Below are positions 1 through 64,000 of a stretch of DNA of 64,000 nt, one piece after another; position 1 is the first letter of the stretch; the number at the start of each line of letters is the position of its first letter. The stretch is from Ruegeria sp. HKCCD7303 (GTDB lineage Bacteria; Pseudomonadota; Alphaproteobacteria; Rhodobacterales; Rhodobacteraceae). The position numbers were made by a program, and so were the translations under genes. The notes under the pieces are model-generated. The model did no database searches. It was not told the DNA's origin and saw only the letters and a program-made list of their open reading frames with translations. Location of the stretch: positions 124,001-188,000 of the forward strand of contig NZ_WVRE01000004.1 in NCBI RefSeq assembly GCF_013111185.1, in the 5' to 3' direction.

Positions 1-1239
1 ACAATCTTCGAGGTCACGCCGCTGGGGATCGTCCTTGTGATCTACGGGATGATTTATTTGCGCTTCATCGCGCCCAAGCTTTTGCCCGAGCGTGACAGTA
101 TGGCGTCATTGCTCAGCGACCGGTCGAAGATGAAGTTCTTTACCGAAGCCGTCATTCCACCCGACAGCAACCTGATCGGGCGCGAAGTGACCGGTGTTCA
201 ATTGTTCAAACGACCCGGAGTCCGTCTGATCGACGTGGTTCGCGGGGATGAATCTCTGCGGCGCAATCTGAAAGGCGTTGAGCTGAGGGTTGGCGACCGT
301 GTGGTTTTGCGGACCGAGATGACCGAGTTGTTGAGTTTACAAAGCAACAAGGAACTCAAGCGAGTGGACCAGGTTTCCGCCGTTGAAACCAAGACGGTCG
401 AAGTGCTGATCACACCCGGATGCCGCATGGTGGGGCGGACCTTGGGAATGCTGCGCCTACGGCGGCGATATGGTGTCTATGTCTTGGCGGTTCACCGACG
501 GAACCAGAATATCGGTCGCCAGTTGGACGATCTTGTGGTCCGTGTGGGTGACACGTTGCTGCTGGAAGGTGCGCCCGCCGACATACAACGGCTTGCGGCT
601 GAAATGGATATGGTGGACGTCACCCAACCGTCGGCGCGCGCTTTCCGACGCAGCCATGCGCCCATTGCAATAGGCGCACTGATTGGGATTGTTGCGCTTG
701 CTGCGCTGGGCATCGCACCGATCCTGCTGCTTTCGATTGTGGCGGTGGCAGTAGTCTTGGTGACCCGCTGTATCGATGCGGATGAGGCATTTTCCTTTGT
801 CGAAGGTCGGCTATTGGCTTTGATATTTGCGATGCTCGCCATTGGCGCAGCATTGGACAGTTCTGGCGCCGTGTCGTTGATTGTCGAGGCTGTTGCGCCT
901 GGGCTTAGCGCTTTGCCGCCCTTCCTGATCATCTGGGCGGTCTATCTGCTGACCTCCGTCCTGACTGAACTGGTCTCGAACAACGCTGTTGCTGTTGTTG
1001 TTACGCCAATCGCCATTGGTTTGGCGCAGGCCGTGGGAATGGACCCGCGTCCGCTTGTGGTCGCGGTCATGGTGGCGGCTTCGGCCTCATTTGCAACGCC
1101 GATCGGCTATCAGACGAATATGATGGTCTATGGCCCCGGAGGTTATCGGTTTACCGATTTCATGAAGGTGGGCATCCCGCTGAACTTGACAGTTGGGTTG
1201 CTGGCGTCGCTGCTGATCCCGTTGATCTGGCCCCTTTAG
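1..1239 (+). CDS. SLC13-family permease with RCK_C domains, C-terminal part (5' truncated by window)
   Basis: The window opens inside this gene, so its start and first membrane helices are missing; 412 residues remain. It is the C-terminal part of an inner-membrane DASS/SLC13-type secondary transporter with cytosolic regulatory inserts. Two RCK_C (TrkA-C-like) domains lie at about residues 50-125 and 135-205, followed by hydrophobic helices and the terminal GPGGYRF motif typical of this subfamily. A full-length relative of the same architecture lies at 5442-7214 on the other strand. Members are often labelled anion or sulfate permeases, but the substrate cannot be told from sequence. Family is secure, substrate open. 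Confidence 0.85.
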   Translation, partial: TIFEVTPLGIVLVIYGMIYLRFIAPKLLPERDSMASLLSDRSKMKFFTEAVIPPDSNLIGREVTGVQLFKRPGVRLIDVVRGDESLRRNLKGVELRVGDRVVLRTEMTELLSLQSNKELKRVDQVSAVETKTVEVLITPGCRMVGRTLGMLRLRRRYGVYVLAVHRRNQNIGRQLDDLVVRVGDTLLLEGAPADIQRLAAEMDMVDVTQPSARAFRRSHAPIAIGALIGIVALAALGIAPILLLSIVAVAVVLVTRCIDADEAFSFVEGRLLALIFAMLAIGAALDSSGAVSLIVEAVAPGLSALPPFLIIWAVYLLTSVLTELVSNNAVAVVVTPIAIGLAQAVGMDPRPLVVAVMVAASASFATPIGYQTNMMVYGPGGYRFTDFMKVGIPLNLTVGLLASLLIPLIWPL

Positions 1240-1335
1240 GATCGGCTTAGAATTGCCACCTGTTTCAGGAAGCCCTTGTAAACGTGCAAAGACACACGAT
1301 CTTTTTGAAATGTGATTTGTAAAAGGGGATTTGCC

Positions 1336-2073
1336 ATGCTGACGACCGGAAAAGCCATATTGGCAGGTGCAGTGTTTGCCGCCATGATCAGTAGTGTCGC
1401 GATGGCGGGCACGGTTGAAGGTACCGCGACGTATCGAGAGCGTATCGCCCTTCCGCCCAATGCAACCCTGTTTGTTGAGCTTCAGGATATTTCGCTGGCC
1501 GATGCACCAGCCGTGACACTCTCGGCGCAACGATACGCTTTGACAGGTGTGCCTGCGCAGTTTGAACTGACCTATGATGATGCGTTGATCAAAGAAGGGC
1601 ACAGCTACGCGGTGCGAGCGACGGTCACGCAGGGGCAAAAGCTGTTGTTCACTACAGACACGGTTTATCCGGTCCTGACAAACGAAGCGGGGAACTCGGC
1701 TGACTTGTTGCTGGTCCAAGCCCAAAGTCAGGGAAGTGTGACGATTGAGAACACCGAATGGGTTGCCGCAACCCTGAATGGCGCGCCTCTTGAGACGGAA
1801 AAACGCCCAGAGCTGAGTTTTGGGCAAGGCGGGTCCTTTGGTGGCAGCGGCGGCTGTAACCGGTTCAGCGGTCAGGCCGAGATTTCAGGCAACCGGCTCA
1901 CATTTCCCGACAACATGGCCGCAACCCTCATGGCTTGTCCGCCCGAGTTGGATGAAGTTGAGCGCGCCTTCCTCAAGACGATGCAAAGCGTCACGTCCTT
2001 TGCGATGGAAGGCGACGCGCTGGCTCTTCTGAACGGCGACGGAGAGCCGGTGATCAAGCTGGTCCGCAAATAA
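1336..2073 (+). CDS. Exported YbaY-META two-domain protein
   Basis: Protein of 245 residues. A signal peptide of about 24 residues ends in VAMA before GTVEG, so it is exported to the periplasm or envelope. Residues about 25-115 resemble the YbaY family (PF09619, a lipoprotein-type beta fold), and residues about 140-245 form a META/HslJ domain with the typical GSGGCNRFSG core and a later MACPP segment. I chose the ATG at 1336 because the signal peptide then begins normally and a purine-rich AAAAGGGGA precedes it; an upstream in-frame start at 1312 adds eight unlikely residues. META proteins are linked to envelope stress and drug tolerance in other bacteria; the exact role here is unknown. Confidence 0.8.
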   Translation: MLTTGKAILAGAVFAAMISSVAMAGTVEGTATYRERIALPPNATLFVELQDISLADAPAVTLSAQRYALTGVPAQFELTYDDALIKEGHSYAVRATVTQGQKLLFTTDTVYPVLTNEAGNSADLLLVQAQSQGSVTIENTEWVAATLNGAPLETEKRPELSFGQGGSFGGSGGCNRFSGQAEISGNRLTFPDNMAATLMACPPELDEVERAFLKTMQSVTSFAMEGDALALLNGDGEPVIKLVRK

Positions 2074-2086
2074 AGCAGAGGGGCCA

Positions 2087-3748
2087 TCAGGCGACAGCCC
2101 TAGACCGCCCTGCGTTGCACCCCGAAAATATGCAACCGCCCAAGAACGTACCCTCGAGCGCGTTGTAGCCGTGGTAGCCTCCACCGCCGAACCCGGCGAC
2201 TTCGCCAGCGGCGAACAGGCCAGGCACCACCTTTCCATCGCCTCCGATCATCTGGCTGTCCAGGTTGGTTTGCAACCCGCCCAACGTTTTACGCGTCAGA
2301 ACGTGCAGCTTGACCGCGATCAGCGGGCCGTTGGTCGGATCGAGGAACTTATGCGGTTTTGCTGTGCGGATCAGCTTGTCGCCGCGATAGTTTCGGGCGG
2401 CCAGAATCGCCATCATCTGGGCGTCTTTTGAGAATGGATTGTCGACCTGCGAGTCGCGCGCTTCGATCTGCCCGCGCAAGTGCGCCTCGTCAATCAACCC
2501 ACCGCCCAGATGGTTCATCCCGTTGACCAGTTCGGTCAACGTGTTGGCGACGACGAAATCCTCGCCATGTTCTTTGAACGCTTCCACCGGTGCGGTTGCT
2601 TTGGAGCCTGACAGGATGCGCTGACGGATGACCTCTTTCCAACTGCCGGAGGTAAAGTCCGGGTTCTGTTCAGACCCGGATAGGGCGAATTCCTTCTTGA
2701 TGACCTTTTGGGTCAGAACAAACCAGCTGTATTCGTATCCTGTTTTCAGGATTTCCTTCAGCGTCCCCAGCGTATCGAACCCCGGCAGGCAGGGCGGTTC
2801 CAGACGGTTTCCTTTGGCGTCGAACCACATAGAGCTGGGGCCGGGCAGAATGCGTATGCCATGGGCAGGCCAGATCGGATCCCAGTTGCGGACGCCTTCG
2901 GTGTAATGCCACATGCGGTCGCCGTTGATCACATGTCCGCCGGCTTTTTCGCTGATCGCGATCATGCGGCCATCGACATGAAAGGGCACGCCAGCCACCA
3001 TGTCTTTTGGAGGTTCGCCCAGACGATCCTTGGGCCAGTTCTGCCGAACCATTTCAAAGTTGCCGCCAATACCACCCGAGGTAACGATGACCGACGGCGC
3101 ATAGGCCTCGAACTCTCCCACTTCGTCCCGGTTGGTCTTTCCGCCACGTTGGGCGGTGTCGTTGGCCAAAACCTCGCCTGATACGCCTTTGGCCGTGCCG
3201 TTCTGCATGATGATATGGCTGACCTGATGGCGGAACTTCAGCTGGATCAGACCGGCGCTGGCATGTTCGCGGACCCGACGGATGAAATGCTCCAGAACGC
3301 CGGGGCCAGTGCCCCAAGTGATGTGAAAACGCGGAACAGAGTTGCCATGCCCGTTCGCATAGGATCCACCGCGTTCTGCCCAACCTACGACCGGAAACCA
3401 GCGCAAACCCATCTGATGCAACCAGGGGCGCATTTCACCAGCCGCAAACTCGACATAACTCTCGGCCCATTTGCGGGGCCAAGCGTCTTCCGCGCGGTCG
3501 AACTGTGCGCTGCCCATCCAGTCACGAAGGGCAAGCTCTTGGCTGTCGTGTATGCCCATCCGCCGTTGTTCCGGAGTGTCGACCATGAACAAACCACCGA
3601 GGCTCCAGAACGCCTGACCACCCAGAAAGCTCTCGGGCTCCTGATCGACAATGATGACCTTTTTGCCCCGGTCGCCCAGTTCAGCTGCGGCGGCCAGTCC
3701 GGCTAGGCCTGCGCCGACGACAATCGCATCTGCTGTGTTCTTGGTCAT
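2087..3748 (-). CDS. FAD-binding dehydrogenase, KsdD-like
   Basis: Flavoprotein of 553 residues of the succinate dehydrogenase/fumarate reductase-like FAD_binding_2 superfamily, close to the group annotated as 3-ketosteroid delta-1-dehydrogenase-like. The dinucleotide-binding GAGLAG motif lies at residues 12-17, and the C-terminal FAD-contact segment with GGYHGYNALEG is intact. I use the ATG at 3748, which has AAAGGA just upstream and does not overlap the BASS gene ending at 3760; a longer start at 3778 would. It follows that transporter on the same strand and may be co-transcribed with it, which hints at joint use of an organic acid or sterol-like substrate. The true substrate is unknown. 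Confidence 0.82.
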   Translation of the reverse strand: MTKNTADAIVVGAGLAGLAAAAELGDRGKKVIIVDQEPESFLGGQAFWSLGGLFMVDTPEQRRMGIHDSQELALRDWMGSAQFDRAEDAWPRKWAESYVEFAAGEMRPWLHQMGLRWFPVVGWAERGGSYANGHGNSVPRFHITWGTGPGVLEHFIRRVREHASAGLIQLKFRHQVSHIIMQNGTAKGVSGEVLANDTAQRGGKTNRDEVGEFEAYAPSVIVTSGGIGGNFEMVRQNWPKDRLGEPPKDMVAGVPFHVDGRMIAISEKAGGHVINGDRMWHYTEGVRNWDPIWPAHGIRILPGPSSMWFDAKGNRLEPPCLPGFDTLGTLKEILKTGYEYSWFVLTQKVIKKEFALSGSEQNPDFTSGSWKEVIRQRILSGSKATAPVEAFKEHGEDFVVANTLTELVNGMNHLGGGLIDEAHLRGQIEARDSQVDNPFSKDAQMMAILAARNYRGDKLIRTAKPHKFLDPTNGPLIAVKLHVLTRKTLGGLQTNLDSQMIGGDGKVVPGLFAAGEVAGFGGGGYHGYNALEGTFLGGCIFSGCNAGRSRAVA

Positions 3749-3759
3749 GAACTGTCCTT

Positions 3760-4623
3760 TCAGCGTCGTCGAAACCAAACGAGGAACGGCAGCACGACGG
3801 CATACATCGTGATCCCGTAGACTGCGGACGGCAGGGCCAGAGGGCTAAATCCGCTCTCTGTGCCTGTGATTAGGGCCGCCAGTGTAATGCCCAGTGTCGA
3901 GTTCTGGATGCCAGTGTCAATTGAAATGCTTTTACACTCGGCCCATGACAGATTTGCAGCACGTGCGATCCCCAGCCCAATAAGCAAAAGGGCCACGTTA
4001 AGCGAGATCAGACCGGTGCCCATGATGCCCAGGTTATCAATGAAAATCTGCCAGTTTCCAGCCAGGGCGGCCACGACAATCATTACAAACAAAACGGTTG
4101 CGAGCGTCGAAAGTCCGCCCTCGATGCGGTTTGCAAACCCGGTTGCAAACCTGCGAACTCCGACCCCAATGGCAACGGGAAGGGTGGTGATCAGAAACAT
4201 GGCAATCGCCAGGCCGCTGATCGACACATCTGGCGCGTTTTCCCCCATGAAATAGGTAATGGACCACGCCGCCAGAAACGGCACTGTCAGGATTGAAAAG
4301 ATGCTGATCACCGCAGTCAGGCTGACGGAAAGCGCCACGTCGCCCTTGGCTAGCTTGGTCAGTATGTTGCTGGTCACACCGCCCGGGCAAAAGCTGAGCA
4401 GCATGAAGCCAACTGCGATTTCAGGGGGCAGTCCAAACAGTGTGACGGTGAAGAACGCAGCAATGGGCAGAAGTACGACCTGACATACCGCACCAATTGC
4501 AAAAGGATATTTCCGGTTCAGCACACGCCGGAAATCCGCGATCTCTAGCCCGATGCCTAGGGACAGCATTATGGTGGCAAGCGAGATCGGCAGGCCGACA
4601 TTGATGAGCAAATCCAAGAACAA
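3760..4623 (-). CDS. Bile acid:sodium symporter (BASS) family transporter
   Basis: Inner-membrane protein of 287 residues, almost entirely hydrophobic with nine to ten predicted helices, matching the SBF/BASS family (PF01758). The LLSFCPGGVTSNIL stretch is the conserved motif around the crossed helices that bind sodium. Bacterial members move organic anions such as pantoate or 2-keto acids as well as bile acids, so no specific substrate can be assigned. The gene ends 12 bases before the start of the KsdD-like flavoprotein, which suggests one transcript. Confidence 0.85.
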   Translation of the reverse strand: MFLDLLINVGLPISLATIMLSLGIGLEIADFRRVLNRKYPFAIGAVCQVVLLPIAAFFTVTLFGLPPEIAVGFMLLSFCPGGVTSNILTKLAKGDVALSVSLTAVISIFSILTVPFLAAWSITYFMGENAPDVSISGLAIAMFLITTLPVAIGVGVRRFATGFANRIEGGLSTLATVLFVMIVVAALAGNWQIFIDNLGIMGTGLISLNVALLLIGLGIARAANLSWAECKSISIDTGIQNSTLGITLAALITGTESGFSPLALPSAVYGITMYAVVLPFLVWFRRR

Positions 4624-4690
4624 CTCCTCCCAAAGTCGTTTCGGATCAGCCTATGCGAGCATGAAAGGCGCAGGCAACCGCGCCGTTAGG

Positions 4691-5425
4691 TCACTTGTAG
4701 CGTTCGACGAAGCGGCGCAGGATTTCGCCGGGTTGGGTGACGTCTGCGGCGTTGCAGATGTCGATCAGGCGCTGGGCGTCTTCGGGCGGGAAATAGCCGT
4801 GATGTTTGTAGATGTTGATGCGCTGCTCAAAGTCTCTTGCATCCGCTTCGGGGTGAAACTGTGTGGCATAGACGTTCTGACCAAAGCGGATCATCTGAAA
4901 CGGGCAGGGGTCTGAGGCAACAAGATGTACGCAGCCTTCGGGCAAAGCCTGAACAGCTTCTTTGTGGCCAACGAAGGCGTCGAACTCCAGGTTCAGCCCG
5001 GCTGTCAGTGGATCATTGGCACCATCGTCCGTCAGGCGGCAGGCTGACGGTCCGACCGGTTCGCCATAGCGGGCTTTGCTGACTTCACCGCCCAGATGTG
5101 CGGCCAGAACGCCCAAACCATAGCAGCAGCCCATGAAGGGGTGATCCTGCGCCGTGATCTGCGGCATGAGCCCCATGACCGCACCTTCGATCTTTGCATC
5201 CAGTTCAGATTTCGTCGCGTGATCATCGCTGACACAGCCGGGACCACCGCCAACGATGACACCTGCATAGTCTGTTACATCCAAACTTTCAGGCAGGTCC
5301 TCACAATCCAGCCGGATACGGTGGGTTTGCTCGGGCGCAAGGCCAGTCTTGTCCAGAATCGAAGCATATTCGGCGTCGGATGCATCCGTTTCCGGGCGCA
5401 GTTGCAGGATCAAAAAGCGTTTCAT
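4691..5425 (-). CDS. Class I glutamine amidotransferase-like protein
   Basis: Protein of 244 residues with the class I GATase fold. The nucleophile elbow reads PFMGCCYGLG, with Cys101 as the expected catalytic cysteine, and the His of the triad lies in TQFHPEAD. Stand-alone members are often named GMP synthase-like, and this one lacks any synthetase domain. It may hydrolyse a gamma-glutamyl compound or serve an unseen partner. It sits 16 bases downstream of the stop of the SLC13 permease at 5442 on the same strand, so the two are probably co-transcribed, but that does not reveal a substrate. Confidence 0.82.
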   Translation of the reverse strand: MKRFLILQLRPETDASDAEYASILDKTGLAPEQTHRIRLDCEDLPESLDVTDYAGVIVGGGPGCVSDDHATKSELDAKIEGAVMGLMPQITAQDHPFMGCCYGLGVLAAHLGGEVSKARYGEPVGPSACRLTDDGANDPLTAGLNLEFDAFVGHKEAVQALPEGCVHLVASDPCPFQMIRFGQNVYATQFHPEADARDFEQRINIYKHHGYFPPEDAQRLIDICNAADVTQPGEILRRFVERYK

Positions 5426-5441
5426 ATGCTGCCTTTACCCG

Positions 5442-7214
5442 TCAAAGCGGCCAGAAGACAAGGATGGCAGGTATGGAAACCGCGATGATCAGCACCTCAA
5501 GCGGCAGACCCATGCGCCAGTAATCGCCGAACCGATAGCCTCCGGGGCCCAGAACCAGCGTATTGTTCTTGTGTCCAATTGGCGTGAGGAACGCGGCCGA
5601 GGCAGCTACCGCAACCGTCATCAGGAATGGGTCGGGTGAAACCTCGAGCGTGCGGGCCATTTGGATACCAACAGGGGCGGCGACAATGGCGGTGGCAGTG
5701 TTGTTCAGCACATCCGACAATGTCATGGTCACGATCATCAACACAGTCAGGATCGCCCAAGCGGGCAGACCATCGGTCAGTTGGATCAGCGCATTTGCAA
5801 TGAGTTCAGTCCCGCCAGAGGTCTCCAAAGCACTGCCAAGTGGGATCATCGACCCCAGAAGGACAACCACCGGCCATTCGATGTGATTATAGATGTCGGC
5901 AATTGGCATGATCTTGGTCAGCACATAAGCGATGACAACCAGACCCAAAGCTATCGGCAGGTAGATCAACCCAATACTTGCGGCCAAAACGGCGGCAGCA
6001 AACAGGCCGATGGCCAGCCACGCTTTATCGTTTGCGGTAACATTCAGGCCGCGTCCGGCAAGGGGCAGGCAACCCAGCCACTCCGTCACATCCGCAGCGC
6101 GGTCGCGCGGGCAAAGCAGCAGCAGGATATCGCCGGGTTCCACCTCGGTTTTGCGAACCTGTTGGGTGATTTGTCGCCCCTGACGTGAGATGCCCATCAG
6201 CACTGTACTCTGCCGCCAGGCCAGTCCAAGACCCTGTGCGGTGCGCCCGGTGATGCGGGCGCTTTCCGGCACAACCACCTCGATGACTTCAAGCCCGTCG
6301 CCCTCAGCCGTCAGTAACTCCTGCCGTCGCGTGTCCGAAAAGTCGAGATTCAGCGCGGCGCGAAATTCGTCCAACGCCTCGGGTCGGGCCTCCAAAACCA
6401 GTGCGTCGCCTTCCTTCAGCGTGGCATGGGCGGATCGGCCATAACGCCTCTTGCCATCGCGGATCAGACCAATGATGGCGACATCAGATTTTTCAGCTGC
6501 CTCATAGAGCTCACTCACGCGTTTTCCGATATGGATCGAACCCGGCGGGATGGTTAGTTCGGCGATATACTCGGCCAGTGCTTCTGAGGTTTCAGTTTGC
6601 GGCCCGCGGTTAGGGATCAGACGCCAGCCGACCAGAGCGACAAAGGCAAGACCCGCAATTGCGGCTATCCCGCCCACGGGCGCAAAATCAAACATGTGAA
6701 ACGGCTCGCCCAGCGTCTCGGCCCGGATCGACGCGATGATGATGTTCGGAGGGGTGCCGATCAGGGTCGCCATCCCCCCCAGAATGGTTGCAAAGCTCAG
6801 CGGCATCAGTGACAGACCCACAGACCGCCCGGCTTTGCGTGCGGTCTGGATGTCTACGGGCATCAACAGCGCCAGCGCCGCCACGTTGTTCATGAAGGCT
6901 GACAGGACCGCGCCGATCCCGCCCATCAGCGCAATATGCGCGCCCAGCCCCCGTGAGGCATCGACCAAAGTGCGGGTAATCATGAAAACCGCCCCCGAAC
7001 GGACCAGCCCGGCCGAGACGACCAGCACAAGTGCCACGATGATGGTGGCCGGGTGGCCGAACCCTGCAAAAGCGTCATCCACTGGCACAACACCCAGCAT
7101 GACGCCGATCATCAGCGCGGCGAAGGCCACAAGATCGTACCGAAACCGACCCCAAAGCAACATTCCAAAGACTGTGATGAAAAGCGAAAAAAGAATGATC
7201 TGATCTGTCGTCAT
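5442..7214 (-). CDS. SLC13-family permease with two RCK_C domains
   Basis: Inner-membrane transporter of 590 residues. N-terminal helices (residues about 1-200) are followed by two cytosolic RCK_C/TrkA-C-type domains (about 210-380), then a second helix bundle ending in GPGGYRF. This is the usual layout and length of the subfamily. I chose the ATG at 7214, which has GGTGAC just upstream, over an in-frame start at 7229 that adds five residues. It resembles the truncated permease at the left edge over the whole visible length and is probably an old duplicate. The substrate (sulfate, dicarboxylate or another anion) cannot be decided. Confidence 0.86.
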   Translation of the reverse strand: MTTDQIILFSLFITVFGMLLWGRFRYDLVAFAALMIGVMLGVVPVDDAFAGFGHPATIIVALVLVVSAGLVRSGAVFMITRTLVDASRGLGAHIALMGGIGAVLSAFMNNVAALALLMPVDIQTARKAGRSVGLSLMPLSFATILGGMATLIGTPPNIIIASIRAETLGEPFHMFDFAPVGGIAAIAGLAFVALVGWRLIPNRGPQTETSEALAEYIAELTIPPGSIHIGKRVSELYEAAEKSDVAIIGLIRDGKRRYGRSAHATLKEGDALVLEARPEALDEFRAALNLDFSDTRRQELLTAEGDGLEVIEVVVPESARITGRTAQGLGLAWRQSTVLMGISRQGRQITQQVRKTEVEPGDILLLLCPRDRAADVTEWLGCLPLAGRGLNVTANDKAWLAIGLFAAAVLAASIGLIYLPIALGLVVIAYVLTKIMPIADIYNHIEWPVVVLLGSMIPLGSALETSGGTELIANALIQLTDGLPAWAILTVLMIVTMTLSDVLNNTATAIVAAPVGIQMARTLEVSPDPFLMTVAVAASAAFLTPIGHKNNTLVLGPGGYRFGDYWRMGLPLEVLIIAVSIPAILVFWPL

Positions 7215-7324
7215 GCCGTCACCATACAAGCCAGTGGTACTGTCGCAAGCCGCTCTCTTGATCCTGCCCCCCGCAAACGTCTATATGAGCGCCGAACACG
7301 CAATCACGATGACGAGGACGCATT

Positions 7325-8065
7325 ATGGCAGGCCACTCCAAATGGGCCAACATCCAGCACCGCAAGGGACGTCAGGACGCCGCGCGGTCCAAACTCTTTT
7401 CCAAGCTGTCGAAAGAGATCACCGTCGCTGCCAAGATGGGCGACCCTGATCCCGACAAGAACCCGCGCCTGCGTCTGGCCGTAAAAGAAGCCAAGTCGAA
7501 CTCGGTCCCGAAGGACGTGATCGACCGCGCAATCAAGAAATCGGTCGCCGGTGAAGGCGACGATTATGAAGAAATCCGCTACGAGGGTTACGGCCCGAAC
7601 GGTGTCGCGGTGATCGTCGAGACCATGACCGACAACCGCAACCGCACCGCCTCGACCGTGCGTTCGACCTTTTCCAAGAATGGCGGCAATCTGGGTGAGA
7701 CGGGCTCGGTCGGGTTTATGTTCGACCGTAAGGGCGAGGTTGTCTATCAGGCGGATGCCGGCGATGCGGATACGATTTTCGAAGCCGCGATCGAGGCCGG
7801 GGCCGAGGATGTCGAAAGCTCGGAGGATGGTCACATCATCTGGTGCGCCGATACCGACCTGAACGATGTATCGAGCGCGCTGGAAGAAGCGTTGGGTGAA
7901 TCGGAATCGACCAAGCTGGTATGGAAGCCCACCACCACGACCGAGCTGGGGCTGGAAGATATGCAAAAGCTGATGAAGCTGGTGGATGCGCTGGAAGACG
8001 ATGACGACGTGCAACGCGTTACGACCAATTTCGAAGCCACTGACGAAGTGATGGCGCAGCTCTGA
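7325..8065 (+). CDS. yebC: YebC/PmpR family transcriptional or translational regulator
   Basis: Protein of 246 residues with the hallmark N-terminus [14 protein letters not shown] and the full three-domain TACO1/YebC layout. Family members have been described as DNA-binding regulators and, more recently, as ribosome-associated factors that ease translation of proline-rich or otherwise difficult sequences. The long acidic stretch near the C-terminus (ALEDDDDVQ) is typical. The gene stands alone and is closed by a strong terminator at 8091. Confidence 0.95.
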
Positions 8066-8090
8066 AAAAGCGCAAGATGCGGTTTGGAAA

Positions 8091-8115
8091 CCCGGCCAAC
8101 CTGGCCGGGTTTTTT
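8091..8115 (+). terminator. Rho-independent terminator of yebC
   Basis: An 8-bp GC-rich stem (CCCGGCCA pairing with TGGCCGGG) with a 3-base loop is followed directly by six T residues. It lies 26 bases after the yebC stop and argues against the longest possible start of the next gene at 8077. Confidence 0.9.
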
Positions 8116-8211
8116 CGTTTCCGGGCGATTTCCAATGGTTGTTGGCGGAATCCGTGGATGCGCTTAGGTTGGGCGGGTATTGATCTATGGAAAGATGCGA
8201 CCGCAAGACCC

Positions 8212-9492
8212 ATGACGCCCGAGACACCCGATGCTGCCAAACGCAATGTGCCTGTTCTGACTGGGCAGAGTATTATGTCTCAGGTTGCGTGGACCCTTGG
8301 CAGCCCATCGGTGGTATTGCCGTTTCTGGCGGTGTCTTTTGAGCTGCCAATGTTCGTGGCGGGTGCTTTGGTTTCGGTCCGGATGGTCGGCAGCATGATA
8401 TCTGACTTCTTTCTGGCGCAATCCGTAGCGGCAAAATCCCAGAAGAAGCGGGCCATTGCCCTGACCGAAGCTGTTATCGGCGCTTGCCTGGTGACGGCCA
8501 TGGCCGCCGCCGCGACCGGGATCGTTCCGCTGATTGCTGTGATCTTCGTTTCGGTTTTCTTTGTGATCGGCTTGGTGGACGAGGTCCAGAACCTCATGTT
8601 CACCGACCTGCTAGGCGATCATCTCCATTCACGCTCGCGCATGGTGATGCAATATTTGCAGCTTGGGGGTGGCGGCCTGTGTGCCATTGGCCTTGCTCTG
8701 CTAGTGCATCAGATCACCAAGGAAAACCCACCGTTTTCAAGACATTCCACCATGATCGGCGTGTCTGTTGCATTCTTTATGTTTTCGGGGCTTCTGATGT
8801 TGGCAATGACCGAGAACGCAGGCACTGCTGAACCGGCAAAGAAAGCTGAAACCAAACCAAAACTGTCATTTAGGGCCAATGTTCAGGGTATTCTGAGCAT
8901 GTTCGAATTCCCTTGGTTTCGGCGCTTCATGATCATGCGTATGCCGTTGGTGGCGGTCACGCTCTCTGTTCCGTTCTTCGCGTTGATCGCGGCAGAGGCG
9001 CATCACAGTTCGGCACAAGGTCTGACTGCGATGATCGTGTCTTCTGCTTCGGGTTATCTTGTTTCGGGGCCATTATGGCAATTCGTGAATATGAAGTCCC
9101 ATCGCGCTGTTATGATGGTTGGAACCTTGATGGTGGCTGCCACCGGAAGCGTCCTTTTGGCGTTCCACTACTTGGGCATCGATCACGATGTGCATCTGCA
9201 TGCCATCGCTTTGTTTGTTGTCACCGTGGCGGTGACGGGGATCAGCAGTGCGCGCAAGCTGTATTTTCTGGATATCGCTCCCAAAGATCTGCGCGTGCAG
9301 GGGACGGCTGCGGTCAAATCAATTACTCGTTTGTCAGCTGTGCTGCTTTCGGCAGCCCTGGCCGCAGTGGCCCATATGCATGAGGTCGCATTGGCGGTCG
9401 CCTTCATTGTCGCCGCCAGCCTGGTGTCCTGCGTCACATGCTATCGAATGATGGAGCCTGTCCGGGAAGACGTATCCCAGCCGCAGGAGTAA
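8212..9492 (+). CDS. Major facilitator superfamily transporter
   Basis: Membrane protein of 426 residues with about twelve helices in two halves separated by a hydrophilic loop (AEPAKKAETKPK). I recognise an MFS-type carrier but no subfamily signature that fixes a substrate. The open frame runs back to 8077, but that start would lie in front of and read through the yebC terminator. The ATG at 8212 gives a hydrophilic N-terminus of sensible length before the first helix. It converges on the nitroreductase gene with an 11-base gap. Confidence 0.75.
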   Translation: MTPETPDAAKRNVPVLTGQSIMSQVAWTLGSPSVVLPFLAVSFELPMFVAGALVSVRMVGSMISDFFLAQSVAAKSQKKRAIALTEAVIGACLVTAMAAAATGIVPLIAVIFVSVFFVIGLVDEVQNLMFTDLLGDHLHSRSRMVMQYLQLGGGGLCAIGLALLVHQITKENPPFSRHSTMIGVSVAFFMFSGLLMLAMTENAGTAEPAKKAETKPKLSFRANVQGILSMFEFPWFRRFMIMRMPLVAVTLSVPFFALIAAEAHHSSAQGLTAMIVSSASGYLVSGPLWQFVNMKSHRAVMMVGTLMVAATGSVLLAFHYLGIDHDVHLHAIALFVVTVAVTGISSARKLYFLDIAPKDLRVQGTAAVKSITRLSAVLLSAALAAVAHMHEVALAVAFIVAASLVSCVTCYRMMEPVREDVSQPQE

Positions 9493-9503
9493 AGCGCTTG
9501 TTC

Positions 9504-10193
9504 TCAAAAAAACGAAGAGATCTCGTTCAGGGGTTTCTTCAACTTTGCCACGGCTGGCACCGTGGCGGTTTCCGAAGGATGTCCCACTGCAATGATCATC
9601 GTCGGTTTCTCTGACGCGGGCCGGTCCAGCGCGTCGTTCAAAAACCGCATCGGGTTCGGGGTATGGGTCAAAGTGCTGAGACCGGCATGGTGCAGTGCAG
9701 CCAGCAAAAAGCCGGTGGCAATGTTCACGCTTTCCGGCACGTAGTAGTTCTTGTATCGCGTCCCATCTTCGAATTGTCCCCAGCGCTGGGCGAACACCAC
9801 GAGCAGCCAGGGTGCAAAAGTCAGATGCTCTTTGACTGCGTTGGTGCCGATGGGCTCAAGCGCTTTGATCCACTCGTCGCCCGCGCCGCCCGCATAGAAC
9901 CGGCGTTCTTCCTCTTCGGCCTCTTCGCGGATGCGTTGCTTCAGGTCAGGGGCGGAGATCGCAGCAAAGTGCCACGGTTGGTGATTGGCGCCAGAAGGCG
10001 CAGTGCCCGCTGTGCGCAAACACGTTTCGATTACAGAGCGGTCCACGGGGCGGGGGCTGAAATCCCGCACCGTATGGCGCTGGCGCATCTTGTCGTAGAA
10101 CTGTTGTGCGGCACCTTGCATGTCCGCGTCGCTGATCTCGGATCGGTCCGGCAGGGGAATGGGATTATAGCTGAGGGCATCGCGTGAGAACAT
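9504..10193 (-). CDS. Nitroreductase family protein (iodotyrosine deiodinase-like)
   Basis: FMN-dependent oxidoreductase of 229 residues. The FMN-binding RHTVRDFSPRPVD and APSGANHQPWHF motifs place it in the nitroreductase superfamily, in the branch containing iodotyrosine deiodinase-like enzymes and BluB. The lid segment with EEEERRFY and the KNYYVPESVNIATGF stretch also fit that branch. Bacterial members reduce or dehalogenate small aromatics; the natural substrate here is unknown. The downstream neighbour on this strand is only the convergent MFS gene, so it is probably monocistronic. Confidence 0.85.
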   Translation of the reverse strand: MFSRDALSYNPIPLPDRSEISDADMQGAAQQFYDKMRQRHTVRDFSPRPVDRSVIETCLRTAGTAPSGANHQPWHFAAISAPDLKQRIREEAEEEERRFYAGGAGDEWIKALEPIGTNAVKEHLTFAPWLLVVFAQRWGQFEDGTRYKNYYVPESVNIATGFLLAALHHAGLSTLTHTPNPMRFLNDALDRPASEKPTMIIAVGHPSETATVPAVAKLKKPLNEISSFF

Positions 10194-10220
10194 CGGTTCC
10201 TCCGAAACTGTGGTGTGCGA

Positions 10221-11114
10221 TCAGTTCGCGCTGGGCGGTAACAGGACCTGCTTGGCGGCACGTCGAACGGCATGTGTAAGCGGTTTGAGGGCGGGTGCAA
10301 GTACGCGACCGACCTGCCAGTTGAGGGCAACATCCAGCGGAGCATTAGCGAGGAGGGGTTGCAACCGCCCGTCTTCCAAGGCGTCTTTGGAAAGGACTGC
10401 TGGGTTCATGCCCCATCCCAGACCGGCAATCGCGGCATCCACGAACCCGTTCGAGGACGGCAGGAAATGAAACGGCGGCGAAAGGTTAGGCGCGGCATAT
10501 TGCGAAAGCCATGCCTTCTGCAGACTGTCCTTTTGGTTGAAAACCAGGCATGGCGCTTTGCCGAGCGTGCCCTCGTTAACACCATCCTTGAACCACGTTT
10601 CGATGAAGGCAGGGCTGGCCGTGGGCAGGTATCGCAGGACACCCAGCGGCGTCACATCACACCCTGTAACAGGACGCCCGCCTACTGTGACGGCGGCGCT
10701 GACCTCGCCGCGTTTCAACCACTCGGCCGAATGGTCCTGATCGTCGATGACAAGATCAAACAGCATATCGGGTACTTGCGCCATTACATCGATAAACCAA
10801 GTGGCCAGTACATCAGCAGGCACAGCAATGCGAACCCGCGCCGATACAGGATCCTGTTCCAAAGCCAGCTCACGGACCAATTGCGCCTCAAGCAGTCCAA
10901 CATCCTCGGCATATCGGGCAATGCGCAGCCCTGCGGGTGTTCCGGTGCAAGGTGTACCCCGGCGGATCAGCGCCGCACCAACACGATCCTCCAGCGCCTT
11001 TATGCGCTGGGAAATTGCCGAAGGCGTGACAGCCAATTCCATGGCTGCGGCCTCAAAGCTGCCAAGCCGCAGAATGGTTGACAATGCGGAAAGTTGATTG
11101 GGGTCTAGCAACAT
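10221..11114 (-). CDS. argP: LysR family regulator, ArgP/IciA type
   Basis: LysR-type regulator of 297 residues with an N-terminal winged helix-turn-helix (about residues 4-62, containing AVTPSAISQRIKALE) and an effector-binding domain. ArgP proteins sense lysine and arginine and activate the basic amino acid exporter gene argO/lysE. Its divergent neighbour is exactly such an exporter, starting 87 bases away, which supports the assignment. An inverted repeat in the shared intergenic region (11137-11158) is a likely binding site. Confidence 0.9.
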   Translation of the reverse strand: MLLDPNQLSALSTILRLGSFEAAAMELAVTPSAISQRIKALEDRVGAALIRRGTPCTGTPAGLRIARYAEDVGLLEAQLVRELALEQDPVSARVRIAVPADVLATWFIDVMAQVPDMLFDLVIDDQDHSAEWLKRGEVSAAVTVGGRPVTGCDVTPLGVLRYLPTASPAFIETWFKDGVNEGTLGKAPCLVFNQKDSLQKAWLSQYAAPNLSPPFHFLPSSNGFVDAAIAGLGWGMNPAVLSKDALEDGRLQPLLANAPLDVALNWQVGRVLAPALKPLTHAVRRAAKQVLLPPSAN

Positions 11115-11136
11115 TAGTTTTGCTTAATTCGGAATA

Positions 11137-11158
11137 GAATCTTTAATTTGATAGATTC
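11137..11158. promoter_or_regulatory. Inverted repeat between argP and lysE, candidate ArgP operator
   Basis: Perfect 6-bp arms GAATCT and AGATTC are separated by 10 AT-rich bases, midway between the divergent starts. The layout (short arms, AT-rich centre, intergenic position) is what LysR-type regulators use. That ArgP binds here is inferred. Confidence 0.5.
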
Positions 11159-11201
11159 CCCGATGGGGCTTAGTCAACGCTGCCAAAGCGCAGGAGGTTC
11201 C

Positions 11202-11801
11202 ATGCCCACATCCACGATCGCCGGTTTTGCACTGGGTTTCAGCCTGATCCTCGCGATCGGTGCGCAAAACGCCTTTATTCTGCGGCAGGGGTTGCGGCGC
11301 GAGCATGTATTTGTTCTGTGCCTGACCTGCGCGATATCTGATGCGTTGCTGATCGGGGCAGGTGTCGCGGGATTTGGTACGCTCGCGCAGGCGGTGCCGT
11401 GGTTCGAAACCGTGATGCGTTATGGCGGGGCCGCGTTCCTAACTTGGTATGGGCTGCGCAGCTTGCATTCGGCATGGCGGGGCGGCGCGGTGATGGAGAT
11501 TGGCAATGGCCAGCGCACCAGCCTGAAGGCCGCGTTGCTTACGGTACTCGCGTTCACCTGGCTGAATCCGCATGTCTATTTGGACACAGTGGTCTTGATC
11601 GGTTCAATCTCGGCGCAGTATGACGACCGTCTGGGGTTTGCGCTGGGCGCGATGACCTCCAGCTTTGTGTTCTTCTTCTCGCTTGGATACGGCGCGGGTA
11701 TTTTGTCGCCTGTTTTTACGAGACCCCGGGCGTGGCAAGTACTGGATGCCGGAATTGGCGTCGTCATGCTGGGTATCGCACTGAAACTTGTTGTCATGTG
11801 A
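11202..11801 (+). CDS. lysE: LysE/ArgO-type basic amino acid exporter
   Basis: Inner-membrane protein of 199 residues with about six helices. The N-terminal GFSLILAIGAQNAFILRQG stretch is the signature of the LysE/ArgO family, which exports lysine and arginine. I chose the ATG at 11202 because CAGGAGG lies seven to eight bases upstream; an earlier in-frame start at 11148 has no such site. It is divergent from argP and probably activated by it when basic amino acids accumulate. Confidence 0.92.
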   Translation: MPTSTIAGFALGFSLILAIGAQNAFILRQGLRREHVFVLCLTCAISDALLIGAGVAGFGTLAQAVPWFETVMRYGGAAFLTWYGLRSLHSAWRGGAVMEIGNGQRTSLKAALLTVLAFTWLNPHVYLDTVVLIGSISAQYDDRLGFALGAMTSSFVFFFSLGYGAGILSPVFTRPRAWQVLDAGIGVVMLGIALKLVVM

Positions 11802-11841
11802 AGGGTTGTTCCTGGCTCGGTTTCGGTGTTCAACCTAGGCC

Positions 11842-12750
11842 ATGACCTCACACACCGTTTCGTCCCGTCCTCTTGCAGGCATGTTCTGGATGTTTGCCGC
11901 CGGGCTGTCTTTTGTTGTAATGACAGCTTTGGTGAAGTCGCTGGGCACGACCATCAACCCGATTCAGGCTGCGTTCCTGCGATACGCCCTGGGCTTGGCG
12001 TTCCTTCTTCCGGCACTGCGGTCGATCATGGCGACCAAACTGACACCCCGGCTGTTGACCCTGTTCGGGGTGCGCGGGGTGGTTCATGCGGTTGCTGTTA
12101 TGCTGTGGTTCTTTGCCATGACACAGATCCCCTTGGCAGAAGTCACGGCCATGAATTACATGACGCCCGTTTACGTGACTTTGGGCGCGGCCCTGTTTTT
12201 GGGGGAAAAGCTGGCCTTTCGGCGGATCGCGGCAATTCTGGTTGCTTTGGTTGGTGTGCTGATCATCCTACGGCCAGGGTTTCGAGAGGTGTCAGCGGGC
12301 CATCTGGCTATGCTGGGGACGGCGCTGACACTGGGCGGTTCTTATTTGCTGGCAAAACTGTTGGTGCGGGATGTGCCACCTTCTGTCGTCGTGGCGCATT
12401 TGTCGATTTGGGTGACGCTTGCGCTGATCCCATTTGCTGTGGCCGTCTGGACGCAACCCAGCTTGCGCGATCTCGGGGTTCTGTTTCTGGTGGCCTGTTT
12501 TGCCACCGCCGGTCATTATTTCATGACGCTGGCCTTGCAGGCTGCACCTGTGGCCGTCACGCAGCCGATCACGTTTCTTCAACTCATCTGGGCCACATTG
12601 CTGGGCGCAGTCGTGTTCCATGAAAGCGTTGATATCTGGGTCGTCGCCGGAGGCACATTGATCCTGTGCGCCGTCAGCTTCATCTCATGGCGCGAAGCAG
12701 TCCTGAATCGTCGAGACTTGACGCCCCCGAGTATTGCTCCGAAGCTGTGA
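11842..12750 (+). CDS. DMT superfamily (EamA) transporter
   Basis: Membrane protein of 302 residues with ten helices forming two EamA repeats; the conserved MNYMTPVYVTLGAALFLGE segment closes the first. EamA carriers usually export metabolites or amino acid derivatives. No substrate can be named. It lies between lysE and the bet cluster and is followed by an 86-base gap that carries the BetI-type operator. Confidence 0.88.
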   Translation: MTSHTVSSRPLAGMFWMFAAGLSFVVMTALVKSLGTTINPIQAAFLRYALGLAFLLPALRSIMATKLTPRLLTLFGVRGVVHAVAVMLWFFAMTQIPLAEVTAMNYMTPVYVTLGAALFLGEKLAFRRIAAILVALVGVLIILRPGFREVSAGHLAMLGTALTLGGSYLLAKLLVRDVPPSVVVAHLSIWVTLALIPFAVAVWTQPSLRDLGVLFLVACFATAGHYFMTLALQAAPVAVTQPITFLQLIWATLLGAVVFHESVDIWVVAGGTLILCAVSFISWREAVLNRRDLTPPSIAPKL

Positions 12751-12771
12751 TACCGGCACCATCGAGACCTT

Positions 12772-12790
12772 CATTGATTGACGAGTCAAT
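12772..12790 (-). promoter_or_regulatory. BetI-type operator upstream of betI
   Basis: Read on the minus strand the site is ATTGACTCGTCAATCAATG, a near-palindrome with TTGAC/GTCAA half-sites. It ends 47 bases before the betI start, where an autoregulated promoter would be. The same word with one mismatch occurs at 46194-46212 upstream of a quaternary-amine ABC transporter. Known BetI sites have ATTGA...TCAAT arms; BetI binding here is inferred. Confidence 0.65.
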
Positions 12791-12836
12791 AAAAAACTCC
12801 TAGTTTGGAGTCATAACGCCTGTTCAGGGGGTCATG

Positions 12837-13409
12837 ATGCCAAAAGTTGGAATGGAGCCAATCCGCCGCGATGCTATTGTCCGCGCGACAATTGCCGAGC
12901 TGGGTGTGCAGAAATCCCTTGATGTTACAGTTAGCCAAATTGCGAAACGGGCAGGTATGTCCAGCGCGCTGGCGCATCATTATTTCGGCGGCAAGGATCA
13001 GATTTTTCTGGCGGCGATGCGTCAGATCCTTTCGGATTTCGGTGATGAGGCGCGGGCCAAACTGAAGGCATCTGCTCCGGAAGGCCGGGCGCAGGCGATC
13101 ATTGAGGCGTGTTTCGCCCCCTCGTGTTTCACACCTGACGTGATCGCTGCGTGGATGACCTTCTATGTTCTGGCGCAAACCAATGATGATGCACTGCGCT
13201 TGTGGCAGATCTATCAGGCACGCATCCGTTCAAACCTGATCCACGCTTTGCGCGCCAGGATGCAGGACCCGGTTGAAGCTGCTGAAAACATGATTGCTCT
13301 TATTGACGGGTTGTACATCCGCGCGGCGCTCAGCGCGCCGGAAGAACCGCAACTGGCCGTGTCACACGCGAAACGCGTGCTCAACACTCTGCTCGAGGCT
13401 GAAAAATGA
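12837..13409 (+). CDS. betI: Choline-responsive repressor BetI
   Basis: TetR-family repressor of 190 residues. The N-terminus MPKVGMEPIRR and the helix-turn-helix ISQ..KRAGMSSALAHHYFGGKDQ are characteristic of BetI, which represses choline-to-betaine genes and lets go when choline is present. Two ATGs lie in tandem at 12834 and 12837; the second has the better distance from AGGGGG. The stop overlaps the betC start (ATGA), so the genes form one operon. The operator at 12772-12790 suggests autoregulation. Confidence 0.93.
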   Translation: MPKVGMEPIRRDAIVRATIAELGVQKSLDVTVSQIAKRAGMSSALAHHYFGGKDQIFLAAMRQILSDFGDEARAKLKASAPEGRAQAIIEACFAPSCFTPDVIAAWMTFYVLAQTNDDALRLWQIYQARIRSNLIHALRARMQDPVEAAENMIALIDGLYIRAALSAPEEPQLAVSHAKRVLNTLLEAEK

Positions 13410-14914
13410 CAAAACCGAACGTTCTGATCCTGATGGTGGATCAGCTGAACGGAACCCTCTTTCCCGACGGTCCCGCAGACTGGCTTCATGCCCCGAACTT
13501 GAAGAAGTTGGCCGAACGTTCGACCCGGTTTGCAAACGCATACACGGCGTCGCCGCTCTGCGCGCCGGGGCGGGCCAGCTTTATGTCCGGTCAATTGCCT
13601 TCGCGCACAGGCGTCTATGACAACGCAGCTGAGTTCCGCAGCGACATCCCCACTTACGCACACCATTTGCGCCGGGCCGGGTACTATACCTGCTTGTCTG
13701 GCAAGATGCATTTTGTCGGTCCTGATCAGATGCACGGGTTCGAAGATCGTCTGACCACCGACATCTATCCGGCCGATTTTGGCTGGACCCCGGATTATCG
13801 AAAACCGGGCGAGCGGATCGACTGGTGGTACCACAATATGGGTTCTGTCACCGGTGCGGGTGTGGCCGAGATATCAAACCAGATGGAGTATGACGACGAG
13901 GTTGCCTATAACGCCAAGGCCAAGCTCTATGATCTGGCGCGCGGTAAGGATAATCGTCCGTGGTGCGTGACCGTCAGCTTCACGCATCCCCACGATCCAT
14001 ACGTCGCCCGCCGCAAGTACTGGGATCTGTACGAGGATTGTGAGCATCTGCTGCCCGAGGTCGCTGATATCGGCTACGACAATCAGGACCCACACGCCAA
14101 GCGTATCTTCGACGCCAATGACTGGCGCAGTTTTGACATCACCGAAGAAGACATCCGCAAATCCCGCCGCGCCTATTTTGCCAATATCTCCTATCTGGAT
14201 GACAAGATCGGTGAGATCCTCGAAGTGCTGGAAACCACCCGGCAAGAGGCGATCATTCTCTTCGTCTCGGATCACGGCGATATGCTGGGCGAACGCGGCT
14301 TGTGGTTCAAAATGAACTTCTATGAAGGTTCAGCGCGTGTTCCCTTGATGATTTCATCCCCCGATCTGCCTTCAGGCCGGATCGACACTCCGGTGTCTAC
14401 TATCGACGTAACGCCAACCCTTGGGGCATTGGCAGGGGTCGATATGGATGAAATTGCACCGTGGACGGATGGTGAAAACCTTGTGCCTCTTGCGCAGGGG
14501 GGCGAGCGCACCGCGCCGGTAGCGATGGAATACGCGGCAGAGGCATCTTATGCGCCGCTGGTCTCGTTGCGCTATGGCAAGTGGAAATACAACCGCTGCG
14601 CGTTGGACCCTGATCAGTTGTTTGATCTTGAGGCCGACCCTCACGAAATGACCAATCTGGCAGACAGCCCCGAACATGCAGGTACGCTTCAAACCTTGCG
14701 CGCAAAATCCGAAGCCCGCTGGGATCTGGATCGTTTTGACGCCGAAGTCCGAGCCAGCCAGGCAAGGCGCTGGGTCGTCTATGAGGCGCTGCGCCAGGGT
14801 GGATATTACCCGTGGGATTACCAGCCGCTGCAAAAAGCATCGGAACGCTACATGCGCAATCACATGGATCTGAACGTCGTCGAGGAAAACGCCCGCTTCC
14901 CGCGCGGCGAATAA
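13406..14914 (+). CDS. betC: Choline-sulfatase BetC
   Basis: Sulfatase of 502 residues that hydrolyses choline-O-sulfate to choline and sulfate, feeding BetA. The formylglycine signature CAPGR starts at Cys52, and metal-binding residues are seen in MVDQLNG near the N-terminus and in [11 protein letters not shown]. The C-terminal region with [10 protein letters not shown] and YMRNHMDL matches choline-sulfatase rather than generic sulfatases. There is no signal peptide, so it acts in the cytosol. The start overlaps the betI stop by 4 bases. Confidence 0.95.
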
Positions 14915-14984
14915 CCTCGTCATCTTTTCGAAAATACTCCCGCCGGAGGCATCCAGCCTTCTCGGCGGGGCAGGAGTTATGGAA

Positions 14985-16643
14985 ATGGAAGCAGATTTTG
15001 TCATCGTTGGCGCCGGCTCTGCCGGATGCGCAATGGCATATCGTCTGAGCGAGGCAGGGGCCTCGGTTCTGGTGATCGAACATGGCGGCACCGATGCGGG
15101 GCCGTTCATCCAGATGCCAGCGGCGCTGAGCTATCCGATGAACATGTCGCGCTATGACTGGGGCTATCAATCCGAGCCTGAGCCGCAACTGAACAATCGC
15201 CGTCTGGCCTGTCCGCGCGGCAAGGTGATAGGCGGTTCGTCCTCGATCAACGGAATGGTTTATGTGCGCGGCCATGCGCGCGATTTCGACACCTGGGCCG
15301 AGATGGGTGCAGACGGGTGGTCCTATGCTGACGTACTGCCCTATTACAAGAGAATGGAAAGCTGGCATGATGGCGGCCATGGCGGGGATCCGTCGTGGCG
15401 CGGTACAGATGGCCCGCTGCATGTTTCGCGCGGTCCACGTGAAAACCCCCTGTTTAAGGCGTTTGTGGATGCCGGCCGGCAAGCCGGATACCAGGTTACG
15501 GGCGACTATAACGGCGAAAAGCAGGAAGGTTTTGGCCCGATGGAGCAGACCGTCTGGAAAGGACGGCGTTGGTCCGCAGCAAATGCCTATCTGAGACCTG
15601 CACTAAAACGCGACAATTGCGATATCGTTCGGGGTCTTGCTTCTAAAGTCGTGATGGAAAACGGTCGCGCCACAGGGGTGGAATTGATCCGTGGCGGCAA
15701 GAAAGAGGTCATTAAGGCTCGGCGTGAGGTCGTTCTGGCGGCGTCGTCGATCAACTCGCCCAAGCTGTTGATGTTGTCCGGAATCGGCCCGGCAGCGCAT
15801 CTGGCTGACCATGGAATCGATATTGTGGCGGATCGTCCGGGGGTTGGCGCAAACCTGCAGGACCATCTGGAACTTTATATCCAACAAGCCTCTTTGCAGC
15901 CGATTACATTGTACAAACACTGGAACCTATTCAGTAAAGGTCTGATCGGTGCGCAATGGCTGTTTACCAAGACGGGTTTGGGGGCGTCGAACCAGTTCGA
16001 AAGTGCAGCCTTTATCCGATCGAAACCTGGTGTTGAGTACCCTGACATTCAGTATCATTTCCTGCCCATGGCAGTGCGTTATGACGGGCAGGCAGCAGCG
16101 GAAGGCCACGGGTTCCAGGCGCATGTCGGTCCGATGCGGTCTCCGTCGCGTGGATCTGTGACGCTGCGATCCGCTGAAGCTGCGGATGCGCCAGTCATAA
16201 AGTTCAATTACATGAGCCACGAAAAGGATTGGGAAGATTTCCGGACCTGTATCCGTTTAACGCGCGAAATCTTTGGTCAGGACGCGTTCGAACCCTATGC
16301 CGGCAAGGAAATCCAACCGGGCGCTTCTGTGCAATCAGACGAAGAACTGAACGGCTTTATCGCGGAGCATGCGGAAAGCGCCTATCATCCTTGCGGTACC
16401 TGCCGAATGGGGCGAGCGGATGACAAAAACGCAGTGGTCGATCCCGAAGGTCGTGTGATTGGGGTAGAGGGGCTGCGCGTTGCCGACAGTTCTATCTTTC
16501 CGCAAATTACCAACGGCAATCTTAACGCGCCGTCGATCATGGTGGGAGAGAAAGTGTCGGATTCCCTGTTGGGCAAAGACCCGTTGCCCAAAGCCAATGA
16601 CCGGCCTTGGATCCACCCGAACTGGGCAACGGCACAGCGTTAA
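14985..16643 (+). CDS. betA: Choline dehydrogenase BetA
   Basis: GMC-family flavoenzyme of 552 residues that oxidises choline to betaine aldehyde and probably on to glycine betaine. The FAD-binding VGAGSAG motif is at the N-terminus, [16 protein letters not shown] is the first GMC signature, and the active-site His and Asn lie in HPCGTCRMG and NGNLNAPS. I chose the ATG at 14985, with AGGAG eight bases upstream, over the ATG at 14979, which leaves only two bases. It follows betC by 70 bases. No betB or betT gene is nearby. Confidence 0.94.
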
Positions 16644-16697
16644 CCTTTTGACATGCCCCCGCTTGAATACGCGTGATTTCAGGCGCATATCGGGGAC

Positions 16698-17345
16698 ATG
16701 TTAAGAATTTGTTTAGCTTTTGTTCTCTTTCTGCCATCTGTCGCGTTGGCCGCACAACGATTTATGGGGCAGATTCACGTGATCGACGCCGATACATGGG
16801 GTGTGGGCGGAGTCCGGGTTCGGTTGCATGGCATTGATGCCCCCGAGATAGATCAATCCTGTCATGACACCGAAGGTTCTCGCTGGCCATGTGGTGCGTG
16901 GGTTACGCAGGTCGTTCGGCAGAGGTATCAGGGTAAAACAGCGACTTGTGTGCCATTGGACCGGGATCGCTATGGCCGGGTTGTCGCAAAATGCACGTCG
17001 GGTGGGCAGGATGCAGCAGATCAACTGGTGCGGCAGAGCCTAGCCTTTGCCTGCCTCAAATATTCCAGTGCCTACGCCAGCGTTGAGAGGGACGCAAAAA
17101 GCCGAAAATTGGGGCTTCATCAGCAGTATATTCAAGTGCCTTGGGTGCACAGGGCGGCGGGAAAGTCACGATCGACAGTGAGTTGTCGGATCAAAGGGAA
17201 TATCTCTGCGAAAGGGGACCGAATTTTTCACGTACCGGGCCAAAATTTTTATGCCAAAACTGAGATTGATATGTCCAGGGGCGAACACTGGTTTTGTTCT
17301 GCCGCTGAGGCTCGCGCTGCGGGATGGCGCGCGTCTCAGCGATGA
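16698..17345 (+). CDS. Exported thermonuclease-like protein with C-terminal WFC module
   Basis: Secreted or periplasmic protein of 215 residues. A signal peptide of about 18 residues precedes a staphylococcal nuclease (SNase/TNase) domain at about 22-130, with the metal-site DADT, the RLHGIDAPE strand and DRYGRVVAKC. The last 60 residues form a separate small module (KGNIS..., HVPGQNFY, GEHWFCSAAEARAAGWR) that I recall seeing attached to other exported nucleases. Why it follows the bet operon is unclear; the 54-base gap allows read-through. Confidence 0.82.
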   Translation: MLRICLAFVLFLPSVALAAQRFMGQIHVIDADTWGVGGVRVRLHGIDAPEIDQSCHDTEGSRWPCGAWVTQVVRQRYQGKTATCVPLDRDRYGRVVAKCTSGGQDAADQLVRQSLAFACLKYSSAYASVERDAKSRKLGLHQQYIQVPWVHRAAGKSRSTVSCRIKGNISAKGDRIFHVPGQNFYAKTEIDMSRGEHWFCSAAEARAAGWRASQR

Positions 17346-17434
17346 AATTTGCGTCAAATTGATCCGCGTCAAAGCGAGCGCCGCCGGACGCATCTACGAC
17401 TCATTTGCAACAACTAATTATGGAGCGAACAGGT

Positions 17435-17674
17435 ATGTCCCACACCCCGCATGAACTGGCAGAAGAGTTCCCGGACAAAGTAGAACTGATGAGCCAGCTC
17501 AAACAGTCGGACGCGCATTTTGCCCGGCTTGCTGATGAGTATCACGAAATCAATCGCGTGGTGCATCGGGCAGAAACCAATGTTGAACCGATGGAGGAAT
17601 TGGCCGAAGTGGATTTGCGCAAGAAGCGGGCAGCGTTGAAAGACGAAATCTGGGCGATCTTGTCCAAAGCCTAA
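17435..17674 (+). CDS. YdcH family protein (DUF465)
   Basis: Small soluble protein of 79 residues, largely alpha-helical and charged, matching the YdcH/DUF465 family, which forms a helical hairpin or coiled coil. Its function is not known. The start MSHTPHELAEEF is the usual one for the family; GGAG lies about ten bases upstream. Earlier in-frame ATGs at 17405 and 17420 are less likely. Two stem-loops follow the stop. Confidence 0.85.
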   Translation: MSHTPHELAEEFPDKVELMSQLKQSDAHFARLADEYHEINRVVHRAETNVEPMEELAEVDLRKKRAALKDEIWAILSKA

Positions 17675-17683
17675 GCCAAAAGG

Positions 17684-17718
17684 CGGGGGCTCTGCCCCCG
17701 TCGCGGCCTTGGCCGCGA
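17684..17718. terminator. Double hairpin between convergent ydcH-like gene and pccR
   Basis: Two adjacent perfect stems: CGGGGGC/GCCCCCG with loop TCT (17684-17700) and TCGCGGCC/GGCCGCGA with loop TT (17701-17718). They lie between two convergent genes and could terminate both, though T tracts are short. Confidence 0.65.
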
Positions 17719-17720
17719 TT

Positions 17721-17749
17721 CCCCCGAGGTATTTCTGGCCAGATGAAGA
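17721..17749. repeat. Possible Rhodobacteraceae intergenic dispersed element
   Basis: The segment begins with CCCCCGAGGTATTTCTGG and continues to GATGAAGAT. From memory, this motif recurs between genes in many Rhodobacteraceae genomes. Only one copy is visible in this window, so the repeat nature cannot be shown here. Confidence 0.3.
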
Positions 17750-19150
17750 TCAGGTGACTTCGTAGGGCAGAGTGCCGCGTAAATCGGTGTCGATGCTGAG
17801 GCGACGTTCCAGGGGCGGGACCGAGCGCTGGTGGCAGGTTTGCCGTTCGCAGATGCGGCAAGATATGCCAATCGGTTCGTAAGAACTGGCATTGTTGATA
17901 TCGAGGTTGTCGGCGTAGACAAGCGCCGGAGCATGCCGAACCTCGCACCCCAAGGCAATCGCATAGCGCCGGACAGGCGCGCCGAATGACCCGCCGGATT
18001 TCGATACATCTCGCGCAAGCGAAATATAGCGAACTCCATCTGGCGTTTCCGCCAATTGCCGAAGAAAATGCCCTGGTGTTTCAAAGGCCCGATGCACGTT
18101 CCACAAGGGGCATGCGCCGCCAAATCGCGCGAATTGAAGACGGGTGGCCGAGTGCCGCTTGGTGATCGTGCCAGCCTGATCCACGCGAACGAAAAAGAAT
18201 GGGATACCTTTTGCTCCGGGGCGTTGTAGCGTCGATAGCCTATGGGCAATCTGCTCGATAGAAGCGCCAAATCGATTGCTCAGCAGTTCCAGATCGTGGC
18301 GCTCCTCTTGCGCGGCGGTCAAGAAGGTCGAATAAGGCATCAAAGACGCGCCGGCGAAATAGTTGGCCAGTCCAATCTTTGCAATTGACCGGGCCTCTTC
18401 GCTTTGAAACTTTGCAAAATCCAACGTTGCTTCCAGCAGCTTGTCCTGGCTGATCAAAGCAACCTGTAACAGCAATTGAAACACTTGGGTTTGCGGCGCA
18501 GCGCGCGAGGACAGGCGGAGAATCTTGCTTTCAGAATCGTATCTGCGCAGGGGGTCCATGTCTGAAAAAACGACCTGAATACCGCGTTCTGAAAGGCTGT
18601 TCAGGGCGGCCTGCCGAATCCCGCCGGGCCCGTCTGCCCGGTTGGAAAACAATTCTGCTGCCCTGTCCACGGCGTCGATATAGTTGTCGCAATAATGAAA
18701 GAAATCCCGCACCTCTTCCCACGGGCTGGCCTGAATGCGGGCATCTTCCCGACCCAGTGCTTCGTCCAGTGAGGCCAGGCGCTCGTGAGTTTGGCGGTAG
18801 GTTTTGTGTAATTCGATGAATGCGCGGGCCAAAGCGGGGGCGTTCGAGGCGGTCAGGCGCAAATCGGCCAGCGGAGGTTGAATGTCGGCAAACACCGGGT
18901 CGGCCAATGCCTCGCGCATGTCGGAGACAAGGCGTTCGCTATCGCCTGTGCTGAGTTCGGTCACGTCCATGCCGAATTCTTGCGCCAGAGCCAAAACAAC
19001 CGTTGTTGAAATCGGTCTGTTGTTGTTCTCCATCTGGTTCAGGTAAGGCAAGGAAACACCCAGCTTGGCTGCGAATTCCCGCTGGGTCAGGGTCAGTCGT
19101 GTGCGCATCTCGCGCAGCTTTGCACCCGCATAGAGTTTTTGAGTCGCCAT
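17750..19150 (-). CDS. pccR: ScfR-family regulator of propionyl-CoA assimilation (PccR)
   Basis: Regulator of 466 residues. An N-terminal Cro/XRE helix-turn-helix (about 10-65, with LTQREFAAKLGVSLPYLNQMEN) is followed by a long acyl-CoA-sensing region and a C-terminal cysteine-rich stretch (CRICERQTCHQR), the layout of RamB/PccR/MccR-type short-chain fatty acyl-CoA regulators. It is separated from divergently oriented pccB only by an efflux gene. I chose the ATG at 19150 (AAAGG upstream) over a TTG at 19165. TTTGCAAA-like elements at 19159 and 19189 overlap and precede its start, suggesting autoregulation. Confidence 0.88.
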   Translation of the reverse strand: MATQKLYAGAKLREMRTRLTLTQREFAAKLGVSLPYLNQMENNNRPISTTVVLALAQEFGMDVTELSTGDSERLVSDMREALADPVFADIQPPLADLRLTASNAPALARAFIELHKTYRQTHERLASLDEALGREDARIQASPWEEVRDFFHYCDNYIDAVDRAAELFSNRADGPGGIRQAALNSLSERGIQVVFSDMDPLRRYDSESKILRLSSRAAPQTQVFQLLLQVALISQDKLLEATLDFAKFQSEEARSIAKIGLANYFAGASLMPYSTFLTAAQEERHDLELLSNRFGASIEQIAHRLSTLQRPGAKGIPFFFVRVDQAGTITKRHSATRLQFARFGGACPLWNVHRAFETPGHFLRQLAETPDGVRYISLARDVSKSGGSFGAPVRRYAIALGCEVRHAPALVYADNLDINNASSYEPIGISCRICERQTCHQRSVPPLERRLSIDTDLRGTLPYEVT

Positions 19151-19158
19151 TGAGGGCC

Positions 19159-19196
19159 TTTGCAAGTTTTCTAAAATCGAAGTCTAACTTTGCAAA
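19159..19196. promoter_or_regulatory. Paired TTTGCAAA-type elements at the pccR start
   Basis: TTTGCAAG (19159-19166) and TTTGCAAA (19189-19196) have centres exactly 30 bp apart, three helical turns. RamB/PccR-type regulators recognise sequences around TTTGCAAA. The first element also overlaps the ribosome-binding region of pccR. Binding is inferred. Confidence 0.5.
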
Positions 19197-19213
19197 CCTA
19201 TCCATGCAAGCTG

Positions 19214-20419
19214 TCAGAGCCCCAATTGCCGTTCGCGTCGGATGACGGCCGCTATGGCGCAAATGGCCAGCAGGGCGGTTGTCAACATCAGCCACAACAG
19301 TGGCATTGCGCCGGTTTCGTGGGTCAGCAGTGCGCCTGCCAAGGCGCTGAGGCCTGCACCGCCGCCCAACATGATTGCACCACTCAGCCCTGACGCGGTC
19401 GCCGCCAGATGTGGGCGAACTGATAGGGCGCCCGATGTTGCATTGGGAATAACCATGCCGTTGCCCACACCTACAAAGGTCATAAGTCCAAAAAAACTGA
19501 GCGCCGTGCCGCTACCTGCCAGAAAAAGCAGGGCTGACAGTGCGACGCCGAAGGCGTTCAACAGGCTGCCCCAAAGCACCATGCGATTTACACCAATCCG
19601 TACGGAGTATCGCCCGCTGATGAAGTTCCCTGCAAAATATCCGACGGCCGGCGCGCCAAAATAGATACCGACCTGAGCAGCGCTCAACCCAAATAATTCC
19701 GTTCCGATGAACGGAGCGCCGCCCAGATAGGCAAAGAAGGCCCCTGACGAGAAGGCGCAGGCCAGTGAATACCCCCAGAAGCGGGGCGAGGTTAGCAACT
19801 CGGGGTATTCTTTGAATTGCTGTACGAGCGACTTCCCGCTTTTCGCTGCAGTTTCGCCGAAATCCGTGAATGTAAGGAACAAGGTTAAAGCGCCGATGGC
19901 AAATGGCAGCCAGAAATTGGCCTTCCAGCCGAGCGTCTCTTCCAGAATGCCGCCTATGGCAGGGCCGATCATGGGGACCACAGCCATACCCATGGTCACA
20001 TACCCGATCATTGACGCAGCCTGATCCTGATCGTACATGTCGCGTACTGCGGCGCGACTGAGAACCATACCCACCACCACAACCGCCTGGCACATCCTGA
20101 AAACCAGAAAGATCTCGGCGTTGGGCGCGTAAATGCATCCCAGGGTCGCCAGCAGGAACAGCGCAAGACCCCAAAGCAGAACGGGTCTGCGACCTGCCTT
20201 GTCAGCGAGCGGTCCGATCACAATTTGCAGAATGGCGTTAATCAGCAGGTACAAAGCAATCGACAGCTGCATAACCTTGTAATCGGTTTCGAAATACAGC
20301 GCCATGTTCGGCAGGCTTGGCAGGAAAAGGTTCATGCTCAGGGCGGACAAGCCCGAAAGCAAGACAAGCGTTGCCAATGTAGGTGGTGTGCGCGGCACGG
20401 CGCCAGAGCTGAACTGCAT
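19214..20419 (-). CDS. Bcr/CflA-type multidrug efflux MFS transporter
   Basis: Membrane protein of 401 residues with twelve helices. The GPLADKAGRRPVLLWG loop between helices 2 and 3 is the MFS motif A, and the overall similarity is to the drug:proton antiporter-1 Bcr/CflA family (PxxPxxP-like FLPSLPNMALYF near the N-terminus). It lies between pccR and pccB and is divergent from pccB, sharing the promoter region that carries the TTTGCAAA element. It could export an organic acid or drug; substrate unknown. Confidence 0.88.
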   Translation of the reverse strand: MQFSSGAVPRTPPTLATLVLLSGLSALSMNLFLPSLPNMALYFETDYKVMQLSIALYLLINAILQIVIGPLADKAGRRPVLLWGLALFLLATLGCIYAPNAEIFLVFRMCQAVVVVGMVLSRAAVRDMYDQDQAASMIGYVTMGMAVVPMIGPAIGGILEETLGWKANFWLPFAIGALTLFLTFTDFGETAAKSGKSLVQQFKEYPELLTSPRFWGYSLACAFSSGAFFAYLGGAPFIGTELFGLSAAQVGIYFGAPAVGYFAGNFISGRYSVRIGVNRMVLWGSLLNAFGVALSALLFLAGSGTALSFFGLMTFVGVGNGMVIPNATSGALSVRPHLAATASGLSGAIMLGGGAGLSALAGALLTHETGAMPLLWLMLTTALLAICAIAAVIRRERQLGL

Positions 20420-20489
20420 GGTTCACATGTATAGCCACGGAATTTCGGAATGCCAGTCGTTGCCAAAAATCAATGCGATACTTAGCTAA

Positions 20490-20537
20490 TTTGCAGTTAT
20501 CCAGATTGGTATTGCTAGTGTTTTGCAAATTTGCGGA
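20490..20537. promoter_or_regulatory. TTTGC element cluster in the pccB promoter
   Basis: TTTGCAGT (20490), TTTGCAAA (20522) and TTTGCGGA (20530) lie in the 183-bp intergenic region upstream of pccB. The central TTTGCAAA is the same word found at the pccR start, 30-32 bp from a second copy in each case. The site is well placed for control of pccB and of the divergent efflux gene by PccR; binding is inferred. Confidence 0.5.
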
Positions 20538-20602
20538 AAAGGTCTTTGGTTGAGCAAGTCGAGCGGGTAGTGTCGCGCCAAATTTAATAGGGGATACTCG
20601 TC

Positions 20603-22135
20603 ATGAAAGACATCCTTTCTGAGTTGGAAGACCGCCGCGGCAACGCACGACTGGGCGGTGGGCAGAGACGGATCGATGCCCAACATTCACGTGGCAAGTT
20701 GACGGCGCGTGAGCGGATCGAGTTGTTGCTGGATGAAGGCAGTTTTGAAGAATTCGATATGTTCGTCAGCCATCGCTGCACCGAATTTGGGATGGAAAAC
20801 CAAAAGCCTGCAGGTGACGGGGTTGTCACCGGCTGGGGCACGATCAATGGCCGTATGGTCTATGTGTTCAGTCAGGATTTCACCGTCTTTGGTGGATCGC
20901 TTTCGGAAACCCACGCACAGAAGATTTGCAAGATCATGGATATGGCGGTGCAGAATGGAGCACCTATCATCGGGATCAACGACTCGGGTGGGGCGCGAAT
21001 CCAGGAAGGCGTTGCCTCGCTGGCAGGGTATGCCGAAGTGTTCCAGCGCAATATCACGGCGTCCGGCGTCGTTCCGCAGATCAGCGTAATCATGGGCCCC
21101 TGCGCCGGTGGCGCGGTTTACAGCCCGGCGATGACCGACTTCATCTTCATGGTCAAAGATTCGTCTTACATGTTTGTGACCGGTCCCGACGTTGTCAAAA
21201 CCGTCACCAACGAGGTCGTGACGGCCGAGGAACTGGGTGGTGCTTCGACACATACCAAGAAGTCTTCGGTTGCGGATGCGGCGTTTGAGAACGATGTCGA
21301 GGCTTTGGCAGAAGTCCGTCGACTGGTGGATTTCCTGCCGCTCAATAACCGCGAGAAACCCCCGGTGCGCCCCTTCTTTGACGAGCCCGACCGGCTTGAG
21401 CCGTCGCTGGACACTTTGGTTCCGGACAATCCCAACACGCCCTACGACATGAAAGAGCTCATTACCAAGATTGCGGATGAGGGCGACTTTTACGAGATCC
21501 AGGAAGACTTTGCCAAAAACATCATCACCGGCTTTATCCGTCTAGAGGGTCAGACCGTTGGGGTCGTTGCCAACCAGCCGATGGTACTGGCGGGATGTCT
21601 GGACATTGACAGCTCGCGCAAGGCGGCGCGCTTTGTGCGTTTCTGCGATTGTTTTGAAATTCCGATCCTGACATTTGTGGATGTTCCGGGCTTCCTGCCG
21701 GGCACGCAGCAGGAATATAGTGGTGTGATCAAACATGGCGCGAAGCTGCTTTATGCCTATGGCGAGGCGACAGTGCCCAAAGTGACCGTGATCACGCGAA
21801 AAGCCTATGGCGGTGCTTATGTGGTTATGGCGTCCAAGCACCTGCGCGGTGATTTCAACTATGCCTGGCCTACAGCCGAAATCGCTGTGATGGGTGCAAA
21901 AGGCGCAACTGAAATCATTCACCGTGCTGACCTCGGAAATGCGGAAAAGACAGCACAGCACGTCGCGGATTACGAAGATCGGTTTGCGAATCCCTTTGTT
22001 GCGGCCGAGCGCGGCTTTGTCGATGAGGTGATCATGCCTCAATCGACCCGCCGCCGCGTGTCCCGGGCATTTGCCAGTCTGCGAGGTAAGCAGCTGAAGA
22101 ACCCTTGGAAAAAGCACGACAATATCCCGCTGTGA
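20603..22135 (+). CDS. pccB: Propionyl-CoA carboxylase beta chain (carboxyltransferase)
   Basis: Acyl-CoA carboxyltransferase subunit of 510 residues that moves CO2 from biotin to propionyl-CoA, giving (S)-methylmalonyl-CoA. Two crotonase-fold halves are visible, with the acyl-CoA oxyanion segments [12 protein letters not shown] and [16 protein letters not shown]. The N-terminus ([13 protein letters not shown]) and length fit PccB. It pairs with the biotin-bearing alpha chain at 25430, which is separated from it by four small genes and a divergent porin. Control by PccR is suggested by the TTTGCAAA element upstream. Confidence 0.95.
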
Positions 22136-22248
22136 TCAATCCGGGGCAGCGCAGCCTGCCCTGGTGTTCCTTCACGCCGTCCGGCTGAAGTTTGGGCGAA
22201 TATTGCCCAAAATTGAGGCGGAATTGACAAGAATCGGCAAATAGTTGA

Positions 22249-22734
22249 ATGATCCGACCCGTTAGACATAGATCAGCGCAGTTCAAAAGCACTGCGCGCG
22301 CGATCCCGGAAGGAGGAGCTTGCCCTTGGCGAGTCCGGGGTCGCGCCATTTGTCTGATGTTCAGTGCGCTCTGTTCTCCGGGTCTTGCTCAATCAGATGC
22401 GCCGTTGCCGGTACCCTCGGGCCAACCTGTGCATTTGGATGACGTTCTGCTTGATAACAATCCGGGCGAGTTGTGGGTGCGCTTTCGTTTCATTGCGCCA
22501 AGGATCGGCGGGACGGTAGGGCGGATCACTTATGATGTGGCGTCCAAGGATATGGAGCACTTGTGCCAAATTCTGGCGGTTCCCTATGTGGCGGAACATG
22601 AGCTGCAGCCTGCGCGGGTTGTCATTTCGTTGTCGGACAGACCGCTGGAATTTGGCGATGTCGCCCCGGACGCGACGCAATTTTTTGAAGCCTACCGGCT
22701 GGAGCAGTCCCGGTGTATCTGGGAGGGGCTTTGA
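22249..22734 (+). CDS. Exported protein, DUF6497-like
   Basis: Protein of up to 161 residues. The core (VPSGQPVHLDDVLLDNNPG, FRFIAPRIGG, VVISLSDRPLEFGDV, FFEAYRLE...CIWEG) resembles a Rhodobacteraceae family I recall as DUF6497, small proteins with an N-terminal hydrophobic segment. The start is uncertain: the open frame begins at ATG 22249, but the signal-like segment starts much later, and the strong AGGAGGAG at 22311-22318 is not followed by an in-frame ATG/GTG/TTG. It lies 113 bases after pccB and may be co-transcribed. Function unknown. Confidence 0.65.
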   Translation: MIRPVRHRSAQFKSTARAIPEGGACPWRVRGRAICLMFSALCSPGLAQSDAPLPVPSGQPVHLDDVLLDNNPGELWVRFRFIAPRIGGTVGRITYDVASKDMEHLCQILAVPYVAEHELQPARVVISLSDRPLEFGDVAPDATQFFEAYRLEQSRCIWEGL

Positions 22735-22736
22735 TC

Positions 22737-22874
22737 ATGAACTTTTCCCGTCATGAAGTCAGAGCATCTCAGACCAACGGTGCGGCTTTGGAGGTGCGCA
22801 ACATGATTCCATCCCTTTTCGGGCATGATTTGTCCTTGTCTGTACGTGTTAAGCCGGGGGTGCTGACATGTTGA
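22737..22874 (+). CDS. Putative 45-residue protein between DUF6497-like gene and next ORF
   Basis: A 46-codon frame begins two bases after the previous stop and has GGAGGGG eight bases upstream; its stop overlaps the ATG of the next gene. This tight coupling on both sides is typical of translated genes in an operon. The product (MNFSRHEVRASQTNG...SVRVKPGVLTC) has no recognisable domain or signal. It may be a real small protein or a coupling peptide. Confidence 0.4.
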   Translation: MNFSRHEVRASQTNGAALEVRNMIPSLFGHDLSLSVRVKPGVLTC

Positions 22875-23221
22875 AGCATCGTGGCTTCCCCGGTCGCCTG
22901 ACCGGTACGGATTTTCAGTTCACCATTCGTCGCGCCAATCCAAAAGGTGTGACGCCTCTGACCCGTCGGGAACGGTTTCGCGATCGCAGGCCTGCTGACA
23001 AGCGCGCAGATACCGCGTTCATGGAAGCGCTTTGGGTTCATTTCGGTGATCAGCCGTTCGAACGGGGCAACCTGGATGCAGGTCGCCTGAGCTGGTTGTT
23101 CGGGCGCGAGGTGGTTCCTGCAGAGGATCCGTTTGATCCGGCCAGTTATGATGCACTTTTGGTCATTGATGTGGATGCGGCTCGCGCATCCTTTCCTGAT
23201 GTCATCGACGAGTTGGGCTGA
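22868..23221 (+). CDS. Hypothetical protein, 117 residues
   Basis: Soluble basic-to-acidic protein of 117 residues without signal peptide, membrane segment or known motif. The N-terminal half is rich in arginine (LTRRERFRDRRPADKR); the C-terminal half is acidic and hydrophobic. GGGGGTG lies six bases before the ATG. It follows the 45-codon frame with an overlap and precedes a hairpin at 23271, so it is probably the last gene of the pccB transcript. I do not recognise it. Confidence 0.6.
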   Translation: MLKHRGFPGRLTGTDFQFTIRRANPKGVTPLTRRERFRDRRPADKRADTAFMEALWVHFGDQPFERGNLDAGRLSWLFGREVVPAEDPFDPASYDALLVIDVDAARASFPDVIDELG

Positions 23222-23270
23222 TTTTGACATTGGCTACCGCATATCAGAGAGCCGAACCCGGTGTTGCGGC

Positions 23271-23296
23271 GATCCTGCCCAAAGCCGGGCAGGATC
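23271..23296. terminator. Stem-loop between convergent pccB operon and porin gene
   Basis: A perfect 10-bp stem GATCCTGCCC/GGGCAGGATC with loop AAAGCC sits between the stop of the 117-residue gene and the convergent porin stop. No long T tract follows in either direction, so it may act as a partly rho-dependent or bidirectional terminator. Confidence 0.6.
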
Positions 23297-23307
23297 TATG
23301 TGCGGTG

Positions 23308-24459
23308 TCAGAAGTTCAGCTGAGCGGCAAGCTGAACGCGATTGCCATCAAAGGTACGGCCGGTGGACGCGTCGTTCCGCTCACCATAGATGTACTCGGC
23401 GCTGAGGGTCAGATTGTCGGTCGCCTTGTAGAACGCGTTGACGTGGATCGTTTCCAGCTCGGTGAAGGACAATGTGCCGGTCGAGGTGGGAAGGTCATAA
23501 TCTTCGCGACCATATGCAATGCCGACATTCCACTTCGGACTCAGGTCTTGTCTGAACTCGATAGTGTAGCCGTCAACATCATTCGCCTGACCTCCGACAA
23601 TCGCATCTCCAATGCCGACGAGGTATGGGCCAAGGGCCTCACCCGTTACATAGTTGACCTGGAACAGCCCGCCTTGCCACGGGCGTACCGAGGCAGAGGC
23701 AGTAAAGCCTGTTTGGTCAACTTCAACACTGCCGGAATTGGCTTTGCCGTAAAGCACCGCACCGCGTGCGATGTAGGTGCCGTCGTTGTATTCCGCCGAG
23801 GCCGTGAGGACCGGATCGTCAGAGTTCGAACCGCTGACATTTTCTTCGACCGAAACGGCAAACTGAGCATTGCTTCCAAGCTGTACAGTGTAACGCAGCT
23901 GCGGAACACGGGCGAAGGCGATGCCGACCGGGCCGTTGAATTCGACCGAGGTAGGATAGGAATCAAGCGGTTGGAAGTTGGTCCAGTACTGACCGATCAG
24001 GTACTGGTCCCCGATCGTGATGTTTGCGTGACGCACACGCAGCTCAGCGGTACCACCCGAGCCGAACAAGTCAAGTTCCAACTGCCCGCCGATGTCTCCG
24101 ATTCCGCTTGGCGTCGAGGTGCGCAATCCGATCCGCGATTGGCGCACCGTGGCGCCAAAGGTGCCATCAGTCGCGGCAGAAGGTTCACCGATGACGTTCA
24201 CGAAGGCTGTGTCGCCCTGATCGAATTCGAAGTCATAGAAGAAATCGGCCTTGACGTAACCGTAAACGTCCAAAGTGGTGTTACCGATCCGAAAATCTCC
24301 GTCGGCGGTGCTGTTATTCGCGGATTCCAGCGCCTCGACCCTCGCGCGCAGTGCGTCGAGCTCGGCTTGGGTCTGGGCTTCCTGAGCATAAGCAAGGGTG
24401 CTGGTCACACTGAGTGCAGAGGCAGCAAGCAGGAGTGCCTTCAGTCTTGTAGTCGTCAT
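23308..24459 (-). CDS. Outer membrane porin, DcaP-like
   Basis: Outer-membrane protein of 383 residues. A signal peptide (MTTTRLKALLLAASALSVTS..., cleaved near YAQ) is followed by a short coiled-coil (QAELDALRARVEALE) and a beta-barrel domain of alternating strands ending in C-terminal Phe (AAQLNF), the BAM recognition signal. The coiled-coil-plus-barrel layout is that of DcaP-type trimeric porins. I use the ATG at 24459, preceded by AAGGA; 24495 would add twelve residues. It lies inside the propionyl-CoA region but on the other strand, and might admit short organic acids. Confidence 0.88.
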   Translation of the reverse strand: MTTTRLKALLLAASALSVTSTLAYAQEAQTQAELDALRARVEALESANNSTADGDFRIGNTTLDVYGYVKADFFYDFEFDQGDTAFVNVIGEPSAATDGTFGATVRQSRIGLRTSTPSGIGDIGGQLELDLFGSGGTAELRVRHANITIGDQYLIGQYWTNFQPLDSYPTSVEFNGPVGIAFARVPQLRYTVQLGSNAQFAVSVEENVSGSNSDDPVLTASAEYNDGTYIARGAVLYGKANSGSVEVDQTGFTASASVRPWQGGLFQVNYVTGEALGPYLVGIGDAIVGGQANDVDGYTIEFRQDLSPKWNVGIAYGREDYDLPTSTGTLSFTELETIHVNAFYKATDNLTLSAEYIYGERNDASTGRTFDGNRVQLAAQLNF

Positions 24460-25109
24460 GTGGGTATTTCCTTGTGTGCGAGTGTGCAAACCCAACGTTT
24501 CACGCGTTCAGTAGCGACGGAAATCACAAGGGTGAGACGAAAAACTATAATTTTCTCAAGGAATTGTGTGGCTGAAGCTAAGAAAAATCACGACTGGGTG
24601 AACCGATCTGTCAACCATATGAATCCAAATACGATTTTGCTTATCAAAAAAGTGTCATGCCGTGATGCCGCGTGTGTAAAGCTTCTGTGCGAGGAGCCGG
24701 TTTGTAACAGAAATTTGACGGGCAAGATGGCTTCGCTATCCGTGGGTCGTAAAAGAGGTTTCGGCGCAAACTTGCGCGAGGTCTCGCTGCATGGGCAGAT
24801 TCCAGCCGAGACAACGCGCAGAAACAATGCTGTGTTTTCTGGTGAGATTGTGGCGTGCAAGGTGAACGAGCCGTGCGGCTCTACTTTGCCTGCGCCGCAC
24901 GTGCACCTACTATTCCGTACCCCTTCCTCACGCGGGCAGGCTTGTGTTCCCCACAAAGACCTGTCCGCGTTTTTCTTTTTGCGAGAACGCGGCGAACAAA
25001 GGCAAAAACCTGCACAAATTCTGCCTGTACACTCTTTGATATTGAATAACAGTCTGCGTTTCGCGCATCTGACGCCCAACAAACCAAGAAACCAAAAAGG
25101 GCAGATATC
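24460..25109. other. 650-bp gap with an orphan terminator
   Basis: No convincing coding region. It holds the porin promoter at its left end (an AT-rich stretch near 24540-24555) and, on the plus strand, a strong terminator at 24931-24980 that belongs to no annotated gene. Small hairpins precede it, for example GTGCGGC/GCCGCAC at about 24873-24899. The region could encode a small RNA or be a long leader of the lipoprotein gene at 25110. Confidence 0.5.
24931..24980 (+). terminator. Strong Rho-independent terminator without an upstream gene
   Basis: A 10-bp stem CGCGGGCAGG/CCTGTCCGCG (one G-U pair) contains an inner stem TTGTG/CACAA and is followed by TTTTTCTTTTT. The T tract shows it works on the plus strand, yet the nearest plus-strand gene upstream ends at 23221, beyond another hairpin. 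Confidence 0.8.
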
Positions 25110-25313
25110 ATGCGAATCTCACGGCTCATCTTTGTTGCGACGATCTGCGCGGGCTTGGCTGCGTGCGGCGACACCACAGGCGAACAGGCTATCCTGGGTG
25201 GTGGGGCCGGCGCTGTCGGCGCAGCCGTCCTCAATGCCGACCCGCTTTTCGGCGCGGCCGTCGGCGCAGCGGGCAACGTGCTTTACTGCAAAACGCAGAA
25301 CACCTGTAACTAA
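25110..25313 (+). CDS. Small lipoprotein
   Basis: Protein of 67 residues with a lipoprotein signal (lipobox LAAC, lipidated Cys19). The mature part is short and glycine/alanine-rich (ILGGGAGAVGAAVLN, GAAVGAAGN), resembling the glycine-zipper segments of small envelope proteins, and has two further cysteines near the end. Similar small lipoproteins are common in Roseobacters; function unknown. It precedes pccA by 116 bases, with a terminator-like hairpin between. Confidence 0.8.
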   Translation: MRISRLIFVATICAGLAACGDTTGEQAILGGGAGAVGAAVLNADPLFGAAVGAAGNVLYCKTQNTCN

Positions 25314-25360
25314 CGCATCATTTTGGGGGCGCCTTTCGTCCCGTCCGTCATCGCGCATCA

Positions 25361-25396
25361 CGCCGTCGCGGGGATCGTTCCCTGCGGCGGCGTTTT
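25361..25396 (+). terminator. Terminator-like hairpin after the small lipoprotein gene
   Basis: A long GC-rich stem (CGCCGTCGCGGGGA pairing, with one mismatch and one G-U, with TTCCCTGCGGCGGCG) is followed by TTTTG. It lies between the lipoprotein gene and pccA, so pccA probably has its own promoter or is read through. Confidence 0.55.
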
Positions 25397-25429
25397 GCGT
25401 TTCCAGAACACCAAGCCAAAGGACGTTCC

Positions 25430-27475
25430 ATGTTCAATAAGATCCTGATCGCCAACCGGGGCGAGATCGCCTGCCGGGTCATCAAAACCGCCCGCAAAAT
25501 GGGTATCGGCACAGTTGCCATTTATTCGGACGCGGACAAGAACGCGCTGCATGTGTCGATGGCAGATGAAGCCGTGCACATTGGGCCGCCGCCAGCCAAT
25601 CAGTCTTACATCGTGATCGACAAGGTCATGGACGCTATCCGCCAAAGCGGTGCACAGGCCGTTCACCCTGGTTATGGCTTCCTGTCGGAAAATGCCAAAT
25701 TCGCCGAAGCGCTGGAAGCCGAAGGCGTGGCCTTTGTCGGCCCCCCGAAAGGCGCGATCGAAGCGATGGGCGACAAGATCACCTCGAAGAAAATTGCTCA
25801 GGACGCAAATGTTTCGACGGTTCCAGGCTACATGGGCTTGATCGAAGATGCGGATGAGGCGGTCAAAATCTCGAATGAGATAGGTTATCCGGTCATGATC
25901 AAGGCCAGCGCCGGGGGCGGTGGTAAAGGCATGCGGATCGCGTGGAACGACGAAGAAGCGCGCGAGGGCTTCCAGTCGTCCAAGAACGAGGCCGCGAACT
26001 CGTTCGGGGATGACCGGATTTTTATCGAGAAATTCGTCACCCAGCCGCGCCACATCGAAATTCAGGTTTTGTGTGACAGCCACGGAAACGGGATCTATTT
26101 GGGCGAGCGCGAATGCTCGATCCAGCGCCGGAATCAGAAAGTAGTGGAAGAGGCACCGTCGCCATTTCTTGATGAAGCAACCCGTAAGGCGATGGGCGAA
26201 CAAGCTGTGGCCTTGGCCAAGGCCGTGGGTTATTCCAGCGCAGGTACGGTGGAATTCATCGTCGATGGGGAAAAGAACTTCTACTTCCTCGAAATGAACA
26301 CCCGCCTGCAGGTGGAACACCCGGTCACTGAGCTGATCACAGGCGTTGATCTGGTGGAACAAATGATCCGCGTGGCCGCTGGTGAGCCATTGTCGATCAC
26401 GCAAGACGACGTGACGCTGACTGGCTGGGCGATTGAAAACCGCCTGTATGCGGAAGATCCCTATCGCAACTTCCTGCCCTCGATTGGCCGTCTGACCCGT
26501 TATCGCCCACCGCAAGAGGTTGCGGCTGGTCCGATGCTGGTCAACGGCAAATGGCAGGGCGACGCGCACGAAGGTGAAGCGGCAGTGCGCAACGATACCG
26601 GCGTCTACGAGGGCGGCGAGATCAGCATGTATTACGACCCGATGATTGCAAAACTCTGCACCTGGGCACCGACCCGCGAAGCCGCGATTGAGGCGATGCG
26701 CGTTGCCCTGGACAGTTTCGAGGTTGAAGGCATTGGTCACAACTTGCCGTTCCTGTCTGCTGTGATGGACCACCCGAAGTTCATCAGTGGTGACATGACC
26801 ACGGCTTTCATTGCCGAAGAATATCCCGATGGGTTTGAGGGCGTATCCTTGCCCGAAGATGACCTGCGCCGGATCGCGGCGTCCTGTGCGGCCATGCACC
26901 GTGTGGCCGAAATCCGCCGCACCCGCGTGTCGGGTCGGATGGACAATCATGAACGCAAAGTTGGCAAACGCTGGGTTGTATCGCTGGAAGGTCACGAATT
27001 GCCGGTTCAGGTGAACGCTGACAAAGAAGGTGCAACCGTCAAGTTCGAAGATGGCTCGACCCTGCGTGTGGCCTCGGATTGGACGCCGGGTGATCAACTG
27101 GCCGTATTAGATGTCGATGGCAGCCCGTTGGTTCTGAAGGTGGGCAAGGTTTCGGGCGGGTTCCGCATTCGCAACCGGGGGGCCGATTTGAAGGTTCTGG
27201 TGCGCCGTCCGCGTCAGGCAGAGCTGGCCAAACTGATGCCAGAAAAACTGCCGCCGGATACCTCGAAAATGCTGCTGTGCCCGATGCCAGGCCTGGTCGT
27301 GAAGATCGACGTGGAAGTCGGGCAAGAGGTACAGGAAGGTCAGGCGTTGTGCACGATTGAGGCGATGAAGATGGAGAACATCCTGCGCGCCGAGAAGAAG
27401 GGCACTGTTGCCAAGATCAATGCTGGTCCCGGCGACAGCCTTGCCGTAGACGAAGTGATCATCGAGTTCGAATGA
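25430..27475 (+). CDS. pccA: Propionyl-CoA carboxylase alpha chain (biotin carboxylase and carrier)
   Basis: Protein of 681 residues. The biotin carboxylase domain fills about residues 1-450, with KASAGGGGKGMRI as the ATP-grasp glycine loop and EMNTRLQVEHPVTE at the active site. A linker (BT) domain that contacts the beta subunit follows, then the biotin carrier domain with the biotinylated Lys647 in AMKME. With PccB it converts propionyl-CoA to methylmalonyl-CoA, feeding the mutase at 28168. Length and order are those of PccA rather than acetyl-CoA carboxylase. The gene is closed by the long hairpin at 27487. Confidence 0.95.
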   Translation: MFNKILIANRGEIACRVIKTARKMGIGTVAIYSDADKNALHVSMADEAVHIGPPPANQSYIVIDKVMDAIRQSGAQAVHPGYGFLSENAKFAEALEAEGVAFVGPPKGAIEAMGDKITSKKIAQDANVSTVPGYMGLIEDADEAVKISNEIGYPVMIKASAGGGGKGMRIAWNDEEAREGFQSSKNEAANSFGDDRIFIEKFVTQPRHIEIQVLCDSHGNGIYLGERECSIQRRNQKVVEEAPSPFLDEATRKAMGEQAVALAKAVGYSSAGTVEFIVDGEKNFYFLEMNTRLQVEHPVTELITGVDLVEQMIRVAAGEPLSITQDDVTLTGWAIENRLYAEDPYRNFLPSIGRLTRYRPPQEVAAGPMLVNGKWQGDAHEGEAAVRNDTGVYEGGEISMYYDPMIAKLCTWAPTREAAIEAMRVALDSFEVEGIGHNLPFLSAVMDHPKFISGDMTTAFIAEEYPDGFEGVSLPEDDLRRIAASCAAMHRVAEIRRTRVSGRMDNHERKVGKRWVVSLEGHELPVQVNADKEGATVKFEDGSTLRVASDWTPGDQLAVLDVDGSPLVLKVGKVSGGFRIRNRGADLKVLVRRPRQAELAKLMPEKLPPDTSKMLLCPMPGLVVKIDVEVGQEVQEGQALCTIEAMKMENILRAEKKGTVAKINAGPGDSLAVDEVIIEFE

Positions 27476-27486
27476 TCATGAAGACG

Positions 27487-27548
27487 CTTTCGACACATCT
27501 TCCAAAGGCTCCGGCGTGCCACGCCGGAGGCCGTGGAGGTGTCGAAAG
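27487..27548. terminator. Long bidirectional hairpin between pccA and DUF4174 gene
   Basis: CTTTCGACAC at the left pairs with GTGTCGAAAG at the right, and an inner GC-rich stem (CTCCGGCGTG with CACGCCGGAG) strengthens it. It lies exactly between convergent genes and probably terminates both. Confidence 0.75.
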
Positions 27549-27551
27549 TGT

Positions 27552-27998
27552 TCAGCCACCCTCGCGCCGTTCGCGGATTTCGCGCTCACGCAGGGGTGTC
27601 TTGTCGATTGATCGGCCGATCTCGCGAACGCTCCAAGGGGAGGGTTTGCGTAGTTTCACCACGCCGTCTTTGTCGACAAACACCATCTGGAACCCGCGCG
27701 GGCGCAGTTGCGCCCTGATCGGGGATTTCGCTGACGGGTCGGTATCAGTCAAGACCACGACGTCCCGGTCACGCATGGCCTGTTCGCCATCCAATAGCAT
27801 GTCGATCTGTTGTTGGAATCGCGGGTCGGCTGGCGTGTCTGCAAAGACAACGATAGGGCGGTTGACCCATAGAAAATCGCTGAGTTCGCTGTCGCCTGCC
27901 GGGCGAACAAAGCTGTCATCTGATGGTGCCGTGCCGTCCGCCGCCCAAGCGGCCAGCGGGATTAGTGCCGAGAAAACAAAGGCAAGCGTGCGAGTCAT
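27552..27998 (-). CDS. Exported DUF4174 protein
   Basis: Protein of 148 residues with a signal peptide (MTRTLAFVFSALIPLAAWA) and a thioredoxin-like DUF4174 domain (RPIVVFADTPADPRFQQQ, RDVVVLTDTD, FQMVFVDKDGVVKLRKPSPWS). DUF4174 lacks the thioredoxin CxxC pair, and none is seen here. I chose the ATG at 27998, with AGGAGG upstream, over the open frame back to 28109. It is divergent from the mutase gene and convergent with pccA. Role unknown, periplasmic. Confidence 0.85.
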   Translation of the reverse strand: MTRTLAFVFSALIPLAAWAADGTAPSDDSFVRPAGDSELSDFLWVNRPIVVFADTPADPRFQQQIDMLLDGEQAMRDRDVVVLTDTDPSAKSPIRAQLRPRGFQMVFVDKDGVVKLRKPSPWSVREIGRSIDKTPLREREIRERREGG

Positions 27999-28167
27999 GT
28001 GGCCTCCTGTTCTTTCGAATATAGCCCCTGTCTCCGCGATTGCGACTGACGATTTACGCAGAACACTCAAAATTTTGCGCTTGCGCCCCGACGCAATTGT
28101 CAAGCGCATGACCTAAATGCGGACGTTTTGCGACGGCCGCCACCCGAATTGACGAGAGGAAATCGAA

Positions 28168-30294
28168 ATGACCGACACGAAGGACTGGAAAGCGCTGGCC
28201 GAGAAAGAGCTGCGCGGACGTCCGTTGGACGATCTGACCAAGGAAACGCTGGAAGGCATCGCCGTCAAACCACTTTATACGCAAGAAGATACAGCAGATC
28301 TGCCGCATATGGGCTCGCTGCCGGGCTTTGGCCCGTTTACGCGCGGGGTGAAGGCGACGATGTATGCCGGTCGTCCGTGGACGATCCGCCAGTATGCGGG
28401 CTTTTCGACAGCCGAGGAGTCAAACGCCTTCTACCGCCGCAACCTGGCAGCAGGTCAGCAGGGTGTCTCAGTCGCTTTCGATCTGGCCACGCACCGTGGT
28501 TATGACAGTGATCACCCGCGTGTTGTAGGCGATGTGGGCAAGGCCGGTGTGGCCATCGACAGCGTGGAAGACATGAAGATCCTGTTCGATGGTATTCCGC
28601 TGGATAAGGTCTCGGTCTCGATGACCATGAACGGTGCGGTGGTTCCGATCCTGGCCAGTTTCATCGTTGCGGGGGAAGAGCAGGGCCATGACAAATCGGT
28701 GCTGTCCGGCACTATTCAGAACGACATTCTGAAAGAGTTCATGGTGCGCAACACCTATATCTATCCGCCCGAGCCGTCGATGCGGATCATTTCGGACATC
28801 ATCGAATACACCTCGAACGAGATGCCGAAATTCAACTCGATCTCGATCTCGGGCTATCACATGCAGGAGGCCGGGGCGAACCTGGTGCAGGAATTGGCCT
28901 ACACGCTGGCTGATGGGCGTGAATACGTCCGGGCCGCGACAGAGGCCGGAATGGATGTGGACAAGTTCGCGGGTCGTCTGTCGTTCTTCTTTGCCATCGG
29001 CATGAACTTCTTCATGGAGATCGCCAAACTGCGCGCGGCGCGGACCCTATGGCATCGCGTGATGACCGAATTCGGTGCAAAATCCGAGCGATCAAAGATG
29101 TTGCGCACTCATTGCCAGACCTCGGGCGTGTCGTTGCAGGAGCAAGATCCCTATAACAACGTGATCCGCACAGCCTATGAAGCGATGAGCGCGGTTCTGG
29201 GCGGCACCCAGTCGCTGCACACCAATGCTCTGGACGAGGCGATTGCGCTGCCGACGGACTTTTCGGCCCGCATCGCGCGGAACACCCAGTTGGTGTTGCA
29301 GGAAGAGACCGGTGTGACTGATGTGGTCGATCCCTTGGCGGGCTCCTACTATGTCGAAAGCCTGACCAATGAACTGGTCGAAAAAGCCTGGGCGCTGATG
29401 CAAGAGGTCGAAGAAATGGGCGGTATGACCAAGGCCGTCGCCTCGGGTATGCCCAAGCTGCGCATTGAAGAAAGCGCCGCGCGCCGTCAGGCCATGATCG
29501 ACCGGGGCGACGAGGTGATCGTCGGTGTCAACAAATACCGCAAGGAGCAGGAAGATCCGATCGACATTCTGGATGTCGACAACGTTGCGGTGCGCGAAGC
29601 ACAGGTCGCGCGACTGGAACGTATCCGCGCAACCCGCGATGAGGCCGCGTGTCAGGCTGCGCTGGACGCGCTGACCAAGACCGCTCAAGAGGGTGGAAAC
29701 TTGCTGGCCGCCGCGGTTGAGGCCGCCCGCGCCCGCGCATCCGTAGGAGAGATCAGCATGGCAATGGAAAAAGAGTTCGGCCGCCACCGTGCCGAAGTGA
29801 AAACCCTGGCCGGTGTGTATGGCGCGGCCTACGAAGGTGACGAAGGCTTTGCCGCGATCCAGAAGTCCATTGAAGAGTTTGCCGAAGCTGAAGGGCGTCG
29901 CCCTCGTTTGCTGGTGGTCAAGATGGGACAGGACGGTCACGACCGGGGTGCCAAGGTCATCGCCACGGCCTTTGCCGATATTGGTTTTGACGTCGATGTT
30001 GGGCCTTTGTTCCAGACACCTGCCGAGGCCGCGCAGGACGCGGTGGACAATGACGTGCATGTGGTCGGGATTTCCTCGCAAGCCGCCGGGCACAAGACGC
30101 TAGCCCCGCAGTTGGTCGAAGAGCTCAAGAAAGCCGGGGCAGAGGATATTATCGTCATCTGCGGTGGCGTGATTCCGCAGCAGGATTACCAGTTCCTCTA
30201 CGATCACGGCGTAAAAGCGATCTTTGGGCCGGGCACCAATATTCCCGAAGCCGCGCAGGACATCCTGCGTCTGATCAACGAAGCGCGGGGCTAA
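28168..30294 (+). CDS. mcm: Methylmalonyl-CoA mutase, single-chain, B12-dependent
   Basis: Enzyme of 708 residues that rearranges (R)-methylmalonyl-CoA to succinyl-CoA. The N-terminal TIM-barrel (about 1-560) has the substrate loop [19 protein letters not shown]; the C-terminal cobalamin domain (about 570-705) has D589-x-H591-x-x-G594 (DGHDRG) and the downstream GISSQAAGH and CGGVIPQQD signatures. One chain carries both parts, so it is the alpha-type homodimer. No epimerase, MeaB chaperone or B12 riboswitch is seen nearby. TTTGCG elements at 28074 and 28127 may be weak PccR sites. Confidence 0.96.
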
Positions 30295-30302
30295 ACAGTG
30301 GC

Positions 30303-30327
30303 CAAGATTTTTCGTCGAAAAATCTTG
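30303..30327. terminator. Perfect AT-rich hairpin after mcm
   Basis: Twelve-base arms CAAGATTTTTCG and CGAAAAATCTTG flank a single T. It starts nine bases after the mcm stop. The stem is AT-rich and no free T tract follows, so it may be a processing or dispersed intergenic element rather than a classical terminator. Confidence 0.5.
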
Positions 30328-30354
30328 TGATCTCGCGCCGATGGCGGAAACATG

Positions 30355-30390
30355 CGACCAGACCTGATTGGGTCTGGTCGAATTGTTTTT
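30355..30390 (+). terminator. Rho-independent terminator downstream of mcm
   Basis: Ten-bp stem CGACCAGACC/GGTCTGGTCG with loop TGATTG, followed by AATTGTTTTT. It lies between mcm and the VOC gene, so those two genes are probably not one transcription unit. Confidence 0.75.
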
Positions 30391-30401
30391 AGGAGGGGCG
30401 C

Positions 30402-31004
30402 ATGTTGCTCGATCATCTGGCCGTTGCAGGCGAAACGCTGGAAGAAGCATCCGCACATGTCGAACAGGCTTTGGGCGTTGCGTTGCAGGCGGGCGGCAAG
30501 CACGAGAAGTTTGGTACCTATAATCGACTGCTGGGGCTCAAGGATGGTCTGTATCTTGAGGCGATTTCCATCGATCCTGACGCCCCCCAACCAGAACGAA
30601 CCCGCTGGTTCGATCTGGACCGGTTTACGGGCAAACCCCGCTTGAGCAACTGGATTTGTCGCGTGCCAGACATCGAAGCCTCGCTGTCGGTGTTTCCCGA
30701 TGGTATCGGGACACCGATTGATCTGACTCGTGGTGCCCTGAGTTGGCGTATGGCCGTGCCGCCGACCGGCCGACTTCCGTTTGACAACCTTTTTCCCGCG
30801 TTGATCCAGTGGCAGGGCGATCTGCACCCGGCGCAGATGTTGCAAGACAGCGGTTGCCGCCTGCGCAGGCTGGTCGTGTTCCACCCGGATGCGCTGACAC
30901 TGGCCACACATCTTGGCGCGTTGGACTGGGTGGTGTTCGACACTGGGCCAGCTGCCTTGCGGGCCGAGGTTGATACCCCGCACGGTCTGCGCGTGTTGGA
31001 ATGA
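30402..31004 (+). CDS. VOC family protein (glyoxalase-like, PF13468 type)
   Basis: Protein of 200 residues beginning MLLDHLAVAGETLEEA, a pattern typical of the Glyoxalase_3 branch of the vicinal oxygen chelate fold. His5 and a Glu in the YLEAIS strand are plausible metal ligands. It lies just after mcm but does not have the sequence of methylmalonyl-CoA epimerase, and a terminator separates the two. Its stop overlaps the start of the next gene (ATGA). Enzymatic role unknown. Confidence 0.8.
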   Translation: MLLDHLAVAGETLEEASAHVEQALGVALQAGGKHEKFGTYNRLLGLKDGLYLEAISIDPDAPQPERTRWFDLDRFTGKPRLSNWICRVPDIEASLSVFPDGIGTPIDLTRGALSWRMAVPPTGRLPFDNLFPALIQWQGDLHPAQMLQDSGCRLRRLVVFHPDALTLATHLGALDWVVFDTGPAALRAEVDTPHGLRVLE

Positions 31005-31489
31005 AGGTTCGCCCCGCACAGCCAGCAGATGCGCTTGCGATTGCCGAGATCGCCAATCAGATCATTCGCGAGACGCTGGTCACGTTCACCACCGATACTC
31101 GCAGCGCTGAGAGTATCGCCGAAGATATCCACGCCCGAGGTCCCGGGTTTCTGGTTGCAGAAATTGAAGGCCGCGTGGTCGGGTTTGCGACCTTTGGACC
31201 TTTCCGCTCGGGCCCGGGTTATGCGCATAGTTGCGAACACTCCATCCAATTGGCGCCTGAAGCGCGCGGCCAAGGCGTGGGCCGCGCCCTGATGGTCGCA
31301 CTGGAGAAAGCTGCGCGAGCCAAGGGGGTCCACGTCTTGGTTGCTGGTATCTCATCCGCAAACCCGTCTGCTGTTGCATTCCACGCAGCGTTGGGGTTCG
31401 AACAGGTCGGGGTTATGCCTCAAATCGGTTACAAATGGGGGCAGTGGCTGGATCTTGTGCTGATGCAGAAAATTCTTTCCCCGGATTGA
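31001..31489 (+). CDS. GNAT family N-acetyltransferase (phosphinothricin acetyltransferase-like)
   Basis: Protein of 162 residues with the GNAT fold. The acetyl-CoA pyrophosphate loop reads ARGQGVGRAL, and the C-terminal NPSAVAFHAALGFEQVGVMPQIGYKWGQWLDLVLMQ is typical of PAT/MddA-like amino acid or methionine-analogue acetyltransferases. Translation is probably coupled to the VOC gene, whose stop overlaps its ATG. Acts in the cytosol on an unidentified amine. Confidence 0.88.
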   Translation: MKVRPAQPADALAIAEIANQIIRETLVTFTTDTRSAESIAEDIHARGPGFLVAEIEGRVVGFATFGPFRSGPGYAHSCEHSIQLAPEARGQGVGRALMVALEKAARAKGVHVLVAGISSANPSAVAFHAALGFEQVGVMPQIGYKWGQWLDLVLMQKILSPD

Positions 31490-31534
31490 TCTATCGCACC
31501 TGACAGTCCCGAATTGTGGCGCTAGGGTACGCCC

Positions 31535-32215
31535 ATGTCGATTTGGACTCGCATATCAGACGCTCTTAGCGCACTTGCACAGGGCGAAAGCCTGACCGCT
31601 GTTTTTGAAAAGCTTCGCTCACCGCCTGAACGCTCGGTGGCGTTTACGATTGCCGTCATTGCGCTGGGCGCAAAAATGGCTAAGGCAGACGGGCAGGTGA
31701 CGCGGGACGAGGTCACAGCCTTCCGCGACGTGTTCCAGATTGCACGCGAGGATGAGGAGGGCGCGGCGCGGGTTTTCAACATGGCGCGCACGGATGTGGC
31801 CGGGTATCAGGATTATGCCCGCAAGATCGCCCGGATGTTTTCCGAAGACAGCACCACACTGTGCGACCTGATGGAAGGGCTGTTTCACATTGCGATGGCC
31901 GACGGGTTCTATCATCCCAATGAGAATGAGTTTTTAGAAGAGGTCAGCCGCATCTTTGGCCAAACAGATGCGCAGTTTTTGGCCTTGCGTGCGCGGTTTG
32001 TGCCGGACGCACCCAACGACCCATATGTGGTTCTGGGAGTATCCCGGGATATGCCCGTGGCCGAGATCCGCAAGGTCTGGCGTCAGCTGGTGCGCGAGAC
32101 ACACCCGGACGCCATGATGGCACGCGGGGTCCCCGAAGAAGCGATCCGGTTGGCTGAAAAGAAGATGATCGACATTAATCGCGCCTGGGACGAGATCAAC
32201 GGCGCGGCGGCCTGA
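31535..32215 (+). CDS. TerB-DnaJ protein (DjlA-like co-chaperone)
   Basis: Protein of 226 residues with a TerB-like helical domain (about 20-140) and a C-terminal J domain (about 165-224) containing the HPD tripeptide in ETHPDAMM, which stimulates DnaK ATPase. E. coli DjlA has an N-terminal membrane anchor; none is evident here, so this form is probably soluble. It lies in a run of plus-strand genes and is followed by the EEP gene after 4 bases. Confidence 0.85.
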   Translation: MSIWTRISDALSALAQGESLTAVFEKLRSPPERSVAFTIAVIALGAKMAKADGQVTRDEVTAFRDVFQIAREDEEGAARVFNMARTDVAGYQDYARKIARMFSEDSTTLCDLMEGLFHIAMADGFYHPNENEFLEEVSRIFGQTDAQFLALRARFVPDAPNDPYVVLGVSRDMPVAEIRKVWRQLVRETHPDAMMARGVPEEAIRLAEKKMIDINRAWDEINGAAA

Positions 32216-32219
32216 GGGG

Positions 32220-33221
32220 ATGCGGTTGGCGACCTATAATATCGAATGGTTCGCCAATCTTTTCGACAAGAATGACGCCCTTATTGTCGATGACAGCTGG
32301 TCCGGCAGGCACGATGTCACCAAAGCGCAGCAAGTTGAGGCAATTGCCAAGGTTCTAACCGCGATGGATGCCGATGCAGTGCTGATTGTCGAGGCACCGA
32401 ACACCGGCAAACGACAAAATACAGTGCGTGCTTTGCAAGGCTTTGCCGAGGCATTCGAACTGCGCACCGCCGATGCGGTGATGGGCTTTGCCAATGACAC
32501 ACATCAGGAATTGGCACTGCTGTTTGACAGAACTGTTCTGAGCGCACGTCACGATCCAAAAGGGGGCATTGAAGACGGGTCGGCTCCTCGGTTCGACGGT
32601 GAATTCAGAATTGATCTGGATGTTGACGCGACCGAAGACATTGTTGAGTTTTCCAAACCGCCAATGGAACTGGCGCTGACGACTAAGGCAGGCAATGAAG
32701 TCAGGCTTATTGGAGCACATCTGAAATCAAAGGCGCCGCATGGGGCAGAGTCCAGGGACGAAGCGATCCGAATCTCGATTGCCAATCGTCGCAAGCAGCT
32801 AGCGCAGGCAGTTTGGTTGGCCCGAAGGGTTGAGACGCATTTAGAACAGGACGAGTCTGTCATTTTGCTGGGGGATCTGAATGACGGGCCGGGGCTGGAT
32901 GAATTTGAACACCTCTTTGGGCATTCATCTGTTGAGATTTTGCTGCAGTCCGGGCTGTATGATCCGCACGCGGTCAGGGCACATGAATTTCGGCCAGGTT
33001 CGATCCCGTCCACTGCGCGCTTTGCGCGCCCCGAAGAGGGCCGATTTCTGGAGGCGCTTCTGGATTACATCATGATTTCCCAAGATTTGCGTGCCTTTGA
33101 TCCCGTCTGGCGTATTTGGCACCCATTTCGGGATACTGTTTGTTGGTCTGAACCCGAAATGCGGCAAGCGCTGTTGACAGCTTCGGATCATTTTCCGGTC
33201 ACTCTGGATATTGACCTGTGA
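32220..33221 (+). CDS. Endonuclease/exonuclease/phosphatase family protein
   Basis: Protein of 333 residues of the EEP superfamily. The first strand ATYNIEWFANLF, the DLNDGPG segment and the final SDHFPVT carry the conserved Asn, Asp and His of the metal-dependent active site. No signal peptide, so it is cytosolic. Members cut DNA, RNA or phosphoesters; the substrate is unknown. The ATG at 32220 follows GAGGGG with almost no spacer; a TTG at 32225 has better spacing and is possible. Confidence 0.8.
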   Translation: MRLATYNIEWFANLFDKNDALIVDDSWSGRHDVTKAQQVEAIAKVLTAMDADAVLIVEAPNTGKRQNTVRALQGFAEAFELRTADAVMGFANDTHQELALLFDRTVLSARHDPKGGIEDGSAPRFDGEFRIDLDVDATEDIVEFSKPPMELALTTKAGNEVRLIGAHLKSKAPHGAESRDEAIRISIANRRKQLAQAVWLARRVETHLEQDESVILLGDLNDGPGLDEFEHLFGHSSVEILLQSGLYDPHAVRAHEFRPGSIPSTARFARPEEGRFLEALLDYIMISQDLRAFDPVWRIWHPFRDTVCWSEPEMRQALLTASDHFPVTLDIDL

Positions 33222-33258
33222 TCTTTGCAGCCTCTGCCCAAAGGTTTATATCAAGGCT

Positions 33259-33633
33259 ATGAAACGGATTGTTCTGATCAGCATCGTGTTGGCATCATTT
33301 GCAATGCCAGCTTCGGCCCAAGAAGACACTGGAAAATCCCTGATGGAGCAGGGAGCCGAGTTATTTTTCGAAGGGCTGCGCAAGGAAATGGAACCGGCGC
33401 TGGATGACTTGCTTGGATTGGCGGATGAGTTCGGCCCAGCCATGCAGTCGTTCTTGCAAGAGATGGGCCCGGCGCTGGCGGAACTGGCAGCTCAGGTCAA
33501 GGATTGGAGCGCCTATGAGGCACCCGAGATCCTGCCCAATGGCGACATCATCATCCGCAAAAAGCCGGTTGAAGACCTGCCTGAACATGAAAACAAGGAC
33601 GAAGAGAACCCCGAGGGCACAACTGATATCTGA
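33259..33633 (+). CDS. Exported hypothetical protein
   Basis: Protein of 124 residues with a signal peptide (MKRIVLISIVLASFAMPASA) and a mature helical, acidic part with repeated hydrophobic-acidic helices (GAELFFEGLRKEMEPALDDLLG, GPALAELAAQVKDW) and a charged tail (ENKDEENPEG). I recall Roseobacter homologues carrying an unsupported AAA+ ATPase label; no Walker motif is present. Periplasmic, function unknown. It converges on the ppx gene. Confidence 0.75.
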   Translation: MKRIVLISIVLASFAMPASAQEDTGKSLMEQGAELFFEGLRKEMEPALDDLLGLADEFGPAMQSFLQEMGPALAELAAQVKDWSAYEAPEILPNGDIIIRKKPVEDLPEHENKDEENPEGTTDI

Positions 33634-33640
33634 GTTTGCC

Positions 33641-35185
33641 TCAGCCCTTGATGATCACCTGCGTTTCAGATTTCAGGGCGCTTGCCAGCGAGTTCAGGCG
33701 TGCCTCGGCCACTTCGCTGAACAAAGGTGCCGCAGCCTCGGGTAAATACAGTTCTAACTCGCGCTTTTTCGGATAGAATTTCAGGCGCCCCATATTGGCT
33801 TCGTTGTGCATCCAGAGCATTGCGCCAAATCGCATGGCTTTTCCCAGAATTTCGGCCTGCTTCTGGTCTTTCTCGTCTAGCAACTCATACAGGGGCGTAA
33901 ACCGGTTGCCTTCGCGTTTGTTCTTGTAACGATGTTGCAGGGCCAACCCGATAAAGACACGCTCGGAATGTTTCAAACCCCCAAGATTGGCGCGAGTGAC
34001 ATTGTCAAAGCAAACCTCGGCCCGATAATCGGGATGAGCGCGCCAACTGACATCGTGCAGCAGGCACGCGGCCTGAATCAGGCGTACGCGGCTGGGCGGG
34101 GCAGATTTGAACAGCGGCATGACAAAGTCATACAAGTTGCGGCCAAAACCAGGCAGACGCGCATCCTTTGCTTCGGAAAAGCGGCTGGCTTCGATCAGGG
34201 GGTCGCGGTCCCGCAGTTCCTGCGGCATCTGTTCATACAGCAACCCTTCGCGGATGCCATAGCTCGAAATCGCGATATCCTTGGGTTTGAAGGTTCGGAT
34301 CAGCCGGGCCAGAACATCCATTGCATAAGGAATCAGCGACATACGAGAGCTTGAGACCCCAGCCTCGCCACGCAGTTTTTCGTAGTCGCTTTTTTCTATG
34401 AACTTGATGGTATCGCGCACTTGTTTGGTGGTCATTCGGTATTCGTGCAGCACGTTCAGCGGATAGCCCCGCCGCAGCATGTCCAGTCGCGCAAAAGCTC
34501 GCCAACTGCCTCCGACCAGAAACAGGCGATCTCGCTGCGGACCCATCTGATCGCGCAACTCTTCCATTGTTGACTTGATATGCGCCTTTCGGGCTCGTCG
34601 CCCGCCTTTGATGTCGCGCAGCTTCAGAGGGCCTAGGGCAGAGGTCACGCGACGACCAACCTGACCATCGCCGATTTCGGCTAATTCCATGGACGAGCCG
34701 CCAATGTCGCAGATCAGGCCGTACGCACCGGGCCAGCCTAGCAACACGCCTTGTGCAGACAGACGTGCCTCTTCCGCGCCGTCGATTACGGCCACATGCA
34801 ACCCGGTTTCTGCCTCGACCTGTGCACAGAAATCCGGGCCGTCTTCGGCCTCACGCACCGCAGCCGTGGCCACCACATGCAGCCCGGGCAGATCCAGATC
34901 CATCGCCAGATGCTGGAATCGCCGCAGCGCCGCCAGTGCACGGTCACGCCCGCGTGGGTTTAACCGGCCCGTCTCGGACAGGCCCGCGCCCAGTTCGCAC
35001 ATCACCTTTTCGTTGTAAAAATAAGCCGGCGACCGGGCTGCGCCGTCGAAGATCACCATCCGAACCGAGTTCGACCCCACATCGACCACTCCGACCCGCG
35101 ACAGGGCACGTGTGCCAGGGTCGTCGAACAAAGGTTTTCCGAAAGGTCCCCAGTCCGGGATGTCGGTTTCGACGGTCTGATCCAT
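33641..35185 (-). CDS. ppx: Ppx/GppA family phosphatase (exopolyphosphatase)
   Basis: Protein of 514 residues with an ASKHA-fold phosphatase domain in the first 300 residues (VGVVDVGSNSVRMVIFDGA phosphate loop; CDIGGSSMELAEIGDG second loop) and a C-terminal HD-like helical domain (LLHDVSWRAHPDYR). It hydrolyses polyphosphate or pppGpp. I chose the ATG at 35185, preceded by GGAAG, which removes an overlap with hda. It is the last gene of an AI-2E transporter-hda-ppx run. Confidence 0.9.
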   Translation of the reverse strand: MDQTVETDIPDWGPFGKPLFDDPGTRALSRVGVVDVGSNSVRMVIFDGAARSPAYFYNEKVMCELGAGLSETGRLNPRGRDRALAALRRFQHLAMDLDLPGLHVVATAAVREAEDGPDFCAQVEAETGLHVAVIDGAEEARLSAQGVLLGWPGAYGLICDIGGSSMELAEIGDGQVGRRVTSALGPLKLRDIKGGRRARKAHIKSTMEELRDQMGPQRDRLFLVGGSWRAFARLDMLRRGYPLNVLHEYRMTTKQVRDTIKFIEKSDYEKLRGEAGVSSSRMSLIPYAMDVLARLIRTFKPKDIAISSYGIREGLLYEQMPQELRDRDPLIEASRFSEAKDARLPGFGRNLYDFVMPLFKSAPPSRVRLIQAACLLHDVSWRAHPDYRAEVCFDNVTRANLGGLKHSERVFIGLALQHRYKNKREGNRFTPLYELLDEKDQKQAEILGKAMRFGAMLWMHNEANMGRLKFYPKKRELELYLPEAAAPLFSEVAEARLNSLASALKSETQVIIKG

Positions 35186-35234
35186 GTGTCTTCCAGATAG
35201 TGCAGTCAGAGGATGCGAAATTGGAGCTTGCGGG

Positions 35235-35924
35235 TCAATCACCCGTGTCGACCTCGTCCGGGCTTGTGTTCAAAACCCGAACGGCCAATGCGCGTGTGAT
35301 GTCACGCTTTTCCGCTAATGCCAGATGGTCGAGTTGCGCAACAACGTTTGCAGCGGTTTCAAACCGTCGATCCATATGTTTCACGAGATAAGCGATGACT
35401 TCGGGGCCAGGATTCAACTGACGATCCACAAACAGTTTGGCCAGCACCGCGCCCAGAAGCGCGTCGTCAGGCGGGTCCAATGCGACGTGATGGGCCCCTT
35501 CAACGCGGCTTTGAAGATCCGCCAGGGGCAGTTCCCAAAATTTCGGTGCAAGCCTGCCGGTCATTAACAAGGCATGCCCTTCGGCCAGCACCAGATTGTG
35601 CAGGTGAAACAGTGTTTTCTGCTGTTCCAAATCCCCGGCGACCATGGGTACATCTTCGACGGCGATCGGTCCTCGCGCCAGATCAGGTACGTCGTCATAG
35701 CGCAGGTCTGCTGCCTGAACGATCCGACCGCCGGTTTCAGCGGCCCAGACATGCGCCAGATGAGTTTTGCCCGCGCCCGCCGGTCCGCTCAGTACCAGCT
35801 TGTTTCCGGGCCAAGACGTGGCCGAAATCATCGCAACCGCCAGAGCATTGGAAGGCGAGACAAAGAAATCCTCACGCCCAAGCGCAGTTTTGGCGGGCAG
35901 GTCAAAGCTGAGTTGTCGGGCCAT
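35235..35924 (-). CDS. hda: DnaA regulatory inactivator Hda-like protein
   Basis: DnaA-like AAA protein of 229 residues. Walker A is GPAGAGKTHLAH and Walker B IAVEDV; the C-terminal helices of DnaA domain III are present but the DNA-binding domain IV is missing. This is the HdaA form that works with the beta clamp to make DnaA hydrolyse ATP and prevents re-initiation. The gene abuts the AI-2E transporter gene with no gap, so they are co-transcribed. Confidence 0.9.
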   Translation of the reverse strand: MARQLSFDLPAKTALGREDFFVSPSNALAVAMISATSWPGNKLVLSGPAGAGKTHLAHVWAAETGGRIVQAADLRYDDVPDLARGPIAVEDVPMVAGDLEQQKTLFHLHNLVLAEGHALLMTGRLAPKFWELPLADLQSRVEGAHHVALDPPDDALLGAVLAKLFVDRQLNPGPEVIAYLVKHMDRRFETAANVVAQLDHLALAEKRDITRALAVRVLNTSPDEVDTGD

Positions 35925-36998
35925 TTACTCGGTTTCCTGATCCTGACTTTCAAGACCGGTGTAAAGTCTGCTGTCCAGATACAGCGAAGTTGCAAACCGC
36001 GCCAGCACGCCAAGCGCTGCTGCGACGGGGACTGCGATCAGCATACCGACAAAGCCAAACAATGCGCCAAAGACCGAAAGCGCCAGCAGCAGCCAGACCG
36101 GGTGTAACCCTACAGAGTTGCCGACCAATTTGGGTGTCAGGAAATTCCCTTCGGTGACCTGGCCAATGGCAAATATGCCCGCTATCAAACCGATATGTGC
36201 CCAATCGCCCCAGAACTGAAACAGCGCGAGCCCAATGGCCAGCGTTCCACCAATCAAGGCGCCCAGATAAGGAATGAACGTGACCAACCCCGCAATAAAG
36301 CCTACGATCAGGCCGAATTGCAGACCCGCGAGCATCAGAGCGACCGCGTAATATGTGCCAAGGATAAGGCAAACGGTACCCATCCCGCGCACGAAAGAGG
36401 CCAAAACGGCGTCAATCTCGACCGCCAGCCGCTTGATGGTTGGGGCGTGGTCGCGTGGCAAAAGCTCTCCGATGCGAGCGATCATGCGGTCCCAGTCCAA
36501 CAGCATATAGACCGCGACAACCGGTACGATGACCAGCAGAACCACAATGTTGATTGCGGACCCCAGAGAGGTCAGCACCGTCTGCAGAACATCCCCTGTC
36601 TTGGACTTCAAAGTATCGCCAAAAGATACCAACATCTGGTGCGTGCTTGATTCCCGATCCAAAAGGGACGGAAACTGTCTTTCGATAAAGCCGCGCAACT
36701 CTTTGAACAGGGCCGGCAAGACATCAACCAGGTCCAATAGCTGTGTGATCAAGGCGGGTACGACCATCAGGATTGCCAACACGAACCCCAATACGCCCAC
36801 AACCGTGATGATAGCTGTGGCCGCCATGCGCGAAAGGCCAAGCCGCTCAAGCCTATCCGCGACAGGATCAAGGAAGTAGGCAATGGCCCCGCCGATCACA
36901 AACGGCAGCAGGACGTCTCCCAAGGCCCAGAGGATCAACGCAAAAACCGCAGCGGCGAAGCCCCAGTATCTTAGTTGATCCTTAACCGGCAATGCCAT
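35925..36998 (-). CDS. AI-2E family transporter (PerM/TqsA-like)
   Basis: Membrane protein of 357 residues with seven to eight helices, a periplasmic or cytosolic segment between helices 3 and 4, and the LVGFIAGLVTFIPYLGALIGG region typical of the family (PF01594). Members export autoinducer-2 or act as sodium/proton antiporters; which applies here is unknown. I chose the ATG at 36998, preceded by AAGGGG, over 37022. First gene of the run with hda and ppx. Confidence 0.9.
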   Translation of the reverse strand: MALPVKDQLRYWGFAAAVFALILWALGDVLLPFVIGGAIAYFLDPVADRLERLGLSRMAATAIITVVGVLGFVLAILMVVPALITQLLDLVDVLPALFKELRGFIERQFPSLLDRESSTHQMLVSFGDTLKSKTGDVLQTVLTSLGSAINIVVLLVIVPVVAVYMLLDWDRMIARIGELLPRDHAPTIKRLAVEIDAVLASFVRGMGTVCLILGTYYAVALMLAGLQFGLIVGFIAGLVTFIPYLGALIGGTLAIGLALFQFWGDWAHIGLIAGIFAIGQVTEGNFLTPKLVGNSVGLHPVWLLLALSVFGALFGFVGMLIAVPVAAALGVLARFATSLYLDSRLYTGLESQDQETE

Positions 36999-37088
36999 CG
37001 CGATCCCCTTTTGGCAGGTCATTGACGGTGTTCTTGGCGTATCAAGCCCCGTGATGCAAGCGCTTCATGTGGCCTGAAATTGCGGCGG

Positions 37089-38063
37089 TTAGTCCTGTAG
37101 CGTCCCCAGTTCCGGCGTGTCCTCGTCTGCGGCTTCATCAGGCCAATTGGTACGCCAGATTTCTGCAGACCAATGTCCGCAATGGACAGCAGGTCGGTCG
37201 AAACCAGGTAGCGTGGGCAGCAACGGCTGGACAATAACATCGTGGCGGGGGACGGCGAAGTAAGGGAAAGAGTATCGCTCTTTGCCTGACCGGTTTACCA
37301 CCCGATGTGGTGTGGATTTCAATCGCCCGCCTGACCATAGCTCTAGCATATCGCCAATGTTGACCACAAAGCCGCCGGGTGGGCAATCCGGTGTGATCCA
37401 TCCACCGTCACGCGTTTGAACCTCAAGTCCACCCACCGGATCAGGGGCGATGATGGTCAGTGCGTCCGTGTCTTTGTGCGGATGGATGCCATAGCCCGTT
37501 TCATCGTCTGCCTGCGGCGGGTAGTGCAGAAGGGTCATGTTGGTCATAGGGTTCTGAAACGCACTGCGCAGAGCGTCGGGCTTCAAACCCAGACCGTTTT
37601 CTAATGCGCCGAGCAACAGATCGGTAACGCGATCCAGTTGGGCCCAATAGTCCAGAATGGTCGCCTTGGCACTTGGCACCTCATCCGGCCAGAGGTTTGG
37701 TCCGTACAGAGCACAATCCGCACGTATCGGCGCGTCTTCTGCAACCTCGTGGTGCAGCTTGTACCCTTCATATTTGTCGGCCTTGCCCGAGCCATCGTTG
37801 GGAGTGAAGAACCCCATGGGAATATAGCCGCGATAGTTTTCGCGGGTGATGGCCTGATCCCATTTGCGCGACTCATCGATGGCAAAGATGTCTCGGGTCG
37901 TTCGTCTGACTTGATCAACGGTTTCCCGAGTCACGCCTGTCCCGGTGATGGACAGGAACCCGATCCCGGTACAAGCCTCAAGGATGTGTTGCACCGTTGC
38001 TTCGTATGCATCGGTTTTCGGTTCGGTCAGAGGCGAGATGTCGATTGTTGGAATGCTGTCCAT
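37089..38063 (-). CDS. Isopenicillin N synthase-like 2OG-Fe(II) oxygenase
   Basis: Enzyme of 324 residues of the IPNS-like non-haem iron dioxygenase family. The iron triad is His196-x-Asp198 (IHPHKD) and His253, and the 2-oxoglutarate clamp is Arg263-x-Ser265 (RYS). Such enzymes hydroxylate small molecules; the substrate is unknown. The start overlaps the stop of the flavoprotein gene upstream (TGATG), so the two are translationally coupled and likely act in one pathway. The open frame extends back to 38192, inside that gene, which I reject. Confidence 0.88.
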   Translation of the reverse strand: MDSIPTIDISPLTEPKTDAYEATVQHILEACTGIGFLSITGTGVTRETVDQVRRTTRDIFAIDESRKWDQAITRENYRGYIPMGFFTPNDGSGKADKYEGYKLHHEVAEDAPIRADCALYGPNLWPDEVPSAKATILDYWAQLDRVTDLLLGALENGLGLKPDALRSAFQNPMTNMTLLHYPPQADDETGYGIHPHKDTDALTIIAPDPVGGLEVQTRDGGWITPDCPPGGFVVNIGDMLELWSGGRLKSTPHRVVNRSGKERYSFPYFAVPRHDVIVQPLLPTLPGFDRPAVHCGHWSAEIWRTNWPDEAADEDTPELGTLQD

Positions 38064-39427
38064 CAGTGAATCCTGACCCCTTGGCGTTCCAGTTCCGTAT
38101 GGACAGGTGCCAAATTCAACTGGTCCAGGTCCTGATTGCTTTTGAGTGAAAGTGCGGCCGCAATGCCTGCACCCTGACCCATGACGGCGCAACAGGCCAT
38201 GTTGCGCGTGGCGGCATGAGCCACTCGGTCCGCGCCATGCGACCGGCCCGCGACCAGCAGGCCCTTGACCCCTTTGGGCAACATCGAGCGATAGGGAACC
38301 TGCATGTACCGCCCCGTGGTGGGCAGGATCAAAATGCCATAGCCGTCTATGAATTCGGGATAAATGCCAATGGTATCTTCAAACCGACCCTGATGGCGGG
38401 CGTCGTTTTCTGTCATGTTGTACAGGGCATCGATCTTGCGGGTGTCGCGGATGCCAATAGTCATTCCGAAGTTCCGAAGCCGCGCGTTTTCGCATCCGGG
38501 CATGAACCTTCGTAGGGCATCGATGGCTAACATCGACTGTCGGCGGCCTTCGATCTCACCGCGTGTCAGGCTGTCAGGGTCGGTCCCGTCGATCTCGGCC
38601 AGATGGATGAGGTTCATATACGTCAGCTCACCCGTGTCATGCATTGCGCCCCAGGTGCCCGCGATGGTGTTGAGATGCGGGGGGATCAGACCTTGATCAA
38701 TCGCCTGCTGGAACGGTTTGTGAACAAAGGGCGAGAACATGTCGTCCTCTTTGCCGCTGGTCTCAATATTCCACTCACCGCCGCCGCCCCAGTCCTTGTA
38801 GGTCTGCGGGTCGGCTTTCACGCCCTCCATGAAGGCGCGCTTGTCGACACCGGCCAGATGGAACATGACCGAGGCGGCCATCATGTCTTCGCGTGGGGTC
38901 TTGTGGGTCGGTGCGCCTGCGCGGTGCGCCACATCTGCGTCGCCGGTGGCGTCGATTACCACTTTGGCCAGGATCGCCTCGCGCCCCGCCTTGGATTCGG
39001 TGATGATGCCGGTGATCCGGTCGCCATCCATGATGGGGGCGACGAACTGGCGATGAAGCATTGGGTGCACGCCTGCCTCTTCGACCAGCTTGTCGGCCAC
39101 CAGTTTGAACCCTTCGCTGTCCAGTTCATAACTGAGCGACTGGCTTTCAGGCACCGCCGCGCCCATGTCCTTGGCGCGGGTTTCGAATTCCATCCCGATT
39201 CCGCCAGCCTCAATGGTTTGCTCATGGCGATACCATGCGAAACCCTCGACACCCACAGCAGTGATGTTGCCGCCCATGCAACCAAAGCGGTCGACCAGAG
39301 ATACTTCGGCCCCGGCCCGCGCCGCCGCCAGTGCTGCGGCCAACCCTGCGGGACCAGAGCCAACAACCAACACGTCGGTCTGATGGATGACAGGGATTTG
39401 GCGGGCGGGTTCCTGAATTGTTTGCAT
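38063..39427 (-). CDS. FAD-dependent oxidoreductase (FAD_oxidored, PF12831 type)
   Basis: Flavoprotein of 454 residues. The N-terminal Rossmann motif reads VVGSGPAGLAAALAAARAGA, with the conserved DRFGCMGGN following, and a second GVKGLLVAGRS near the C-terminus closes the FAD site, all typical of PF12831. It is coupled to the 2OG-Fe(II) oxygenase by a 1-base overlap. Together they look like a small catabolic or modification pair of unknown substrate. Confidence 0.87.
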   Translation of the reverse strand: MQTIQEPARQIPVIHQTDVLVVGSGPAGLAAALAAARAGAEVSLVDRFGCMGGNITAVGVEGFAWYRHEQTIEAGGIGMEFETRAKDMGAAVPESQSLSYELDSEGFKLVADKLVEEAGVHPMLHRQFVAPIMDGDRITGIITESKAGREAILAKVVIDATGDADVAHRAGAPTHKTPREDMMAASVMFHLAGVDKRAFMEGVKADPQTYKDWGGGGEWNIETSGKEDDMFSPFVHKPFQQAIDQGLIPPHLNTIAGTWGAMHDTGELTYMNLIHLAEIDGTDPDSLTRGEIEGRRQSMLAIDALRRFMPGCENARLRNFGMTIGIRDTRKIDALYNMTENDARHQGRFEDTIGIYPEFIDGYGILILPTTGRYMQVPYRSMLPKGVKGLLVAGRSHGADRVAHAATRNMACCAVMGQGAGIAAALSLKSNQDLDQLNLAPVHTELERQGVRIH

Positions 39428-39596
39428 CGGCGCCTCGTGGAATTAGCAGTTCCGTTACAATTGAAATTCTCAATTGGCGGGTCAATCAAAAAACCGACTG
39501 ACGCGAAGTCGCAAAAACGCCAATGTCCGATTGCCCCCGGCGGGGCTTTGGAATAATCACCTGTGCAGTCGATTTCTTACCTTTGAAGGTCCACCT

Positions 39597-40937
39597 ATGC
39601 GCCTGAGCCGTTACTTTCTGCCCGTTCTCAAGGAAAACCCGTCTGAGGCTCAGATTGTCAGCCACCGGCTGATGCTACGTGCCGGGATGATCAAGCAGGC
39701 TGCGGCCGGGATTTATTCGTGGTTGCCGATGGGTTTCAAAGTGCTGCGCAAGCTGGAAAACATCGTGCACGAAGAACAGGCGCGCGCGGGCCATATCGCG
39801 ATACAGATGCCGGTTTTGCAATCGGCCGATCTGTGGCGCGAATCCGGTCGCTATGACGATTACGGTCAGGAAATGCTGCGGATGAAGGACCGGCATGACC
39901 GGGACATGTTGTTTACGCCCACGGCGGAAGAACTGGTGACAGATATTTTCCGCGGTCACGTAAGCAGCTACAAAGATCTGCCGCTGACGCTGTATCAAAT
40001 CCAGTGGAAGTTCCGCGATGAAATCCGCCCGCGTTTTGGCGTGATGCGGGGCCGCGAGTTCTATATGAAAGACGGCTACAATTTTGACCTGACCAAGGAA
40101 GATGCGCTGCACGCATATAACCGCCATCTGGTCAGCTATCTGCGCACTTACGAACGCATGGGTCTGCAGGCGATCCCGATGCGCGCCGATTCAGGCCCCA
40201 TTGGTGGCGATGACACGCACGAATTCCTTGTGCTGGCTGATACCGGTGAATCCGAGGTCTTCTATGACAGTGCCGTCACCGACCTGACATTCGGAGACCG
40301 CGAGATCGACTATGACAGCCGTGAACAGTGCCAGGCCATACTGGAAGAGTTCACTTCGAAATACGCGCGTACCGACGAAACGCATGACGCGGCGCTTTTC
40401 AACCAGATCCCCGAGGAGCGCCGTCGCGTTGCACGTGGTATTGAGGTCGGGCAGATTTTCTATTTCGGCACCAAATACTCCGAACCTCTGGGCGCGACCG
40501 TACAGGGCCCTGATGGCAAACCGGTTCCGGTACACATGGGCAGCCACGGTATCGGCGTCAGCCGCTTGGTAGGTGCGATCATCGAAGCAAGCCATGACGA
40601 TAAGGGCATCATTTGGCCCGAGGGAGTAACGCCGTTCCACTGCGGTATCGTGAATCTGAAACAGGGTGATGAACAAGCGGATGCGGCCTGTGACAAGATA
40701 TATTCGGCGCTGACCGCTTTGGGTCTGGAGCCACTGTATGATGATCGAAACGAACGGGCAGGGGGCAAGTTTGCAACCATGGACCTGATCGGTCTGCCTT
40801 GGCGCATCACCGTGGGTCCACGTGGTCTGAAGAATGGTGTGGTTGAACTGACTTGCCGCCGCACTGGTGAAAGCGAAGAGCTAAGCCCCGAAGCGGCTGT
40901 CACCAAAGTTGCAGAAATCTATCAGCAGATCGCCTGA
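39597..40937 (+). CDS. proS: Prolyl-tRNA synthetase, short form
   Basis: Class II aminoacyl-tRNA synthetase of 446 residues that charges tRNA-Pro. Motif 2 is seen in [24 protein letters not shown]-like text (residues about 138-160) and motif 3 in [13 protein letters not shown]. The anticodon-binding domain occupies the last 100 residues. The long editing insertion of E. coli ProRS is missing, as usual for alphaproteobacteria. The ATG at 39597 ([13 protein letters not shown]) is the standard start; the frame extends back to 39474 without support. Confidence 0.96.
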
Positions 40938-41028
40938 TCGCGATCATCGGATGCTGCGCTGTCAGTCACGCCGAGTACATCTGATCTGGCCGCTAACTGA
41001 GGCCAAAGCAAAGCGACCGGCCCGGGCC

Positions 41029-41388
41029 TTAATTTTGGTCTGGTGTCGGACGCTCTGCCAGAACGTCGCCATCGGCGTCGTCGCCTCGAGCGACAACAAT
41101 GGGACGACCCAGACGGCTGACCAGTTCACGAAACTCGAGGCCCAGAAACCGTAGCCCACAAACGCGTGCGTCGGTTGTTCGATCCGTGATGCACAAACGG
41201 CCCTGGCGAAACACCAGTCGATATCCTTTTTCTTTTAGGATGTCTGCCAAATTGCTCCAGCTTGCCGCGCTGACAAAGATCGGCCGAATGGCCGCGCGCA
41301 GCAGTGCTGCTGTTTCACAATCCAGTTCTGTTGATGCCCTGCGAGTCGGAATTGAGCCCGCGCCATTGGTAGAAATTTGAAAATTCAT
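41029..41388 (-). CDS. Small protein resembling a relaxase C-terminal segment
   Basis: Protein of 119 residues, no signal peptide. The central part (SAASWSNLADILKEKGYRLVFRQGRLCITD...GLRFLGLEFRELVSRLGRP) resembles, by eye, the short module found after the nuclease domain of MobA/TraA-type relaxases. No relaxase catalytic domain is present here, and no other mobilisation genes are seen. Conserved orphan or remnant; function unknown. Confidence 0.55.
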   Translation of the reverse strand: MNFQISTNGAGSIPTRRASTELDCETAALLRAAIRPIFVSAASWSNLADILKEKGYRLVFRQGRLCITDRTTDARVCGLRFLGLEFRELVSRLGRPIVVARGDDADGDVLAERPTPDQN

Positions 41389-41745
41389 TGAGCGACCCCC
41401 GCTCGTTAAATGTGTTCCCCCGTAGTTAGGGTGACAAAGTTTCCAAAAATAATCAAAATGAGTAATAAAATTTCGCCATCATTGTTGCCTTTTCGATTCA
41501 CAGACTCACGAAGCGCGATGATTAACTTCATAACTGAAACAATCCGGTCGTGTCTGTGAAGGTCTTCACAACTCATGGTATAACGCTACGTTTCGAAGTC
41601 ATCCATTTTGCGGCGACGTATCTGTGGTGAACCGAATCAATGCGGCTCATTCGGGCCGAGGTATGGGGTCTTTGCGACTACCGGCTTGACCATCGGGAGA
41701 AATGCCGAAACTGTCGCCGCAAACAAGAAACACCCCGGAGCAGGC
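41389..41745. other. 357-bp gap upstream of lolC
   Basis: AT-rich compared with its surroundings, especially 41420-41530. I see no supported gene; a 33-codon frame at about 41459 lacks a ribosome-binding site. It contains the palindrome at 41555 and presumably the promoters of lolC and of the divergent small gene. Confidence 0.5.
41555..41570. promoter_or_regulatory. Palindrome in the lolC upstream region
   Basis: TGTGAAG and CTTCACA arms (7 bp each, perfect) are separated by GT. The position, 176 bases before the lolC ATG in AT-rich DNA, fits an operator. No regulator is identified. Confidence 0.35.
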
Positions 41746-43041
41746 ATGGCCAAGACACCCCCGCCCTTTGCCCCTTTTGAATGGAAGATCGCCTGGCGTT
41801 ACCTTCGGGCCCGCAGGGCTGAAGGTGGTGTAAGTGTGATGACGTGGATTTCTCTGATCGGTATCACGCTTGCAGTGTTCGCACTGATTGCGACGTTGGC
41901 GGTTCGGTCGGGCTTCCGTGCGGAATTTGTGGGCACAATTCTGGGTGCCAACGCACATGTGACAGTCTATTCGTCCGGGGAAATTGATGATCAGGGTCAG
42001 GTCGACCGAACGATAGCCGATTACGAAGATCGCGCAGCCCGGATCGCGCAGGTCGCCGGAGTTGAACGGGCTGCGCCTTTGGTAAAAGGGCAGGTGTTGA
42101 TCACCAATCGCGACCGCAGCAGTGGGGTTGAGGTGTTTGGCATCCGACCCGACGATCTGTTCGATTTGCCGGGTATCGCCCAGGCAGAGCAGGCCGCAGG
42201 CGATCTGACAGAGTTTCAAACAGGTGAAGATGTCATCGCCATTGGATCCGGTGTTGCGCGCAGTATCGGAGCCACCGTGGGGGATGTCGTCAAGCTGACC
42301 TCGCCAAATGGGGTCAAGACCGCCTTTGGCACTTCACCGCGTGTAAACGCGTATCGCGTTGTCTATGTGTTTTCAGCTGGTCGCTACGACATCGACCGCA
42401 CCCGCGTGTATATGCCGTTTTCGCAAGCTCAGAGTTTCTTCAACCGTGAAGGTGTTGCGGATGAGATCGAAGTGATGGTGCAGCAGCCGGAAAATCTGGG
42501 TCCAATTCTGATTTCGATCATTGAGGCCTCGGGCGAACGCAGTCAGATATGGACATGGCAAGATGCGTCCGGCGGCTTTCTTCGCGCGCTGGAAGTTGAA
42601 GACAACGTGATGTTCATCATCCTTTCGATTCTGGTTCTGATTGCCGCGATGAATATCGTTTCGGGCCTGATCATGCTGGTTAAAAACAAGGGTCGAGACA
42701 TCGGCATCCTGCGGACCATCGGTCTGAGCGAAGGGTCCGTTCTGCGGGTCTTTTTCATCTGCGGTGCATTCACCGGCCTGATAGGCACGGCGATGGGTGT
42801 TATTCTGGGATGCCTTTTCGCAATCTACATCGATCCGATCTTTTCTTTTGTGAATTACGTGATGGGCGGTGGTGTCTGGGACCCGTCGATCCGCGGAATT
42901 TACGCTTTACCGGCCGAGTTGCACCTGAGTGACGTGCTCAAGGCCATCGGCCTGTCGCTTGGCCTGTCTTTCATTGTCACCTTTTTCCCAGCCCGTCGCG
43001 CGGCACGGCTGAACCCGGTCGAGGCGTTGCGTTATGAGTGA
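41746..43041 (+). CDS. lolC: Lipoprotein-releasing ABC transporter permease LolC/LolE (LolF-like)
   Basis: Inner-membrane protein of 431 residues with one N-terminal helix, a large periplasmic domain (about 50-280) and three C-terminal helices, the standard MacB/LolC topology. It begins [14 protein letters not shown], the usual LolC/E start. With LolD it extracts lipoproteins from the inner membrane for LolA. No second permease gene (lolE) is adjacent, so it probably works as a homodimer, as in other alphaproteobacteria. I chose ATG 41746; the frame extends back to 41608. It overlaps lolD by 8 bases. Confidence 0.93.
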
Positions 43042-43720
43042 TGTCACATTGCGTCTGAGCGGGCTGACCAAAACCTACCTAAAGGGCACACCGGGCGAGG
43101 TGCAGGTACTGCGTGGGGTTGATCTGGACTTACGCGCGGGGGAGGCCGTTGCGATGGTTGCTCCGTCAGGTGCGGGCAAATCAACGCTTCTTCACATCGC
43201 GGGCCTGTTGGATAGGCCCGATGAAGGCTCGGTCGAGATTGCCGGTCAGGGCGTGACCGGCAAGGGTGATCGTACCAGAACTGCACTACGTCGGCGGGAC
43301 GTCGGGTTCGTGTATCAGTTTCACCACCTTCTGCCCGAATTCACGGCTTTGGAAAACATCACCCTGCCACAACTGGCGAATGGCGTTTCCGAAAAAGCTG
43401 CGCAGGCGCGGGCTATGGACCTTCTGGATCGGGTTGGCGTCGCCCCACGTGCCAGCCACCGCCCTGCGGCGTTGTCGGGCGGGGAACAACAGCGTGTGGC
43501 CTTTTGCCGGGCGCTGGCCAACGCACCGCGTGTTTTGTTGGCGGATGAGCCGACCGGCAATCTGGACCCGGAAACCTCGGATCAGGTTTTTGACGCGCTG
43601 ATGGCACTGGTGCGCGACGAAGGGCTTTCGGCCTTGATTGCGACCCACAACCTGGATCTGGCGGCTCGTATGGACCGAATGGTCAAGCTTGAGGGCGGGG
43701 TGCTCAGGCCAGTTGCGTGA
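43034..43720 (+). CDS. lolD: Lipoprotein-releasing ABC transporter ATPase LolD
   Basis: ATPase of 228 residues: Walker [10 protein letters not shown]-loop [17 protein letters not shown] (typical of LolD), signature [11 protein letters not shown], Walker [14 protein letters not shown] and H-loop ATHN. Its start overlaps the lolC stop by 8 bases, so the pair is coupled. Its own stop overlaps the convergent YdcZ-like gene by 17 bases. Confidence 0.95.
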
Positions 43721-44141
43721 TCGCAACGCCTATGGCCATTACGGCGATTCCGCCGGCTCGTATCCATGTCAGTGGCGTGATCTGAGCGCCAAACAGGCCG
43801 AAATGGTCAATCGCCGCTGTGCTGATCAATTGCCCCAGCAATACAAAGAAAACCGCGTTACCGACACCGAAGTGCGGGGCCACGTGGGTGATCGACAGAA
43901 CATAGAACGAGATCAGAACACCGGCCAGCAACAAGTGTTTCGGGGTCGCAGCCACCTTGGAAAGCGCTTCGAGACCCGGAAATAGAAGCATCACTAAGGC
44001 CGACGCGATAAAGGCGATCGCAAACAGGATCACGGCGGCGGTGGTTGGGGAGCCAATCAGCTTGCCTAGGGCCGCGTTCAACGCCGCAAGAATAGGGACG
44101 CCGATCCCGGCTGCCAGCATAATCGCTGCGTATTGTGTCAT
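43704..44141 (-). CDS. DMT family transporter, DUF606/YdcZ type
   Basis: Membrane protein of 145 residues with five helices, matching the short EamA-related DUF606/YdcZ family, which probably acts as a dimer. Substrate unknown. I chose the ATG at 44141 ([16 protein letters not shown]) so that the first helix begins normally; the frame extends back to 44189. The 3' end overlaps lolD by 17 bases on the opposite strand. Confidence 0.82.
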
Positions 44142-44233
44142 GGCCCGTGCCCTCCGCCTGCGTTGATCTGGATCATTGCGCCAAGACATCCGCCGGGCAA
44201 CCCTTCAATTGTCAATCTTGACAGGAGGATAGG

Positions 44234-44638
44234 ATGTTCAAGGCAACCCTTGGTGCGCTGGTATTGTCGGTTTCAGTCGTATCGTCTCAGGCCGCTTTGG
44301 CGCAGGACGCCAAGATCGGACAAGAACTTTACATGCACTATTGTGCAACCTGTCATGGGATTGATGCGACCGGGCAGGGGCCTATGGCCAGTGTGTTGGT
44401 CGTGCAGCCGACTGATTTGACCGATTTATCCGGCCAGGATGGTCTTTTCCCAACCGCCCGCGTAGTTGGCCGGATCGATGGACGGGACCCTTTGGTCAGC
44501 CACGGCAGCCCGATGCCGGTGTATGGCCCGTATTTTGATGGGCAGGACACATCGATGAAAACGCCGCAGGGACAGCCGATCCTGACAAGCCAGCCTATTG
44601 TGGATCTGGTGGCCTATCTGGAAACGCTTCAGGACTGA
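44234..44638 (+). CDS. Periplasmic c-type cytochrome, single haem
   Basis: Protein of 134 residues with a signal peptide ending in AALAQ, a haem-binding CATCHG (Cys37, Cys40, His41) and a probable axial Met in GSPMPVYGP. It belongs to the small class I cytochromes c. AGGAGGATAGG precedes the ATG, a strong ribosome-binding site. Electron donor and acceptor are unknown; no oxidase genes are nearby. Its end overlaps the convergent lipoprotein gene by 10 bases. Confidence 0.9.
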   Translation: MFKATLGALVLSVSVVSSQAALAQDAKIGQELYMHYCATCHGIDATGQGPMASVLVVQPTDLTDLSGQDGLFPTARVVGRIDGRDPLVSHGSPMPVYGPYFDGQDTSMKTPQGQPILTSQPIVDLVAYLETLQD

Positions 44639-45321
44639 CTGCAAATCCCGTCTACTTCGGCTTCGCTCCACGGCAAAAGAACCGCTCGTTCACGCCCTTT
44701 TTCCGGCAACGGAGACAGGTCGAAATGTGCGCCCAACATAGTGTGGAGCCTTGCTGTGCGTTCGGCCTGAGGGTCCAGCGCACGGCAGCAAACGTATTCT
44801 TCGACGATCGCGCCCTGCTGTTCGAAGCCGTAGGACAAAAAGTCAGGCGAGGTGTCCAGATCGAACAGATACGGATCCCGCCGCCCGCCATGCTCCGCCG
44901 CGGCCCGTAAAGGGTGATAGCCGGTGGTTGCGCGATTTTGCCATTGCCAGACATGGGTCAGTTCATGGGCCAGCAGCATCGCGGCAATCAGGTTCATCTG
45001 ATCGGGGAAGTCGGTCATATAATCTTCCAGATACCAGTCGCGCGCAAAGTAGACCTTGTTGAAAAGGGCGACGGCAGCTGGTTTGCCTGTCACAAGCCCA
45101 GCTTCGACCGGCGGCAGAATAAGCTCGCGGCAAGCCTGACGTGGGCGTTCCTCTCGGAAATACGTCACCGGGGCGACCGGAGCCCCTTCGACCAGACGCA
45201 CACTATCCAGGTTCAGTGTTTCTCCTTGGATGCTTTCTGCAAACACGCGCTCTGGCTCTGTCAGCGGACGACCGCAGGACGATAGAAACAAGAGAGAAAC
45301 TAGAAATACGCGCAGAACCAT
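44629..45321 (-). CDS. Lipoprotein with HExxH zinc-peptidase motif
   Basis: Protein of 230 residues with a lipoprotein signal (lipobox LSSC, Cys16) and the motif HELTH at residues 119-123 in LLAHELTHVWQWQ, the zinc-binding active site of gluzincin-type peptidases; a downstream Glu in GAIVEEYV could be the third ligand. The sequence otherwise resembles DUF4157-like envelope proteins. It is therefore a candidate membrane-anchored metallopeptidase of unknown target. The gene converges on the cytochrome gene. Confidence 0.75.
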   Translation of the reverse strand: MVLRVFLVSLLFLSSCGRPLTEPERVFAESIQGETLNLDSVRLVEGAPVAPVTYFREERPRQACRELILPPVEAGLVTGKPAAVALFNKVYFARDWYLEDYMTDFPDQMNLIAAMLLAHELTHVWQWQNRATTGYHPLRAAAEHGGRRDPYLFDLDTSPDFLSYGFEQQGAIVEEYVCCRALDPQAERTARLHTMLGAHFDLSPLPEKGRERAVLLPWSEAEVDGICSQS

Positions 45322-45363
45322 ACGTAGAATCCTAGTCTGCCGCGCCGGTTCCGCAAACCGTTT

Positions 45364-46026
45364 TCACAGGCTCATGGCCAGCACCCGGCTGATTTCGGTC
45401 AAGGACCGCCCGGATTGGTCCATCCATGTATTAAAAGCTTTCTGGACGGCCAACATCGCTTTCTTGGACGTGGCAGGTTTGTCGATCACGCCTTCGGCGA
45501 TCAGCCGGGCGGTAACGTCCTGGGACAGAATAAAACTGTCACGTCCTATGAAACGCATCGCGTATTGCGCAGACGCACCGCCCAGTCGCGACCCGCGCTT
45601 GGCCAGCAGTGCCAGCAAGTTGATGTAATCTGCCGAGGGCCAGCCCCCCAGTACTTTGCCCGCACCGCCTTCTTCGCGCAGTTCCATCAGAAACGCGGCA
45701 TTGTCACGAACGGCTGCGATCTTGGTGCCGTTGCGAACGATTCGTTTGTCTTGCAGCAACGCATCGAATTTTTCGTCATCCATAAACGCGCATCGACCCA
45801 CGTCGAACCCGTCAAATGCCACCTCGAAACCATCCCATTTGTTCTCGATGACCTTCCAGTTGAACCCGGCCTGAAAAACACATTTGGTTAACATGGCAAG
45901 CCAACGATCTTCGGGTATTGCTGCCAGTTCCTCAGGGCTTTTGGGTTTGTGCAGCATGGCTTGCAATGCATCCGGCCCGCCGTGCCGTGATGCTGAGATG
46001 TCGAAGATTTCGTCAAAGGTGCGCAT
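45364..46026 (-). CDS. tag: DNA-3-methyladenine glycosylase I family protein
   Basis: Protein of 220 residues of the Tag family (PF03352, helix-hairpin-helix glycosylase fold), which removes 3-methyladenine from alkylated DNA. The AMLTKCVFQAGFNWKVIENKW stretch corresponds to the Tag region around the aromatic base pocket. The zinc-binding Cys and His residues of E. coli Tag are not obvious, so this is a divergent member. I chose the ATG at 46026; the frame extends back to 46173 with low-complexity, unconserved residues. The ribosome-binding site is weak. Confidence 0.72.
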   Translation of the reverse strand: MRTFDEIFDISASRHGGPDALQAMLHKPKSPEELAAIPEDRWLAMLTKCVFQAGFNWKVIENKWDGFEVAFDGFDVGRCAFMDDEKFDALLQDKRIVRNGTKIAAVRDNAAFLMELREEGGAGKVLGGWPSADYINLLALLAKRGSRLGGASAQYAMRFIGRDSFILSQDVTARLIAEGVIDKPATSKKAMLAVQKAFNTWMDQSGRSLTEISRVLAMSL

Positions 46027-46443
46027 TTGTTCAATCTCAAGGTTATGCTGAAAATGTTTATCGTTTGTTCCGGTTTTGCAATGGGGAATCAGTTCTTGCG
46101 CGTTGAATCGGTGGATAACGGGCTTTGACCTTGACGATGAAAAAACGGGCTTTTGCAAAGTATTTCTCGACAAACGGTCGAAATTTGGTTTTGATTGACT
46201 CGTCAGTCAATGTCCCGTGTGAAAAACAGGGGCATGGGACAGGTCGGGTTGAGCGCCGCAAGTGCGCTTAAGTGGAGCGAAAAAGAAAGAGTAGGGCGAA
46301 AGACTTTGCTTTTCACAATCGCCACACTTTCCTTTTCCGACAAAGTTTGTGCATGTTGCGACATGATGGTGTCGTCAAACAAGAGACCCGGCAGGAAGGT
46401 CATAACCGGGTTCAGGAAAACAATTAAGACTGGGAGAAAGTCC
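46027..46443. other. 417-bp gap with BetI-type site
   Basis: Divergent promoter region between tag and the quaternary-amine ABC transporter. It contains the 19-bp site at 46194-46212 shared with the betI promoter. The open frame that runs from 46195 into the binding-protein gene has no signal of being translated before 46444. Otherwise I see nothing. Confidence 0.55.
46194..46212 (+). promoter_or_regulatory. BetI-type operator upstream of ABC transporter
   Basis: ATTGACTCGTCAGTCAATG matches 18 of 19 positions of the site upstream of betI (12772-12790, opposite orientation) and is an imperfect palindrome with ATTGACT/AGTCAAT arms. It lies 231 bases before the binding-protein ATG and 168 bases before the tag start, so which promoter it serves is not certain. 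Confidence 0.6.
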
Positions 46444-47394
46444 ATGAAGAAACTGAGTGTAAGCCTAATGGCTCTGAGCGTTGCAGGTGCGGCGCAGGCG
46501 GCGGACATGGGCGCTGTGGATGAACCGATCAAACTGGCGATCAATGAATGGACCGGTCAGCACGTGACCACACATGTGGCGGGTGAGATGCTCAAGGCAG
46601 CTGGGTACAACGTCGAATATGTGACAGCGGGTATGATGAACCAGTTCCAGGCGCTGGCCGATGGCGACATCGACGCGACACTGGAAATCTGGTCGTCCAA
46701 CGTGTCAGACGAATACGCCAAGAAGATCGACGAAGGCACCGTGGTTGAAATCGGTGATTTGGGCTTGGATGCCAAAGAGGGCATTGCGTACCCGGCACAC
46801 GTGGCGGATCTGTGCCCGGGCCTGCCCGCGTGGGAGGCACTGAAGGATTGTGCGCAGGTTTTCGCAACCGCTGAAACTCTGCCCGGTGGCCGTCTTGTCG
46901 ACTATCCGGCCGATTGGGGCACACCCGGCGCAGACCGCATGACCGGCCTGGAACTGCCTTTTAAAGCCGTGCCTGCGGGGTCCGAGGGTGCCCTGATCGC
47001 CGAGCTGCGCGCCTCGACCGAGCGTAAATCACCGCTGCTGATCACCTTCTGGCAGCCGCATTGGGCGATGTCGGCCTACGACGTTCAGTTCGTCGACCTG
47101 CCTGCGGGAGAAGAGGCGTGCTTTAATGATCCGGCCTGGGGCCCGAATCCCAATGCAGTGAATGACTGCGATTTCTCGCCGTCTCGCATCTTCAAGGCCA
47201 GCTGGAGCGGTATGGAAGACAAGTGGCCCGCCGCTTATGAAATCCTGTCAAACTATCAACTGGCGGTCGAAGACCAGCAACCGATGATGGGTGCGATCGA
47301 CGTTGATGGCGGTCAGGTCGAAGAAGTTGTCGCTGCGTGGATGGCCGAAAACGAAGGCAAGTGGCGTCCGGTTGTTGACGCAGCGACGCAGTGA
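46444..47394 (+). CDS. Quaternary-amine ABC transporter, substrate-binding protein
   Basis: Periplasmic binding protein of 316 residues (OpuAC/ProX family) with a 20-residue signal peptide ending AAQA. Members bind glycine betaine, proline betaine, choline or TMAO in a cage of aromatic residues, and Trp residues in NEWTGQH, LEIWSSN, FWQPHW and ASWSG are candidates. The three-gene operon with a double-length permease resembles the TMAO/betaine systems of Roseobacters. The BetI-type site upstream favours choline or betaine. Two Cys pairs (LCPG/KDCAQV and EACFND/VNDCDF) may form disulfides. Confidence 0.85.
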   Translation: MKKLSVSLMALSVAGAAQAADMGAVDEPIKLAINEWTGQHVTTHVAGEMLKAAGYNVEYVTAGMMNQFQALADGDIDATLEIWSSNVSDEYAKKIDEGTVVEIGDLGLDAKEGIAYPAHVADLCPGLPAWEALKDCAQVFATAETLPGGRLVDYPADWGTPGADRMTGLELPFKAVPAGSEGALIAELRASTERKSPLLITFWQPHWAMSAYDVQFVDLPAGEEACFNDPAWGPNPNAVNDCDFSPSRIFKASWSGMEDKWPAAYEILSNYQLAVEDQQPMMGAIDVDGGQVEEVVAAWMAENEGKWRPVVDAATQ

Positions 47395-47402
47395 GCACGT
47401 AA

Positions 47403-48452
47403 GTGACTGACGCGACTATGCCAGCCATTGCCTGCCAGAACCTCTGGCAGGTCTTTGGCCCCGGCGCTGAAAAGGCCCTGACCGACGCGCTGTCTCGGTC
47501 AGGGAATGACGCTGATAAGGCCGCCTCCGATCTGCGGGAAAACGGATTCATCCCGGCGGTGCAGGATGCCAATTTCGAGGTCAAAGAAGGCGAACTGTTC
47601 GTCATCATGGGCCTGTCAGGCTCGGGTAAATCCACGTTGATCCGTTGTATCTCGCAACTGTTGCCCGGCACGGGTGGCGAGATTCGGGTCGACGGCGCAA
47701 ATGTCATCGGAGCCTCAAAGAAGGCCTTGACCGAGTTGCGCCGCAAAAAGCTGGGTATGGTGTTCCAGCACTTTGGCCTGTTCCCACACATGACCGTTGC
47801 CGAAAACGTCGCTTATCCGCTGCGCGTGCAGGGCGTGAGCAAAAAAGAACGTCTGGCAAGGGCGCAGGAAGTCATCTCACTCGTCGGTCTGGAAGGGCGC
47901 GAAGACAGCTTTCCTCGCCAGCTTTCAGGTGGTCAGCGTCAGCGAGTAGGCATCGCGCGGTCCTTGGCCGTGAACCCCGATATCTGGTTTCTGGACGAGC
48001 CGTTTTCGGCCCTCGACCCGTTGATCCGTCGCCAGTTGCAGGACGAATTTCTGCGCATTCAGGCGACATTGAAGAAGTCTATCGTCTTCATCACACACGA
48101 TATTCAAGAGGCGCTGAAACTGGCCGATCGCATCGCGATCATGCGCGACGGCAAGATCGTTCAGATCGGTACCCCAACTGATATCGTGCTGCGACCGGTT
48201 GATGATTATGTGCGCGAGTTTTCCAAGGACGTGGCCAAGGGTCAGCACGCCAAGGTCGCTTCGGTCATGCGGAGCGAGGCGGAATGTGGTCCGGACGATC
48301 CCGGCCTGACCACTTCGATGACGCTGGATGCCGCCCTTGCGCATTGCATGGAACTGTACGAGCCCGTGCCGGTGCGGGATGCCAGCGGCAATGTCGTCGG
48401 CACGGTTCATCCCTCGGATCTGGCCTCCGCATTGCAGGTGGACGAAGCATGA
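47403..48452 (+). CDS. Quaternary-amine ABC transporter, ATP-binding protein
   Basis: ATPase of 349 residues of the ProV/OpuAA type. Walker A is GLSGSGKST, signature [10 protein letters not shown], Walker [14 protein letters not shown] and H-loop ITHDIQEA. The N-terminal extension with FGPGAEKAL is usual for this family; the C-terminal regulatory part is short. The start is probably the GTG at 47403; an ATG at 47418 is also possible and neither has a clear ribosome-binding site. It overlaps the permease start (ATGA). Confidence 0.9.
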
Positions 48453-50515
48453 CCGCTGTCACTGATCTTCCGACGCAACACAGCGCGCACCTGACGGCGG
48501 GTGCGAAGGCTGCTTTGATCACGGTCATCGTCGGTGCGGTTTGCCTTGCGTTTGAGGGCATCGCCCCGTGGCTGGCCAAATGGCCTGCCGCATGGGAACT
48601 GCCTGCAACCCAATGGGTTGGGGCATTTCTTGACTGGTTTCTCAACCTGATCAAACCGGCGATGCGGCTGTTCTCGGACATGATGACCTATCCAATGAAC
48701 TGGGCGAATTTCGTGTTAGGCAATACGCCATGGCCCATTCTGATCGGGATTGTGACCGCGCTGGGCTGGTATCTGGGCGGAATGCCCATGGCCGCGTTGG
48801 GTTTTCTGGGGCTCAGTTTTGTACTGGCGTCCGGCTATTGGGCTGAGAGCATGAATACGCTGGCCCTTGTTGCCGTGTCGGTCCCGGTGGCACTTATTTT
48901 GGGGGGTGGTATCGGCATCCTTGCCAATGAAGTGCCGAAGGTTAAAACCTTTGTTCAAGCCGTTCTGGATGTGATGCAGACGGTGCCGACCTTTGCGTAT
49001 CTGACACCGCTTTTGCTGCTGTTCGGCTTTGGGCCTGTTGTTGGCCTGATCGCCTCGGCCATCTACGCTGCGCCGCCTATGGCGCGCAATGTGATGCTGG
49101 GGTTGGAGCGGGTCGAGCCCGAGATCAAAGAAGCCGCCATCATGTCTGGTGGCACTCGGTTCCAGCAATTGTTTCAGGTCGAAATCCCTGCTGCCACAAC
49201 GCAGATCATGGTCGGTGTGAACCAATGTCTGATGGCCGCCTTGTCGATGGTCATCATTGCCGCCGTTATCGGAGGTTTCAACGATATCGGCTGGGAGGTT
49301 CTGCTGACCATGCGCAAGGCGCAGTTCGGTGAATCGCTGATGGCTGGTCTGGTCATCGTGGTCTTTGCCGTGGTGATCGACCGGATGAGCGGCACGCTGG
49401 CAACCGAGCGCAAGCGCTATGACAGCCGCGTTGTCTGGGCCATGCTGGGCTTTGCTATTATCTTCACGGCCGCCTTCTGGGCGTGGCTGCCGAACCCGTC
49501 CGAACTGACCCTTCTGGACCCCATGGCCGAAGCCGTAGACAGCGGCCTGACGGCGTTTACGCAAAACAATGGCCCCTGGCTGGATGCGCTGAAGAACAAT
49601 TCGCTGTTCTATGTGCTGCTGCCTTTGCGGATCGGGCTGGATCAGGCAGTTCTGCCTTTCACCTGGGGCTTTCAGTGGACAGCGGGCATGAGCTACGGCC
49701 TGTTCACCGTTGGTGCTGTGATTACGCTGCTGATGGCATGGCGTGGGCGGCTGACGGGTGGCTTGATTGTTTTGATCCTGATCGGAATGCTGGAAACCGG
49801 CATCGCGAACCTGCCATGGCCTTTTGTCTTGACCGGAGCGGCTGCTCTGGGCTGGGTTGCGGGCGGTTGGCGTCTTGCCGCGCTATGCGTGGGTCTGCTG
49901 TGCACCATTCTTGTTTCAGGTCTTTGGGAAAGGGCGCTTCTGTCGCTCTACCTCAGTGGTGCAGCAGTGTTTTCCTGCGCAGTTGTCGGCGGTCTGATCG
50001 GCCTTGCCAGCGCGGTATGGGAGCCTGTGTGGAAAGTGGTCCGCCCGATCTGCGATATGCTGCAGACGATTCCATTGTTTGTGTTCCTGATCCCCGTGCT
50101 GATGGTGTTCCAGATCGGTGAGTTCTCGGCCTTTCTCGCAATCTGTGCCTACGCCATCGTCCCCATGATCCGCTATACGCGGCATGGGCTGGTCAACACG
50201 CCAGAAGAAATGATGGAGGCCGCTGTCTCCAGCGGTGCGACCGAGTGGCAGATCATGCGGGATGTACGTGCACCTTATGCTGCACCGACCATACTGCTGG
50301 GGCTGAACCAAACCATCCTTTATGCCTTTGCGATGCTGGTCATCGCGGCGTTGATCGGGACCACCGGCTTGGGTCAGTCGATCTATCTGGCGCTGGGTCA
50401 GGCGGATGTCGGGCTGGGAATTTCGGCCGGGGCCGCGATGGCGATTCTGGCACTGATCGCAGACCGCATTGTGCAGGGCTTTGCCGAAGAACGCCGCGCG
50501 GCACTTGGCTTATAA
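48449..50515 (+). CDS. Quaternary-amine ABC transporter, fused double permease
   Basis: Membrane protein of 688 residues made of two ProW-like permease halves in one chain. Each half has its own EAA loop contacting the ATPase: EPEIKEAAIMSGGTRFQQLF in the first half and PEEMMEAAVSSGATEWQIMR in the second. Most betaine systems use a homodimer of a 300-residue permease, so this is an internal duplication or fusion, as in the TMAO/betaine transporters of Roseobacters. Its start overlaps the ATPase stop by 4 bases. Confidence 0.9.
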   Translation: MTAVTDLPTQHSAHLTAGAKAALITVIVGAVCLAFEGIAPWLAKWPAAWELPATQWVGAFLDWFLNLIKPAMRLFSDMMTYPMNWANFVLGNTPWPILIGIVTALGWYLGGMPMAALGFLGLSFVLASGYWAESMNTLALVAVSVPVALILGGGIGILANEVPKVKTFVQAVLDVMQTVPTFAYLTPLLLLFGFGPVVGLIASAIYAAPPMARNVMLGLERVEPEIKEAAIMSGGTRFQQLFQVEIPAATTQIMVGVNQCLMAALSMVIIAAVIGGFNDIGWEVLLTMRKAQFGESLMAGLVIVVFAVVIDRMSGTLATERKRYDSRVVWAMLGFAIIFTAAFWAWLPNPSELTLLDPMAEAVDSGLTAFTQNNGPWLDALKNNSLFYVLLPLRIGLDQAVLPFTWGFQWTAGMSYGLFTVGAVITLLMAWRGRLTGGLIVLILIGMLETGIANLPWPFVLTGAAALGWVAGGWRLAALCVGLLCTILVSGLWERALLSLYLSGAAVFSCAVVGGLIGLASAVWEPVWKVVRPICDMLQTIPLFVFLIPVLMVFQIGEFSAFLAICAYAIVPMIRYTRHGLVNTPEEMMEAAVSSGATEWQIMRDVRAPYAAPTILLGLNQTILYAFAMLVIAALIGTTGLGQSIYLALGQADVGLGISAGAAMAILALIADRIVQGFAEERRAALGL

Positions 50516-50521
50516 CACAGG

Positions 50522-50546
50522 GCAGGGGCGGCATGTCTGCCCCTGC
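50522..50546 (+). terminator. Weak hairpin after the ABC transporter operon
   Basis: Eight-bp stem GCAGGGGC/GCCCCTGC with a 9-base loop, 7 bases after the permease stop. No T tract follows, so termination may be partial. Confidence 0.45.
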
Positions 50547-50620
50547 GCAAAACTTGATTTCGGACAAGGAAGTCGCCGCCATCCTGATCTAGACCGATCC
50601 CAATACGTTCGGAGATCACC

Positions 50621-51286
50621 ATGACCGGTTGGGTTCTATTTCTCGCAGCGCTTGTCACGTTCCTTCTCAGCCACGCAATTCCCGTGCGGCCGGCGGTGCG
50701 AGGGTGGCTAATCGGAACGCTGGGGCATCGCGGGTATTTTGCAGGGTATTCGATCCTGTCGCTGGCTGTGTTGGTCTGGCTGATCATTGCAGCCGCAAAC
50801 GCACCTTATGTGGAGGTCATTCCACCGTTTCCAGTATTGCGCTGGGTGCCAGTACTGATCATGCCGGTCGTCTGTTGGCTGGCCCTTGCGGGGCTGGCCA
50901 TTCAAAATCCGTTCTCGTTTGGCGGGCTAGGCAACCGGGCCTTTGACCCAGAGCAGCCCGGTATCCTGCGCACCACCCGCCACCCGGTCCTTGCCGCGTT
51001 GATGTTGTGGGCATTGGCACATTTGCTGGCCAATGGCAGCCTGTCACATGTCATCCTGTTTGGCCTGTTTGCCGGTTTCGCAGCCATGGGCATGTCTTTG
51101 ATCGACCGTCGCAAACTTAGCGAAATGGGGATTGAATGGGTCCGGTTGTCTCGAAATACTGCGCGCTTTTCACTCCGTGCGCCGCGCTCTTGGCCACGTC
51201 CCTGGGTATGGATGACCGCACTTGCCGCCTATGCGGTTCTTCTTCACCTGCACGCTCCTGTGATCGGTCTGTCTCCGTTTCCGTAG
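50621..51286 (+). CDS. NnrU family membrane protein
   Basis: Membrane protein of 221 residues with five to six helices, matching the NnrU family (PF07298). NnrU was named from denitrification clusters of Rhodobacteraceae but is related to isoprenylcysteine methyltransferase-like membrane proteins, and its role is unproven. The RTTRHPVLAALMLWALAHLLAN stretch is the family core. No nitrite or nitric oxide reductase genes are in the window. Confidence 0.87.
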   Translation: MTGWVLFLAALVTFLLSHAIPVRPAVRGWLIGTLGHRGYFAGYSILSLAVLVWLIIAAANAPYVEVIPPFPVLRWVPVLIMPVVCWLALAGLAIQNPFSFGGLGNRAFDPEQPGILRTTRHPVLAALMLWALAHLLANGSLSHVILFGLFAGFAAMGMSLIDRRKLSEMGIEWVRLSRNTARFSLRAPRSWPRPWVWMTALAAYAVLLHLHAPVIGLSPFP

Positions 51287-51355
51287 CTGGGGGAGTGGTC
51301 GGATACGCCTGAGCGTGCTATTTGAAGTGTCGAAATGAAAAACAAGAGGTCCAAG

Positions 51356-51877
51356 ATGAATCTGGCCTATGTCACCACTACCGATCGCGGCGCCACTGAT
51401 CGCCTGTTAAGCGCTGTTGCAGAACACCTGCTGGCTTCGGGCGCGAAACTGGCGGGCGTTGTTCAGACCAACACCGAATGCGCGGACAGCAGCAAATGCG
51501 ATATGGATGTGCGCGTGCTGCCAAAGGGTGAGACCATCCGCATTTCGCAATCTCTAGGAACACAGTCGCGCGGTTGCCGCCTAGACCCCGCAGCGCTGGA
51601 ACAGGCGGTTGGGTATGTGACTGCTTCGCTTGAAAAAGCACCCCAGTTGCTGATCATCAACAAATTCGGCAAGCACGAATCGGATGGCCGAGGATTCCGC
51701 CCTGTGATCGGCGAAGCATTGGCGATGGACATCCCGGTGCTGGTCGGCGTGAACGGGTTGAACGAAGAAAAGTTTCAGGCGTTCGCGGACGGCGCTGCGG
51801 AAGCCCTCCCGGCGGACCTAGATGCAATCGAGGCGTGGTTCAACAAGGTTTCAGAACTGCGCACGGCGGCAGAGTAA
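51356..51877 (+). CDS. DUF2478 protein
   Basis: Protein of 173 residues of the DUF2478 family. It starts MNLAYVTTTDRGATDRLL and has a loop with paired cysteines (TECADSSKC) and INKFGKHESDGRGFR, resembling the NTPase-like fold of nucleotide-binding proteins found near molybdate transport genes. No such genes are present here. I chose the ATG at 51356, with AAGAGG upstream; 51335 adds seven residues. A strong terminator follows. Confidence 0.85.
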   Translation: MNLAYVTTTDRGATDRLLSAVAEHLLASGAKLAGVVQTNTECADSSKCDMDVRVLPKGETIRISQSLGTQSRGCRLDPAALEQAVGYVTASLEKAPQLLIINKFGKHESDGRGFRPVIGEALAMDIPVLVGVNGLNEEKFQAFADGAAEALPADLDAIEAWFNKVSELRTAAE

Positions 51878-52196
51878 GGTAGTAAACCCCTAAAAACAGG
51901 GTAAAAAAGGCGCCGAAGCGCATTCAGCGCCTTTTTTCGATATTGCAGGGGCTTCAGCCCGGAAAAAACCAGACAGACTTGGACTGCGTCTTACAGGCGG
52001 TGATGCTGTCGCGGCTTCAATACCCCTCTGGAAACGAAAATGATCAAGGGCACCGGGAAGTGCTTCGCAACAGTGTAATCAGATCAAACGGTTGGTTCTT
52101 AAACCTTGGTTTTTTTCAACCGCGCACAACGCCAACCAACCCGATCACAGCGTGCCAAAAACACACTCTGCACATCTTCACGCTCAGTTGGAAAGA
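51878..52196. other. 319-bp gap between DUF2478 gene and tRNA-Tyr
   Basis: It holds the terminator at 51903-51937 and the 3' flank of tRNA-Tyr, which is read on the minus strand. I see no gene in it. Confidence 0.5.
51903..51937. terminator. Bidirectional Rho-independent terminator
   Basis: AAAAAAGGCGC pairs perfectly with GCGCCTTTTTT around a 13-base loop. On the plus strand it ends the DUF2478 transcript; on the minus strand it could end the tRNA-Tyr transcript. Confidence 0.88.
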
Positions 52197-52280
52197 TGGT
52201 GGGCGACCCTGGAATCGAACCAGGCGTGCGTCTCCGCGAGGGAGTTACAGTCCCCTGCCACACCTTGCGGCCTGTCGCCC
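52197..52280 (-). tRNA. tRNA-Tyr (GTA)
   Basis: On the minus strand the 5' acceptor GGGCGAC (52280-52274) pairs with GTCGCCC near the 3' end, the anticodon loop CTGTAAC gives anticodon GTA, a long class II variable arm is present and the T loop reads GGTTCGATTCC. The discriminator A and CCA are encoded in the DNA (52200-52197). Confidence 0.95.
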
Positions 52281-52396
52281 ACTGTCAGGCGTTGCACCTG
52301 ACGTGGAGGCGTGATTACTAGCGCACCAAAGGAGCGTCAACAGGAAAATTTCGCTTTGGCGCAGGAAACCGAATTCTCGGCCCGGAGGCCCATAAA

Positions 52397-53167
52397 ATGA
52401 AGAAACCCAAATGGGTCGTCGAAAAGGAACAGGCGCGTAAAGCCGCTGCGGCCGAAACCGTCTGGCTGTTCGGCTTGCATGCGGTGCGGGATGCTTTGAT
52501 GAACCCAAATCGTCAGAAATTGCGCCTGATCGTGACACGTAACGCCCGTGACAAGCTGGCGGAAGCCATTGAATTTGCTGGGATTGAAGCCGAGATGGTT
52601 GATCCACGCAAGTTCACCGCGCCTATTGATGCTGGTTCGGTTCACCAGGGTGCTGCGCTTGAGGTCAAGCCGTTGGATTGGGGCGGTCTGGCCGAAAACT
52701 GTATTGGACGGGAAAACCCAAGAGTCATTCTGCTGGACCGAGTGACTGATCCACATAACGTTGGGGCGATTCTGCGCTCAGCCGAAGTTTTGGGGGCCAG
52801 CGCTGTGATAGGTACGCGGCATCACTCTGCACCTGAAACAGGGGCGCTGGCCAAAACCGCCAGCGGTGCGCTGGAACGCCAACCATATTTGCGGGTGCGC
52901 AACCTTGCAGACGCGATCATCGAGCTTCAGGGCATGGGGTTTCTGGTTCTTGGACTGGACGGCGAAGCCGATATGACGATCGAAGGTGCGTTGGTCGAGG
53001 GGCATGATCGCCCCGTGGCGCTTGTGCTTGGTGCCGAAGGCCCGGGCTTGCGGCAGAAGACCAAAGAAACCGTCGATCAGTTGGTGAAAATTGACGCAGC
53101 AGGCGGGTTTGGGTCACTGAATGTCTCAAACGCGGCGGCAATCGCCTTATATGCATCTCGTTCCTGA
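52397..53167 (+). CDS. rlmB: 23S rRNA (guanosine-2'-O)-methyltransferase RlmB
   Basis: SpoU/TrmH-family methyltransferase of 256 residues. The N-terminal L30e-like RNA-binding domain (about 20-95, VWLFGLHAVRDALMN) is followed by the knotted SPOUT domain with motif 1 RVTDPHNVGAILRSAEVLGA, motif 2 VLGAEGPGL and motif 3 SLNVSNAAAIALY. It modifies G2251 of 23S rRNA. It is divergent from tRNA-Tyr, and a short zinc-ribbon gene follows 15 bases after its stop. Confidence 0.93.
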   Translation: MKKPKWVVEKEQARKAAAAETVWLFGLHAVRDALMNPNRQKLRLIVTRNARDKLAEAIEFAGIEAEMVDPRKFTAPIDAGSVHQGAALEVKPLDWGGLAENCIGRENPRVILLDRVTDPHNVGAILRSAEVLGASAVIGTRHHSAPETGALAKTASGALERQPYLRVRNLADAIIELQGMGFLVLGLDGEADMTIEGALVEGHDRPVALVLGAEGPGLRQKTKETVDQLVKIDAAGGFGSLNVSNAAAIALYASRS

Positions 53168-53182
53168 GCAAAGGAGAGCGCC

Positions 53183-53464
53183 ATTTCCGGTCCATCCAAA
53201 ATCGCCACCTGCTGTTATTGCGGCACTCGTGCGGCCCTGGTCCTGAAGGGAAAAGAGCGGCATGAGCTTAGCTGTTCAAGCTGCGGTGCTCCGCTACATG
53301 ATCTCAAGATGATTCCAAAGCGTAAGGCCGTGAAAGAAAAACAGGCGCGACCTGCCGTGTCTCATATGGTGCATTCAAGGGCAAAACGTAAAAAGAAGAA
53401 AAAGAGCGTGTTCTCACGTGTGTTTGACGAAGCCTGGGACGTGATTGAGGATATTTTCGACTAG
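53183..53464 (+). CDS. Small zinc-ribbon protein with apparent ATT start codon
   Basis: Frame of 94 codons giving 93 residues. Two CxxC pairs (residues 10-13 and 31-34, in TCCYCGT and SCSSCGA) make a zinc ribbon, followed by a lysine-rich stretch (RAKRKKKKS) and an acidic C-terminus (VFDEAWDVIEDIFD). Between the rlmB stop (53165-53167) and the first CxxC there is no in-frame ATG, GTG or TTG; only ATT at 53183 stands seven bases after a strong AAGGAG (53171-53176). I therefore infer an ATT start. It is probably co-transcribed with rlmB. Nucleic-acid binding is likely, function unknown. Confidence 0.7.
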   Translation: MSGPSKIATCCYCGTRAALVLKGKERHELSCSSCGAPLHDLKMIPKRKAVKEKQARPAVSHMVHSRAKRKKKKKSVFSRVFDEAWDVIEDIFD

Positions 53465-53532
53465 GCGCCCTTGCGTTGAAACTCGATCACATCCTTGTCA
53501 ACGGGGCTTCCGTTACCGCCGAAAACTTGCAT
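53461..53532 (-). CDS. Putative 23-residue peptide convergent with the zinc-ribbon gene
   Basis: On the minus strand, ATG at 53532 opens 23 codons (MQVFGGNGSPVDKDVI... to RKGA) with GAGGT about seven bases upstream, a good ribosome-binding site. Its TAG stop shares the tetranucleotide CTAG (53461-53464) with the stop of the zinc-ribbon gene, an arrangement also used by two other convergent pairs in this window. No homologue is recognised. It may be a genuine small protein; chance cannot be ruled out. Confidence 0.4.
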   Translation of the reverse strand: MQVFGGNGSPVDKDVIEFQRKGA

Positions 53533-53561
53533 GTTGATACCTCAAGACTCCAGATTCTGAC

Positions 53562-54020
53562 GTGGCGATGCTGATCCAACGTTCCATCCTTGGCGCGCTA
53601 AGCGCTGTATTCCTTTCTTCTGCCGTTTCCGCGCAGGACAATCCCGTCTATTTCGCCACCGAAGGTGTGGCGATGGCCGGGTATGATCCCGTGACCTACT
53701 TCGAAGGCGCGACGCCCGTTATGGGTGCCCCGGAAAACGCTGTGATGTGGAAAGGGGCAAAATGGCATTTTTCATCTGCGGAAAACCGAGAGCGCTTTGA
53801 AAGCAACCCCCGGGCCTTTGCTCCGCAGTTTGGCGGGTATTGTTCTTACGCGATGGCCAAAGGGGTTCTGAAAAGCACCGATCCCAATGCGTGGCAGGTG
53901 GTCGATGGCCGCCTGTATCTGACGCACTCAAAGCAGATTGAGATGATGTGGCAGCAGGATAGGGCGGAATTCATTGAAATGGCAGAAGAAAACTGGCCGG
54001 TGATCTTGTACCACAACTAG
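53562..54020 (+). CDS. Exported YHS domain protein
   Basis: Protein of 152 residues with a signal peptide (ILGALSAVFLSSAVSA) and a YHS domain of the kind seen in small metal-binding periplasmic proteins; GVAMAGYDPVTYFEG and FGGYCSYAMAKG are the family's conserved segments. In some relatives the Cys of GGYC is selenocysteine; here it is an ordinary TGT cysteine. The start is the GTG at 53562 or the ATG at 53568. Copper binding is suspected for the family but not shown. Confidence 0.85.
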   Translation: MAMLIQRSILGALSAVFLSSAVSAQDNPVYFATEGVAMAGYDPVTYFEGATPVMGAPENAVMWKGAKWHFSSAENRERFESNPRAFAPQFGGYCSYAMAKGVLKSTDPNAWQVVDGRLYLTHSKQIEMMWQQDRAEFIEMAEENWPVILYHN

Positions 54021-54160
54021 GCAAGAATCAGCTAATTGTGAAAAGTCATCACAAAAATGCGCGCCCCCTCTTTTTTTTCACCAACTCATGCCTAAATGTC
54101 ACAGTGACCGCGGAACGGAACTGCCGCGGGTCATTTCACTGTCCCTCGTTCCAACAACTG

Positions 54161-54188
54161 GCGCCCAAGCTGTCTTGGGCGCTTTTTT
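54161..54188 (+). terminator. Rho-independent terminator of YHS gene
   Basis: Nine-bp stem GCGCCCAAG/CTTGGGCGC with loop CTGT, followed by six T residues and then CTTTT. It lies 140 bases after the YHS gene, so the transcript has a long 3' tail. Confidence 0.9.
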
Positions 54189-54216
54189 CTTTTGATAACC
54201 CTGTTAAGGATAGGGC

Positions 54217-54687
54217 ATGTCAAATTATCCCGATCAGCACCTCAAGACCATTCTGCAACGCACCAAGACGGTTGCCGTTGTAGGAGTGTCGTTGAACCCT
54301 GTGCGACCCAGTTTCTACGTGGCGCGCTATCTAACCTTGAAGGGATTTGATGTGATCCCGGTCAATCCGGGCCATGCAGGCAAAGACCTATTCGGTCAGA
54401 CAGTGCGAGGTAGTCTTTCGGACATAACCGAGCCTGTGGATATGGTGGATATTTTTCGGCGGTCCGAAGCTGTGCCGCCTATCGTTGACGAAGCTCTGGA
54501 CGTTTTTCCCTCTCTCAGCACGATTTGGATGCAGATCGGGGTTGAACATGCCGAAGCGGAGGCAAAGGCCGAAGCACGGGGCGTTGACGTAGTGATGAAC
54601 CGCTGTCCCAAGATCGAGTATCAGCGCCTGTTTGGCGAGCTGCGCATGGGCGGATTTTCGACCGGAATCATCTCGTCCAAACTTTAG
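54217..54687 (+). CDS. CoA-binding domain protein (YccU-like)
   Basis: Protein of 156 residues with a single CoA_binding_2 Rossmann domain (PF13380); VAVVGVSLNPVRPSFYVARYL is the nucleotide-binding loop and the later WMQIGVEH and VVMNRCPKIEY segments are conserved. It resembles the CoA-binding part of succinyl-CoA synthetase without the catalytic part. Cytosolic, function unknown. Its stop shares TTAG with the convergent lipoprotein gene. Confidence 0.88.
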   Translation: MSNYPDQHLKTILQRTKTVAVVGVSLNPVRPSFYVARYLTLKGFDVIPVNPGHAGKDLFGQTVRGSLSDITEPVDMVDIFRRSEAVPPIVDEALDVFPSLSTIWMQIGVEHAEAEAKAEARGVDVVMNRCPKIEYQRLFGELRMGGFSTGIISSKL

Positions 54688-55256
54688 GGCGTTGCTGGCT
54701 GATAGGGTTTCAGCCGGGCCACCTGTTCCTGTCGCCGCTTCTCTAGCACCACGTCGCGCGGCACCCATTCGTAACGGGTGTCCTCGACCAGCGGAGACCA
54801 GAACAACACCCCGCCATAGCGCCACGGGTCCAGTACGACACCGTCATACAACGATTCCCCCTTGCGGCTGATGATCGCTGTGGAGTGGTCGATTCTCAGC
54901 GGATTATCGGCATTGGCTATGGCGCGATGCATCTCAAGCGTTTGGAAATTTTCCTGCTTCAGACGACGCTCAATGTCCTCGGCCCAGTGCCAGCAGAGCC
55001 CGCGTGGGCGCACGCCTTTGTTGACCTTTGCGTTGTGGATCAATGGCGGGTCAGTGATCTGGTATTCATCGACCAGCTGTGCGGTGTAGGCGTAGGCAAC
55101 CTGCGCCGCTCGTTGGGCTTCTTCGGGATCTATGTCAGGACCCAAACTTTGAATTTCAGTTGCCAGGCGTTGAACCTGGTCCCCGGTCGAGGGCGGTGGC
55201 GCAGAGCAGCCCGCGACGATGGCAAGCGTTGCCACAAGCATCAAAACTCGGATCAT
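54684..55256 (-). CDS. Lipoprotein with transglutaminase-like Cys-His-Asp pattern
   Basis: Protein of 190 residues with a lipoprotein signal (VAGC, Cys17). After a helical N-terminal part come Cys88 in RGLCWHW, His124 in IDHSTAI and Asp143 in VLDPWRYGG, an order and spacing that fit a papain/transglutaminase-type catalytic triad. This reading is mine and not a known family assignment. It would be an envelope-anchored enzyme or an inactive relative. It overlaps the CoA-binding gene by 4 bases at the 3' end. Confidence 0.7.
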   Translation of the reverse strand: MIRVLMLVATLAIVAGCSAPPPSTGDQVQRLATEIQSLGPDIDPEEAQRAAQVAYAYTAQLVDEYQITDPPLIHNAKVNKGVRPRGLCWHWAEDIERRLKQENFQTLEMHRAIANADNPLRIDHSTAIISRKGESLYDGVVLDPWRYGGVLFWSPLVEDTRYEWVPRDVVLEKRRQEQVARLKPYQPATP

Positions 55257-55324
55257 GTCGCGCCCTCGGCTGCCAATCTGACGTCCAAGTATAGCGGTCC
55301 AAACAGCGACGCGGAACCCAGGTG

Positions 55325-55642
55325 TTACCTCTTAGGGCGGGAAGCCTTTTCCGCGATACCGCTGACGCCCTGACGACGTGCCAGTTCGGTCAGGACATCA
55401 TCCAGTGCCACGTTCCGCGAGGCCAGCATGACCAGAAGGTGATACAGAACATCAGCCGCCTCAGAGGTCAGCCTGGTTTTGTCATCCTTGACGGCCTCGA
55501 TGATCGCCTCAACAGCTTCTTCGCCAAACTTCTCTGCACATTTCTCGGGACCTTTGGCCAGCAGCTTGGCTGTCCAACTGGAGTCCGGGTCTGCGTCTTT
55601 GCGGGCCTCAATCGTGAAGGCCAGATCGTGCAGGATGCTCAT
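55325..55642 (-). CDS. hisE: Phosphoribosyl-ATP pyrophosphatase HisE
   Basis: All-helical MazG-like pyrophosphatase of 105 residues catalysing step 2 of histidine synthesis (PR-ATP to PR-AMP). The metal-site [14 protein letters not shown] and [12 protein letters not shown] motifs are intact. It is a monofunctional HisE; HisI is elsewhere. The start overlaps the hisF stop (ATGA), so the two are coupled. Confidence 0.95.
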
Positions 55643-56400
55643 GTTAGCCTCATCGGAATGCCCGCAGCGGCCATGTGTTCCTTGGCTTCGCGGATGGTGT
55701 ATTCGCCGAAATGAAAGATCGAGGCCGCCAGCACGGCGCTTGCGCCGCCTTTGGTGACACCTTCCACCAGATGGTCCAGATTGCCGACACCTCCGCTGGC
55801 GATCACCGGTACATTCACCGCGTCGGAAATGGCGCGGGTCAGGGGCAAGTTGAACCCGGCTTTTGTGCCGTCACGATCCATCGAGGTCAGAAGGATTTCT
55901 CCGGCCCCTTTGGCAACAACTGTTTTGGCAAAATCGACCGCATCAATACCGGTAGGCTTTCGCCCACCATGGGTGAAAATTTCCCACTTTCCGGGGCTGA
56001 CGGACTTGGCGTCTATGGCGCAAACGATGCATTGACTGCCAAACTGGTCAGCCGATTCCGCGATCACGTTCGGGTTGGCGACGGCGGCCGAGTTGAAACT
56101 GACCTTGTCCGCCCCAGCCAGCAGCAGGGCGCGCACATCTTCCTTGGTGCGTACACCGCCACCCACTGTCAGTGGGACAAAGCACTGCTCAGCCGTGCGC
56201 TGCACCACATCAAACATCGTTCCGCGGTTTTCGTGGGTCGCATGGATGTCCAGAAAACATATCTCGTCAGCGCCGGCGGCGTCATAGGCCTTGGCCGATT
56301 CCACCGGGTCGCCCGCGTCGCGCAGGCCAACGAAATTCACGCCTTTGACCACGCGGCCATCGGCGACATCAAGACAGGGAATGATCCGGGTTTTCAGCAT
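55639..56400 (-). CDS. hisF: Imidazole glycerol phosphate synthase cyclase subunit HisF
   Basis: TIM-barrel enzyme of 253 residues. Asp11 in [12 protein letters not shown] and the second catalytic Asp in [11 protein letters not shown] are present, with the phosphate loops ([21 protein letters not shown]). It forms IGP and AICAR with HisH, whose gene is at 58228. It is followed without gap by hisE and separated from hisA by an opposite-strand gene. Confidence 0.96.
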
Positions 56401-56502
56401 CTGGGTGTCCTTCGTTGCCGGACCTTTACCGGCAAAGCACCGCTGATGCCAGACTTGTGATTGTGATCCATCGTGAAGCCATGGAAATTAGGGGTGAAAT
56501 TC

Positions 56503-56967
56503 ATGAAAAGGATTATCGAGATGAAACATCTTCTTCTGGCTTCAATTCTAACATTCGGGGGCGCTCTATCCGCCATGGCTGACGACATCATCAAAGTTCA
56601 AACAAGTAAATCCGTGGCTGAGGCGCTGGATGCGTTGGAAGCAGCAGTTGGCAATGCCGGGGCCACCGTGTTTGCGCGAATTGACCATGCGGCCGGAGCG
56701 GAAAAGGTCGGTACGCCCATTCCTGCCAATCAGGTGCTGATTTTCGGTAACCCTGCGCTGGGCACGCCAGCCATGCAGATCGACCCGCGTGCTGGGTTGT
56801 TCCTGCCGCTCAAGGTGCAAGCCTATGAGGACGCCAGCGGTCAGGTCTGGCTGGCCTATGAAGACCCCAAGGAAACGATGGATGAGCTGGATGAGGTCGA
56901 AAAGTCACCCGTCATCGAAAAGATGCGCGGCGCTTTGGCGAAACTGACTGCCGCTGCCGCGCAGTAG
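56503..56967 (+). CDS. Exported DUF302 protein
   Basis: Protein of about 154 residues with an N-terminal signal peptide (KHLLLASILTFGGALSAMA) and a DUF302 domain (KSVAEALDALEAAVGNAGATVFARIDHAAGA...PANQVLIFGNPALGTPAMQ). DUF302 proteins are small periplasmic or cytosolic alpha/beta proteins of unknown role. I favour the ATG at 56503, with GGGGTGAA upstream; 56521 is the alternative. It lies between hisA and hisF on the opposite strand. Confidence 0.85.
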   Translation: MKRIIEMKHLLLASILTFGGALSAMADDIIKVQTSKSVAEALDALEAAVGNAGATVFARIDHAAGAEKVGTPIPANQVLIFGNPALGTPAMQIDPRAGLFLPLKVQAYEDASGQVWLAYEDPKETMDELDEVEKSPVIEKMRGALAKLTAAAAQ

Positions 56968-56968
56968 C

Positions 56969-57688
56969 TCAGTTAAGGGCGCGAATGGCCTCGGCCAGGT
57001 CAATCGCGCCATCATACAGCGCCCGACCCGAGATCGCGCCGTCCAGTTCGACACCACAGTCGCGCAGGGCGATCAGGTCTTCCAAAGAGCTGACGCCACC
57101 CGACGCAATCACGGGGATAGAAACCGCCTGAGCGAGGGCTGCTGTCGCCTCGATGTTCGGGCCCTGCATCGCGCCATCACGGTTGATGTCAGTATAGATG
57201 ATTGCGGCCACGCCTGCGTCTTCGAAACTGCGGGCCAGATCGGTGACCTGCACGTCAGTCTCTTCGGCCCAGCCTTTAGTCGCCACCATACCGTTGCGCG
57301 CATCAATGCCCACAGCGACTTTGCCGGGAAAAGCTTTCGCCGCTTCGCGCACCAGATCAGGGTTTTCGACCGCAACTGTGCCCAAAATGACCCGCGCCAA
57401 ACCCTTGCCGATCCATGTTTCGATCGTGGCCATGTCGCGGATACCGCCACCCAACTGAGCGGGCACGTCGCAGGCTTTCAGTATCGCCTCGACCGGGGCG
57501 GCGTTAACCGGTTCACCCGCAAACGCGCCGTTCAGATCGACCAGATGAAGCCACTCGCATCCCGCCTCGACAAAGGCGCGGGCCTGTGCGGCAGGGTCTT
57601 CATTGAACACGGTGGCCTTGTCCATTTCACCGCGCAGCAGGCGTACGGCATTGCCGTCTTTGAGGTCGATGGCGGGGTAGAGGATCAT
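56969..57688 (-). CDS. hisA: Phosphoribosylformimino-AICAR ribotide isomerase HisA
   Basis: TIM-barrel isomerase of 239 residues, step 4 of histidine synthesis. The two catalytic Asp residues are in [12 protein letters not shown] (residue 8) and [13 protein letters not shown]; phosphate-binding GGGIRD and SGGVSS loops are seen. It lies one base from the convergent DUF302 gene, so the hisB-hisE transcript passes across the antisense of that gene. Confidence 0.96.
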
Positions 57689-57822
57689 GTCGGGCGGCCC
57701 TATATCTTTGTTACACGCGCGGGATATCGCACAGGCAGGGCAGGGGATGCAACGCGACGCTGGGTCATTCTTGCCCGTCGGTCCTTGGCGGGTCAGACTG
57801 CCCTCAAAACAGGGAGAAAATC

Positions 57823-58224
57823 ATGAAGAAATTTACGTTTGCAGCGGGTTTGTCGCTTCTTGCGACCAGTGCTTTGGCAGCAGATCCTGTTGACGGGCTA
57901 TGGAAGACTGCGCCGGGTGACACGGGTGGTTACCTGCATGTCACGATTTCCGAATGCGGGAGCGCGATTTGCGGCACAATCGACAGCGCCTTTGATGCGG
58001 ATGGGAACCAGCAGCTGGAATACGAAAATCTGGGCAAACAGATCATCTGGGACATGGTGCCCGAAGGTAGCGGCAGCTATGACAGCGGCAAGATCTGGGC
58101 CCCGGACCGCGACAAGACCTACAATTCGAAAATGTCGCTGGACGGGCAGAACAAGCTGACCGTCAAGGGTTGTGTGGCGGGTGGTTTGATCTGTCGCGGC
58201 CAAACCTGGACGCGCGTCCAGTAA
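57823..58224 (+). CDS. Exported DUF2147 protein
   Basis: Protein of 133 residues with a signal peptide (KKFTFAAGLSLLATSALA) and a DUF2147 domain, recognised from DPVDGLWKT at the start of the mature part, the paired Cys (ISECGSAICGTI) and the later DPDRDKTYNSKMSL-like segment and GQTWTRV ending. DUF2147 proteins are periplasmic lipocalin-like small proteins of unknown role. It lies between hisH and hisA on the opposite strand. Confidence 0.87.
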   Translation: MKKFTFAAGLSLLATSALAADPVDGLWKTAPGDTGGYLHVTISECGSAICGTIDSAFDADGNQQLEYENLGKQIIWDMVPEGSGSYDSGKIWAPDRDKTYNSKMSLDGQNKLTVKGCVAGGLICRGQTWTRVQ

Positions 58225-58227
58225 CCC

Positions 58228-58866
58228 TCAGGGGTTCCAGGTCAGGAAGTTGCCCAGCATACGCAGCCCAACGTCCTGACTTTTCTCGGGGTGGAACTGC
58301 ATCCCAACCATCGTGTCGCGGCCAATCACGGCCGTGACCTCTTGCCCATAATCAACGTAAGCCAGCCGCTGTGCTGGGTCGCTCACACGAAAATGGTAGG
58401 AGTGGACGAAATACGTGTGATCACCGGATTTCACCCCATCGAACACTGGATGATCGCTTTCCAGGACCAGATCATTCCAGCCCATATGGGGGACTTTTAG
58501 GGCTGCATCCGAAGGCTCAATTCGGACAACATCACCTGCAACCCAGCCCAAACCATCGGTTTCGCTGTATTCATGGCCCTTGGTGGCCATCAGTTGCATC
58601 CCAACGCAGATGCCCAGAAACGGTCGTCCCTTTTGCTCGACTGCCTCGACCATCGCATCATAGATGCCTCTGTGTCCCCGCAGCTCGGCGGCACAGGCCG
58701 GAAAGGCCCCATCACCCGGCAACACCAAACGATCCGCACGCGCCACGACGTCTGCGTCCGAGGTCACAACAACCTCACCGGCATCCAATTCACGCGCCAT
58801 GCGCTGAAAAGCCTTCTCGGCCGAGTGCAGATTGCCCGACTCATAATCAATGATCGCAGTCAACAT
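58228..58866 (-). CDS. hisH: Imidazole glycerol phosphate synthase glutaminase subunit HisH
   Basis: Class I amidotransferase of 212 residues that supplies ammonia to HisF. The catalytic Cys87 lies in GICVGMQL, and His and Glu in FHPEKS. I chose the ATG at 58866 (MLTAIIDYESGNLHSAEKAF), the usual HisH N-terminus; the frame extends back to 58926. It follows hisB after 85 bases. Confidence 0.95.
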   Translation of the reverse strand: MLTAIIDYESGNLHSAEKAFQRMARELDAGEVVVTSDADVVARADRLVLPGDGAFPACAAELRGHRGIYDAMVEAVEQKGRPFLGICVGMQLMATKGHEYSETDGLGWVAGDVVRIEPSDAALKVPHMGWNDLVLESDHPVFDGVKSGDHTYFVHSYHFRVSDPAQRLAYVDYGQEVTAVIGRDTMVGMQFHPEKSQDVGLRMLGNFLTWNP

Positions 58867-58951
58867 GATACGGACCTGTTCTTCTTCTTGTTCCAAATAC
58901 GGCGGGGTGAATTGGCCAAAGGCCAAGAGGGGCGGCGCCCCTTACCACCGC

Positions 58952-59539
58952 CTACAAAGCACCCTTGGTCGATGGAATCGCATCCGCCTTGCGTGGATCG
59001 GTTTCGACTGCATCACGCAAAGCGCGCGCGACAGCTTTGAAAGCCGCCTCGGCAATGTGATGGCTGTTGAAGCCGTGCAACTGGTCGATGTGCAGGGTGA
59101 TGCCGCCATGTGTGCTGAGCGCCTGAAAAAACTCTCGCACAAGCTCTGTGTCGAACGTGCCGATCTTCTGCGTGGGCAAGTCTACATTCCAGATCAGGAA
59201 CGGACGGCCCGACAAGTCCAGCGCGCAGCGCACTTGTGCGTCGTCCATAGGCAGATGACATTCGCCATAACGGCGGATGCCTTTCTTATCGCCCAGAGCC
59301 TGCGTCAGTGCCTGACCCAGCGCGATGCCGGTATCTTCGACCGTGTGATGGTCGTCGATGTGATAATCACCCTTGGCACTGATCGTCATGTCGATCAGCG
59401 AGTGGCGCGCCAGCTGATCCAGCATGTGGTCAAAGAAGCCAACACCGGTCTGGTTGTCATAGGTGCCGGTGCCATCCAGATTGACCTGAACCGTGATCTC
59501 GGTCTCGGCGGTCTTGCGGCTGATCGAAGCGCTGCGCAT
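58952..59539 (-). CDS. hisB: Imidazoleglycerol-phosphate dehydratase HisB (monofunctional)
   Basis: Dehydratase of 195 residues, step 6 of histidine synthesis. The manganese-binding motifs [27 protein letters not shown] and [10 protein letters not shown] are complete. The phosphatase domain fused to HisB in E. coli is missing, as in most alphaproteobacteria. I chose ATG 59539 with AAAGGA upstream. First gene of the local his cluster. Confidence 0.95.
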
Positions 59540-59693
59540 GGGCGAATTCCTTTTGCTACAGGCGCGCTTATAGACGGGGTTGGGCTGCCTTATCCAGACC
59601 ATAGGTGGCATTCAGGCCAAACTGTTGCAGGGGATTGCACCCGGCTGTGCCCCGTGTCAGCTTGCAAGCAACACGAACCGATAGGGTCACACT

Positions 59694-59933
59694 ATGTCCA
59701 CCTGCGTTTTTATCCAGATCCGCTGCAAACCCGGCACCACTTATAAGGTGGCCGAAGAAATCGCCCTGCGCGAAATTCATTCCGAACTGTATTCCACCAG
59801 CGGCGAATATGACCTGCTTCTGAAGCTATATATCCCCGAGACCGAGGATGTGGGCCACTTCATCAACGAACACTTGCTAGTGATCCCTAACATCGAACGC
59901 TCGCTGACCACCATGACATTCAAGGCGTTCTAG
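59694..59933 (+). CDS. Solo Lrp/AsnC ligand-binding (RAM) domain protein
   Basis: Protein of 79 residues that consists only of the RAM domain of Lrp/AsnC regulators (VFIQIRCKPGTTYKVAEEIA..., GEYDLLLKLYIPE, NIERSLTTMTFKAF); the DNA-binding part is absent. Stand-alone RAM proteins form rings and may bind amino acids or associate with full-length Lrp proteins. It lies divergent from hisB, which may hint at amino acid sensing. Its stop shares CTAG with the convergent acetyltransferase gene. Confidence 0.88.
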   Translation: MSTCVFIQIRCKPGTTYKVAEEIALREIHSELYSTSGEYDLLLKLYIPETEDVGHFINEHLLVIPNIERSLTTMTFKAF

Positions 59934-60796
59934 CCCAGTTCGAACGTCGTCACGCCAAAGATTCGGTCCAGATCGATATCCGGCTGATGGCTGGAATACA
60001 TCCGGGCGGTTTCAAACACTTTGTCCAGTCCAAGCGCGTCGGCCAAAGCGAAGGCTGATGTGTTGGGCCGTGGCATGTCCACAAAAACCTCATGCTCGTT
60101 GTGGTCTTCGGGAATCGCCGTCAGCAGAGCTGCTAACAGAGCCCTTGCAATGTCGGTATTGTCTGCAAACAGCGGACCAACCTTGTATCCGGTGATGCAA
60201 GGGCGCAGCGTTGCGTAGCCTTGGATTCTGCCATTGTCGGAATAGACCTTTGATACGTGATTGTAAGCGCTGAGCCAGCTTTCAAGGAACAGATCGCGTG
60301 CAGCGGGAAACATGTCGCGGTCATAGGCTTTCAATTCATCTGACGCACTGCTCAGATCCGCTACGCAATCATTCGAAGATGTACCCAGCTTCGCCAGCAT
60401 CCGCGTTTTTGTTCCGGCAAATCGGTAGTTGTTATACGCGAAGGTAAAGCCGGATTTGCGATAATTTTCCTGCTGCTCGACAACGCCATCCAGACCCATG
60501 TTACGACTGCCGCAATGAGCAAGCGCATGTTGCGCTATCTCAAGCCCATGACCATGGTGCCGGAACTCGGGTTTAACGATGTAAAAGCCCAGAAACGCGA
60601 AATCGGCGTTGTAATTCACCGCCGAGACCGAGGAAATCATCTCTCCATCCAGAAATCCGCCCAGAAACCCGTCCGGGTCCGTTGGGCGAAAGCACTCGGC
60701 GTCGTGTACGCCGGGGTTCCATCCTTCGCGACCGGCCCAATCCACAGCGTGCTGGACTTCGGCAGCAGTGAGTGGGCGAATGATATAATCAGACAT
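59930..60796 (-). CDS. GNAT acetyltransferase with YitH-like C-terminal domain
   Basis: Protein of 288 residues with an N-terminal GNAT domain (about 1-135; YIIRPLTAAEVQHAVDWA, FYIVKPEFRHHGHGLEIAQ as acetyl-CoA loop) and a C-terminal second GNAT-like domain (about 155-280), the layout of YitH/Acetyltransf_18 proteins. Substrate unknown. I chose the ATG at 60796, with AGGA eight bases upstream; the open frame continues to 60922 only because it crosses the tRNA-Gly gene. Confidence 0.82.
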   Translation of the reverse strand: MSDYIIRPLTAAEVQHAVDWAGREGWNPGVHDAECFRPTDPDGFLGGFLDGEMISSVSAVNYNADFAFLGFYIVKPEFRHHGHGLEIAQHALAHCGSRNMGLDGVVEQQENYRKSGFTFAYNNYRFAGTKTRMLAKLGTSSNDCVADLSSASDELKAYDRDMFPAARDLFLESWLSAYNHVSKVYSDNGRIQGYATLRPCITGYKVGPLFADNTDIARALLAALLTAIPEDHNEHEVFVDMPRPNTSAFALADALGLDKVFETARMYSSHQPDIDLDRIFGVTTFELG

Positions 60797-60877
60797 CGGG
60801 TAATCCTGCATTGCGTAATGCGACCAGAATGGCGCAACGCGCTGCAAAGAACCAGCATGTTCGGATCGGTTGGTATC

Positions 60878-60952
60878 TGGAGCGGGCGAGGCGATTCGAA
60901 CGCCCGACCCTAACCTTGGCAAGGTTATGCTCTACCCCTGAGCTACGCCCGC
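60878..60952 (-). tRNA. tRNA-Gly (GCC), copy 1
   Basis: Minus-strand tRNA: acceptor GCGGGCG/CGCCCGC, D arm TAGCTCAGGGGTAGAGCA, anticodon loop with TTGCCAA (anticodon GCC), T arm GGGCGTTCGAATCGCC, encoded CCA. It is identical to the copy at 60986-61060 and separated from it by 33 bases. Confidence 0.96.
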
Positions 60953-60985
60953 ATCAGATACATATGTGGTCCAAAGACCTCTCAA

Positions 60986-61060
60986 TGGAGCGGGCGAGGC
61001 GATTCGAACGCCCGACCCTAACCTTGGCAAGGTTATGCTCTACCCCTGAGCTACGCCCGC
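60986..61060 (-). tRNA. tRNA-Gly (GCC), copy 2
   Basis: Same sequence and features as the neighbouring copy, including anticodon GCC and encoded CCA. As the upstream member on the minus strand it is probably transcribed first in a two-tRNA precursor. Confidence 0.96.
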
Positions 61061-61202
61061 GCCGTTGAGTGAGGAGGGATGTATAAATTCCCACGCGAGG
61101 CTGCAAGCGGAAAAACGCAAAAAAGAGGAAAAATCTTTCGACGGAAATCCGAGCCCAGCTCGTTGAAAATCTAGAGCGTGAAAAAATAAGAGGGGCTGAA
61201 GA

Positions 61203-61361
61203 ATGAAAATGGCACGTATAGCTGATATGAAAATGGCGCTGTTGGCCGCGCTGATCATATTGACCACGATGCTATGCGCACGGGTTGAGGACAAGGTGGT
61301 CGAGGTCGACCCAGTCCTGATGCGCGCGCCACTGGTCGAAACGCTGGTGTTGGCGGGATAA
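61203..61361 (+). CDS. Putative 52-residue membrane-anchored protein
   Basis: Frame of 53 codons with GAGGGG about eight bases before the ATG. The product has a basic start, one hydrophobic stretch (MALLAALIILTTMLCA) and a short acidic tail (RVEDKVVEVDPVLMRA). This fits a small single-helix membrane protein or an exported peptide. No family is recognised. Confidence 0.5.
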   Translation: MKMARIADMKMALLAALIILTTMLCARVEDKVVEVDPVLMRAPLVETLVLAG

Positions 61362-61374
61362 ACCCCGCCTACAG

Positions 61375-61758
61375 TCAGAGGGCCAGGACCAGATTCGCGA
61401 TCGCGGTTACCAATATTGCTGTGAACGTCAGCCCCATTCCAAGCTGTCGCAGAATGACGATCTGCGGCGTTCTGCCAAAACCGTATGCGTGCAACAGACG
61501 CCCGGCCAACAGCATCAGGCCCAACACGTGTAACGTCAGGCTACCTGCGCCTTGCAACTCTACCATTGCGATCAGCAAAAGGCCGATGGGTGCGTATTCG
61601 GCGCAATTGGAATGCGTGCGTATCGCCTTGATCATAAGTTTGCTGCCGCCATCGCCGACCGAAATTTTGTCGCTACGGCGCTGTAGAATCACTTTGACGC
61701 TGAGCGCTACGTACAGGATTGCGATCAGGGCCGCGTAGATCGGTGTGATTGCAAGCAT
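61375..61758 (-). CDS. MAPEG family membrane protein
   Basis: Protein of 127 residues with four helices and the MAPEG (membrane-associated eicosanoid/glutathione metabolism) pattern: the RRSDKISVGDGG loop after helix 1 and AIRTHSNCAEYAPIGLLL with the conserved Asn/Glu region. Bacterial members may be glutathione transferases, but the role is unknown. I chose the ATG at 61758, which starts helix 1 directly. It lies downstream of pyc after a terminator. Confidence 0.87.
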   Translation of the reverse strand: MLAITPIYAALIAILYVALSVKVILQRRSDKISVGDGGSKLMIKAIRTHSNCAEYAPIGLLLIAMVELQGAGSLTLHVLGLMLLAGRLLHAYGFGRTPQIVILRQLGMGLTFTAILVTAIANLVLAL

Positions 61759-61781
61759 GGTCTGTCTCCGTTCCAGCATTG

Positions 61782-61815
61782 AAAAGGGCCGCACGGTTTC
61801 CCGCACGGCCCTTTG
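61782..61815 (-). terminator. Terminator downstream of pyruvate carboxylase gene
   Basis: On the minus strand AAAGGGCCG pairs with CGGCCCTTT around a GC-rich loop, followed by TTTTC-type sequence. It lies 22 bases after the pyc stop and separates pyc from the MAPEG gene. Confidence 0.8.
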
Positions 61816-61836
61816 AACTTTAGCTGGTTCGACGGC

Positions 61837-64000
61837 TTATTCCAGTTCGACGAGCAGGTCTTTTGCGTCGATCTGGCCGCCTGGTTGCACGTGAACAGCT
61901 TTGACGGTTGCGTCGCGTTCGGCGTGGATGCCGGTTTCCATTTTCATCGCCTCGATGGTCAACAGCATGTCGCCTTCCTTGACCTCTTGTCCCGCAGTTA
62001 CGGCAACCGTTGCCACGACCCCCGGCATTGGTGCGCCGACGTGATCGGGGTTGCCGGTTTCAGCCTTGGGCCGGGCCTGAGTGCTTGATGTGACCATCCG
62101 GTTCGGTACCCGGATGACACGGGGTTGGCCGTTCAGTTCAAAGAACACGCGGACTTCGCCGTTTTCATCGGTCTCGCCAATCGCCTGACAGCGGATCTCC
62201 AGCGTCTTGCCCGGGTCAATCTCGGCCGTGATCTCTTCGCTCGGCTCCATGCCGTAGAAGAAGGTGCGTGTAGGCAGAGTTCGGACAGGGCCATAGATCC
62301 GATGACGTCCCATGTAGTCCAGGAACACCTTGGGATACATCAGGTAGCCGTTCAGGTCCTCGTCATCGACGTCTTTGCCTTCCAGCTGCTTGGACAGTTC
62401 GGCGCGGGTGGCTTCCAGATCAACCGCAGGCACGTCCTTGCCGGGGCGTTCTGTGTTGGGGGCCTCGTCCTTCAGCACCTTCTTGATGATGGTGTCGGGG
62501 AACCCACCCGGAGGCTGACCCAGATTGCCACGCATCATGTCCACGACCGAGTCGGGGAAGGCGACGTCAGTTGCCGGGTCCTCGACCTGTTCGCGGGTCA
62601 TGTTTTGGCTGACCATCATCAGCGCCATGTCGCCAACAACCTTCGACGACGGCGTCACTTTCACGATGTCACCGAACATCTGGTTTACGTCGGCATACAT
62701 CTGGGCGACCTCGTGCCAGCGCTCTTCCAGACCCAGGCTACGCGCCTGCGCCTTGAGGTTGGTGAACTGACCCCCGGGCATCTCGTGCAGATAGACCTCG
62801 GACGCCGGGGCCTGCAGGCTGGATTCGAAGGCCGCATACTGACCGCGAACCGCTTCGAAGTAGTCGCTGATCTCGCGGATTGCCTTGATGTCCAGCCCGG
62901 TGTCGCGGTCGGTGTGGCGCAGGGCCTCGACCACGGTGCCCAGCGTTGCCTGTGACGTGTTGCCCGAGAAGCTGTCCATCGCGCAGTCCACGGCGTCCAC
63001 ACCCGCATCGGACGCGGCCAGAATGGTCGCGCTGGCGATACCGGCGGTGTCATGGGTGTGGAAATGGATCGGCAGGCCGACCTCTTCTTTCAGCGCGCGG
63101 ATCAGGATCTTGGCCGAGGCTGGTTTCAACAGACCCGCCATGTCTTTCAGGCCAAGGATATGCGCACCTGCGTCGCGCAGCTCTTTCGCCATGCCGACAT
63201 AATACTTCAGGTCGTACTTGGCCCGATCCGGGTCAAGGATGTCGCCCGTGTAGCAAACCGTGCCTTCGCAGATCTTGCCGTTCTCGACGACAGCGTCCAT
63301 CGCCACACGCATGTTCTCAACCCAGTTCAGCGAGTCGAACACGCGGAAGACATCAATGTTCTTGGACGCCTGGCGTACGAATTCCTGCACCACGTTGTCG
63401 GGGTAGTTGGTGTAGCCGACCCCGTTTGCTCCACGCAGAAGCATCTGGGTCATCAGGTTCGGCATCGCTTCGCGCAGGTCGCGCAAACGCTGCCACGGGC
63501 ATTCCTGCAGGAACCGATAGGCGACGTCGAACGTTGCGCCGCCCCAACATTCTACACTGAACAACTGCGGCAGGTTGGCCGCATAAGTCGGAGCAACCTT
63601 GATCATGTCGATCGACCGCATCCGGGTCGCCAGCAGTGACTGATGCCCGTCGCGCATGGTGGTGTCGGTGATCAGCAGTTGACGCTGCGCCTTCATCCAG
63701 TCGGCCACAGCCTGCGGGCCCTTTTGCTCCAGCAGGTTGCGGGTGCCCATTTGTGGTTCGGCCTTTTGCGCGGGGGGTTTGGCCTCTTTCAAGTCGGCGC
63801 GCGGTTCGGGGCGATCCTTGGTCTCGGGGTGCCCGTTCACCGTAATGTCCGCGATATAGGTCAGAACCTTGGTGCCCCGGTCGCGGCGGCGCTTGAACGC
63901 GAACAGATCGGGTGTCGTGTCGATGAACTTGGTGGTGTATTCATTCGACAGGAAAGTTGGGTGTTTCAGCAGGTTGATGACAAAGTCGATATTGGTGCTG
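61837..64000 (-). CDS. pyc: Pyruvate carboxylase, C-terminal part (5' truncated by window)
   Basis: Partial: about 720 of an expected 1,140-1,150 residues; the biotin carboxylase domain lies beyond the right edge. Visible are the HMGL-like carboxyltransferase domain (TTMRDGHQSLLATRMRS and the metal/lysine region IHFHTHDTAGIASAT), the PYC_OADA domain, and a C-terminal biotin carrier domain with the biotinylated Lys in AMKMETG. The enzyme makes oxaloacetate from pyruvate and is a main anaplerotic route in Roseobacters. An internal GTG at 63840 is not the start; the frame continues to the window edge. Confidence 0.95.
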   Translation of the reverse strand, partial: STNIDFVINLLKHPTFLSNEYTTKFIDTTPDLFAFKRRRDRGTKVLTYIADITVNGHPETKDRPEPRADLKEAKPPAQKAEPQMGTRNLLEQKGPQAVADWMKAQRQLLITDTTMRDGHQSLLATRMRSIDMIKVAPTYAANLPQLFSVECWGGATFDVAYRFLQECPWQRLRDLREAMPNLMTQMLLRGANGVGYTNYPDNVVQEFVRQASKNIDVFRVFDSLNWVENMRVAMDAVVENGKICEGTVCYTGDILDPDRAKYDLKYYVGMAKELRDAGAHILGLKDMAGLLKPASAKILIRALKEEVGLPIHFHTHDTAGIASATILAASDAGVDAVDCAMDSFSGNTSQATLGTVVEALRHTDRDTGLDIKAIREISDYFEAVRGQYAAFESSLQAPASEVYLHEMPGGQFTNLKAQARSLGLEERWHEVAQMYADVNQMFGDIVKVTPSSKVVGDMALMMVSQNMTREQVEDPATDVAFPDSVVDMMRGNLGQPPGGFPDTIIKKVLKDEAPNTERPGKDVPAVDLEATRAELSKQLEGKDVDDEDLNGYLMYPKVFLDYMGRHRIYGPVRTLPTRTFFYGMEPSEEITAEIDPGKTLEIRCQAIGETDENGEVRVFFELNGQPRVIRVPNRMVTSSTQARPKAETGNPDHVGAPMPGVVATVAVTAGQEVKEGDMLLTIEAMKMETGIHAERDATVKAVHVQPGGQIDAKDLLVELE

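Follow-up and report, generated by a model that had tools for sequence, protein, structure and literature searches.

The question raised by this locus is where translation begins in a small zinc-ribbon gene that follows rlmB in Ruegeria sp. HKCCD7303 and, if it begins at AUU, what such a codon does there. The stretch analysed, hereafter the window, is 64,000 nucleotides long. Few bacterial genes are known to carry AUU-class starts by design. The stop codon of rlmB is a TGA (53165-53167), and a stop-to-stop frame of 98 codons (53168-53464) begins directly after it, in the same frame; its translation opens with A-K-E-S-A-I-S-G-P-S-K-I-A-T-C-C-Y-C-G... and it ends at the stop codon of the zinc-ribbon gene (53462-53464). 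The initial annotation had stated that no ATG, GTG or TTG precedes the first CxxC pair in this frame and that an ATT lies at ideal distance from an AAGGAG. Both statements hold when the window is read codon by codon: no canonical codon is present before the first CxxC, and the ATT, located 15 nt downstream of the rlmB stop, is separated from AAGGAG by a 6-nt spacer (Table 1). In an ORF list restricted to ATG, GTG and TTG, this frame yields a sole ORF of at least 40 aa (53309-53464, 51 aa), devoid of both CxxC pairs; the loss of the zinc ribbon from such a list is a blind spot.

The genome itself is a draft (23 contigs, 4.62 Mb, completeness estimate of 100%) and contains a single match to the zinc-ribbon protein. 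A tRNA-Tyr (GTA) gene located on the minus strand (window positions 52197-52280) lies upstream of rlmB and is divergent from it. The downstream neighbour (53562-54020), which has a GTG start in the ORF list, encodes a YHS domain-containing (seleno)protein (NF041384, 147.5 bits). A sigma-70 consensus scan did not detect any promoter-like site in 52100-54250. The RNA fold around the ATT start is nothing unusual (z of -0.12 and 0.09), and these values led to the rejection of any special RNA structure there.

Table 1. Features of the rlmB/zinc-ribbon locus (window coordinates)
Feature	Position	Strand	Evidence or remark
rlmB, 23S rRNA (guanosine(2251)-2'-O)-methyltransferase, upstream gene	52397..53167	+	TIGR00186, 181.7 bits (cut-off 160.15)
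Shine-Dalgarno AAGGAG, 6-nt spacer to start	53171..53176	+	AGGA invariant in 50/50 distinct genus sequences
ATT (AUU) start codon	53183..53185	+	Window sequence; genus column counts; no canonical codon upstream
Zinc-ribbon protein gene, 93 aa + stop	53183..53464	+	dN/dS ~0.05 over 41 codons
Zinc ribbon	53210..53284	+	Cys codons at 53210, 53219, 53273 and 53282 (residues 10, 13, 31 and 34)
Lysine/arginine-rich stretch, K68-K74	53384..53404	+	K74 at least 90% conserved (aligned members)
C-terminal acidic helix, residues 77-91, within ...EAWDVIEDIFD	53411..53455	+	Predicted helix, low-confidence model
First in-frame canonical start (ATG)	53309..53311	+	Would drop the zinc ribbon

Within Ruegeria, the gene was matched in 53 of 54 genomes, G320 being the sole genome devoid of a match. 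Its start codon is ATT in 50 of these 53 genomes, ATC in one (L117), ATA in one (L156) and ATG in one (L161, the genus copy least similar to that of the window). In 49 genomes, ATT occupies the exactly homologous codon, and in L160 it is found one codon further out. A near-cognate codon (ATT, ATC or ATA) is thus kept across species in 52 of the 53 genomes, but not family-wide. As this conservation in effect excludes a base error in the window genome, a sequencing error at ATT was rejected. Columns were counted on 50 distinct genus sequences, from which L144, L160 and L161 are omitted (shifted spacing, or ATG). The A and T of the start codon are invariant in all 50 sequences and its third base is T in 48; AGGA is found at -11 to -8 in 50/50, and the bases flanking it vary. 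The Ile codon of 'KIAT', located six codons on and used as a control, is ATC in 30 of the same sequences, ATT in 19 and ATA in 1. The bias of the start towards a third-base T, compared with this codon, gives a Fisher p of 2.6e-10, a value that overstates the difference as the sequences are related.

The protein encoded downstream of this ATT is strongly conserved. An alignment of 51 members (the window plus 50 of 80 loci) shows no variation at cysteines 10, 13, 31 and 34, which form two CxxC knuckles, or at K6, I7, H27, P37, D86, D90 and D93, the C-terminal residue. Over the 41 codons between the ATT and the next in-frame ATG, mean dN is 0.067 and mean dS 1.24 among 49 distinct genus sequences, for a dN/dS of about 0.05 (557 of 1,176 pairs, the 619 saturated pairs being dropped; L139, L144, L160 (no LKM) and L161 left out beforehand). 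Since dN is far below dS there, the segment that precedes the ATG is under selection at the protein level, and the zinc-ribbon frame is, as judged from these comparisons, a real gene. The proposal of the initial annotation that this gene starts at ATT therefore finds support in the conservation of the codon in the genus, in the 31 of 53 genomes where no canonical codon is available and in the purifying selection acting upstream of the ATG.

On the window protein, all Pfam and NCBIfam models stay below their cut-offs. The TFIIB-type zinc ribbon PF08271 resembles it by the presence of two CxxC knuckles, but its score of 14.6 bits is far under the gathering cut-off of 29; weak matches to this model (E of 0.1 or less, best 9.5e-5) were obtained for 31 of the 51 members, and similarly weak ones to DUF7351 for 36 of the 51 (best 0.001). 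Membership in a curated zinc-ribbon family was rejected, as the window protein falls under all cut-offs. The predicted structure is weak (mean pLDDT 64.5, pTM 0.31), and a PDB sequence search did not give any significant match, the best one (E of 0.26) being a probable translation initiation factor 2 beta subunit. The combination of a zinc ribbon, a lysine-rich stretch and a predicted acidic C-terminal helix suggests a low-copy factor that would bind nucleic acid or the ribosome.

At larger scale, a protein match was found in 132 of 295 genomes of the family; in the order, a profile matched 142 of 244 genomes, and all those listed, matching or not, belong to the same family; six of 337 genomes drawn from the class match, two of them outside the family. 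The start was read in 127 of the 132 matching family genomes (G076, G246, G008, G293 and G206 being left out). Visual reading of the five of the 127 that lack the search motif pattern gave ATG in every case. Elsewhere, an ATG, GTG or TTG lying 4 to 11 codons before the first Cys was taken as the start or else an ATT, ATC or ATA (collectively ATH) lying 8 to 10 codons before it. When each genus is represented by one genome, the 126 genera comprise 97 with ATG, 9 with ATT, 6 with ATC, 8 with TTG, 5 with GTG and one (L240) with an ATG further upstream; five further genera with a match lie outside this count. ATT or ATC is found at the homologous codon in 14 of the 125 genera other than Ruegeria, and 12 of the 15 ATT/ATC genera (that of the window included) do not have any canonical codon back to the stop, the exceptions being L028, L163 and L172. 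Homologues with a different start codon, which the initial annotation had named as evidence against its reading, do occur in most other genera, where ATG is present at or near the homologous codon (97/126); in the genus, the start is ATT in 50 of 53 genomes. This ATG marks the position as the start site without proving ATT wrong in Ruegeria. It also indicates that the protein can do without a weak start.

The 247 distinct loci (a set that omits the five genomes read by eye and includes 30 selected, non-random extra loci; L340 does not have the motif) carry ATG in 148 cases, ATT in 62, ATC in 18, TTG in 9, GTG in 7 and ATA in 1; the two for which the rule does not give a start (L240 and L336) have an ATG further upstream. 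The 81 distinct ATH loci include six from Tateyamaria (ATC), one from Aestuariivita (ATC) and one from Sedimentitalea (L056, ATT), a genus of which two other loci, L064 and L104, have ATG. A canonical codon is present elsewhere back to the stop in seven ATH loci from outside Ruegeria (L028, L110, L163, L172, L292, L302 and L331). The best tree with 219 tips, built on partial RlmB together with the zinc-ribbon protein, has 15 changes of the canonical/ATH label, no direction being inferred, and after the collapse of low-support branches at least 11, 9 and 5 changes are left for SH-aLRT under 80, 90 and 95, respectively. Switches are also seen within genera. The nine genomes of genus g55 (L319 and L322-L329) have ATC in 4, ATT in 1 and ATG in 4, two of the ATG genomes sharing an identical start region, and the four of genus g210 (L317 and L330-L332) have TTG, GTG, ATT and TTG at the same start site. 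The unusual trait of this family is a start codon that, at one fixed place, wanders among AUG, GUG, UUG and AUH, and g55 provides a natural series for start-codon tests.

Of the 81 ATH loci, 70 have a Shine-Dalgarno match of at least 5 bases, against 53 of the 148 ATG loci, 5 of the 7 GTG loci and 7 of the 9 TTG loci. The association between ATH and a strong Shine-Dalgarno sequence is thus large in raw counts, but it is not significant over the 7 supported independent pairs (median p of 0.625); the pattern therefore fits compensation for a weak codon, yet may be due to inheritance. In 75 of the 81 ATH loci, a distance of 9-23 nt separates the start from the rlmB stop that precedes it, which makes coupling to rlmB plausible. 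The RlmB motif was recognized upstream of the gene in 193 of 217 distinct loci, the other 24 lacking it or having failed the pattern. Re-initiation is IF3-sensitive in E. coli, according to the available text of one study (PMC2268962).

Other origins of the zinc-ribbon frame have to be weighed against initiation at AUU. The frame of the window continues in frame past the rlmB TGA and could thus encode an extension of RlmB made by stop-codon read-through or frameshifting. However, just 92 of the 193 loci have both genes in the same frame, the rlmB frame is open into the zinc motif in none of the 193 (the 24 of 217 loci without RlmB motif being uncounted), and what is conserved is precisely the Shine-Dalgarno sequence and the start position; this origin is barely credible, and RlmB fusion or read-through was rejected on these counts. 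Another view would be that only a short C-terminal protein is made from the ATG at 53309, as the sole canonical-start ORF of at least 40 aa in the frame, and that the zinc ribbon is a relic, but a relic is extremely improbable given four cysteines invariant in 51 aligned members and a dN/dS of 0.054 upstream of that ATG. Initiation could also occur inside the end of rlmB, at an in-frame ATG located 20 codons before the first Cys that is open in 21 of the 53 genus genomes; an ATG at 20 or 21 codons is likewise found in 5 of 29 ATH loci from outside the genus. We regard this as very improbable: in 31 of the 53 genomes, that of the window included, a stop cuts the frame and not a single canonical codon remains before the first Cys (the one genome outside these two groups is L161), and the same absence back to the stop is seen in 53 of the 81 distinct ATH loci. 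Moreover, this ATG falls where rlmB encodes ...LYAS, as read from the sequence, and AGGA-N7-ATT is kept in both groups, i.e. with and without the upstream ATG.

A more serious alternative accepts AUU as the real start but denies it any regulatory meaning: a tiny need for the protein would tolerate a weak codon acquired by drift, with the help of a strong Shine-Dalgarno sequence and of re-initiation by ribosomes leaving rlmB. The starts that are in flux in g55 (ATC 4, ATT 1 and ATG 4 of 9) and g210 (TTG 2, GTG 1 and ATT 1 of 4) speak for it, as does the short distance to the rlmB stop in 75 of 81 ATH loci. On the other hand, 48 of 50 Ruegeria sequences keep T as the third base though the spacer and nearby wobble bases vary, and a single change would be sufficient to turn ATT into ATG. 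Furthermore, a survey of 61,358 ancestral AUG starts reports, in its available part, only 1 switch to AUU (PMC5622118); at such a rate, the recurrence of AUU in one family is not ordinary drift. Absence of any regulatory meaning is therefore judged unlikely, although clearly less so than the three other alternatives.

The explanation that we consider probable is that AUU is the real start of a conserved 93-residue zinc-ribbon protein and that it throttles the synthesis of this protein, presumably through discrimination by IF3. Sequence comparison shows where the start lies, that AUU is conserved and that the protein is under selection; the throttle and the IF3 step are suggested by analogy. 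Because the ATT start has been kept in nearly all related species examined, a built-in brake on the amount of protein is probable. The following model can be drawn. The fMet-tRNA would read AUU with a third-base mismatch, and the strong, ideally spaced Shine-Dalgarno sequence, with or without ribosomes arriving from rlmB 15 nt upstream, would offset the weak codon and lead to low-level synthesis. AUU would thus keep the zinc-ribbon protein scarce relative to RlmB and would render its synthesis sensitive to IF3, as is the case for infC in E. coli. The flips between ATC, ATT and ATG in g55 count against the throttle, as they fit relaxed selection as well as regulation.

The infC gene provides a yardstick for the IF3 step. 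IF3 disfavours non-AUG initiation complexes, and its autoregulation of infC is established in E. coli, where infC expression falls with rising IF3. In Ruegeria, all 30 infC loci read (L259-L288, the best-scoring 30 of 54) have an ATA start preceded by AAAGGA, as does the infC of the window genome (L289). The leader caaaggaatgaaccc is almost invariant in these 30 loci and in the same genome, one base differing in L287. In other genera of the family, ATA was found in 28 of 30 loci (the best-scoring 30 of 114 matching genomes), ATC in 1, and one was not read. Since infC starts with ATA, non-AUG initiation is in use in these genomes, and the retention of a non-AUG start in infC is as expected for IF3 autoregulation. 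By analogy, IF3 is probably linked to the zinc-ribbon gene as well. Higher IF3 is said to repress non-canonical starts in E. coli by a paper that cites others on this point in its available text (PMC2268962). A bolder extension, quite unlikely in our opinion, is that the zinc-ribbon gene and infC would form a small roseobacter set whose non-AUG starts read out the fidelity of initiation. The protein would act on the ribosome or rRNA beside RlmB, its output would track the balance of IF3 to ribosomes and the switching between AUG, AUU and AUC would be an adaptive re-tuning.

A single start site that carries AUG, GUG, UUG, AUU, AUC or AUA depending on the lineage, with AUU near-fixed in Ruegeria (53 species covered), amounts to a natural experiment, which bears on the effects of near-cognate starts and on IF3 control beyond infC. 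In the literature covered, which mostly excludes subscription journals, nothing was found on non-canonical starts in Ruegeria or on a zinc ribbon associated with rlmB in Rhodobacter. The available text of a proteogenomic study of Ruegeria pomeroyi gives ATG, GTG and TTG as the initiators of proteins with N-terminal peptides (PMC3305630). Its Table 1 includes SPO_PG011, an unannotated conserved protein of 97 residues detected by mass spectrometry (3 peptides, 61% coverage), which could be the R. pomeroyi homologue of the zinc-ribbon gene.

Known genes with comparable starts share some of these traits. Like the zinc-ribbon gene, infC of E. coli has a near-cognate start, as does infC of Ruegeria itself. 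It differs in that its product is IF3 itself, so that the loop is autoregulatory, and in the range of the trait, infC being non-AUG in 29 of the best-scoring 30 loci from other genera whereas the start of the zinc-ribbon gene is non-AUG in some lineages only. In E. coli pcnB, an AUU start limits the synthesis of a scarce protein, poly(A) polymerase; the start codon is the same as that of the zinc-ribbon gene, but the protein is unrelated. The nearest published parallel that was found is cvfC1 of Staphylococcus aureus, set beside the window gene by description and not by sequence. According to the available part of its report (PMC13009471), it encodes a small potential zinc-finger protein, with an AUU start conserved in staphylococci and a very strong Shine-Dalgarno sequence. 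It is, however, the first gene of a different operon, is 61 aa long and belongs to another phylum. The same source indicates that the AUU start of cvfC1 reduces reporter output and that, in poor medium, AUU and AUA starts yield about 10% of the AUG level in S. aureus reporters. In Listeria reporters, the order of starts is ATG, ATA and ATT in the available text of PMC13068326. With infC, pcnB, cvfC1 and ccpN, the window gene shares a conserved near-cognate start and the absence of a usable canonical codon, and the strong Shine-Dalgarno sequence at fixed spacing that characterizes this class is also present (AGGA in 50/50). Taken as a whole, the zinc-ribbon gene joins the very small known class of bacterial genes with AUU-class starts.
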